DNA of 43,972 nucleotides from an uncultured Ectothiorhodospiraceae bacterium (GCA_913056315.1 CAJXMZ010000005.1:1-43972); one strand, 5' to 3'; shown: positions 1 through 43,972, numbered from the stretch's first letter. Translations and numbers: made by a program. Notes: generated by a model not told the origin, from the letters alone.

Positions 1-1011
1 ACCCGCATGAAAGCCCGGTGGCACAAACCCAGAGCCTAGGGTGTGCATTTTGGTTAGTGGCGTGAGATGACCGGTATCCCCCCAGTCATAGGCAAAACGA
101 CCTTGGGTAAGCGTGGGGCAAGACGCCGGCTCCACCGCAATAAATTGCGTATTGGGGCCGCCACGCAGGCGCTGGCCTAGAAAGGGAAACGCAATCCCGG
201 CAAAGTTCGATCCGCCGCCAGTACAACCAATCACCATGTCGGGATAGTCATCGACTTGCTCGAGCTGTTGCATGGCCTCGAGTCCAGACACGGTCTGATG
301 CAACAGAACATGATTGAGCACGCTGCCGAGCGCGTACTTTGTGTCATCGCGCTGTGCTGCCAGCTCCACCGCCTCGCTAATGGCGATGCCCAAACTGCCG
401 GTTGAGTCGGGGTGCTCGGCAAGCACCGCACGACCGGCCGCGGTGGTGTTGCTCGGGCTGGCGATGCAGGTCGCACCAAAGCTTTCCATAAAAGCGCGAC
501 GATAGGGTTTTTGGTTAAAGCTCACCTTAACCATAAAGACTTCAATTTCCAGATCAAACATGGCGCCTGCTAAGGATAGCGACGATCCCCACTGACCGGC
601 TCCGGTTTCGGTTGTAATTCGCTTAATGCCCTCGGCCTTGTTATAAAAAGCCTGTGGAATCGCCGTGTTGGGCTTGTGGCTTCCGGCTGGGCTCACGCCT
701 TCGTATTTGTAGTAAATCCGTGCCGGCGTATTGAGGGCTTTTTCTAGTCGCCGGGCGCGATACAAAGGCGAGGGGCGCCATTGGCGGTAGGCATCACGCA
801 CCGGTGTTGGAATATCGATTTCGCGCTCGGTGCTCATCTCCTGTTCGATTACCGCATGGGGGAATAGGGGGGCTAAATCGTCTGGGCCCACCGGTTCGTG
901 TGTAGCGGGGCTGAGCACCGGCGCCAGCGGTGTGGGTAAATCCGCGTTGATGTTGTACCAGTGGCGTGGAATGTCTGACTCAGCCAAAACGGTTTTTACG
1001 GTGTCGCTCAT
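1..1011 (-). CDS. TrpB-like pyridoxal-phosphate dependent protein (TrpB2 type), C-terminus truncated by the window edge
   Basis: Reverse strand open from ATG at 1011 to position 1 without a stop (so absent from the ORF track). Translation [33 protein letters not shown]...[49 protein letters not shown] contains the PLP-lysine motif GSHKPN and ETGAGQWG typical of TrpB2. Confidence 0.9.
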
Positions 1012-1090
1012 TGCCCTAAACCCTTGGGTTATCCAGTGTGTTAGATCGATAACATATCACTGAAGGCGTTCATAACTGTAGGCCAACGCG

Positions 1091-1119
1091 CTTGAATGCC
1101 GCTCCAAGTGCCTCCATCT
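1091..1119 (+). promoter_or_regulatory. Putative sigma-32 (RpoH) heat-shock promoter for lon: CTTGAA-N15-CTCCATCT
   Basis: CTTGAA at 1091-1096, 15-nt spacer, CTCCATCT at 1112-1119. This is one mismatch from the CCCCATnT -10 element, about 45 nt upstream of the lon ATG. Confidence 0.65.
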
Positions 1120-1163
1120 CAACACTCTATGGCGTTGTTTTATGCCAATGCATGGAGGGTTCA

Positions 1164-3587
1164 ATGAATACTAGTGAAACTCAGGTCGATAACAGCACCG
1201 AGGCCGAGGTGATCTCGCCTTCGCGCAGCCTGGTCATCCCGCGTTTGCCTGATGATGCAGTGCCGCTGTTGCCGGTTCGTAACCTCGTGTTATTTCCTAA
1301 TATGGTGATTCCGGTGGGCATTGGGCGCTCGGGTTCAATTCTGGCCGCTCGCCAAGCCGCACAGCATGATCTGCCGATCGGGGTTGTGCTCCAACGTGAC
1401 GCGAGCGTTGAAGAGCCCGCGGCCGAAGACCTCCATGACATGGGGGCGGTCGCCAGTGTGATGCGCTTTGTTACCGGGCGTGAAGGCCATCATCATTTAG
1501 TCCTCCAAGGGATGGAGCGCTTTCGGGTTGTCGAATTTTTAAGCGGTTATCCATTTCTGGTCGGTCGAATTGAGCGCATTAGTGAAACCCAGCCCGCCGG
1601 GCCGGAGGTGGATGCGCGTATGTTGGCGTTACGCGAAAAAGCGCTTGAAGCACTGGAGTTACTGCCCCAAGCACCGCAAGAGCTGGCCGGCGCTTTGAGC
1701 AGCATTAAAGAACCGGGTGTACTGGCCGATTCGGTTGCCGGTTATTTGGATCTAGGTAGCGAGGAGCGCCAATCCCTTCTGGAAACCCTCGACGTTGAAA
1801 CTCGGCTTGAGCGCGTGCTTGAGTTGCTCGACTACCGGGTTGAGGTACTCAAGCTGTCGCAAAAAATTAGCGAGCGCACGCACGAAACGATGTCCGAGCG
1901 TCAACGCGAGGTGGTGCTGCGCGAGCAATTGCGCTCGATTCAAGAAGAGCTTGGCGAGAGCGACGATAAGGGCGAAGAAGTTCGTGAGCTCGAAGCGCGT
2001 ATTAACGAAGCGCAAATGCCAGACGAGGTGGATAAGCAGGCGCGCAAGGAGCTGCGCCGACTCGAGCGCATGCCCGAAGGTGCTGGCGAGTACTCAATGC
2101 TTCGAACCTACCTTGATTGGTTGCTGGAGATGCCATGGGCGCTCGAGCGCAATGAGGATATCGACATTGCTCGCTCACGCGAGATTTTGGATGCCGACCA
2201 CTATGGGCTCGAACCGGTCAAGCGACGGATTTTGGAGCATTTGGCTGTGCGTAAGCTCAATCCACAGGGGCGCAGTCCCATTCTTTGTTTTGTTGGCCCG
2301 CCGGGTGTCGGTAAAACCTCACTCGGTCAAAGCATTGCCCGAGCGACAGGTCGTGATTTTATGCGGGCTAGTTTGGGTGGGGTTCATGATGAAGCCGAAA
2401 TACGCGGCCATCGGCGCACCTACTTGGGTGCCTTGCCTGGCAAAGTCATTCAAAGCATTCACAAAGCCGGTTCGCGCAACCCGGTGCTGATGCTCGATGA
2501 AATGGATAAGTTAGGCGGCGGTATCCAAGGCGATCCGTCCGCTGCGCTACTCGAGGTTTTGGATCCCGCGCAAAACGGCACCTTTCAGGACAATTATCTC
2601 GGCCTGCCCTTTGATCTCAGTGGGGTATTTTTTATTGCCACGGCCAATGTGCCGGATCAAATCCCCGGGCCACTGCGCGATCGCATGGAAATGATTGAAA
2701 TTCCGGGTTACACCCAAGAAGAAAAAGTGGAGATTGCACGGCGCTACTTACTCGATCGCCAGCTTGAATCGGCCGGCCTGACGCAAGCGCAGTTAGTTTT
2801 GAGTGATGCAGCACTCAATGAAATGGTTTCGGCCTACACGCGTGAGGCGGGTTGTCGGCAACTCGAGCGTGAGCTGGGCGCGGTGGCCCGTCACGTCGCG
2901 GTGCGTATCGCAGAGAATCAAATTAAGACCGCAAACATTGAGGCTGAGGATCTGCCTGCCATTTTGGGCGCGCCGCGCTTTGAGGGCGAGGTAGCAATGC
3001 GCACCAGTGTGCCAGGGGTAGCGACCGGGCTTGCTTGGACGCCGGTGGGCGGCGATATTTTGTTCATCGAGGCTAACCGAGCACGCGGCAGCGGACGGCT
3101 GGTCCTAACCGGTCAGTTGGGTGATGTCATGAAAGAAAGCGCCCAAACCGCATTGAGCCTCATTAAAGCGCAAGCCGACTCGCTGGGCATCGATGCCGAG
3201 GCTTTGCAGTCGGACGATGTCCACGTGCATGTGCCGGCTGGGGCTATTCCAAAAGATGGACCCAGTGCCGGGGTGGCAATGTATAGCGCGCTTATCTCGC
3301 TGCTTAGTGACCGGTGTATTCGCGAGGACGTGGCAATGACCGGAGAGATCACGCTGCGCGGACTGGTGCTGCCCGTTGGTGGCATTAAAGAAAAGGTTCT
3401 AGCAGCACGGCGTGCGGGTATCTATACGGTGTTGTTACCAGCACGCAATCGCAAAGACTTTGACGATATTCCGCAAGCCGCGCGTGAGTCGATGACATTC
3501 CATTGGATTGAGCATGTCGAAGAAGCGGTGGCGATTGCTTTGCGTGAGGCGCCAACGCAACAAGCCCTAGCGGATAGCGCCCAATAG
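1164..3587 (+). CDS. lon: ATP-dependent protease La (Lon, LonA type)
   Basis: N-terminal [17 protein letters not shown], Walker [10 protein letters not shown], Walker [11 protein letters not shown], proteolytic [11 protein letters not shown] and [21 protein letters not shown] at 1164 is preceded by GGAGGG; the ORF-track start at 1092 is probably too far upstream. Confidence 0.97.
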
Positions 3588-5408
3588 TGGTTGGAGGGGC
3601 ATGCCGCGAAACCGCTCCGGTAGCGGCGTGTCGCCATTAAAATCAGCGCTTGAGGGGTGCTGCGCCGGTTGTGCTAGGCGATTAATTGGCACGCGGCCGC
3701 GGCGCTCTTCAATCGTTGCGGGTAGCCATTGCGGTGCGGTTCGACTGGTCATGATGAGCACCAGCGGAAAGAGGGCTGGGCCGATCAGCGCTGGCGATAC
3801 CCAAAGCAGTAGAGAGGGGTCGGCGATGCCGATGATGGCCGCGCCGATCACGGCCACTGCACTCATTGCCGCACCCAATCGTAAACCGTCTTTAGCGCTG
3901 ACTTGGCGGCGCGAGCGTAAACCCGTTTGCCAACGACTGTGGTTGCCTTTGCCGCTTACTATTTGGGCGATATAAGTGCTGTAGAGCAGCATCATGATCG
4001 GCCCACGCACTAGGCTAAACACCACTTCAAGCAATCCGCCCCGGGTAACGGCACGGCGATGGCCTTTGGCCATCGGGCTGGCAACGGCAATGCCAAGGGT
4101 GAGTAAGCGCGGCAGAAATAAAAGAATTAACGTCAAGCCGATCAGCAGTTGCGCTGACAGGCTTGCGGTAGTGAGCGCGGTCTGCCATGGGCTTTGGTCT
4201 GCGCTCAAGGCATCGAACACGCCCAGCCCGAGAAGTAAGAGCCACAGGGGAGCTACTAAATAGGCTAGGGCACCGAGCAAAAAATTAACCCGCGTGATGG
4301 CGCGCCAACCGGGTGCAAAGAGCAAGCGTAGATGCTGCAAGTTGCCTTGGCACCAACGCCGTTCGCGCTTGAGATCATCGATAAGATTGCCGGGCATACC
4401 CTCAAAGCTGCCTTGTATTTCAGGCAACACATAGACACCCCGACCGTGGCGGCGCATGAGTCCGGCTTCGACATAGTCATGGCTCATCACATCACCGCCC
4501 AGAGGGGGGCGTCCAGGGAGCTTCTCTAATCCGCAATAGTCTTGAAAATCACGAATGCGGATAATGGCATTGTGTCCCCAATAGTTGGTGCTGTTGCCTT
4601 GCCAAAAAGCCAAACCCGTGGCGATTGCATGCGCTTGTAAGCTAGCGCTGAGCTGCTGAAATCGGCCCAAAACCGTGCGTTGGCCAACCGGCAAGGGCAC
4701 CGTTTGGATAATGCCGGCTTGCGGGTTGGCCTGCATACGGCGTACCAGAGTGATCAGGGAATCGCCGGTCATGCGGCTGTCGGCATCCAGTACGATCATG
4801 TAGCGGTAGTGATCGCCCCAACGCTCGCAAAAATCGCGGATATTGCCTGGTTTACGGCCTTCATTGTCACAGCGGGCCCGGTAGTAAAGCCGTATCCTGT
4901 TGCCAAAACGACTTTTTAATCGATGAACGGCGGCGCGTTCTAACGCGCGCTGCTCGGCATCGTGGCTATCACTGAGCAAGTAGACATCGAACGTGCCGGC
5001 ATGCCCAGTGTCTACCAAGGACTGCCAAGTCGCGGCCAGGCCATGCACAACGGTGGCTATGTCTTCGTTATAGGCTGGCATGACAAGGGCTGTTGGCGCG
5101 AGCGGTGGGGCGTTGTCACAATCGGGCTGACCTTGACTAAGATTTAACGGGTGGCGATTGGCAGCGCGCAATGCAATGCCGATGAGCGTGCTCCAAAACG
5201 CAACACAGAGAACAAAAACCGTGGGTAGAAATAGTCCCAGAAGGATCCAGTCAATTGCGCGCAGACCATTGGCTTGGAGGATATTCAACATCAACCCTCC
5301 ACCCAGTGCGCTGGTGGCAATGACCAGCAGCAAAACACTCAAACGCCGCGCGCCTAGACCCGGCGTTACAAGTCGCCAAGTGCTGTCGTTATGAGCCGGT
5401 TGATTCAT
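3567..5408 (-). CDS. opgH: Glucans biosynthesis glucosyltransferase H (OpgH/MdoH-like, GT2 family)
   Basis: Membrane GT2 protein with PAYNED, SDSHDAEQRALE, VLDADSRMTGD, GWQGNSTNYWGHNAIIR-like, ERRWCQGNLQHLRLL. Likely start MNQPAHNDSTW at 5408. Confidence 0.9.
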   Translation of the reverse strand: MNQPAHNDSTWRLVTPGLGARRLSVLLLVIATSALGGGLMLNILQANGLRAIDWILLGLFLPTVFVLCVAFWSTLIGIALRAANRHPLNLSQGQPDCDNAPPLAPTALVMPAYNEDIATVVHGLAATWQSLVDTGHAGTFDVYLLSDSHDAEQRALERAAVHRLKSRFGNRIRLYYRARCDNEGRKPGNIRDFCERWGDHYRYMIVLDADSRMTGDSLITLVRRMQANPQAGIIQTVPLPVGQRTVLGRFQQLSASLQAHAIATGLAFWQGNSTNYWGHNAIIRIRDFQDYCGLEKLPGRPPLGGDVMSHDYVEAGLMRRHGRGVYVLPEIQGSFEGMPGNLIDDLKRERRWCQGNLQHLRLLFAPGWRAITRVNFLLGALAYLVAPLWLLLLGLGVFDALSADQSPWQTALTTASLSAQLLIGLTLILLFLPRLLTLGIAVASPMAKGHRRAVTRGGLLEVVFSLVRGPIMMLLYSTYIAQIVSGKGNHSRWQTGLRSRRQVSAKDGLRLGAAMSAVAVIGAAIIGIADPSLLLWVSPALIGPALFPLVLIMTSRTAPQWLPATIEERRGRVPINRLAQPAQHPSSADFNGDTPLPERFRGMPLQPLLGAIR

Positions 5409-5434
5409 TGGTTTCACGTTATACCTCGCCTGCC

Positions 5435-5456
5435 ATCGACACTGCTTTGTGTCGAT
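5435..5456. repeat. Perfect 8-bp inverted repeat ATCGACAC-N6-GTGTCGAT in a 55-bp divergent promoter region
   Basis: ATCGACAC (5435-5442), tgcttt, GTGTCGAT (5449-5456) read directly. Confidence 0.8.
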
Positions 5457-5463
5457 TAGTTGC

Positions 5464-7164
5464 ATGAGTGAGCTAGGTTTGTTGTCGCGCTTGAGGTGGC
5501 CATGGTGGGCGCACGCGGGGGCTTTGTTGATTGGCCTGAACGCCATGATGGTTGCGCCCGAGTGGTGGATGCCCTACACGGGGTTTCCCGAACCCCTCAT
5601 TGCGCTCGAGTCAGTGTTAATCGTTGGGGCTTTCCTTATGCTCCCGTTAACGATCGCGTATTGGCTAGCGCCTATTGCGTCGTTAGTCGTGCTGGTCGGT
5701 TTAGGTCTAGCGCTGTCTGATTTGGGAATGGGGTGGGCGTTGGGCCGGCCATTGAATTTAGCGATTGATCTACCCCTGGCATTATCGGTTGAGCATTTGT
5801 TGCGCGGGGCTCTGGGTCGGCCAGCGGCCATTGTTGTGTTGCTACTCGGGGCATTGACTGTCGCGGCGTTGGTGGTGGGGTTAACCCGTGGCTTGTGGCG
5901 CTTATCCCAACCCATGCGCGATCGGGGTTGGCGTATTGTCGGCGGCGTTTGCTTACTCGTGCTTGCTGGCGGGCTGGCGGCCCCTAGCGCCCGTTCGATT
6001 GCTGACTACGTCGATACCCCCGTTAACATTCGCCTCACCGATCAAGTGGATCGGTTAATGCATACGCTGGCTGCGCGCGAAGAATTTGCTCAGGCACTCG
6101 ATGGTGATGCGGCCCTGAGCGCGGCAAAGGCCAACTTTGCAGGGCTTAAGCAGCGCGATGTCGTGCTGGCGTTTGTTGAGTCTTACGGGGTGAGTTTTAT
6201 TCACGACCCCCGTTATCGTCAGCGCAGCCAGGGCACGTTACAAGCGATGCGGGCAGCGTTTGATGCCGCAGGCCTTGGGGTGGTGTCGGCAAGCCTGCGC
6301 TCACCGGTTCAAGGCGGACAATCTTGGCTTGCCCATGCCAGTGTGCTCAGCGGGCATTGGATTAATGATCAAATCCGCTATGACTTGTATTTAGAGGCGG
6401 GGGCACCGTCGTTAATCCGTGACTTTGCCCAGACGGGTTATCAAACCGCCGCGATCATGCCGGCCATTACCAAAGCGTGGCCAGCGGGTGAGCAATGGGG
6501 TTATGACCAAATCCACGATGCCGCGCGTATTAACTATGCAGGCCCGGCGCTTAACTGGGTCACGATGCCCGATCAGTATACGTGGCATTATTTTGAGTCC
6601 GAAGTGCGCGCACAGGCCGACCTGCCATTGTTTGCTGAACTCGCGCTGATTAGCAGTCACGCACCGTGGACACCCATTTTGCCGCAGCTGGACTGGGACT
6701 TACTTAGTGACGGTCGGCTATTCACGCCTTGGGCGCAGGTCGGGCCAACGCCAGCGGCCCTATGGAGTGATCAAGCGCGTATTCAGCGCTACTATGCGCG
6801 GGCGGTAGACTATGCGCTACGAACCGCGGCGCAATGGGCGCAACGGGCGCTGGATGATGGCGTGCTGGTTTTGCTCGGTGATCATCAAGCAGCGCCACTG
6901 ATTACCGGGGAGGGCGCCTCAAGGGATGTGCCGGTGCATGTCATTAGCGCCGATCCGCAGGTTCTTGAAGCGTTGGTCCAGCGTGGGTTTGAGCCCGGGT
7001 TGTCCGCACCCGAGCACCGTTTAGGCAGTTTGGCCGATTTGCGCGGGCATTTCATTGCCGCTTGGGGTGGAATGCCAATACCTGAAACATCTGCGCATTC
7101 CGGTCAGCCAAGCGCTATGGCACCATCACCGCAGAATCAACAGGAGTCAGTGAGTGGACGGTAG
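5464..7164 (+). CDS. Membrane-anchored sulfatase/LTA synthase-like protein (possible phosphoglycerol/phosphoethanolamine transferase)
   Basis: Several N-terminal hydrophobic segments, then a soluble domain with AFVESYGVSF, ASVLSGHWINDQ, LISSHAPWTPILP, VLLGDHQ, consistent with an alkaline phosphatase/sulfatase fold. Confidence 0.75.
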   Translation: MSELGLLSRLRWPWWAHAGALLIGLNAMMVAPEWWMPYTGFPEPLIALESVLIVGAFLMLPLTIAYWLAPIASLVVLVGLGLALSDLGMGWALGRPLNLAIDLPLALSVEHLLRGALGRPAAIVVLLLGALTVAALVVGLTRGLWRLSQPMRDRGWRIVGGVCLLVLAGGLAAPSARSIADYVDTPVNIRLTDQVDRLMHTLAAREEFAQALDGDAALSAAKANFAGLKQRDVVLAFVESYGVSFIHDPRYRQRSQGTLQAMRAAFDAAGLGVVSASLRSPVQGGQSWLAHASVLSGHWINDQIRYDLYLEAGAPSLIRDFAQTGYQTAAIMPAITKAWPAGEQWGYDQIHDAARINYAGPALNWVTMPDQYTWHYFESEVRAQADLPLFAELALISSHAPWTPILPQLDWDLLSDGRLFTPWAQVGPTPAALWSDQARIQRYYARAVDYALRTAAQWAQRALDDGVLVLLGDHQAAPLITGEGASRDVPVHVISADPQVLEALVQRGFEPGLSAPEHRLGSLADLRGHFIAAWGGMPIPETSAHSGQPSAMAPSPQNQQESVSGR

Positions 7165-8332
7165 ACGGGTTGTTATTGTTGGTGGCGGTATGGTGGGTGG
7201 CGCACTCGCTATGGATCTTGGCTGTCGTGGCATTCCAACGCGTGTGCTTGAATCAACACCACCAATTCGGCCCACGGGCGACGAGCCACCGCGTTTGCGT
7301 GTAGCCGCGCTCAATCGTCGCTCCATTGACTACCTTCAAACCCTAGGCGCATGGCAGAACATGGCCGCTGAGCGCCTTGCCGATTTTGATCAGCTTAGTA
7401 CTTGGGATATTGCTGGCGGTGGGCGGCTTGGATTTAGTGCCCAAGACATCGGGCTCGAGCGCTTGGGTGTGTTTATTGAGAATGAGCACCTGCAAGCGGC
7501 CTTGGTCGAGACCGCGCAGCAGCATGCCTGCGTGCAAATTGATGCCCCTGCTGCTGAATTGCACATTGAGTCCGGGTCATCGGGCGTAGCACTGTCGCTT
7601 GCCGGTGAAGGTCGCCTCGACCCAGCCCTCGTGGTGGCCGCTGATGGCGCGCAATCACGGGTAAGGGATGCGGCTGGCATGACCGTGAGGGCGGGTGACT
7701 ATCATCAGCATGCGGTGGTGGCCACAGTCACCCCCAGTCCGCCAGCGGGTCAACACACTTGGCAGCGCTTTACGCCAGAGGGGCCGCAAGCCCTTTTGCC
7801 GCTGGCCAATGGGGCGGCCTCGTTAGTTTGGTACGTCAGCCCCGATAAAGCGAAAAGCTTGCTGGCGCTGTCTGACGAGGCGTTTATCAGTGCAATCGAG
7901 GCGGCTTTCCCTTCTGATTTAGGCGCGATCACGCGTTTGCATGGGCGTGGTGGGTTTCCGATTCGCTGGCTGCACGCCAAACGCTACTGGCGCGACAATG
8001 TCGCGCTGGTGGGAGATTCTGCTCACGTCATTCACCCACTGGCAGGCCAAGGCGTTAACTTAGGTTTGCGTGATGCTCAAGCGCTAGCCAAAGGCATTGC
8101 CAAGGCCTATGCGCAGGGATTGCCTTTGAATCATGGACGTATGCTCGCTGACTATGAGCGTGCGCGACGGCTGGATAATCAGCGTATGCAATGGATTATG
8201 AGTGCGTTTCACACAGGCTTTACCGCGCCACTCGGCCCGTTAGCCGTGGCTCGTGGTTGGGGCTTGGCGGTTGCCCAACACGGCGGTTGGGTCAAACGCC
8301 GAGTGCTGCGCTATGCCTTGGATGGGCGTTAA
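7154..8332 (+). CDS. FAD-dependent UbiH/UbiF/COQ6-family hydroxylase (ubiquinone biosynthesis)
   Basis: VVIVGGGMVGGALAMDL (GxGxxG), RVAALNRRS, VVAADGAQSRVRDAAG, NVALVGDSAHVIHPLAGQGVNLGLRDA. GTG start overlaps the upstream stop. Confidence 0.9.
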   Translation: MDGRRVVIVGGGMVGGALAMDLGCRGIPTRVLESTPPIRPTGDEPPRLRVAALNRRSIDYLQTLGAWQNMAAERLADFDQLSTWDIAGGGRLGFSAQDIGLERLGVFIENEHLQAALVETAQQHACVQIDAPAAELHIESGSSGVALSLAGEGRLDPALVVAADGAQSRVRDAAGMTVRAGDYHQHAVVATVTPSPPAGQHTWQRFTPEGPQALLPLANGAASLVWYVSPDKAKSLLALSDEAFISAIEAAFPSDLGAITRLHGRGGFPIRWLHAKRYWRDNVALVGDSAHVIHPLAGQGVNLGLRDAQALAKGIAKAYAQGLPLNHGRMLADYERARRLDNQRMQWIMSAFHTGFTAPLGPLAVARGWGLAVAQHGGWVKRRVLRYALDGR

Positions 8333-8338
8333 GCGCAA

Positions 8339-9505
8339 TTAACCTAAGTGGGTGAGTAACTCAGCAGCCAGTGCGCAAGCCGCAACGACCCAGTAGACCG
8401 GTAGCCTTAGCCCAGCTAATGCAGCCAGCGCCGCAGTAGCGATAAGCGCATCACTCAAATCTGTGATGCCGGCGCTGAGTAGCGGATCCCAGAGTACCGC
8501 GGCGATTAGCCCAACCACCGCCGCGTTGATACCCAGCAGGGCCTGTTGCACCCGAGTGTATCGGCTTAGGGTTTGCCAAAACGGCATTAACCCGGCAACT
8601 AAGAGCATTCCTGGCGCAAAAATCATGGCCAGACCCAACAGGCCGCCGAGCAAGGGTTGGGCAGTATGAATTTGCGCGCCCAGGTAACCACCAAACGAAA
8701 ACACCGGGCCGGGAATCGCCTGTGCTGCGCCATAGCCGGCTAAAAATCGTTCACTGTCGATTAATTCAGGCGCGACCAAGCCGGTTTCAAGCAACGGCAA
8801 AACCACATGTCCACCACCAAAGACAAGCGCGCCGCTTTGATAGAGCACCGCCCACAGCGTTGTCGCCTGCAGATTTGTCAGAATACTCAAAACCAGTAGA
8901 GCGCCAAACACAGCCAGCAGCAAGCCGCCTTGCAGGCGATTGATTGGGCTGTTTAATACGGTGGTTGATTGGGTTGGGCGGGGTAGGGCCACGAGTGCAA
9001 AACCGGCGCCAACGGCAATCATCGTCAACTGCCCGCTAATGCCCGGGATAAGGCTGGCGCCGATGGCAGCCGCGATGGCAAAGCCCAGTCGAGGCAGATC
9101 AGGGCAAAGTTGTCTGGCCATGCCGTATAGCGCATTGGCGACCACAGCAATGGCGGCGAGTTTAAGCCCTTGAACCCAGCCAGCCTGATTGATATCCCCC
9201 CAGTGGTTAATGCCATAGCCTAGGCCAATCATAATGAGCGCCGATGGCAGCGTGAAACCGACAAAGGCCGCCAACCCGCCCGCCAGTCCGGCGCGCTGGA
9301 TGCCGATGGCAAAACCCGTTTGGCTACTGGAGGGCCCGGGCAAGAGATGACACAGCGCGATAATTTGGGCGTAAGCAGCATCGCTTAGCCAGCCACGCTC
9401 GTCGATTAACCAGCGGCGAAAATAGGCTAAATGCGCAACCGGACCACCAAAGGCAACCAAGCCAAGGCGTAAAAAGGTCCAAAATATTTCAATAATGGCG
9501 GCCAC
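8339..9505 (-). CDS. chrA: Chromate transporter, ChrA family
   Basis: Two CHR halves: LRLGLVAFGGPVAHLAYFRRW and QSGALVFGGGHVVLPLLE, with LPGPSSSQTGFAIG and IPGPVFSFGGYLGA. Likely start GTG 9505 with GGAGG upstream; the ORF-track extension to 9673 runs over the SRP RNA. Confidence 0.9.
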   Translation of the reverse strand: MAAIIEIFWTFLRLGLVAFGGPVAHLAYFRRWLIDERGWLSDAAYAQIIALCHLLPGPSSSQTGFAIGIQRAGLAGGLAAFVGFTLPSALIMIGLGYGINHWGDINQAGWVQGLKLAAIAVVANALYGMARQLCPDLPRLGFAIAAAIGASLIPGISGQLTMIAVGAGFALVALPRPTQSTTVLNSPINRLQGGLLLAVFGALLVLSILTNLQATTLWAVLYQSGALVFGGGHVVLPLLETGLVAPELIDSERFLAGYGAAQAIPGPVFSFGGYLGAQIHTAQPLLGGLLGLAMIFAPGMLLVAGLMPFWQTLSRYTRVQQALLGINAAVVGLIAAVLWDPLLSAGITDLSDALIATAALAALAGLRLPVYWVVAACALAAELLTHLG

Positions 9506-9543
9506 TGAGCCTCCGTAATCTGCTCGCTCATCATCTCTCGAGC

Positions 9544-9552
9544 TGCTAGCAT
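9544..9552 (+). promoter_or_regulatory. Putative extended -10 promoter (TGC-TAGCAT) for the SRP RNA
   Basis: TGCTAGCAT at 9544-9552 lies 7 nt before the start of the predicted SRP RNA terminal stem; no good -35 seen. Confidence 0.45.
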
Positions 9553-9557
9553 CGTCG

Positions 9558-9672
9558 ATGCGGTGGCGCTGGTCCCCCCGCGACGATAAATCGCAAACCC
9601 CGTCAGGCCCGGAAGGGAGCAGCGGTAGCGATGGACTCGGGCGCCGGGGTGTGGCTGGCGTCCCGCACTTCA
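9558..9672 (+). ncRNA. ffs: Bacterial small SRP RNA (4.5S RNA)
   Basis: Diagnostic GTCAGGCCCGGAAGGGAGCAGC (domain IV with GGAA tetraloop) at about 9602-9623, the matching GCCGGGGTGTGGCTGGCG 3' side, and terminal pairing TGCGG (about 9559) with CCGCA (9663-9667). Confidence 0.93.
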
Positions 9673-9693
9673 CCTTCGTTACTCACCGCCCGA

Positions 9694-9702
9694 TGATATA
9701 CT
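9694..9702 (+). promoter_or_regulatory. Putative extended -10 promoter (TGA-TATACT) for dnaX
   Basis: TGATATACT at 9694-9702, 7 nt upstream of ATG 9710. Confidence 0.5.
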
Positions 9703-9709
9703 GTTGTCT

Positions 9710-11353
9710 ATGACTTATCAGGTGCTCGCCCGGAAATGGCGCCCGCGTGGATTCGCGGAAATGGTCGGCCAAAGCCATGTGCTGCGGGCGCTTAGCAATG
9801 GCCTAGCCAATGGCCGTTTACACCATGCGTACTTATTTACCGGCACTCGGGGTGTGGGTAAGACGACCATCGCGCGTATTTTGGCCAAGTGCCTTAATTG
9901 CGAGGGCAATGGGGTTACCGATACGCCGTGCGGTCGTTGTGCGGCCTGTGCTGAAATTGATGCCGGGCGGTTTGTTGATCTCATCGAAGTCGATGCCGCC
10001 TCTCGCACGCGCGTTGAAGATACGCGAGAGTTGCTTGATAACGTGCAGTACGCGCCCAGTCGGGGGCGGTTTAAGATTTATTTAATTGACGAAGTGCACA
10101 TGCTCTCTTCGCATAGCTTCAATGCGCTACTCAAAACGCTTGAAGAGCCGCCGGATCATGTCAAATTTTTGCTCGCAACCACCGACCCGCAAAAACTCCC
10201 TGTCACGGTGTTATCGCGGTGTTTGCAATTTAACCTCAAGCCGCTTTTGCCTGATCTTATTGGTGGGCAAATTGAGCATATTGCGGCGGCTGAAAAAATT
10301 GATGTGGATGCCAATGCCGTTCGCCGATTGGCCATGGCCGCTGATGGCAGTATGCGCGATGCGCTGAGCTTGATGGATCAGGCGCTGGCTTTTGGTAGCG
10401 GCGCCCTGCGAGATCAGGAAGTGGCCGACATGCTCGGCAGCCTTGAGCAAGATTTTTTGTTTGATTTGCTTGAATGCCTGGCCCAAGGCGATGGCGCGGG
10501 GTTGGTGAAGGGCGTTGAGCGACTGGCGGATGCTTCGGCGGACTTCTCTGAGGCATTGGCAGATTTATTAGTGATTCTCCATCAGCTCACCCTTGCGCAA
10601 ACCGTGCCCGGGGTGATTGCCAACGATAGCCCAGATGGCGATCGGCTCGAGCGGTTGAGCCAGCATTTCGACAGCGCGGGCATTCAATTGCTTTATCAAA
10701 TCGCGCTGCACGGCCGTCGGGATTTGCCGATGGCCCCGGACCCGCGCGCGGGATTTGAGATGACAATGCTGCGCATGCTCGCCTTTCAGCCTGATTGGCA
10801 ACCAAGCAATGGCACCGAATCAGCACCGGCTCCGGCAAAAGCTAGCAAGCCCGTTGTCGAGCGCAAAGCATCAGCCCCCGAGCCCGCGGCAGCGCCACCC
10901 GCTGCATCTGAGTCAACGGATCCCGCGCCGACAAAAACATCGCATGTTGCCCCATCCAACCAAAGCACAGACTGGCATCAGTTGGTTCCCCAGCTTGGTC
11001 TAAGTGGTGTGTCTCAAGCGCTGGCCAACCACTGCGAGTGGGTAGGGCGTGAGGGCGATCGAATTACGTTGCAAATGGATGCGGATGACGAGCACTTGGC
11101 CAACGATAATGCCAAGACGCGGCTAACCCAAGCGCTTTGCGATTATTTCAATGAAAGCCTGAGTGTGATGATTAACGTCGGTGCGCTCAGCGCCGAGACG
11201 CCAGCCGATGCGGCCGCCCGCGCACGCGCCGAAAAACAATCCGCGGCGCAAGCGGCGATTGAGGCCGATCCGAATATCGCCGCACTCAAAGACACCTTTG
11301 GTGCCGAAGTAATAAGCGATTCCATCCGTCCCAATAACCAGGAGAGCGAATGA
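9710..11353 (+). CDS. dnaX: DNA polymerase III subunit gamma/tau
   Basis: [41 protein letters not shown], zinc-binding [38 protein letters not shown]. Confidence 0.97.
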
Positions 11354-11673
11354 TGAAAGGTGGTATGGGCAACATGATGAAGCAAGCCCAGCGCATGCAA
11401 GAAGAGATGCAAAAAGCGCAGGCTGAGTTGGCTGAAATGGAAGTCAGTGGTCAGGCCGGTGGCGGTATGGTCACAGTGCAAATGAATGGCCGCCACGAGG
11501 TCCGGCGAGTCAATATTGATGAGAGCGTTTATGACGATCGTGAAATGGTCGAAGACTTAGTGGCGGCTGCCTGTAACGATGCAGTACAAAAGCTCGAGCA
11601 GGTCACTCAAGAGCGAATGTCAGATTTGACACAAGGTATGAATCTTCCGGCCGGAATGAAATTGCCTTTTTAA
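11350..11673 (+). CDS. ybaB: Nucleoid-associated protein, YbaB/EbfC family
   Basis: [58 protein letters not shown] overlap with dnaX. Confidence 0.95.
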
Positions 11674-11688
11674 CGGAATATCGTCCTT

Positions 11689-12288
11689 ATGGCCTACTCG
11701 CCACTTGTTCGTGAGCTCATCGATGCGTTTCGCTGCCTACCCGGCGTTGGGCCAAAGTCGGCTCAGCGTATGACGTTTGCGCTCTTGCAACGCGACCGCA
11801 ATGGTGCGCAGCGTCTGGCCCGAGCCCTTGAAGGGGCGGCTGAGGGCGTGGGTGAGTGCGAGCAGTGTCGTGATCTCACCGAAGCCCCCATATGCGCGCT
11901 ATGTCGCAGCGATCAGCGTAATCATGCGGTGCTGTGTTTGGTTGAAAACCCGGCTGATATTCAAGCGCTAGAAGAAGCAACCGATTACCGCGGATTGTAC
12001 TTTGTGCTCAAAGGCCGGCTGTCACCGCTGGATGGGATCGGGCCTGCTGAGTTGGGGCTTGAGGTTTTGGCAACCCGCTTTGCCCAGGGCGTTGTGCGCG
12101 AGATTATTTTAGCCACGAATCCCACCGTTGAAGGCGAGGCAACAGCGCAATACGTTGCCGAGATGGCCCGCGACGCGAATATTCAAGTCTCGCGCATTGC
12201 GCATGGTGTGCCGCTCGGGGGTGATCTTGAGTATGTGGACAGTGGCACGCTCTCTCATGCCTTTGCCGGGCGTACTCATTACGGTTAG
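11689..12288 (+). CDS. recR: Recombination protein RecR
   Basis: [27 protein letters not shown], zinc finger [16 protein letters not shown], Toprim [40 protein letters not shown]-like C-terminus. Confidence 0.97.
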
Positions 12289-12378
12289 TGCCGTTTTCAG
12301 CTAAGTCTCACATTGACGGGGTTGATATTGGTCACGCAAGGTACCCGACGGTATTGTGATTAATGAAATAGGCCCGTT

Positions 12379-12804
12379 ATGTTTAAAAAAATACTGGTTC
12401 CAGTGGATTTAGCGCATGTCGATGCACTCGCGAATGCGCTAGCGGCTGCCGATGACCTAGCCAAGCACTATGGTGCCGAAGTCTGCTATCTAGGGGTTAC
12501 GCCCACCACGCCAACGAGTGTAGCCGCCACACCAGCGGAATATGAAAAAAAGCTCGGTGAGTTTGCTGACAAGCAAGCACACAAGCACCAACAGTCGGTA
12601 TCAGCGCATGCGGTTGCGTCGCCGGATCCGGTTGCTGACCTCGATGACATTGTTCTCAAAGCGATCCATGAAGTGAATGCCGATTTATTGGTGATGGCGA
12701 CCCATCTGCCACGGCATTTGGATGCAGTGATTCCCGCGCATGGCGGCAAAATCGCGACACACACTGATATTTCAGTGTTTCTAGTCCGTCAAACACAGGA
12801 GTAG
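12379..12804 (+). CDS. Universal stress protein (UspA family)
   Basis: MFKKILVPVDLAH, LLVMATH, C-terminal GGKIATHTDISVFLVR. Confidence 0.9.
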   Translation: MFKKILVPVDLAHVDALANALAAADDLAKHYGAEVCYLGVTPTTPTSVAATPAEYEKKLGEFADKQAHKHQQSVSAHAVASPDPVADLDDIVLKAIHEVNADLLVMATHLPRHLDAVIPAHGGKIATHTDISVFLVRQTQE

Positions 12805-12809
12805 GGCTT

Positions 12810-14465
12810 GTGAGTGAAAATAATACTCGTGATCAAAACGAGAACGCCGGGATTCCCGCGCCGGAGGGGCGCTCCAATCTAATTGATACCGACTATGTGA
12901 TTGGCCAAGACAACGTCGCCGGTAGTGCGCTAGGTCTTAATGTCGATTTGCACGGCAAGGTGTTTACCATTTCCGCACTGACGGTTTTGTTGTTTGTGAT
13001 CGCCACCTTGGCCTTACAAAACTCTGTTGCCCCCTTGTTTGAGAGCTTACGGGTTTGGTTGACCAGTAATTTGTCCTGGTTTTTCTTAGCCGGCGCTAAT
13101 GTGTTTGCCTTGCTTGCGGTGGGGCTTATCTTTACCCCGTTGGGCAAAGTCAGACTTGGCGGCCAAGAGGCCACGCCGGACTTTAGCAACAGTGGCTGGT
13201 TTGCCATGTTGTTTGCTGCGGGTATGGGCATTGGTCTGATGTACTTTGGGGTCTCAGAGCCGCTGAGTCATTTTGGCTCGTCAATGGGTGGTGTTGCTGG
13301 CGATGGGGGTGTGCGCACCGACTGGGCGCCTTTGGGTGCCGCAGCCAATAACCCGGATGCAGCGATGTCGCTGAGCATGGCCGCAACGATTTTCCATTGG
13401 GGACTCCACCCTTGGGCTATCTACGCGGTGGTTGCCTTGGCGCTGGCTTTGTTTTCATTTAACAAAGGCCTGCCTTTGACCATGCGTTCGGTGTTTTATC
13501 CCATTCTGGGTGAGCGCGTTTGGGGTTGGCCGGGTCACGTCATCGATATTTTGGCGGTGTTTGCCACGCTATTTGGTTTAGCAACCTCGCTTGGGCTCGG
13601 CGCCCAGCAGGCGACGTCGGGGCTTTCGCACCTGTTTGGTGTAGCCAACAATGAAGTCACCATGGTGGTGCTCATTATGGGGATTACCATCGTTGCGCTG
13701 GCCTCTGTGATGCTGGGTGTGGATAAGGGCGTGCAGCGACTGTCGCAGCTCAACATGGTGCTCGCTGGCCTGCTGTTGGGATTTGTCCTGTTGGTTGGCC
13801 CGACCTTGCTGATAGTCACCGGATTTTTCGATAACTTGGTCTCCTATGTCACGCATCTGCCAGCGCTGTCCAACCCGTTTGGCCGCGAAGACGCCAACTT
13901 CTCGCAAGGTTGGACGGCGTTTTATTGGGCCTGGTGGATTTCTTGGTCGCCGTTTGTGGGCATGTTCATTGCCCGGGTCTCACGCGGGCGGACCGTGCGC
14001 GAGTTCTTAATCGCAGTGCTGATTATTCCGACCCTAATTTCAGTGTTGTGGATGACCGCGCTTGGCGGAACCGCATTAGACCAAGTGGTTAACCAGGGTC
14101 TGGAAGGCGTGGCCGCCGCAAGTGGTGATTTGCAGCTGTTTGAGATGCTCGGCAACTTGCCGTTAGCCACCATTACCTCATTGGTCGCGGTGGTGTTGGT
14201 GATTGTCTTCTTTGTTACCTCATCCGACTCAGGTTCGTTGGTGATCGATGCGATCACCGCCGGTGGCAAAGTGGATGCACCCAAGCCACAGCGGATGTTC
14301 TGGGCCATTATTGAGGGCGCCATTGCAATTGCGCTGCTACTGGGTGGTGGATTAGTCGCGCTACAGGCGATGGCGGTATCCGTTGGCTTCCCATTCACTG
14401 TGGTGTTGTTGGTGGCCTGCTACGCCATTGTGAAGGGCCTATTGGACGAGCCCCGCGGGGCTTAA
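12810..14465 (+). CDS. BCCT family (betaine/carnitine/choline) transporter
   Basis: GMGIGLMYFGVSEPLSHF, WGLHPWAIYAVVALALALFSFNKGLPLTMRSVFYPILG, TAFYWAWWISWSPFVGMFIARVSRGRTVREF, TSSDSGSLVID. GTG start. Confidence 0.95.
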   Translation: MSENNTRDQNENAGIPAPEGRSNLIDTDYVIGQDNVAGSALGLNVDLHGKVFTISALTVLLFVIATLALQNSVAPLFESLRVWLTSNLSWFFLAGANVFALLAVGLIFTPLGKVRLGGQEATPDFSNSGWFAMLFAAGMGIGLMYFGVSEPLSHFGSSMGGVAGDGGVRTDWAPLGAAANNPDAAMSLSMAATIFHWGLHPWAIYAVVALALALFSFNKGLPLTMRSVFYPILGERVWGWPGHVIDILAVFATLFGLATSLGLGAQQATSGLSHLFGVANNEVTMVVLIMGITIVALASVMLGVDKGVQRLSQLNMVLAGLLLGFVLLVGPTLLIVTGFFDNLVSYVTHLPALSNPFGREDANFSQGWTAFYWAWWISWSPFVGMFIARVSRGRTVREFLIAVLIIPTLISVLWMTALGGTALDQVVNQGLEGVAAASGDLQLFEMLGNLPLATITSLVAVVLVIVFFVTSSDSGSLVIDAITAGGKVDAPKPQRMFWAIIEGAIAIALLLGGGLVALQAMAVSVGFPFTVVLLVACYAIVKGLLDEPRGA

Positions 14466-15178
14466 GTCCAAAGCTCGCCAATTGGCGTCGAGCGTTTGTA
14501 GTGGTGCTGTATTTGTGCCTGCAAAAGCTCGGCGCCGGCGAGTGCGTCGACCACCGCGCGGTGGCCCTCATAATTGGGTAGCCCATAGCGCCGACGGCTG
14601 TCGGCGAGTCGAATGGAGACCGGCGTTTGACCCATGAGGGTGCGCAAACGCGTTCGCCACCCGTGGCGATAACGCCGGGCTTCAATCGCCATTGTGTCGA
14701 TGAGGGGAAAACGCAACTGTGCGTTGCTTATGCCTTTGATGGTCTGCTCTAAAAACCCCCGTTCAATCGGGTGGTAATGAACCACAACCAAGTGACCGGC
14801 AATGGCGTTGAGCAGGTCGGCATAGATCGACTCAAAGCGTGGCGCTTTCAATGCTTGCGTATGGGTGATGTGGTGATAGGCCACTGACTCATTGTCATAG
14901 TTATGGGGTGGACGCAGTAGCCATTGCTGACGTTGGCTAAAATAGACCTGCGATAGATCAAAAGGCACCAGCCCAATACTTAAAATCACATCACGCCGTG
15001 GATCTAAGCCGCTGGTTTCAAAATCAAGCGCGACCAATGGGGTATCGCCGATGGCGCTGACTGGGTCCAACACCGAGCGGCGGTAGTAATCGCGCAGCAC
15101 CGGGTCGGGATTTTTTTGGCTTTGTGCTTGCAGCCACGCTCGCCATGGTTGGCCGTTTTGCTCGCGTACGGGGCGCAC
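14462..15178 (-). CDS. 3'-5' exonuclease, DnaQ/RNase T-like (DEDD) superfamily
   Basis: PLVALDFETSGLDPRRDVILSIGLVPF (ExoI motif), LVVVHYHPIERGFL, GHRAVVDALAGAELLQAQ. TAGTG stop/start overlap with the upstream gene. Confidence 0.88.
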   Translation of the reverse strand: MRPVREQNGQPWRAWLQAQSQKNPDPVLRDYYRRSVLDPVSAIGDTPLVALDFETSGLDPRRDVILSIGLVPFDLSQVYFSQRQQWLLRPPHNYDNESVAYHHITHTQALKAPRFESIYADLLNAIAGHLVVVHYHPIERGFLEQTIKGISNAQLRFPLIDTMAIEARRYRHGWRTRLRTLMGQTPVSIRLADSRRRYGLPNYEGHRAVVDALAGAELLQAQIQHHYKRSTPIGELWT

Positions 15179-17097
15179 TAGCGACGGCCTTGATTGGGGG
15201 TGTTTTTGCTGGGTTTTGGGTAGCGGAAGCGCAAGAATTTCTGCGCCTGACTCAGCGCACGAAAGGCTTCTTTTATTTCGTGGCGTTCGCGATCAGGCAC
15301 CTGCTCGGGTTCGATATTATTATCCGGTTCGTCACCGCGGTCGATGTCGATGACTTGGTGGCGCAAGCGGGTGTTGCTGAGCACTTCGAGCGAATACGCC
15401 AAACGGTCAGCCACGCCTGGGCCTAAGAGCTGGGTATTGGCAATGTCCTTTAGGCGGTCAAATGAGTTTTGGGCGCGCGACCCGCAGGCCAGTGCGTGAA
15501 TGCGAATTAGGTCGGTTAGCGGCGCTGTGCCTCGGCGCTTGACGTTAATCGAGTTGTTTTGCCGGCCATCCTTTTCCATGACGAAATCACGAAAAAATCC
15601 AATGGGCGGCGTGCGATTAAGCGCATTTCTGGCCATAGCGGCTAAAAACTCGGGGCTTTGCGCGGCCTGCGTTGAAATAATGTCTTGGAGGTTTTCGACA
15701 AAGCGCTCTTCGCCATGGATGTTGTCGAGGTCAAAAAAGATATTGCTGTGCAGTAGCGGCTCGGGTGCGGGTGAGCGAATCCAGCTGCGAAAATAGTCCT
15801 GCCACTGCGACAGGGGTTGTCGCCAGCGCGGATTAGTCGCCATGATTTCGCCTTTACAATAGGCATAACCGCAAGCGTCAAGCCCATCACTAACAAACTT
15901 GGCTAAATCGAGAAAATAGCCATCGTGCAGCGCTCGATCAAACGCATCGTCCAGCACTAACGCGTTGTCTTGGTCGGCCACCAAGGTTTGCTCATCACGC
16001 GCCATCGAGCCCATCGCAATAAACGCATACGGCACAGGCGGTGGGCCGAGCTTGGCTTCCGCCAGTTCTATTAAGCGGCGCATAAAACTGCGCGCAATCG
16101 ATGATAGCGCGGTGGTTACGGTGCGCGAGTCAGCGCCTTCGCGAATCATTCTGGCCGCCGACTGGCGCACATCAGTGAGCAACGTCGCTAAACCGGCAAC
16201 GGTATTTTGGCTAAGCAAGTTATCGATGAGGTAGAGGCTGCTTTGGGTTTCAAAGCGCACGACATCTTCAAGCCCGACCACCCCAATGGGGCGGCGCCGG
16301 TGCAATACCACTAGATGATGCACATTACGTCGCAGCATCGTCAGCATGGCCTCTTGGACGGTTTCATCGGACTGAATGACAAACAGCTGGTCATTGGTGA
16401 TTTCACCAATGGGGGTATCGGCTGAGCGGCCAGTTGCCACAATTTTTTGCCGAAAATCGGCATCGGTGACAATGCCCATCACCTGCCATAGCGCGCCATC
16501 GCTGCCGGTATAGCTATAGCGCGGGTTATCCTCGGATTCGCCAACCACCAGCAGTGCTGCTGTTGGCTCTGTGGCCATGTGCTGTGCCGCCTGACGCGCG
16601 GTATCGGTTGTTTTGGCAATAAGCGGTTCGTTTTTGACCAACTTGCGAACTTTCGTGCTGGCTAGGCTGCTGGTTTGACCTCGGGTCTCCGTGTTGTCAA
16701 CGCGCGGTCGGCCAAGCTCGACAAAGTCAGCAAAGGCATCATCGGCTTCGCACAGATGGTCAAAAACTGCACGCGGAATTTTATAAATGAGCGTGTCTTC
16801 GATGGCGAGGGCTGGATAGTGCACGCGCTGGCCTCGCAGTAGGCCGTAGTGCCCAAATAGGCTGCCCTCGCCTAGACGGTCAAATAAGTCCCCTGTGCGT
16901 CGGTAGACCTCAACGGCGCCGCTGCGCACATAGTGCAGGGCCTCAATCGGCTGGTTAGCGCTGAGTATCTGCCGCCCAGCCCGGTAGTAGCTCACCTCGA
17001 TATGGTCAGCTACCTCATCGAGCAGAGCATCGCTTAGCGACTCAAAGGGTGGGTAACCACTCAGATGTCGGCGAATTTCGGTGAGTTCAGGATCCAC
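15178..17097 (-). CDS. cNMP-binding + CBS pair + DUF294 (GlnD-like) nucleotidyltransferase
   Basis: N-terminal cNMP-binding domain (FGHYGLLRGQRVHYPALAIEDT), two CBS-like segments, nucleotidyltransferase signature FIAMGSMARDEQTLVADQDNALV, DUF294_C IKEAFRALSQAQKFLRFRYP. Confidence 0.88.
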   Translation of the reverse strand: MDPELTEIRRHLSGYPPFESLSDALLDEVADHIEVSYYRAGRQILSANQPIEALHYVRSGAVEVYRRTGDLFDRLGEGSLFGHYGLLRGQRVHYPALAIEDTLIYKIPRAVFDHLCEADDAFADFVELGRPRVDNTETRGQTSSLASTKVRKLVKNEPLIAKTTDTARQAAQHMATEPTAALLVVGESEDNPRYSYTGSDGALWQVMGIVTDADFRQKIVATGRSADTPIGEITNDQLFVIQSDETVQEAMLTMLRRNVHHLVVLHRRRPIGVVGLEDVVRFETQSSLYLIDNLLSQNTVAGLATLLTDVRQSAARMIREGADSRTVTTALSSIARSFMRRLIELAEAKLGPPPVPYAFIAMGSMARDEQTLVADQDNALVLDDAFDRALHDGYFLDLAKFVSDGLDACGYAYCKGEIMATNPRWRQPLSQWQDYFRSWIRSPAPEPLLHSNIFFDLDNIHGEERFVENLQDIISTQAAQSPEFLAAMARNALNRTPPIGFFRDFVMEKDGRQNNSINVKRRGTAPLTDLIRIHALACGSRAQNSFDRLKDIANTQLLGPGVADRLAYSLEVLSNTRLRHQVIDIDRGDEPDNNIEPEQVPDRERHEIKEAFRALSQAQKFLRFRYPKPSKNTPNQGRR

Positions 17098-17098
17098 G

Positions 17099-18094
<996 letters not shown>

Positions 18095-18183
18095 CTATTT
18101 GTGTCATATTCAGTCTTTTTCATGCCATTTGTAAATAACTAATGGCCAACGCGCATTGGCCTGCGTGACTGCGTGTTTACGCT

Positions 18184-18219
18184 AAAAAAAAGCCTGCCGC
18201 GGCGCGCCGGGGCAGGCTT
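18184..18219 (-). terminator. Rho-independent terminator for the BI-1 family gene
   Basis: On the minus strand AAGCCTGCC-N12-GGCAGGCTT followed by a T run; the 9-bp arms are perfect (18190-18198 / 18211-18219). Confidence 0.9.
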
Positions 18220-18243
18220 AGACTGCGTTGGGCCTTGAACGGA

Positions 18244-18927
18244 CTAACGCTCTCCAGCAAACGCAGCGAGCAGCTGCAGTAAGCTTAGGAACAGGTTGTA
18301 GATGGTCACGTAAAGCGTAATCGTGGCCATGATGTAGTTTGTCTCACCACCATGGATGATTTCGCTAGTCTGGTACAAAATCAGTGCGCTCATGAGTACA
18401 ACGAACGCCGCACTAACGGCCAGTGACAGCGCTGGAATCGAGAAGATCATTGCGATGATGGCGCCGGCAAAGGCCACCAACACACCGGCAAAGATGAACC
18501 CGCGCATAAAGCTAAAGTCCCGCTGTGTGGTCAGCGCGTAGGCGGATAAGCCAAGAAAGATCAGTCCAGTCCCACCAAGCGCCATCGTGACCAGTTCGGC
18601 GCCGTTACTAAAGCCGCTAATGTAGAGGCTAACGATAGGCCCAATGGTGTAACCCATAAAGCCGGTCATTGCGAACACGCTGGCTAGGCCCCAAACGCTA
18701 TTGCGAAGCGATGTGGTTAAGAACAGCAGACCAAAATATCCACCAAGCACCAGCAACCAGTGCATGGGCGGGGCATTGGTCGCCATGGCCACGCCGGCCA
18801 TTGCGGCGCTAAACAGCAGCGTCATGGACAGCAATGCGTAAGTGTTGCGTAGAACTTTATTGGTCGCGATTGCCGAGCCACCCGAGGCTGCCCGGGGCGC
18901 CGTTGCCGTACGAATATTAAAAGCCAT
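18244..18927 (-). CDS. Bax inhibitor-1/YccA family membrane protein
   Basis: Seven hydrophobic segments; VLRNTYALLSMTLLFSA, MGYTIGPIVSLYI, LILYQTSEIIHGGETNYIMATITLYVTIYNLFLSLLQLL. Start MAFNIRT at 18927 with GGAGG upstream. Confidence 0.93.
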   Translation of the reverse strand: MAFNIRTATAPRAASGGSAIATNKVLRNTYALLSMTLLFSAAMAGVAMATNAPPMHWLLVLGGYFGLLFLTTSLRNSVWGLASVFAMTGFMGYTIGPIVSLYISGFSNGAELVTMALGGTGLIFLGLSAYALTTQRDFSFMRGFIFAGVLVAFAGAIIAMIFSIPALSLAVSAAFVVLMSALILYQTSEIIHGGETNYIMATITLYVTIYNLFLSLLQLLAAFAGER

Positions 18928-19097
18928 CGTCAGTCCTCCTGAAGATAAACAGGTTATAAGCATCTAACATGCCATGAGATGAGGGCAGTGTCACTGTAAT
19001 TCAATACACTGTCATCGTTTTGTCACGAAGCGGGATTGCTTGCAGGTGCAACGCAAAAGCCTTAGTGTCCGCTTCCCTTACAATTTGGGACATTGTT

Positions 19098-19709
19098 GTG
19101 AATATTGTCTGCCTAGATCTTGAAGGCGTTTTGGTGCCTGAAATTTGGATTGAATTTGCCGAGCTCACTGGCATCGAGGCACTACGGGCAACGACGCGAG
19201 ATATTGCAGATTACGATGAACTCATGACGATGCGCCTGGCAACGCTAGCGCAACATGGGCTGGGTATGCGCGATATCAATCAAGTGATTGCTAAAATGCA
19301 GCCGCTACCCGGTGCAGCGGCATTTTTGGCCGCCCTGCGAGCGCAGTACCAAGTCGTTATTTTATCCGACACATTCTATGAGTTTGCGAATCCGTTAATG
19401 CGCCAGCTCGACTGGCCAACGCTGTTTTGTCATTCCCTACAATGTACGCAAGAGGGAGAAATTACCGGTTACCAGCTGCGCATGCCGGCGCACAAAAAAG
19501 CCGGTGTTGAGGCATTCAAAGGGTTGAACTTTAACGTGGTGGCCGCCGGTGATTCGTACAACGATACCGGCATGCTTGCCGCTGCTGATCGGGGTATTTT
19601 GTTTAACGCGCCAGACAATGTGATTAAGGACTTTCCGGCTTTTGCGGTGAGTCATGACTACGACACGCTCAGTGATCAAATCGCGCAAGGCTTCGGCGTT
19701 AATGACTGA
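19098..19709 (+). CDS. thrH: Bifunctional phosphoserine phosphatase/homoserine phosphotransferase ThrH
   Basis: HAD family: VNIVCLDLEGVLVPEIWIEFAELTGI, VILSDTFYEFANPLMRQL, KKAGVEAFKGLNFNVVAAGDSYNDTGML. GTG start. Confidence 0.92.
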   Translation: MNIVCLDLEGVLVPEIWIEFAELTGIEALRATTRDIADYDELMTMRLATLAQHGLGMRDINQVIAKMQPLPGAAAFLAALRAQYQVVILSDTFYEFANPLMRQLDWPTLFCHSLQCTQEGEITGYQLRMPAHKKAGVEAFKGLNFNVVAAGDSYNDTGMLAAADRGILFNAPDNVIKDFPAFAVSHDYDTLSDQIAQGFGVND

Positions 19710-20286
19710 TTCAGCCAAGCGCGTGGCCATTTTGGCCGATACGCATGGTTTTTTGGACCCGCGCGTGGCCGAGCAGGTGGCGGAATGCGATTTGGCCATT
19801 CATGCCGGCGATGTGGGTGGGGCGGATATTTTATTTGCGCTCAACCCGCGCGAGGAGGTTGTCGCCATTCGCGGCAACAACGATGATGCCGCCCATTGGG
19901 CCGAGCCTGAGCTGGATATTTTGGCCAACCTACCCGCCGAGGCCACGGTTTCCTTGCCGGGCGGACAAATAAAAATTGTTCACGGCGATGATGGCGGCAC
20001 CTTAGAGCAGCGCCATCGGCGTTATCGGCGCGATTACGCCGACTGCAAAGCGGTGGTGTACGGCCATAGTCATCGCCAGTGGGTTGATCAAACGTTGCAC
20101 CCCTGGCTGCTCAACCCCGGGGCTGCCGGGCGAACGCGCACTTATGGAGGGCCCAGTTGTTTGATTTTGCAATGTCGCGATGATGATTGGACGCTAGAGA
20201 CATTGCGTTTTGAACCGCGCCAGTACCGCACCCACCGTCCCCGCGGTGATAAAGAGCGGGAGGATTCGAGTCGCCGGAATGGCTGA
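19702..20286 (+). CDS. Metallophosphoesterase, YfcE/MJ0936 family
   Basis: VAILADTHGFLDPRVAE, AIHAGDVGG, VAIRGNNDD, IVHGDD, VVYGHSHRQWVDQ, LLNPGAAGRTR. Confidence 0.92.
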   Translation: MTDSAKRVAILADTHGFLDPRVAEQVAECDLAIHAGDVGGADILFALNPREEVVAIRGNNDDAAHWAEPELDILANLPAEATVSLPGGQIKIVHGDDGGTLEQRHRRYRRDYADCKAVVYGHSHRQWVDQTLHPWLLNPGAAGRTRTYGGPSCLILQCRDDDWTLETLRFEPRQYRTHRPRGDKEREDSSRRNG

Positions 20287-23200
20287 CCATCTCACCTTAT
20301 CCCCGCAATTCAATCTGGATCTTCCCGTTCTTGAGCACGCCGAGGAGATTCTCGAGGCCGTTGAAAACCATTCGGTGGTGATTGTTTGCGGTGAGACCGG
20401 TTCGGGCAAAAGCACGCAGTTACCTAAACTAATGCTTGAACTCGGTCGTGGCACCGAGGCAATGATTGGCCATACCCAACCGCGCCGAATCGCTGCGCGC
20501 AACCTAGCCGCCCGCGTTGCGGATGAATGCGGTACCCAACTTGGTGCGGGGGTGGGTTATCGCATTCGCTTTGGTGATAAAACCAGCCCACAAACGCGCG
20601 TCAAACTACTCACCGATGGCATGTTGCTGGCTGAGACGCAAAGCGATCGGGATCTTAACCAATATGACACGCTGATTATTGACGAAGCGCATGAGCGCAG
20701 TCTTAACATCGATTTTTTATTGGGCTATATCAAACGCCTCATCCCACGACGGCCTGATTTGCGCGTCATTATTACCTCGGCGACGATTGACCCGCAGCGC
20801 TTTGCCGAACATTTTGACGGGGCGCCCATCATTGAAGTCTCGGGTCGTACCTACCCGGTCGAGACCCACTACCGGCCGTTAGCGGTGGAAAGCGACGATG
20901 AGCGTGAGCGCAGCTTGCGTCAGGGTGTGGTTGAGGCAGTGGATGAGCTGATCAAACTCGGCCGAGGCGATGTGCTGGTGTTTTTGCCCGGCGAGCGTGA
21001 AATACGCCAATGTGCCGAAGCGCTGCGCCGACAACAACCGCCAACCACTGAAATTTTGCCGTTATTTGGCCGGCTCTCTGCTGCCGAGCAGCAACGCGTG
21101 TTTGCCCCGCACCGCGGCCGTCGCGTGGTTCTGGCAACCAATGTGGCTGAAACCTCATTAACCGTGCCCGGCATTCGCTACGTCGTTGATAGTGGCCTGG
21201 CTCGCATTAGCCGTTATAGCTACCGGACCAAAGTCCAGCGCTTACCCATTGAGCCAATTGCGCAATCGAGCGCGGATCAGCGCGCGGGGCGTTGCGGGCG
21301 AGAAGGCCCTGGGGTGTGCATACGGTTGTTTGACGAAAGTGACTACCAGGCACGCCCACGATTTACTGACCCGGAGATTCTGCGCACCAATTTGGCCTCA
21401 GTGATTTTGCAAATGAAACATTTGCGTTTGGGCCCAATCGAAGAATTTCCCTTTATTGAACCGCCTGATCCGCGATTTATTCGTGATGGGTTAAAGCTGC
21501 TCGATGAGCTGGGTGCGCTTAATCGGCAGCAAAAACTCTCGGCGCTTGGCCGGCAGCTAGCCCGGCTGCCCGTGGACCCACGAATTGGGCGCATATTGCT
21601 GGCCGGTGAGCGTGAGGGTGCTTTGCGTGAGTTGCTCGTGATTGCCGCGGCTTTATCGATTGCTGATCCGCGTGAGCGGCCAATGCACAGTCGCGAGGCC
21701 GCCGATACAGCGCATAAGCGCTGGCAAGATAAACAATCCGACTTTGCTAGCCTGTTGCGGCTGTGGGATGCCTATCATGAGCGCAAAGCAGCGCTAAGCC
21801 AGCGGGCGTTAAAAGACTGGTGTCGGCAGCATTTTTTGTCTGTGGTGAGAATGCGCGAGTGGCGAGATATTCACAGTCAGTTGCACGGCTTGACCCAGCG
21901 TATGGGTTTAAAAAGCAACGACCAGCCAGCTCAGTCACTGGCCATTCATCGCGCCTTGCTGAGTGGGTTTTTATCCAATATCGCTCGTCGTGAAACTCCA
22001 TCCGATTATGTTGGCCCGCGCGGGCTTAAGCTAGCGATTCATCCCAGTTCTGGCCCGGCCAGCAAGCGGCCGCGTTGGATTATGGCCGCTGAGCTAGTCG
22101 AAACGAGTCGTGTGTTTGCGCGCACTACCGCCGAAGTGCGGCCGGAGTGGATTGAGCCGCTGGCCCGCCACTTGGTCAAGCGCCGCTATCACGATCCGTG
22201 GTGGGATGCGCGCCGAGGCAAAGTCTTCGGGCGCGAAGAAGTCACCCTCTATGGCTTGCCCATCGTTAACGGGCGCAAAATTGATTACGCCCAAGTCGCG
22301 CCGTTAGAAGCGCGCGCGTGCTTTATTGAAGCGGGTTTATTGGGCGAGCTACCCCCGAATCCCCCGGCGTTTGTTCAGGCCAATCAGGCGTTGATTGATT
22401 CGGTGGAGGCGCTCGAAGCCAAAACCCGTCGGCGCGATGTGCTGATTGATCGTGAGGCCCTAGCGGCGTTTTACGATGCGGCATTGCCGGCTCAGGTTGT
22501 TGACTTAGTCAGTCTCACGCGTTGGCTTGAAGCCGGCGGTGATGACACGTCTTTGCGTTTGACCCGAGAGCAACTCATGGCGCGCGGCGTGGATGCCAGT
22601 GCCGCTGCCTATCCGGATAAATTGCAACTAAACGGTCTAGCGCTGCCACTGACTTATCAGTTTGAGCCTGGGCACGGCGCCGATGGCGTGAGCGTGCGTA
22701 TCCCCATTGCCGCGCTCAATGCGCTCGATCCAGAGCCCTTTGAATGGCTGGTGCCCGGATTGCTTGAGGACAAAGTCATTACGCTGATTCGCGCTTTGCC
22801 CAAATCACTGCGGCGTAACTTTGTGCCGGTGCCGGATTTTGCCACGGCGGTGCTTGAGTCGGTCGCGACAGCGCAAGGCTCATTAGAATCGGCTGTGCGT
22901 CAAGCGCTTCGACGAATGACCGGCGTTGATTTGCCCGCCGACATTTGGGACGAAGCGCCCATGCCCGAGCATCTACGAATGCATTTTCAGGTGGTTGACG
23001 GCCGCGGTGAGACCCTAGCTGAGGGCCGAGATTTGGCGGCTCTGCAGCGGCAGTTGGCGCAACAAGCCGCCGCGGATTTTCAAGCCCATGAGGCCGTTGA
23101 ATTTGAACAAACGCAGATTACCGATTGGCCGCTACCCACACTGCCCGATCAAGTCGCATTTGAGCAGGGCGGCATCACGTTGCAGGGGTACCCGCCGCTA

Positions 23201-23965
23201 TCAGCCGAAGCGTCTGGCGTTGCGCTGCGCTTGCTCGATAGCGCTGAGCGCGCGGCGGTAACCCACCGGGCTGGCGTTCGGGCGCTATTAATGAAGCGCT
23301 TCGCCCAGCAAGCGCGTTATTTGCGCCGCGGTCTTGAGGGGCTGGATCGCATGGCGATTGACTATCGCGATGTCGATACGGCTGATGCGTTAAAGCGCGA
23401 ATTGGCGGCGGCGGTTTTTGACCATGTATTTCTAAGCGATGGTTTGCCGTATGACGCTAAGGCGTGGGCGGACATCTGCGCACAAGGTCGAGAAGCATTA
23501 ATACCCACCGGTGAGCGACTGCGTGATCGCCTCTCTGGTATCCTGCGTCAGCATCGGCAGTTGCAGCGCGCCTTGCAAGGCAATATCGCGTTGGGGTTGG
23601 TGGACAGCTACCAAGATTGTCGTGAGCAACTTGCCGGTCTGGTGTATCCGGGGTTTTTGCTCGACACGCCAGCGGATCGGTTGGCTGAACTGCCACGCTA
23701 CTTAGAGGCACTGCAAAAGCGCCTCGAGCGTCTAGAGCGCGATCCCAATCGCGATCAGGTCGGGCTTGCAGTGATACAACCGCATCAACGCCGGCTTAAT
23801 GAAACGCTCGAGCGGCACGAACGCCGAGCCATTCGTGACCCGGCGTTAACGCAGATTCGTTGGGTGGTTGAAGAGTATCGTGTGTCGTTGTTCGCGCAAG
23901 AGCTTGGCACACGCGAGCGGGTTTCAGAAAAGCGCCTCGCGCAACTCTGGGAAACCGTGCGCTAG
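20279..23965 (+). CDS. hrpA: ATP-dependent RNA helicase HrpA (DEAH box)
   Basis: VIVCGETGSGKSTQLPKL, GHTQPRRIAARNLAARVADE, IIDEAHERSLNIDFLLGY, ITSATID, NVAETSLTVPGIRYVVDSG, QRAGRCGR; long HrpA-type C-terminus. Confidence 0.96.
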   Translation: MADHLTLSPQFNLDLPVLEHAEEILEAVENHSVVIVCGETGSGKSTQLPKLMLELGRGTEAMIGHTQPRRIAARNLAARVADECGTQLGAGVGYRIRFGDKTSPQTRVKLLTDGMLLAETQSDRDLNQYDTLIIDEAHERSLNIDFLLGYIKRLIPRRPDLRVIITSATIDPQRFAEHFDGAPIIEVSGRTYPVETHYRPLAVESDDERERSLRQGVVEAVDELIKLGRGDVLVFLPGEREIRQCAEALRRQQPPTTEILPLFGRLSAAEQQRVFAPHRGRRVVLATNVAETSLTVPGIRYVVDSGLARISRYSYRTKVQRLPIEPIAQSSADQRAGRCGREGPGVCIRLFDESDYQARPRFTDPEILRTNLASVILQMKHLRLGPIEEFPFIEPPDPRFIRDGLKLLDELGALNRQQKLSALGRQLARLPVDPRIGRILLAGEREGALRELLVIAAALSIADPRERPMHSREAADTAHKRWQDKQSDFASLLRLWDAYHERKAALSQRALKDWCRQHFLSVVRMREWRDIHSQLHGLTQRMGLKSNDQPAQSLAIHRALLSGFLSNIARRETPSDYVGPRGLKLAIHPSSGPASKRPRWIMAAELVETSRVFARTTAEVRPEWIEPLARHLVKRRYHDPWWDARRGKVFGREEVTLYGLPIVNGRKIDYAQVAPLEARACFIEAGLLGELPPNPPAFVQANQALIDSVEALEAKTRRRDVLIDREALAAFYDAALPAQVVDLVSLTRWLEAGGDDTSLRLTREQLMARGVDASAAAYPDKLQLNGLALPLTYQFEPGHGADGVSVRIPIAALNALDPEPFEWLVPGLLEDKVITLIRALPKSLRRNFVPVPDFATAVLESVATAQGSLESAVRQALRRMTGVDLPADIWDEAPMPEHLRMHFQVVDGRGETLAEGRDLAALQRQLAQQAAADFQAHEAVEFEQTQITDWPLPTLPDQVAFEQGGITLQGYPPLSAEASGVALRLLDSAERAAVTHRAGVRALLMKRFAQQARYLRRGLEGLDRMAIDYRDVDTADALKRELAAAVFDHVFLSDGLPYDAKAWADICAQGREALIPTGERLRDRLSGILRQHRQLQRALQGNIALGLVDSYQDCREQLAGLVYPGFLLDTPADRLAELPRYLEALQKRLERLERDPNRDQVGLAVIQPHQRRLNETLERHERRAIRDPALTQIRWVVEEYRVSLFAQELGTRERVSEKRLAQLWETVR

Positions 23966-23976
23966 TACCCTAGCGC
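23959..23976. repeat. Perfect 7-bp hairpin GCGCTAG-TACC-CTAGCGC spanning the hrpA stop codon
   Basis: GCGCTAG 23959-23965, loop TACC, CTAGCGC 23970-23976; no downstream T run. Confidence 0.75.
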
Positions 23977-24005
23977 GGTGCGAAAAGTAAGGAATGGGGA
24001 AGATT

Positions 24006-25104
24006 GTGCTGGATACCAATGTACTGATAAGCCGATTGGATGACTTAAAGGGGCGTGTTGCGTCTCTGAGGGGGTATCTTTGACCTCGCTAGTCAACAAG
24101 AGCGCTTAGAAGAGGTAACCCGAGAGCTCGAGCAGCCCGATGTGTGGAATGACCCAGAGCGTGCGCAAGCGCTCAATCGTGAGCGGGCGGCATTAGAAAA
24201 AGTCGTTGTACGCCTTAATGATCTAACCACCGGACTGGCCGAGGCCGCCGAGCTTGCCGAGATGGCGCGCGAGGAGGGCGATAATGAAACGCTCGCTGCC
24301 ATTGAGACCGACACGCAGGCCCATGAACAGGTGGTCGAGTCGCTAGAGTTTCGGCGCATGTTCGCCGGCGAAATGGATAGCGCCAATGCTTTTGTCGATA
24401 TCCAAGCCGGATCCGGCGGAACCGAAGCCCAAGACTGGGCAGAAATGCTGTTGCGAATGTATTTGCGTTGGATTGAACGCAAAGGCTTTAGTGGCGAACT
24501 CATTGAGGTTTCTGCCGGCGAGCAGGCGGGGATTAAAAGCGCGACCATTCGCGTTGAGGGCGATTATGCGTTTGGTTGGTTGCGCACCGAGACCGGTGTT
24601 CACCGATTAGTGCGTAAATCACCGTTTGATTCGGGCAATCGCCGTCACACCTCATTTGCCTCGGTTTATGCCAGCCCAGAGCTTGATGAAGACATCGATA
24701 TTGAGGTTGATCCATCGGATTTGCGCGTCGATGTGTATCGCGCCAGTGGTGCGGGTGGGCAGCACGTCAACCGCACTGAATCAGCGGTGCGCATTACCCA
24801 TATCCCGACAGGGGTGGTGGTGCAATGTCAAAATGATCGATCGCAGCATAAAAACCGGGCAACAGCGATGAAGCAGCTGCGCGCTAAGCTCTACGAGCGC
24901 GAAATGGAAGCTCAACGCACACAGGCCGCTGAGGTGGAAGAGTCCAAAGCCGACATTGGCTGGGGCAGCCAAATTCGCTCTTATGTACTGGATCAAAGCC
25001 GCATTAAAGATTTGCGCACTGGCGTCGAAGTCGGCAACACGCAGGCCGTTTTGGACGGTGATCTTGATGGGTTTATACAGGCAAGCTTAAAAGCCGGGCT
25101 TTAA
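24006..25104 (+). CDS. prfB: Peptide chain release factor 2, expressed by programmed +1 frameshift at 24078-24083 (CTT TGA C)
   Basis: Frame 0 GTG 24006: [25 protein letters not shown] then TGA (24081-24083) in AGGGGGTATCTTTGAC. +1 frame from GAC 24082: [27 protein letters not shown]... continuous with the 320-aa ORF containing [10 protein letters not shown] and [11 protein letters not shown]. Confidence 0.97.
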
Positions 25105-25145
25105 ACTGGCACGAGCAAAAACAAAACCAACGGGACGTTAACATC

Positions 25146-26630
25146 ATGGCCGAAGACCAGGACGAACACCGGCTGATTGCCGAGCGCCGACGTAAGCTCA
25201 ACGAATGGCGTGAGGCCGGCGAGGCGTTTCCCAACGATTTTCGCCGCAAAGACTTAGCCGCTGATTTGCAAAGCCAATTTGATGGCGTGAGCGCTGAACA
25301 GCTGCAGGCTAACCCGGCCAGCGCCAGCATCGCTGGACGCATGGTGCAAAAGCGCGTCATGGGCAAAGCAAGCTTTGCCACCATTCGAGATATGTCCGGC
25401 GATATTCAGCTGTTTGTGCGTCGTGATGATTTGCCGGAGGGCGTTTACGCGGCGTTTAAAAGTTGGGACGTGGGCGACATTGTTGGCGCCAGTGGCCCGC
25501 TCATGCGCACGCAAACCGGTGAGCTTTCGGTGCACTGTGATCAGCTGCGGCTACTGACTAAATCACTGCGACCGCTACCGGAGAAATACCACGGATTGGG
25601 TGACACCGAGGCGCGGTATCGGCAGCGCTATGTCGATTTAATGACAAACCCTGAAACCCGGCGAATTTTTCAAATGCGCAGCCGGATTGTGCGCATTATT
25701 CGGGACGTGTTTCACGAGCAAGGCTTTCTTGAGGTTGAAACACCCATGATGCAGCCCATCCCCGGTGGCGCCACCGCTCGGCCGTTTGTCACCCATCACA
25801 ATGCGCTCGCGCTGGATTTGTATTTGCGCGTCGCCCCGGAGCTTTATTTAAAGCGTTTGGTTGTCGGTGGCTTTGAGCGGGTGTACGAAATTAACCGTAA
25901 CTTCCGCAACGAAGGGGTGTCGACGCGGCACAATCCTGAATTCACCATGCTCGAGTTCTACGAGGCCTACGCTGACTATCACGATGCAATGGATTTAACC
26001 GAGCATTTGTTGCGCCGCTTAGCGCGCGAAGTGGTGGGCGGTGAACAGCTGAGCTGGCAGGGCGAAACCATTGACTTAGCACCGGCTTTTGCCCGTGTGA
26101 GTGTTGCTGAGGCGGTGCTGGCGCAAAATCCCAGCCTCGCCGGTCAGCTCGACGATCGCGCGGTTTTGGATGCGCATGCACAAACATTGGGCATCCAAAC
26201 GAAAGCCGCTTGGGGAGCGGGTAAGTTACTGGCTGAAATTTTTGAAAAAACCGCAGAGGGCGAGCTAAGGCAGCCGACTTTTGTCACGGATTACCCCACC
26301 GAAGTCTCGCCGTTAGCCCGCCCGCGCGATGATAATCCCAGCGTGACCGAGCGGTTTGAGCTCATTATTGCGGGCCGTGAAATTGCCAATGGGTTTTCTG
26401 AGCTCAATGACGCGGAAGATCAGGCGGCGCGTTTTCAACGTCAAGTGGCTGAAAAAGATGCCGGCGACGACGAGGCGATGCACTTCGACGCCGACTATAT
26501 TCAAGCGCTGGAGTATGGGATGCCGCCGGCAGTTGGTGAGGGCATTGGCATTGACCGTTTGGTCATGCTGCTCACCGATAGCCCTTCCATTCGCGATGTT
26601 TTGTTGTTTCCTGCCATGCGTCCACGCTAA
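25146..26630 (+). CDS. lysS: Lysine--tRNA ligase (class II)
   Basis: [100 protein letters not shown]. Confidence 0.97.
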
Positions 26631-27664
26631 TGCTCATCGTTGGCCGGCGCTAAGCCTGGCGGCATGTAGGGTAGGTCGAGCAAGGTAATGGGCGAGCCAT
26701 CGATGCTCAAATCGGTGTCGGTGGCCTTATCAATGCGCAAAACCGCCAGTAGCTCGCTGCCCCCTTCGGCGGTTGGTGCGGCACTAACAACAATGCCAGC
26801 CTGTGCCGCGTTGGTGTCAACGATGAGGCTGCCTGGGGTTGGTGGGTCAATATCAATGCGCGCTCGGTACATACGGCGTTTGAGCTGTCCCAAATAGTGC
26901 ATGCGGGCAATAACTTCTTGGCCGGGGTAGCAGCCCTTTTCGTAAACCACGCCCTGCAGTGGTTCAAGATTGAGCATCGTAGGAATGAACGTCTCTTGGG
27001 TCTGCTCTAAGACATCCGGCAGCCCGGCGCGAATATCCAGCAGTTTCCAAAACGCGGCATCCGCGCGCGTTAGCGCTGCACGATATTGCTGCCACAGCTC
27101 AGAGAGTTGAGCGGCCGGGGCAAGCAATAGATAACGCGGGCTGGGATCGCCAGGCAGTCGAATGACATGCAAATCGCCGGCGCGCACCAAACCATTAATC
27201 TGGCTTGGCAACGAGCCCACCGTCTGTGTCAGCAGTGCTTCGGCGGCGGGTCCGGCTAAGCCCATCAGTCCCTCGCTGGGCGTCAATGAGGTCAGTGCGA
27301 CTTGGGCGCGAAGAACAAACATCTGCAACTTAGGCGTAATCGCTTCTAGCACGTGCGCATCAGCGATAAGCAGCAGCCCGCTATCACTGGGCACGATGCG
27401 CATGAGAACGCGCGCTCGGCCCTTGGGGTTACACCAAGCGGCCAATCGCGTTTCATCCTCGCCGATATCGGTGATTGATTGGGTTAGCTGATTGTGAAGA
27501 AACCCAGCGGCGTCAGCGCCAGCAACATGCAGTATCCCCAGCTCGGGCAGTGGCGCAACCAGCCCCCCATCACGGGCGGCCACCTCCAACTCAGCAATGC
27601 TTGGGAAGGGCTCTGCGGGGTCGTCCGCACTGTTCGCCAGTGCGTTTTGCCATGGTTCATGCAT
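26627..27664 (-). CDS. ygfZ: tRNA-modifying/Fe-S cluster protein YgfZ (folate-binding GcvT-like)
   Basis: [38 protein letters not shown], signature [29 protein letters not shown]. Start MHEPWQNAL at 27664. Confidence 0.93.
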
Positions 27665-27704
27665 TGTGTTGGCTCCGTTTGGAATGCAGGTAGGCCTTGA
27701 GATA

Positions 27705-27713
27705 TGGGATAAT
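27705..27713 (+). promoter_or_regulatory. Putative extended -10 promoter (TGG-GATAAT) ahead of sdhAF4
   Basis: TGGGATAAT at 27705-27713, about 40 nt before ATG 27754; -35 weak. Confidence 0.35.
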
Positions 27714-27753
27714 GCCAGTCGTTCCTCATTAAAGGCACCCATTAGGAGGCCCT

Positions 27754-27951
27754 ATGTCTGATCGCCCATCGCATCCAGCGCATGATGAAACGGCTCAAGC
27801 CAGCCAAAACTCCTCAGACTCAGCGCCAACGCCGCCGGCTGATGACGCCTCGAAAAAACCGGCGTTACCCCGAGAGATTGGTGGTGCCAAAGGGCCTGAG
27901 CCGACTCGATATGGCGACTGGGAGAGCAACGGCCGCTGTACCGATTTTTAG
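27754..27951 (+). CDS. DUF1674/SdhAF4-type succinate dehydrogenase assembly factor
   Basis: C-terminal LPREIGGAKGPEPTRYGDWESNGRCTDF matches the hallmark GGPKGPEPTRYGDWE-GRC-DF motif; sits directly before sdhC. Confidence 0.9.
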   Translation: MSDRPSHPAHDETAQASQNSSDSAPTPPADDASKKPALPREIGGAKGPEPTRYGDWESNGRCTDF

Positions 27952-27994
27952 CCCAGTGGCTGCCCGATAGCCCGTATGTTGCGCTGCGGCGTTG

Positions 27995-28023
27995 TTGCGC
28001 AAACCCCGCCATCAGCGTATTCT
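27995..28023 (+). promoter_or_regulatory. Putative sigma-70 promoter for sdhC: TTGCGC-N17-TATTCT
   Basis: TTGCGC 27995-28000, 17-nt spacer, TATTCT 28018-28023, about 45 nt before ATG 28069. Confidence 0.35.
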
Positions 28024-28068
28024 CAGGGCAATATCCACGGCCCCAACGACTGCTCGGAGAGTGACTCG

Positions 28069-28449
28069 ATGAGTTCGGATAACCGCCCGCTTTCACCACA
28101 CCTTCAGGTCTATCGGCTGCCGTTCACGGCGCTAACTTCAATAAGTCACCGAATCTCCGGCGTTTTGCTTGCTGGGGGTGCGTTAATGCTGGTCTATTGG
28201 GTTGTGGCTACCGCAGCCGGTCCCACGAGCTACGCACTGGCGAGCAGTATTTTTGCCAGTTGGCCAGTGCAGTTGCTGATGTTGCTGTGGACATTTGTGC
28301 TGTTTTATCACCTATGCAACGGCATTCGGCATTTGTTTTGGGATGCCGGCTATGGGTTCGAATTACAAACCGCTCAGCGCTCAGGCCAAGCGGTTATCGT
28401 GGGCGCTGCGTTGCTAACCGGGCTTGCCTGGTTCATCGCGCTGGTTTGA
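28069..28449 (+). CDS. sdhC: Succinate dehydrogenase cytochrome b556 subunit
   Basis: MSSDNRPLSPHLQVYRLPFTALTSISHRISGVLL, FYHLCNGIRHLFWDAGYG heme-ligand region. Confidence 0.95.
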   Translation: MSSDNRPLSPHLQVYRLPFTALTSISHRISGVLLAGGALMLVYWVVATAAGPTSYALASSIFASWPVQLLMLLWTFVLFYHLCNGIRHLFWDAGYGFELQTAQRSGQAVIVGAALLTGLAWFIALV

Positions 28450-28462
28450 GGAGATAGACGCT

Positions 28463-28843
28463 ATGGCATATCGCACCCCCTTAAAGCAGGCGCGTGGCTT
28501 GGGTGCCTCGCACCATGGTGCCGCGCATTGGTGGTCGCAACGCCTGAGTGCAGTGGCGATGCTGCCGCTGATGCTCTGGTTGGTTATTGGCATTGCCGCC
28601 AACGCCGGTGGTAGCTATGCGCAAACCACGGCCTGGATCGCCAACCCGTTGAATGCGGTATTACTGTCGCTGGTCTTCGGGGTGTTGTTCTATCACGCCT
28701 CACTCGGGCTGCAAGTCGTGCTTGAAGACTATGTCAGCCATCAAGGCGTGCGCCTGGTGCTGGTAACGGCTGTGCGATTCCTTGCCTTGTTGCTCGCGAT
28801 CGCGGGCATTTTCGCCGTCCTAACAATTGCGCTCGGAGGCTGA
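28463..28843 (+). CDS. sdhD: Succinate dehydrogenase hydrophobic membrane anchor subunit
   Basis: [55 protein letters not shown]. Confidence 0.94.
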
Positions 28844-28847
28844 AGCA

Positions 28848-30635
28848 ATGACCACCGATTATGAAATTGTCGATCACAGTTACGATGTTGTTGTGGTCGG
28901 TGCCGGCGGCGCCGGACTACGCGCGACATTCGGGATGGCTGAAAAGGGCCTTAAAACCGCTTGTGTCACCAAAGTATTTCCAACCCGCAGCCATACTGTT
29001 GCCGCGCAAGGCGGTGTGAGTGCAGCGCTTGGCAATATGGGTGAAGACGATTGGCGCTGGCACGCCTACGACACCATCAAAGGATCGGATTGGTTGGGTG
29101 ACCAAGATGCGATTGAGTACATGTGTCGCGAAGCGATCCCGGCAATTATCGAACTAGAGCATTACGGCGTTCCCTTTTCTCGCACCGAAGAGGGCAAGAT
29201 CTACCAGCGCCCATTCGGCGGTATGACCACCCACTTTGGTGAAGGGACCGCGCAGCGCACTTGTGCTGCGGCCGACCGCACCGGCCATGCGATTTTGCAT
29301 ACGCTTTATCAGCAATCACTTGCGCATCAGGCCGAATTTTATATCGAGTACTTTGCGCTTGATTTGATTATGGAAGATGGCGCTTGTCGCGGCGTTATTG
29401 CGCTGGAGTTGGCGACGGGCAAGATTCATCGGTTCCGTGCGCATATTGTGGTCCTGGCCACTGGCGGCTACGGCCGGGCGTGGTTTTCGTGCACATCCGC
29501 CCACACCTGCACCGGTGACGGCGGTGGGATGGTTCTGCGTGCAGGGCTTCCGCTGCAGGATATGGAATTCACCCAGTTCCACCCCACCGGTGTGTACGGC
29601 GCGGGCTGCCTGATTACCGAAGGGGTTCGGGGCGAGGGCGGCTATTTAACCAATGGCGAGGGTGAGCGTTTCATGGAACGTTATGCACCGAATGCCAAAG
29701 ACTTAGCGTCACGCGATGTGGTATCGCGCTCTATGACGGTCGAAATTCGTGAAGGCCGCGGCGTTGGGCCGAACAAAGATCACATTCACCTGCACCTGGA
29801 ACATCTGGGTCCCGAGGTGATTAACCAGCGCTTGCCGGGTATTGCCGAGACGGCACGAATTTTCGCCGGCGTTGACGTCGCTAAAGAGCCTATTCCCGTG
29901 CTGCCAACGGTGCACTACAACATGGGCGGTATTCCAACTAACTACCGCGCTGAGGTGGTAGCGCCTCGCGATGGCGACCCTGACGCGGTTGTGCCTGGGC
30001 TGATGGCGATTGGCGAGGCTGGCTGTATCTCGGTACACGGCGCGAATCGCTTGGGTTCGAACTCATTGCTTGATCTGGTGGTATTTGGCCGGGCGGCCGC
30101 CATTCGGGCTGCTGAGGTGGTGGCCGAGTGTGGTGATCATAAGCCATTACCAGTGAACAGCGCGGATTACTCACTCGGGCGCTTAGATCGTTTGCGCAAT
30201 GCCGATGGCGAGCATCCCACAGCGCAAATTCGCGATCAGATGCAGGCGGCCATGCAAGAGTATTCCGCCGTATTTCGTACCGCAGAAACGCTGGAGACCG
30301 GCAGTCAGAAAATTCACGCCATCCATGAGATGTTTGGACGCGTGAAGCTGTCTGATCGGTCATTGATTTGGAATACCGATTTGGTGGAAAGCCTGGAGTT
30401 GGAAAATCTGCTCGGCAACGCGGTGGTGAGCATGGATTCGGCGAACAATCGCCAGGAAAGTCGGGGGGCTCATGCCCGCGAAGATTTTGCTGAGCGCGAT
30501 GACGCGCAATGGATGAAACACACGGTCTCTTGGATGCAAGAGGACGGCAGTGTTCAAATTGATTATCGACCGGTGCATATGACAACGCTAACCGACGAGA
30601 TGGAAGTCATCCCGCCGAAAAAGCGTGTGTACTAA
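28848..30635 (+). CDS. sdhA: Succinate dehydrogenase flavoprotein subunit
   Basis: [83 protein letters not shown]. Confidence 0.98.
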
Positions 30636-30652
30636 ACGCAACGAGGTATCTC

Positions 30653-31432
30653 ATGGCTCAGTTCATTTTGCCCCCCAATTCGCGTATCCAGCCCGGGGCC
30701 CATCACGCCGCGCCGGCGCAAGCGCTCAACACGCGCACGTTTAAGGTCTACCGTTGGGAGCCCGATAAAGGCGAGAACCCGCGTTTGGACACCTACGAGC
30801 TTGATCTCGATAGCTGCGGACCCATGGTGCTCGATGCGCTGGTAAAAATTAAAAACGATATCGACCCAACACTAACCTTTCGGCGTTCTTGTCGTGAGGG
30901 CATTTGCGGCTCTTGCGCGATGAATATCGATGGCCGCAACACGCTGGCGTGTACCCAAGCCATTGATGATATCGACGGCGATGTGCGCATTTATCCGCTG
31001 CCCTCAATGCGCGTTGTCAAAGACTTAGTGCCGGATATGACGCATTTTTATGCGCAATACGCCTCGATTCGGCCATGGATTCGCAAACAATCGCCAACGC
31101 CACCCGACCAAGAGCAGTTGCAAAGCCCTGAGGATCGCGAAGCTTTGGATGGTTTGTACGAGTGCATCTTGTGCGCCTGTTGCCAAACCTCTTGCCCGAG
31201 TTATTGGTGGAACCCAGACCGCTACCTCGGTCCGGCAGTTTTGTTGCAAGCCTATCGCTGGATTGCCGATAGTCGCGATGAGGACACCGGCGCGCGACTT
31301 GATGACTTGGATGATGCATTTAAGCTCTATCGCTGCCACACCATTATGAATTGTGCATCGGCTTGCCCCAAGGGGCTCAACCCCGCTAAGGCCATTGCGG
31401 AAATTAAGCGCCTAATGGTGGCCCGCCAATAA
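30653..31432 (+). CDS. sdhB: Succinate dehydrogenase iron-sulfur subunit
   Basis: [63 protein letters not shown]. Confidence 0.98.
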
Positions 31433-31449
31433 TCGGGCGGTGAGTCTTT

Positions 31450-31707
31450 GTGAGTGAGCTATCAAGGCTGCGTTGGCGCTGTCGACGCGGCACCACAGAG
31501 CTCGACCGGCTACTCAATCGTTTTCTCGACAGTAACGAGCACGGCTATGCGGCGTTAGACGCCGCTGGTCGCGCTAACTTTGAGCGGCTGTTAGTTTGTG
31601 AGGATGATTTGCTCATTGATTGGCTACTCAGTGGTTATGTGCCCAAGGAAGGTGAGTTTGCTGACATCGTCCAACGCATACGAGCCGTTTCGGGTCTATC
31701 CGCTTAG
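31450..31707 (+). CDS. sdhE: FAD assembly factor SdhE (YgfY/CptB)
   Basis: LRWRCRRGTTELDRLLNRFLD (RGxxE motif), FERLLVCEDDLLIDWLLSG. Confidence 0.94.
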   Translation: MSELSRLRWRCRRGTTELDRLLNRFLDSNEHGYAALDAAGRANFERLLVCEDDLLIDWLLSGYVPKEGEFADIVQRIRAVSGLSA

Positions 31708-32113
31708 ACCCAGTCGCTCGGTGGCAATTTTTTTGCTTGTTGTGCCGGCGCTAAGCATGGTGGCTTTGGTGAGCGTTTCCGTTTTGTCTATGCTGCTAAA
31801 GACTTTGGCGGTTTTGGCCTGCTGCGTGGTGAGCGCACTGGCGTGGCGATTGCATTGGCCGGGCGCTGCGCAGGCACCTGCGGCCATCGCAGTCGCCGCG
31901 GACGGTCGCTGTGAGGTGCAAACCACCAATGGTCAGTGGCTGAGTGGGCAATTAAAAGACGCTTTTGTCGCGCCCTATTTGATTATTTTGACACTTCGGC
32001 AAGGTTTGAAACGCCGAGCCGTGACGATCCCGGTTGATGCGCTCGGCGCTGAGCGGCATCGCCAATTGCGTGCATGGACGCAACTAGCGCGGAGGGTTAA
32101 TGAGCACCGCTAG
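31658..32113 (+). CDS. YgfX (CptA)-like small membrane protein
   Basis: Overlaps the sdhE 3' end in another frame. FRVYPLRPSRSVAIFLLVVPALSMVALVSVSVLSMLLKTLAVLACCV (two-TM hairpin after an LRPSR motif), then a small soluble domain. Start uncertain (TTG 31658 has GGAAGG upstream; GTG 31652 also possible). Confidence 0.72.
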   Translation: MLTSSNAYEPFRVYPLRPSRSVAIFLLVVPALSMVALVSVSVLSMLLKTLAVLACCVVSALAWRLHWPGAAQAPAAIAVAADGRCEVQTTNGQWLSGQLKDAFVAPYLIILTLRQGLKRRAVTIPVDALGAERHRQLRAWTQLARRVNEHR

Positions 32114-32702
32114 CGCCGATCAAGAACTGGTAAAACGGGTACAAGCGGGTGATAAGCGCGCTTTTGACGAGCTCGTGCTCAAATATCAGCACAAGCTCGT
32201 TAAGTTGATATCACGGTATGTGCATGATCACGCCGAGGCACTGGATGTCTCCCAAGAGGCATTTATTAAGGCCTACCGAGCACTACCACGCTTTCGCGGC
32301 GATAGTAGTTTTTATACTTGGCTCTACCGAATCGGTATTAATACCGCGAAAAACCACCTAGTCTCACAAGGGCGTCGTCCACCCGATAGCGATATTGATG
32401 CACAAGATGCGGAACGATATGACATCGAATCGCGTCTTAAAGATCAGGAGTCACCCGAGGCGCTCGCGCAACGTGATCAAGTTCAAGACACGGTCGTGGC
32501 AGCCATCGATGATCTTCCTGATGATTTGCGCACGGCAATTGTGCTTCGTGAGTTTGAGGGCCTAACCTACGAAGAAATTGCGCAGGCAATGGAATGTCCA
32601 ATTGGTACGGTCCGGTCGCGAATATTTCGTGCCCGGGAGGCGATAGACAAACGGCTGCGGCCGTTGATGGATGAAACAGGCGAACATAGCGATGCAGGAT
32701 AA
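32100..32702 (+). CDS. rpoE: RNA polymerase sigma-E factor (RpoE/AlgU)
   Basis: DQELVKRVQAGDKRAFDELVLKYQHKLVKLISRYVHD, DVSQEAFIKAYRALPRFRGDSSFYTWLYRI, LREFEGLTYEEIAQAMECPIGTVRSRIFRAREAI. Confidence 0.97.
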   Translation: MSTASADQELVKRVQAGDKRAFDELVLKYQHKLVKLISRYVHDHAEALDVSQEAFIKAYRALPRFRGDSSFYTWLYRIGINTAKNHLVSQGRRPPDSDIDAQDAERYDIESRLKDQESPEALAQRDQVQDTVVAAIDDLPDDLRTAIVLREFEGLTYEEIAQAMECPIGTVRSRIFRAREAIDKRLRPLMDETGEHSDAG

Positions 32703-33309
32703 AATAGCCGAACAGCTCTCTGCCTATCTTGACGGTGAGCTCAACGCCGATGAGCAGCGGTTTCTAGCCCGACGGCTTGCCGCTGATGAACAAGCCCGCG
32801 AACAACTCAGCCGGTATCACCGTATCTCAGCGGTCATTCGGGGTGATTACCACGCACAATCCGACCAATTAGCCGATCGCGTGTCCTCGGCGCTGGCCAA
32901 CGAACCTGAGCATGAAGCGCTTGATACCCCCACCACACCCAATGCAAAGCGATGGGGCTGGTTAGTCCAGCCCGTCGCCGGTATGGCCATCGCTGCCAGC
33001 GTTGCATTGGGAATTGTCGCGGTTTACCCAATCATTGCCGATAACCTCTCGAGTCCATCGATCAACACCAGTGAAGTGGCCCAAGCGCCAAGCGATGCCG
33101 GAGCGCGATCAGCTTCTGGAGCATTGGCTCAAGTGGGGAGTCAGTCAGTACCGCAAGCGCAATCGCTGAGCGCTAACACGCGACTCGATGCCGCCCAGCG
33201 TCATCGACTCAATCCCTACTTTGTTAATCACAGCGAGCATGCATCGTCGACTCGACTCGGTGGGACATTGAAATACATTCGAATTGTTGGTCATGACACA
33301 AATCAATAA
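32692..33309 (+). CDS. rseA: Anti-sigma-E factor RseA/MucA
   Basis: MQDKIAEQLSAYLDGELNADEQRFLARRLAADEQAREQLSRYHRISAVIRGD, single TM WLVQPVAGMAIAASVALGIVAV; overlaps rpoE. Confidence 0.92.
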   Translation: MQDKIAEQLSAYLDGELNADEQRFLARRLAADEQAREQLSRYHRISAVIRGDYHAQSDQLADRVSSALANEPEHEALDTPTTPNAKRWGWLVQPVAGMAIAASVALGIVAVYPIIADNLSSPSINTSEVAQAPSDAGARSASGALAQVGSQSVPQAQSLSANTRLDAAQRHRLNPYFVNHSEHASSTRLGGTLKYIRIVGHDTNQ

Positions 33310-34306
33310 ACACCGTGTGCTGGCTTACTTAATATCGCTTGCGTTGCTCAGCGGTGCGGCGCTTGCCCCTGCTTACGCCCAACCGCAAACGCCAGCGCAG
33401 TGGCTCGAGTGGAGCGGTCAAGCCCGCGAGCAAACCAACTTTGTTGGCTCACTGCTATATCAGCATGGCGATTCCCTTGAGACAGTCAAGATTTGGCACG
33501 CAGTCGATTCGGCCGGCGGGGTGCGCGAGCGGCTGCAGTCCCTATCCGGGCCACATCGCGAAATTTTGCGTGATGACCAAGTGATTACTTGCGTGTTGCC
33601 GAGTAGTGATTCTCGATTCATCCATAGCCGGCAATTGCGCACCCCATTAAGTGCCCGCATTCCCACCGACATGTCAGCACTTGAGCCCTACTACCGCAGT
33701 GCGCTGGGCGAACAAGATCGGGTGGCTGGGCGACTCGCTCAACAGGTGACGCTAACCCCCGAGGATGCGATGCGCTATGGCTACACGTTGTGGTTTGATG
33801 TCGAATCCGGCGTGCTTTTGCGCGCCGAAGTGCTCTCACCCAATGCCAAGGTGATTGAGCGGCTGATGATGCTCGATTTAGAGATTCGTGAACAAATTAG
33901 CGAAGCCGAACTGACCCTGACACAGCCCCAGGCGGGATTTACCCGGGTGACCATGCCGTTAGATGAGGCAGCGCAAACACCGACAACCGATTCTAATTGG
34001 ACATTGGACGCCGCGCCTGCTGGCTTTCGCTTGCACATGAACGAACTCCAGGAAATCTCTGGGCGGCCTCAGCCCGTGCGACATTTAATGGTCTCCGACG
34101 GGCTTGCCAGCGTGTCGGTGTATATCGAGCCGGTAGCGGCCAGCGAGCAAATTGAAGGGCCGCTGCAAATGGGGGCAATGAGCGCGTTTGGTCGCTCGGT
34201 TGATGACCATCAAATTATTGCCGTGGGTGAAGTCCCGGCAGGAACGGTTGAGCGTATCGCTAATGCGGTGACGCCCTTTCATTCATCGAACAACGCAGGT
34301 CACTAA
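33293..34306 (+). CDS. rseB: Sigma-E regulatory protein RseB/MucB
   Basis: Signal peptide then AQWLEWSGQAREQTNFVGSLLYQHGDSLETVKIWHA, MRYGYTLWFDVESGVLLRAEVL. Confidence 0.93.
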   Translation: MTQINKHRVLAYLISLALLSGAALAPAYAQPQTPAQWLEWSGQAREQTNFVGSLLYQHGDSLETVKIWHAVDSAGGVRERLQSLSGPHREILRDDQVITCVLPSSDSRFIHSRQLRTPLSARIPTDMSALEPYYRSALGEQDRVAGRLAQQVTLTPEDAMRYGYTLWFDVESGVLLRAEVLSPNAKVIERLMMLDLEIREQISEAELTLTQPQAGFTRVTMPLDEAAQTPTTDSNWTLDAAPAGFRLHMNELQEISGRPQPVRHLMVSDGLASVSVYIEPVAASEQIEGPLQMGAMSAFGRSVDDHQIIAVGEVPAGTVERIANAVTPFHSSNNAGH

Positions 34307-35761
34307 ATGATGCCAACGCCAACGATGTCTCGCGCGCTAATACAATGGGTATTGGCGGTCGTATTATTGGGTTGTTCGGGGCTTGCTGGGGTCGCCGCGC
34401 AGTCGCTGCCAAACTTTACTGAGTTAGTTAAAACCAACAGCCCGGCGGTGGTTAACATTAGCACCACGCAAGCCATGCAAACCCGCCAAAGCGGAGTGCC
34501 TAATATTCCGGGCATGCCCGATTTTGAAGAACTCCCTGAAGATCATCCGTTTCGAGATTTCATGGAGCGCTTTGGCAACGAAGGCCCCTCTGAGCCGCGG
34601 CAGTTTGATACGCGCTCATTAGGCTCGGGGTTTATCATTTCAGAGGATGGGTACATTTTAACCAACAATCATGTGGTTGAAGAGGCCAGTGAAATTGTCG
34701 TTCGTCTTAATGATCGCCGACAGCTGACCGCCGAGCTCGTGGGGGCGGACGAGCGGACGGATCTGGCGCTGCTCAAAGTGGCTGCCAACGATTTGCCAAC
34801 CGTTGAGATTGGCGAGTCCTCGGCGTTGGAAGTTGGTGAATGGGTGCTTGCGATTGGCTCGCCATTTGGCTTTGAGTACTCGGTGACCGCCGGCATCGTT
34901 AGCGCGAAAGGCCGAAGTCTGCCAACCGAAAATTACGTGCCGTTTTTGCAGACCGACGTTGCCATTAATCCCGGCAACTCTGGCGGGCCGTTGTTTAACC
35001 TAGAGGGCGAAGTAATCGGCGTTAATTCCCATATCTATAGCCGCTCCGGTGGATTTCAGGGCATATCGTTTGCTATTCCCATTGAGCTTGCGATTGAGGT
35101 CGCTGACCAGTTGCGTGATGGCGGTGAAGTCAGTCGGGCTTGGTTAGGCGTTGTCATTCAAGATGTCACGCGTGATTTAGCGGAGTCTTTTGGCATGGAT
35201 CGGCCGGAAGGTGCGCTCGTCGCCCAAGTGCTGCCTGACAGTCCAGCAGCCGCAGCCGGGCTTGAGCCGGGTGATGTCATTATCGAATTTGATGATCGGG
35301 CTGTGCCCACCTCCGGGGCGTTGCCGCCGATAGTCGGGCGTGCGCCGGTGGGTTCAACCGTTGATGTGGTAGTGATGCGCGATGGCGAGCGTGAGCGCAT
35401 TGCGGTGAGGCTCGAGCAGCTGCCTGATGACGCGGCCGGAACGGCACAACAAACGCCAGCGCCATCCGCGGGTGAATTTGAAGCGTTGGGGATGCGCCTC
35501 GAGCCACTCACCGCCGAGCGTCGCGAAGCGCTGGGTTTGTCCGCCGATATTGAAGGGGTTGTGGTGAGTAATGTCACCGGCGGACCGGCGGCCGAAGCCG
35601 GATTGTCGGCGGGCGACTTAATCACCCGCATTAATCGCTCGAGCGTGGCGAGCGTCGAGGCGTTTCGTGATGTGGTGGAGCAAATTGACTCAGGCCGCAG
35701 CGTGCCGTTGCTTGTGCAGCGTGAAGACAACCAACGCTTTCTTGCTCTGCGCATACCCTGA
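34307..35761 (+). CDS. Periplasmic Do-like serine protease (DegP/DegQ/MucD) with two PDZ domains
   Basis: Signal peptide; trypsin-like LGSGFIISEDGYILTNNHVV, ERTDLALLKV, INPGNSGGPLFNLEGEVIGVNS; two PDZ segments. Confidence 0.96.
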   Translation: MMPTPTMSRALIQWVLAVVLLGCSGLAGVAAQSLPNFTELVKTNSPAVVNISTTQAMQTRQSGVPNIPGMPDFEELPEDHPFRDFMERFGNEGPSEPRQFDTRSLGSGFIISEDGYILTNNHVVEEASEIVVRLNDRRQLTAELVGADERTDLALLKVAANDLPTVEIGESSALEVGEWVLAIGSPFGFEYSVTAGIVSAKGRSLPTENYVPFLQTDVAINPGNSGGPLFNLEGEVIGVNSHIYSRSGGFQGISFAIPIELAIEVADQLRDGGEVSRAWLGVVIQDVTRDLAESFGMDRPEGALVAQVLPDSPAAAAGLEPGDVIIEFDDRAVPTSGALPPIVGRAPVGSTVDVVVMRDGERERIAVRLEQLPDDAAGTAQQTPAPSAGEFEALGMRLEPLTAERREALGLSADIEGVVVSNVTGGPAAEAGLSAGDLITRINRSSVASVEAFRDVVEQIDSGRSVPLLVQREDNQRFLALRIP

Positions 35762-35777
35762 TCGGTATCGTCTTGGC

Positions 35778-35783
35778 TATAAT
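35778..35783 (+). promoter_or_regulatory. Candidate -10 element TATAAT upstream of lepA
   Basis: TTGGCTATAATGG with a perfect TATAAT hexamer at 35778-35783; no clear -35 at 17 bp. Confidence 0.4.
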
Positions 35784-35803
35784 GGTCGGCTATCGACCCA
35801 TGG

Positions 35804-35832
35804 GGCCGCAGTAATCATAGGTTGCTGCGGCC
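35804..35832 (+). other. Leader hairpin GGCCGCAG-N13-CTGCGGCC between degP and lepA
   Basis: Perfect 8-bp arms 35804-35811 and 35825-35832, followed by GCTTTATT; could be a weak terminator or leader structure. Confidence 0.6.
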
Positions 35833-35872
35833 GCTTTATTCGTGCAACCGGTGTTAGCCGGGCCAGGTTTTA

Positions 35873-37669
35873 ATGGATCAGATCAGAAACTTCTCAATCA
35901 TCGCGCACATCGATCATGGTAAGTCCACGCTGGCCGACCGGCTGATTGAGCGCTCCAGTAGCTACAGTGCCCGGCATTCGAGTGAGCAAATGCTCGACTC
36001 GATGGATTTGGAGCGAGAGCGTGGCATAACCATTAAAGCGCAAAGTGTGTCGCTCGATTACACCACGCAAGATGGCCAGACCTACCAGCTCAACTTTATT
36101 GACACCCCAGGGCATGTGGACTTCTCCTATGAGGTGAGCCGCTCGCTCTATGCATGCGAGGGCGCGCTGTTGCTGGTGGACGCTTCGCAAGGGGTGGAAG
36201 CGCAGAGTGTGGCGAACTGCTACACCGCGGTTGAACAGGGTTTAGAGGTTATCCCGGTTTTGAATAAGATCGATTTGCCCTCGGCCGAGCCTGATCAAGT
36301 CATTCAGCAAATTGAAGAGATTATTGGCCTAGATGGTGCCGAGGTGCTGCCCATTAGCGCTAAAAGCGGCTTGGGTGTTGATGATCTGCTCGAGGCACTG
36401 ATTAAACGCATCCCACCACCGCAGGGTAATCCTGACGGCCCGCTCAAAGCGCTCATTATTGACTCGTGGTTTGATAACTACCTTGGGGTGGTTTGTTTGG
36501 TGCGGGTGTTTGACGGTGAGCTGCGTAAGGGTGAGCGCATTAAGGTGATGTCCACCGGGCGTGAGTTTCAGGTGGATGAATTGGGAATTTTCACCCCGCA
36601 GCGCACCCCATGGGACTCGCTAAGCGCTGGGCGCGTGGGCTTTGTGGTAGCCGGTATAAAAGACATTGATGGAGCGCCGGTCGGCGATACGCTGACCCAT
36701 GCCAAACAGCCAACGCAAGTCGCGGTGCCTGGCTTTAAACGTGTTCAGCCTCGAGTTTTTGCCGGTGTTTTTCCGATTAGCTCTGATGACTATGAGGGCT
36801 TTCGCGACGCGCTTGGCAAGTTGCGACTCAACGATGCAGCGCTGGCATTTGAGCCGGAGAATTCTGAAGCACTGGGTTTTGGGTTTCGCATCGGCTTTTT
36901 GGGCATGCTGCACATGGAGATCGTCCAAGAGCGCTTAGAGCGCGAATATGGACTCGATCTTATTACCACCGCGCCAACCGTGGTGCATGAGGTCATCGAC
37001 AAAGAAGGCGTTACGCACCGGGTGCATAACCCGTCCGATCTGCCCCCAGTGAATAGCATGGAGTCGATTCTCGAGCCGATCATTCACGCTAACATTTTGG
37101 TGCCGCAGGCCTATGTGGGCGCAGTAATCAAGCTTTGCGAAGACAAGCGTGGTACGCAAAAGGGCATGCAATACGTCGGCAATCAGCTGTCGCTAGATTA
37201 TGAAATGCCCATGGGTGAGGTCGTCTTAGACTTTTTTGATCGGCTGAAATCTGCAACCCGGGGCTATGCCTCGTTTGATTATGAGTTTCGGCGCTTTCAG
37301 GCCGAGCGTTTGGTAAAGCTCGATATTTTAGTCAACGGCGATCGGGTGGATGCGCTTTCTGTGATTGTCCACCGCGATCAGGCCGAGGGCCGTGGGCGAG
37401 AATTAACCGAACGACTCAAAGAGATCATCCCGCGGCAAATGTTTGAAGTCGCGATTCAGGCGGCGATTGGCAGTAAAATTATTGCGCGCTCTTCGGTCAA
37501 GGCGTTACGTAAGAACGTGACGGCCAAGTGCTATGGTGGTGATATCACTCGAAAGAAAAAACTGCTCGAAAAGCAAAAGCAGGGCAAACGCCGCATGAAG
37601 CAAGTGGGGCGGGTCGAAATTCCTCAGGATGCCTTCTTGGCTGTTCTTCAGGTTGATCAGGGCAAGTAG
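35873..37669 (+). CDS. lepA: Elongation factor 4 (LepA)
   Basis: [45 protein letters not shown]-terminal [41 protein letters not shown]. Confidence 0.98.
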
Positions 37670-37692
37670 AAAGATAGCGGAGGGCGCTGGGG

Positions 37693-38430
37693 ATGTTGGA
37701 TTTTGAGGCCATTATAGTCGTTGTCACGCTTGTCAGCGGCGTGGTTTGGAGCTTTGATCGACTGCGCCGACGCCATCGTGCCGCCGATGCCGGGGTGTCT
37801 TGGTGGGTTGATTTAGGTCGCTCGCTCTTTCCGGTACTACTCATTGTGCTCATCGTGCGCTCGTTTATTGTCGAGCCCTTTCGCATTCCCTCAGGTTCTA
37901 TGTTGCCAACCCTAGAGGCCGGCGACTTTATCTTGGTCAATAAATTTGGTTACGGCTTACGCCTGCCGGTCATGCACACGCTTATTGCCCCCGTAGGTGA
38001 CCCCGACCGAGGCGATGTCGCGGTATTTCGCTATCCGGTCGAACCCGCGCAAGATTACATTAAGCGCATTATTGGACTGCCGGGCGATACGGTGAGTTAT
38101 CAAAACAAACGCTTGACCATTAATGGCGAAGTTTTGCCCACTGAGCGACTGGGTGACTGGGGAGAAGACGCCTCGTTTGCGCTGATTCGCGAGCAAATTG
38201 ATGGTGATTGGCACCAGGCATTGGTTAACCGGCAATCACCGGCTCGGGGGTTTAGCTACACCGTGCCCGCGGGTGAGTATTTTGTCATGGGTGATAACCG
38301 CGATCGCAGCAGCGATAGCCGTTTTTGGGGCCCGGTACCCCGTGATCATCTCGTGGGGCGCGCGTTTTTTATTTGGTTAAGCTGGAATGGAGGCCCGAAT
38401 TGGGGGCGCATGGGTAATGTCATTGAATAA
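37693..38430 (+). CDS. lepB: Signal peptidase I
   Basis: IVRSFIVEPFRIPSGSMLPTLEAGDFILVNKFGYG, YIKRIIGLPGDTV, GEYFVMGDNRDRSSDSRFWGPVP. Confidence 0.97.
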   Translation: MLDFEAIIVVVTLVSGVVWSFDRLRRRHRAADAGVSWWVDLGRSLFPVLLIVLIVRSFIVEPFRIPSGSMLPTLEAGDFILVNKFGYGLRLPVMHTLIAPVGDPDRGDVAVFRYPVEPAQDYIKRIIGLPGDTVSYQNKRLTINGEVLPTERLGDWGEDASFALIREQIDGDWHQALVNRQSPARGFSYTVPAGEYFVMGDNRDRSSDSRFWGPVPRDHLVGRAFFIWLSWNGGPNWGRMGNVIE

Positions 38431-38451
38431 TGCCAATCGGTGCGGTGGCTA

Positions 38452-39156
38452 ATGACTGAATTACAATCGCTCGCCGATCGTGTGGGCTGGCAGTTTAGTG
38501 ATCCTAGTTTGTTGCGCCAAGCGGTAACTCATCGCAGCGCCAGCGGGCCAAATAACGAGCGCTTAGAGTTTTTAGGCGATGCCATTTTAAATTTTGTCAT
38601 TGCGGCAGAAATTTTCGAACGCCGCCCTGATTTGCGTGAGGGTGAGCTCAGTCGTCTGCGTGCTGCCTTGGTTAATAAAAACGCGCTGGCTGAAATTGCC
38701 CGCGAGATTGAGTTGGGTGAGCAAATTCTGCTCGGTAGCGGTGAGTTAAAAACCGGCGGGCGACGGCGCGATTCTATACTGGCCGACTCGCTAGAAGCAG
38801 TGATTGGTGCGGTCTACCTGGACGGTGGTTATGCGGGCGGTAGAGAATTAATTCTTCGCCTTTATGCGGCGCATTTGCGCGCTTTGCCCGATATGCAGGC
38901 ACACAAAGACCCAAAAACACGCTTGCAAGAGTACCTGCAAGCCCGCGGGCTTGAATTGCCGAGCTACGCGGTCGAAAACATTAGCGGCCAAGCACACGAC
39001 CAAACCTTTCGTGTGGTCTGCGCAAGCGAGATCCTTGCGCAAAGTGGTGAGGGGGTTGCCGGTAATCGTCGCCAGGCTGAACAAGCGGCGGCGGCCGATT
39101 TGTTATCCAAGTTGCAACCCAATGCCGATACACCAGTAAGGGGTGGGCATGAGTAA
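38452..39156 (+). CDS. rnc: Ribonuclease III
   Basis: FSDPSLLRQAVTHRSASGPNNERLEFLGDAILNFVIAAEIF, DSLEAVIGAVYLDGG, C-terminal dsRBD. Confidence 0.97.
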   Translation: MTELQSLADRVGWQFSDPSLLRQAVTHRSASGPNNERLEFLGDAILNFVIAAEIFERRPDLREGELSRLRAALVNKNALAEIAREIELGEQILLGSGELKTGGRRRDSILADSLEAVIGAVYLDGGYAGGRELILRLYAAHLRALPDMQAHKDPKTRLQEYLQARGLELPSYAVENISGQAHDQTFRVVCASEILAQSGEGVAGNRRQAEQAAAADLLSKLQPNADTPVRGGHE

Positions 39157-40060
39157 ACCCGACAACACCGATTTGCCAGCGGGGTTTGCCGCGTTGGTGG
39201 GCCGTCCTAACGTCGGTAAATCAACTTTGCTTAATGCGCTGCTTGGCCAAAAGGTCAGTATTGCTACGCGCAAACCGCAAACCACACGGCATCGCATTCT
39301 GGGTATTCACCAACGTGATGATGCGCAAATTATCTATGTCGATACGCCTGGGCTGCATGAAGGCGGCCGTACCGCGATGAATCGGTACTTAAACGATGCC
39401 GCCGGCAGCGCGTTGGGTGATGTGGATGCGGTTGTCATGCTGACCGAGGCCGGTCGTTGGACGGCCGCTGATGATCGGGTGTTGCAGCGCCTTGAAGGCA
39501 CGCGTGCCCCGGTGATTGCTGCAATTAATAAAGTGGATCGGATTCGCGATAAAAACCAGCTACTCCCTGAAATCGCTCAGGTTGATCAGCGTCGTGATTT
39601 TGCTGCTGTGGTGCCGGTGTCAGCGCAAAAGGCTGACAACCTAGACACACTGGAAGCAGCGATTATTGCGCAGCTGCCCAGCGGGCCGGCGTTGTTTCCG
39701 CGCGATCAGGTGACTGATCGAGGGGAGTCGTTTATGGCCGCCGAACTAGTGCGCGAGCAACTAACCATCATGCTGGGGGACGAGCTACCGTATGCCAGTA
39801 CCGTTGAAATCGAAGCCTTTGAGCAAGAAGGGCGATTACGCCGCATTGCCGCGATTATCTGGGTCGAGCGCAGTGGCCAGCGGCGTATTATGATTGGCGA
39901 GGGCGGCTCGCGGATTAAACAAATCGGCGCTCAAGCGCGTCATGAAATGGAGCGATTGTTTGATGCCCGCGTCTATCTCAAGCTTTGGGTTAAAGTGCGT
40001 GAAGGTTGGTCAGATGATGCTCGCATGCTCCAAGCACTAGGCTACACCCAACATCAATGA
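39149..40060 (+). CDS. era: GTPase Era
   Basis: LVGRPNVGKSTLLNALLGQKVSIATRKPQTTRHRILGI, DTPGLHE, NKVDRI, KH domain GEGGSRIKQIGAQARHEMERLFDARVYLKLWVKV. Confidence 0.98.
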   Translation: MSKPDNTDLPAGFAALVGRPNVGKSTLLNALLGQKVSIATRKPQTTRHRILGIHQRDDAQIIYVDTPGLHEGGRTAMNRYLNDAAGSALGDVDAVVMLTEAGRWTAADDRVLQRLEGTRAPVIAAINKVDRIRDKNQLLPEIAQVDQRRDFAAVVPVSAQKADNLDTLEAAIIAQLPSGPALFPRDQVTDRGESFMAAELVREQLTIMLGDELPYASTVEIEAFEQEGRLRRIAAIIWVERSGQRRIMIGEGGSRIKQIGAQARHEMERLFDARVYLKLWVKVREGWSDDARMLQALGYTQHQ

Positions 40061-40812
40061 GCGCGGCAAGCCGCGATGCATCTCTAGAGCCCGCCTTTGT
40101 CCTGCATACGCGGGCTTACCGTAATACCAGCCTGATTTTAGACGTATTGGCTCGCGAGCATGGACGGGTTGCGTTGGTGGCGCGTGGGGCACGGGGGCAG
40201 CGCTCGCGCACGGCTGGATTACTCCAGCCTTTTCAGCCATTGGCCATGTCGTGGCGGCTGCGCGGTGAAATGGGCACTTTGCAACAAGTCGAGGCGGCTG
40301 GGCAGCCGCTGCGCTTGCAAGGCCGGCGTTTAGTCAGTGGATTGTATGGCAACGAGCTATTGATTCGCGTTTTAGGCCGAGAAGATCCTCACCCCGGGCT
40401 ATTTGAAGGTTATGTTCAACTGCTCGAGGCGCTGGCATCAAACGCCCCTGAAGGCCCCGCATTGCGCTGCTTTGAGCGCGATCTCTTAAGTCTATTGGGC
40501 TATGGGTTGGCGTTGGAGACCGACACGCAGGCCAATGCGCTGGTGCCCGATCAATGGTACCGGTACGATCCGTCTCAGGGCGCAACCCCGGTGGTTGGTC
40601 CGCAGGTCGGCGGGCTCGTAGTGCAGGGACAGCAGCTGCTTGCGCTGGCGGCTGATCCGATTACAGCCGATACCGCGCGGGCCACACGAGCACTCATGCG
40701 TGCAGCATTAAGCCTGCATTTAGGGGGGCGGCCACTGAAAAGCCGCGAGCTTTATGCACGCTACCCAACCAAAGGAGAACCAGAGCATGGCGCATCATCA
40801 GGGCAGTCTTGA
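40057..40812 (+). CDS. recO: DNA repair protein RecO
   Basis: [60 protein letters not shown] coupling with era. Confidence 0.95.
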
Positions 40813-41536
40813 GCCTTTGCTTGGGGTGAACGTTGATCATATCGCCGGGCTGCGGCAGGCCCGGGGTACGCGTTATCCCGACCCGGTCATGGCCGCGCAA
40901 CTGGCTGAGCAGGCAGGCGCCGATGCCATTACGGTGCATTTACGCGAGGACCGTCGGCATATTGTGGATGCTGATATCGATCGGTTAGCGCAAGCGCTGC
41001 AAACGCGTATGAATTTGGAAATGGCCAATACCGCGGAAATGATTCAAATCGCGCAGCGAGTCCAGCCCAGCGATTGCTGTTTAGTGCCGGAGCGTCGTGC
41101 TGAGCTAACAACCGAAGGCGGGTTGGATGTTGCCGGTACACTGCCGGCGTGTCAGAAAGCCTGCCAGGCCCTGGCTGATGCCGGGATTCGGGTATCGTTA
41201 TTTGTCGACCCGGATGCCGAGCAATTGCATGCAGCGCGCGAGGCGGGGGCATCGGTCATTGAGCTGCACACCGGGGCGTTTGCCGATGCCACCACCGATG
41301 CGAGCATTCATGCAGAGTTTCAGCGTATCCAACAAGCTGCGCAGCTGGGTCAATCGCTTGGCTTACAGGTCAACGCGGGGCATGGGCTGCACTACCACAA
41401 CGTCGCGCCCATCGCTGCGCTGTCAGAAATTACCGAGCTCAACATTGGCCATGCCATTGTTGCCCGCGCGGTGTTTGTGGGGTTGGATAGTGCGGTACGT
41501 GAGATGAAGCGTCTAATTCGTGAGGCAAGGCATTGA
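40787..41536 (+). CDS. pdxJ: Pyridoxine 5'-phosphate synthase
   Basis: [76 protein letters not shown]. Confidence 0.97.
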
Positions 41537-41925
41537 GCATTCTTGGGCTTGGGACCGATATTGTTTCGGTGGACCGGTTCGCCCATATGCTTGAAGCGCA
41601 TAGCGAGCGCCTGGCTGTGCGTTTGCTCGCGAGTGCGGAAATGGCCGACTATCAGCTAGCCGCCGCCACCCCGCGCGGCGCTGCGGCGTTTTTAGCGCGG
41701 CGATTCGCGGCCAAAGAAGCCGGCGCTAAGGCGTTGGGCTGTGGGATTGGTGCCAAGGCAAGTTTTCGTGAACTTGTGGTTGAGCATACGCCCACCGGTG
41801 CGCCGCGCATGGCGTTCAGCGGCAAAGCGCTTGAGACCGCCAACCAACTGGGCGTCAAGCAGGTGCACTTAAGTATTAGCGATGAGCACACCCACGCCAC
41901 CGCCGTGGTTATTCTCGAGCGCTAG
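41533..41925 (+). CDS. acpS: Holo-[acyl-carrier-protein] synthase
   Basis: TTG start; [61 protein letters not shown]. Confidence 0.97.
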
Positions 41926-41926
41926 C

Positions 41927-43972
41927 CTAATCGGCGGTCAATAAGACTTGCTCAAGCCATTGCCCATTTAAGCGATCGCTCAAGCGATTTTGTTGCTGGC
42001 GCGCGGCTAAATTATCCAAGTCAATCCAAGTCAAAGGCTGATCTTGCCCCGCGCACGAGAATACCGGTCGGGTTCGCTCGCCGGTGTCTGGATCAATTTG
42101 CCATTGCAAGCACTGCGCACACACCCCTTGCATCATGCATTGCATTGGGCTGCCAACCGTTCCAAAGGCATCGCAATCCCTGGCAACCAGGCCTTTGAGA
42201 TCGCCTTTAACCGCCGCCTGAAAGCCCTTGAGCAAGCCGGTGCCCCCCATCACCATAATGCGATCGACATCACCCAGCGCGATGCCGTTTTGCGCCGGGC
42301 CAATCTCGCCGGCGCCATAGCGTTTCACCACATCAATCATGTCAGTGGCCTGCAAGCTAATATCTTGTGGTCGTCGCGCGCTGATGGTTTGCTCTTTGGC
42401 TGTACACCAAATGATTTGGTCAGCGCCGGCTTCGAGTTCGTCTTGATGATCGACATCCCCGGCTGCCCCAAAAGCGGCCACATACAACACGCGGTTGCCT
42501 GCGGCACGTAAGGCGGCTCCAATATCAAGCATAACCGCCGCGCCCCAGCGCCCGGCCACCACCATAATGGTTCGACCGCTAGGCAAATCGGTGGGCGCAC
42601 CGGTGGGGCCCATGAGGACTAATGGGTCACCGGGTTGCAGGCGGCCAACCAAGCGCGGTCCAGCGCCCCATTGCAACACCATGAGCCGAATACAATCGTC
42701 TTTCACGCCAGTCCCAGACACGGTAATGAGCGGGATCTGCAAGCGTGTGTTGGCCACGATGGGAGAGAGGGACTCAAAGGTTTGCAAGCGAAAGAATTGG
42801 CCGGCCTTAAAATTGCGTGCCGCCATGGGTGCATGGACCCACACTTCTACCATCGCAGGGTTATCCCGCCGGACTTCAACCACGCGGGCAATGAATAAAT
42901 CATCCATCGTGGTTAAAAACGCGCTATGGGTTTGTTCGCTTGCCGGCTCGGCATGCGCCATGGCGGCCTGAACATAGGGATAGGTGCGCATACCCGAGGC
43001 GATTGCTTTGACCACGCTGCCATGGAACGCGGGGTGGGTATCGCCAATAAAGCTGACTCGCCGGCCACCTTGTTGATAGGAGGTGAATGGCCCGAATTGA
43101 TCTTCTTTGCAATGCGCAGCATCGGCGACTGGAGCAAGTCCTTGTTCGGTGTCGTTGTGGGCGAGGAAGTGATTGCCCTCTAGCGCAAAGGTATCGGCGT
43201 ATTCACGCTCGTAAATGGTATTGGGGACTGTGCCGGCGGCGATAAAAATCGCGCGTGCAGCCAATCGTCGTTCGCTGCCGGTTGGTGACCATTTACCCTC
43301 GTGTTCGGCGAGCTCGCGACACACTAAAGCGCTCACGTGATCGTATTCGTCCAGCTCAGCATGTAAGGGCTCAAGGCCTTGAGCATAAAACAGGCCCTCT
43401 TCGGTCGCCTTTGTGACTTCCTCGTGGTTTCGCACATAGGCAGGCGAGTCTGTCATTCCCTTGCGATAAGCCACCGTAACCCCACCCCATGCACGGATGA
43501 GCGGATTAAAGTCGGGTTCACGCCCTTGGCTTGCGGCGCTGTGGCGTTCGGCACGCACGGCTTGGCCATGGGCAATAAACTCAGCCAAAGTGGCTTGATC
43601 CTCATCGTTCATACCCGCGGTGACGGCCGCTTCGCCCAGCTGCTCGCGCAAGCGCTCATAGCGATCAAGCATCTTTTCGACTTGCTTGATGTAATAGGCC
43701 TGCACTTCGGTTGCCGTATCAATGCCGGTGAGTCCGCCGCCGACAACTACCGCGGGCAGTCGAACTTGAAGGCTGGCAAGCGACGATGACTTGGCCGCGC
43801 CGGTCAGCTGCAGGGCCATGAGAAAGTCACTGGCCTGACGCATGCCGCGGGCAAGGCTATTGCCCATATTCACCACCCGCGGTAAGCCTGCGCCGGTGGC
43901 ATTGACCACATGGTCAAAGCCCAACGCCCAGGCATCATCTAGGGTGACCGTGCCGCCCAAACGCACACCGCC
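41927..43972 (-). CDS. Fused flavoprotein: GltD/NfnB-like NAD(P)-binding domain + PyrK/NfnA-like ferredoxin-NADP reductase domain with C-terminal [2Fe-2S] cysteines; N-terminus outside the window
   Basis: Open to the window edge. VVNATGAGLPR, AVVVGGGLTGIDTATEV, AIFIAAGTVPN, FIGDTHPAFHGSVVKAIASG; then FKAGQFFRLQTFE, LVLMGPTGAPTDLPSGRTIMVVAGRWG, VMVMGGTG-type motif, C-terminal C-MMQGV-C-AQ-C...FS-C cluster. Confidence 0.85.
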   Translation of the reverse strand, partial: GGVRLGGTVTLDDAWALGFDHVVNATGAGLPRVVNMGNSLARGMRQASDFLMALQLTGAAKSSSLASLQVRLPAVVVGGGLTGIDTATEVQAYYIKQVEKMLDRYERLREQLGEAAVTAGMNDEDQATLAEFIAHGQAVRAERHSAASQGREPDFNPLIRAWGGVTVAYRKGMTDSPAYVRNHEEVTKATEEGLFYAQGLEPLHAELDEYDHVSALVCRELAEHEGKWSPTGSERRLAARAIFIAAGTVPNTIYEREYADTFALEGNHFLAHNDTEQGLAPVADAAHCKEDQFGPFTSYQQGGRRVSFIGDTHPAFHGSVVKAIASGMRTYPYVQAAMAHAEPASEQTHSAFLTTMDDLFIARVVEVRRDNPAMVEVWVHAPMAARNFKAGQFFRLQTFESLSPIVANTRLQIPLITVSGTGVKDDCIRLMVLQWGAGPRLVGRLQPGDPLVLMGPTGAPTDLPSGRTIMVVAGRWGAAVMLDIGAALRAAGNRVLYVAAFGAAGDVDHQDELEAGADQIIWCTAKEQTISARRPQDISLQATDMIDVVKRYGAGEIGPAQNGIALGDVDRIMVMGGTGLLKGFQAAVKGDLKGLVARDCDAFGTVGSPMQCMMQGVCAQCLQWQIDPDTGERTRPVFSCAGQDQPLTWIDLDNLAARQQQNRLSDRLNGQWLEQVLLTAD

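Follow-up and report, generated by a model that had tools for sequence, protein, structure and literature searches.

A fused flavoprotein gene at the end of the contig

The window, by which we mean the whole stretch of 43,972 nucleotides that was analysed, constitutes a complete contig (C5) of a metagenome-assembled genome (MAG; 134 contigs, 1.61 Mb, 86.5% complete). Its last genes comprise a conserved block, lepA-lepB-rnc-era-recO-pdxJ-acpS (35873-41925), in an ordinary housekeeping order, and convergent with this a minus-strand frame (41927-43972) of 681 codons that contains no internal stop and is open at the contig end. The closest relatives of the encoded fragment stem from Ectothiorhodospiraceae and Spiribacter MAGs (85–86% identity), and alignment to the 1162-residue Spiribacter homologue L004 places the fragment at residues 480–1160 (86% identity). 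A query made of residues 1–522 of the closest homologue did not locate the N-terminal half of the gene elsewhere in the MAG assembly: only the last 43 residues of this query were matched, at the contig end. The following features were assigned:

41927..43972, minus strand: fused Nfn-like flavoprotein gene, C-terminal 681 codons and stop; ~480 N-terminal residues missing (contig end)
42965..43972, minus strand: C-terminal part of the GltD/NfnB-like half, with the remaining FAD domain and the NAD(P) domain (NfnL profile; fold 5jca_L, 4ylf_B)
43721..43741, minus strand: GGGLTGI, the glycine-rich loop that binds the nucleotide in the NAD(P) Rossmann domain (Gly557–559 invariant in 41 relatives)
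43487..43696, minus strand: family-specific insertion, a helical hairpin within the NAD(P) domain (alignment, AlphaFold2 model)
43460..43468, minus strand: YRK at the place of the YRR NADP(H)-phosphate motif of NfnB, putative NADPH site (alignment)
43040..43048, minus strand: IGD, FAD-contacting Gly-Asp of the GltD fold (GD invariant; aligned to GGD of Nfn/GltD)
42155..42889, minus strand: PyrK/NfnA-like FNR-type FAD and NAD(P) reductase domain (NfnS profile; fold 5jca_S, 4ylf_A, TM by target 0.81–0.85)
42053..42139, minus strand: [2Fe-2S] site, fragment residues 612, 618, 621 and 640 (four Cys invariant in 41 relatives)

The original prediction had described a single ORF in which a GltD/NfnB-like part is followed by a PyrK/NfnA-like part, and this arrangement is supported by profile, fold and alignment. 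The motifs quoted at that time (GGGLTGIDTATEV, FIAAGTVPN, FIGDTHPAFHGSVVKAIASG and CMMQGVCAQC...FSC) are all found in frame, with the terminal Cys cluster exhibiting the full spacing C-x5-C-x2-C-x18-C. A Pfam scan of the fragment returned a sub-threshold Pyr_redox_2 match and no PyrK/FAD_binding_6-type match; Pfam alone is weak for this protein family. Presence of the protein in 22 of the 23 genomes of its own family and in 73 of the 369 sampled genomes of the class (Gammaproteobacteria), usually as a single copy, rules out a chance ORF, and the gene is also carried by the Acidithiobacillus caldus plasmid pTcM1 (NC_010600.1), where it is annotated as 'FAD-dependent oxidoreductase'. The protein encoded in the window is genuine and ordinary for its lineage, as well as uncharacterised.

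Domain architecture and cofactor ligands

Intact relatives are typically ~1140–1250 residues long in gammaproteobacteria and 985–1000 residues long in alphaproteobacterial relatives. An alignment of 41 intact relatives together with the window sequence revealed a shared order of domains: an all-helical, poorly conserved N-terminal domain (~1–190; mean identity 0.35) is followed by an Fe-S domain (236–380), a two-Rossmann FAD/NAD(P) unit of the GltD/NfnB-like type (384–815), an FNR-type FAD/NAD(P) reductase unit (841–1085) and finally a [2Fe-2S] segment with a helical tail (1086–1160). The AlphaFold2 model of L004 (mean pLDDT 88.3, pTM 0.88) was compared with known structures using Foldseek: for the first half, Xfn/NfnII and NfnI-L from P. 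furiosus and NfnB from T. maritima rank first (TM by target 0.79–0.83), with GltD showing lower values (0.70–0.75), whilst the second half matches NfnS/NfnA (0.80–0.85). Sequence profile searches gave the same ranking, with Nfn subunits best among the PDB entries.

The original prediction had been made dependent on NfnB-type Fe-S ligands in the N-terminal region. These ligands (245–344) were read from the full-length relatives, the window fragment beginning downstream of them: Cys245, 248, 256, 283, 323, 326 and 330 as well as Glu344 are kept in all 41, so that this ground for rejecting the prediction falls away. In both profile and multiple alignments, Glu344 (PVNIPQIE) pairs with the corresponding residue of P. 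furiosus NfnL (Glu in DPINIGKLE) and of fused Nfn (Glu in PVAIGRLE), and in T. maritima NfnB it is Glu117 that binds the proximal [4Fe-4S] cluster (PMC7596348). Two NfnB-type [4Fe-4S] clusters are hence expected, with the distal cluster predicted to be held by four Cys and the proximal cluster by three Cys and the Glu; the first Cys motif of the family is widened (C-x2-C-x7-C-x26-CP). At the [2Fe-2S] site, Cys1091, 1097, 1100 and 1119 are likewise present in 41/41 relatives, and neither these nor the window sequence exhibit an Asp there, the site being all-Cys instead; the corresponding motif of Nfn, DGTGMCGxCRx10CV, includes an Asp ligand and displays a potential of +80 mV (PMC6405883).

The nucleotide-binding regions present a mixed picture. 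At the position of the YRR motif, which in NfnB binds the phosphate of NADP(H) (PMC7596348), the window encodes YRK, and among the relatives Tyr is found in 40/41 and Arg in 41/41, with the third residue being Lys in 18 and Arg in 16 of the 41. All Nfn share a conserved arginine that is hydrogen-bonded to N5 of the bifurcating FAD (PMC6405883); Arg457, invariant in the 41 relatives, adjoins its position, with W458 falling there in an ungapped alignment, and Arg457 could be equated with the N5 arginine only if a gap of one residue were opened, within a loop of pLDDT <50. In the C-terminal half, profile alignment reveals an NAD loop of AGRWGAA as opposed to GGGVGVA in NfnS, which makes NAD(H) binding by this half unsure; a GGG-type loop is retained in other branches of the family (L007, L009).

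A helical hairpin shared by the whole family

The charged insertion after GGGLTGID, previously put at 90–100 residues and held to be unusual, is indeed present, but its length amounts to only ~66 residues net (73 residues between anchors compared to ~7 in NfnL), and as it is found in all relatives it is a trait of the whole protein family, which rules out a one-off insertion. Counted from the NAD(P) glycine loop to the next strand, the region comprises 73 residues in almost every gammaproteobacterial member (one has 69) and 47–48 residues in alphaproteobacterial members, as against ~7 in P. furiosus NfnL. In the L004 model it forms two long helices (560–591 and 602–627) with high pLDDT. Multiple alignment revealed no such hairpin in PRK12779 proteins, fused Nfn or GltD. 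Mean pairwise identity of the hairpin (0.56) matches that of the neighbouring part of the NAD(P) domain (0.60), and this level of conservation indicates that the hairpin is probably functional. The alphaproteobacterial relatives L009 and L014 (Finniella-like) combine their shorter hairpin with the absence of a ~50-residue stretch before the GD motif; by eye, the flavoprotein gene follows an apparent ADP/ATP translocase gene.

Gene neighbourhood and association with FdxA

Within its own genus, the flavoprotein gene is preceded by xseA, with guaB and guaA further out, and is convergent with acpS, pdxJ, recO, era, rnc, lepB and lepA. This neighbourhood is uninformative on function: neither fdxA nor any other redox gene is a neighbour of the flavoprotein gene in the genus, and no pyrD lies beside it in the window or the genus. 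The MAG itself contains two fdxA loci. Across the class, where FdxA is encoded in 297 of the 369 sampled genomes, fdxA is present in 72/73 carriers of the flavoprotein gene compared to 225/296 non-carriers (Fisher p = 7e-7, phylogeny ignored).

Physical linkage is observed as well, fdxA being the one partner that recurs near the flavoprotein gene in other bacterial families. At five loci (L087, L088, L090, L092 and L110), fdxA lies divergently upstream of the flavoprotein gene, across grxD, with nadA downstream in four of them; in L076 fdxA is three genes away, in L098 it lies co-directionally, four genes upstream, and on pTcM1 it is located directly upstream with a gap of 149 nt. In total, fdxA is near the flavoprotein gene in 7 of 48 neighbourhoods and on pTcM1, in three or four arrangements. 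By rough estimate, random placement would give such proximity in ~0.3 of 48 neighbourhoods, and the three arrangements alone correspond to p ~0.004; since most of the FdxA-linked loci share one gene order, the number of independent events is small (three or four). In 20 genomes with fdxA and without the flavoprotein gene, grxD was not found within ~4 kb of fdxA. The adjacency of fdxA in some lineages suggests a ferredoxin as the reaction partner of the fused flavoprotein.

The cluster at the five loci, made up of fdxA, the monothiol glutaredoxin gene grxD and the flavoprotein gene, the latter often followed by nadA (quinolinate synthase), suggests a link to Fe-S metabolism; a small gene resembling (2Fe-2S) ferredoxins is located downstream in several of them. 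A different setting is seen on pTcM1 (L138, NC_010600.1, 4755-12429), with a similar order in L098 (331-11242): a cassette encoding a GntR regulator, a PRK08275 fumarate-reductase-like flavoprotein, a HEAT-repeat protein, FdxA, the fused flavoprotein and an ABC transporter. As far as seen, a small Fer4 protein belongs to the cassette on pTcM1 only, and in L098 creatininase-like and glutamine-synthetase-like genes follow (by eye). The cassette has the appearance of a mobile catabolic module. The genome that contains L098 (G048) encodes two copies of the flavoprotein, one in the cassette and one elsewhere (L097), and one TAA is reported inside the cassette copy.

Proposed function and competing explanations

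In Nfn, NADPH reduces the FAD of NfnB, from which one electron passes via the [2Fe-2S] cluster and the second FAD to NAD+, whilst the other is transferred through two [4Fe-4S] clusters to ferredoxin (PMC8097209). The parts that serve the ferredoxin branch are all present in the fused flavoprotein family, whilst the high-potential branch is altered (Cys for Asp, AGRWGAA for GGGVGVA). For this reason, we favour an oxidoreductase with the architecture of Nfn that would act between ferredoxin (FdxA) and NAD(P)(H) and so link the FdxA pool to NAD(P)(H), an assignment that we regard as probable, with bifurcation less likely than not. The protein would be soluble and consist of one chain, an Fe-S flavoenzyme with the build of Nfn. 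Its GltD/NfnB-like half would exchange a hydride between NADPH or NADP+ and the FAD beside the Glu-ligated proximal [4Fe-4S] cluster, and through this cluster and the distal four-Cys [4Fe-4S] cluster electrons would move, in one direction or the other, between the FAD and a ferredoxin, with FdxA as the most likely candidate. In the PyrK/NfnA-like half, a second FAD and the four-Cys [2Fe-2S] cluster would connect the first FAD to NAD(H) or to another two-electron acceptor. Computation demonstrates the architecture, the ligands, the fold, the distribution and both the co-occurrence and the linkage of FdxA, whereas cofactor binding, substrates, direction of transfer and FdxA as the physical partner are in this scheme what we infer.

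Several more specific explanations have to be weighed against this. The best fold match, Xfn (5vj7_A), would fit an enzyme like P. furiosus NfnII/Xfn, i.e. a non-bifurcating NADPH:ferredoxin reductase whose C-terminal half does without NAD(H) and either serves another acceptor or is structural only. In NfnII, obstruction of the NADH site accounts for the lack of NAD-dependent activity (PMC8097209), and the AGRWGAA loop and the extra hairpin in the NAD(P) domain of the present family are in line with such a situation. However, the four Cys and the FNR-type fold of the second half are fully kept, which would be needless in a dead module, and the L007 and L009 branches maintain the GGG-type loop; we consider this reading quite possible, albeit short of probable. 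Somewhat unlikely in our view is a true flavin-based bifurcating, ferredoxin-dependent transhydrogenase like NfnAB, in which the FAD of the GltD-like half would split the electron pair of NADPH between FdxA, at low potential, and NAD+, reached through the second half, or which would operate in reverse to make NADPH. The modules, the cluster ligands and the fold are the same as in Nfn, the invariant Arg457 adjoins the position of the N5 arginine and the gene is linked to that of a ferredoxin, yet the Asp ligand that sets the +80 mV of the Nfn [2Fe-2S] cluster is replaced by Cys, it is W458 that falls on the Nfn arginine in the ungapped alignment of this poorly modelled loop, and the second half has a changed NAD loop. 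Nfn carriers are moreover mostly anaerobes (PMC6405883), and the flavoprotein gene does not exclude pntB, which is present in 48/73 carriers and 156/296 other genomes. An elaborated version, in which the family would be a second, structurally distinct lineage of bifurcating transhydrogenases in aerobic gammaproteobacteria, with FdxA on the low-potential side, the all-Cys [2Fe-2S] cluster on the high-potential side and the hairpin and N-terminal domain involved in docking or gating, must be rated as unlikely. The pntB counts also leave unsupported the idea of a substitute for the proton-translocating transhydrogenase, as they differ in the opposite direction (p = 0.05).

The cassette on NC_010600.1, its similar order in L098 and the ABC transporter genes that adjoin the flavoprotein gene in L105 too could be taken to indicate that the protein gives electrons to, or takes them from, a single oxidoreductase pathway to which it is dedicated. 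Most carriers, including those of the own genus, show no such cassette at the gene, however, and the near-universal presence in the own family fits a housekeeping role better; we consider a dedicated partner distinctly improbable. The glutamate synthase small subunit GltD, as implied by NCBIfam-style names, shares the GltD-like domain, and the nearest model is named for a glutamate synthase subunit beta. We nevertheless reject this assignment as highly improbable: the own genome encodes a separate, ordinary GltD of 478 codons (L123), so that its glutamate synthase is not short of a small subunit, profile and fold favour Nfn, no gltB was seen among those neighbours that were identified in the neighbourhoods examined, and the fused PyrK-like half would have no role in glutamate synthase.

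To our knowledge, the route by which electrons pass between FdxA and the NAD(P)(H) pools is not settled. A widespread Nfn-like enzyme that is genetically linked to fdxA represents a concrete candidate for this exchange and one that can be tested in cultured hosts, for instance Acidithiobacillus caldus or Spiribacter. Should the enzyme prove to be bifurcating, flavin-based bifurcation would reach ordinary aerobes, and its non-Nfn set of clusters would provide a test of what bifurcation requires. The interest of the gene lies in the FdxA link and in this testable question, rather than in any peculiarity of the insertion to this gene.

Comparison with known systems

When compared to NfnAB/NfnI (T. 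maritima 4YLF, P. furiosus 5JCA), the family shares the folds of both halves, the seven Cys and the Glu, the FAD sites and the YR of the NADP motif; it differs in being single-chain, in its N-terminal helical domain, hairpin and widened first Cys motif, and in its four-Cys [2Fe-2S] site and altered NAD loop, with an identity of 17–19% in fold alignments. P. furiosus NfnII/Xfn (5VJ7), an Nfn-like NADPH:ferredoxin reductase (PMC8097209), provides the top fold match but consists of two subunits and lacks a hairpin of this kind. DsrL is likewise an NfnB-like NAD(P)H:acceptor oxidoreductase, and DsrL-1A has an insertion of ~32 residues in the NAD(P) domain (PMC7596348); here, however, a C-terminal ferredoxin domain replaces the PyrK-like half, and DsrL occurs together with dsrAB. 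GltD resembles the first half in fold but lacks both the PyrK-like half and the hairpin. PyrK, the electron-transfer subunit of DHODB, also exhibits a four-Cys [2Fe-2S] site after an FNR-type domain, a likeness confined to the C-terminal half.

Amongst named families, NCBIfam NF005128/PRK06567 (1031 positions) is the nearest, being the best family match of every member scanned. The model is matched along nearly its whole length and in the same domain order (positions 5–699, 738–925 and 933–1029), with scores of 267 bits for the fragment, 593–640 bits for the full-length members scanned alongside it and ~450–640 bits for full-length members overall. Its curated cut-off of 1072 bits was reached in no genome searched (0/23 genomes of the own family), and it misses every gammaproteobacterial member searched. 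Unlike the alphaproteobacterial relatives found here, the gammaproteobacterial members have a longer hairpin (73 vs 47–48 residues) and an extra ~50 residues before the GD motif. The model bears the title 'putative bifunctional glutamate synthase subunit beta/2-polyprenylphenol hydroxylase', a name that probably misleads. A literature search on PRK06567-like enzymes revealed no characterised member.

The novelty claimed in the original prediction must be qualified, as a fusion in the order NfnB-NfnA has already been published as 'Pattern C' by Liang et al. 2019, who called it uncharacterised (PMC6405883), and both the PRK06567 and PRK12779 models exist; what stands is the distinctness of the family from PRK12779. 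Judged by its architecture, PRK12779 is probably of the Pattern C type, and its proteins resemble the present family in joining an NfnB-like and then an NfnA-like half in one chain with an extra N-terminal region. Its members from the same phylum (L113 and others) nonetheless lack the hairpin and keep both YRR and the Asp-Cys3 [2Fe-2S] motif VDATGMCGAC. The fragment scores only 59 bits and full-length members 62–105 bits against the PRK12779 model (cut-off 1519 bits), and the N-terminal domains remain unaligned, the profile-profile match starting no earlier than the Fe-S domain (L004 residue 232, L113 residue 185). A tree built from the GltD-like core places 15 PRK06567-like proteins on a long branch apart from PRK12779, fused Nfn and GltD (100/100), although according to the tree tool's warning such long branches leave the deeper joins unsure. 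Score, hairpin, Asp ligand, N-terminal domain and tree together rule out membership of PRK12779/Pattern C: the fused flavoproteins form a family of their own, Nfn-like and distinct from PRK12779.
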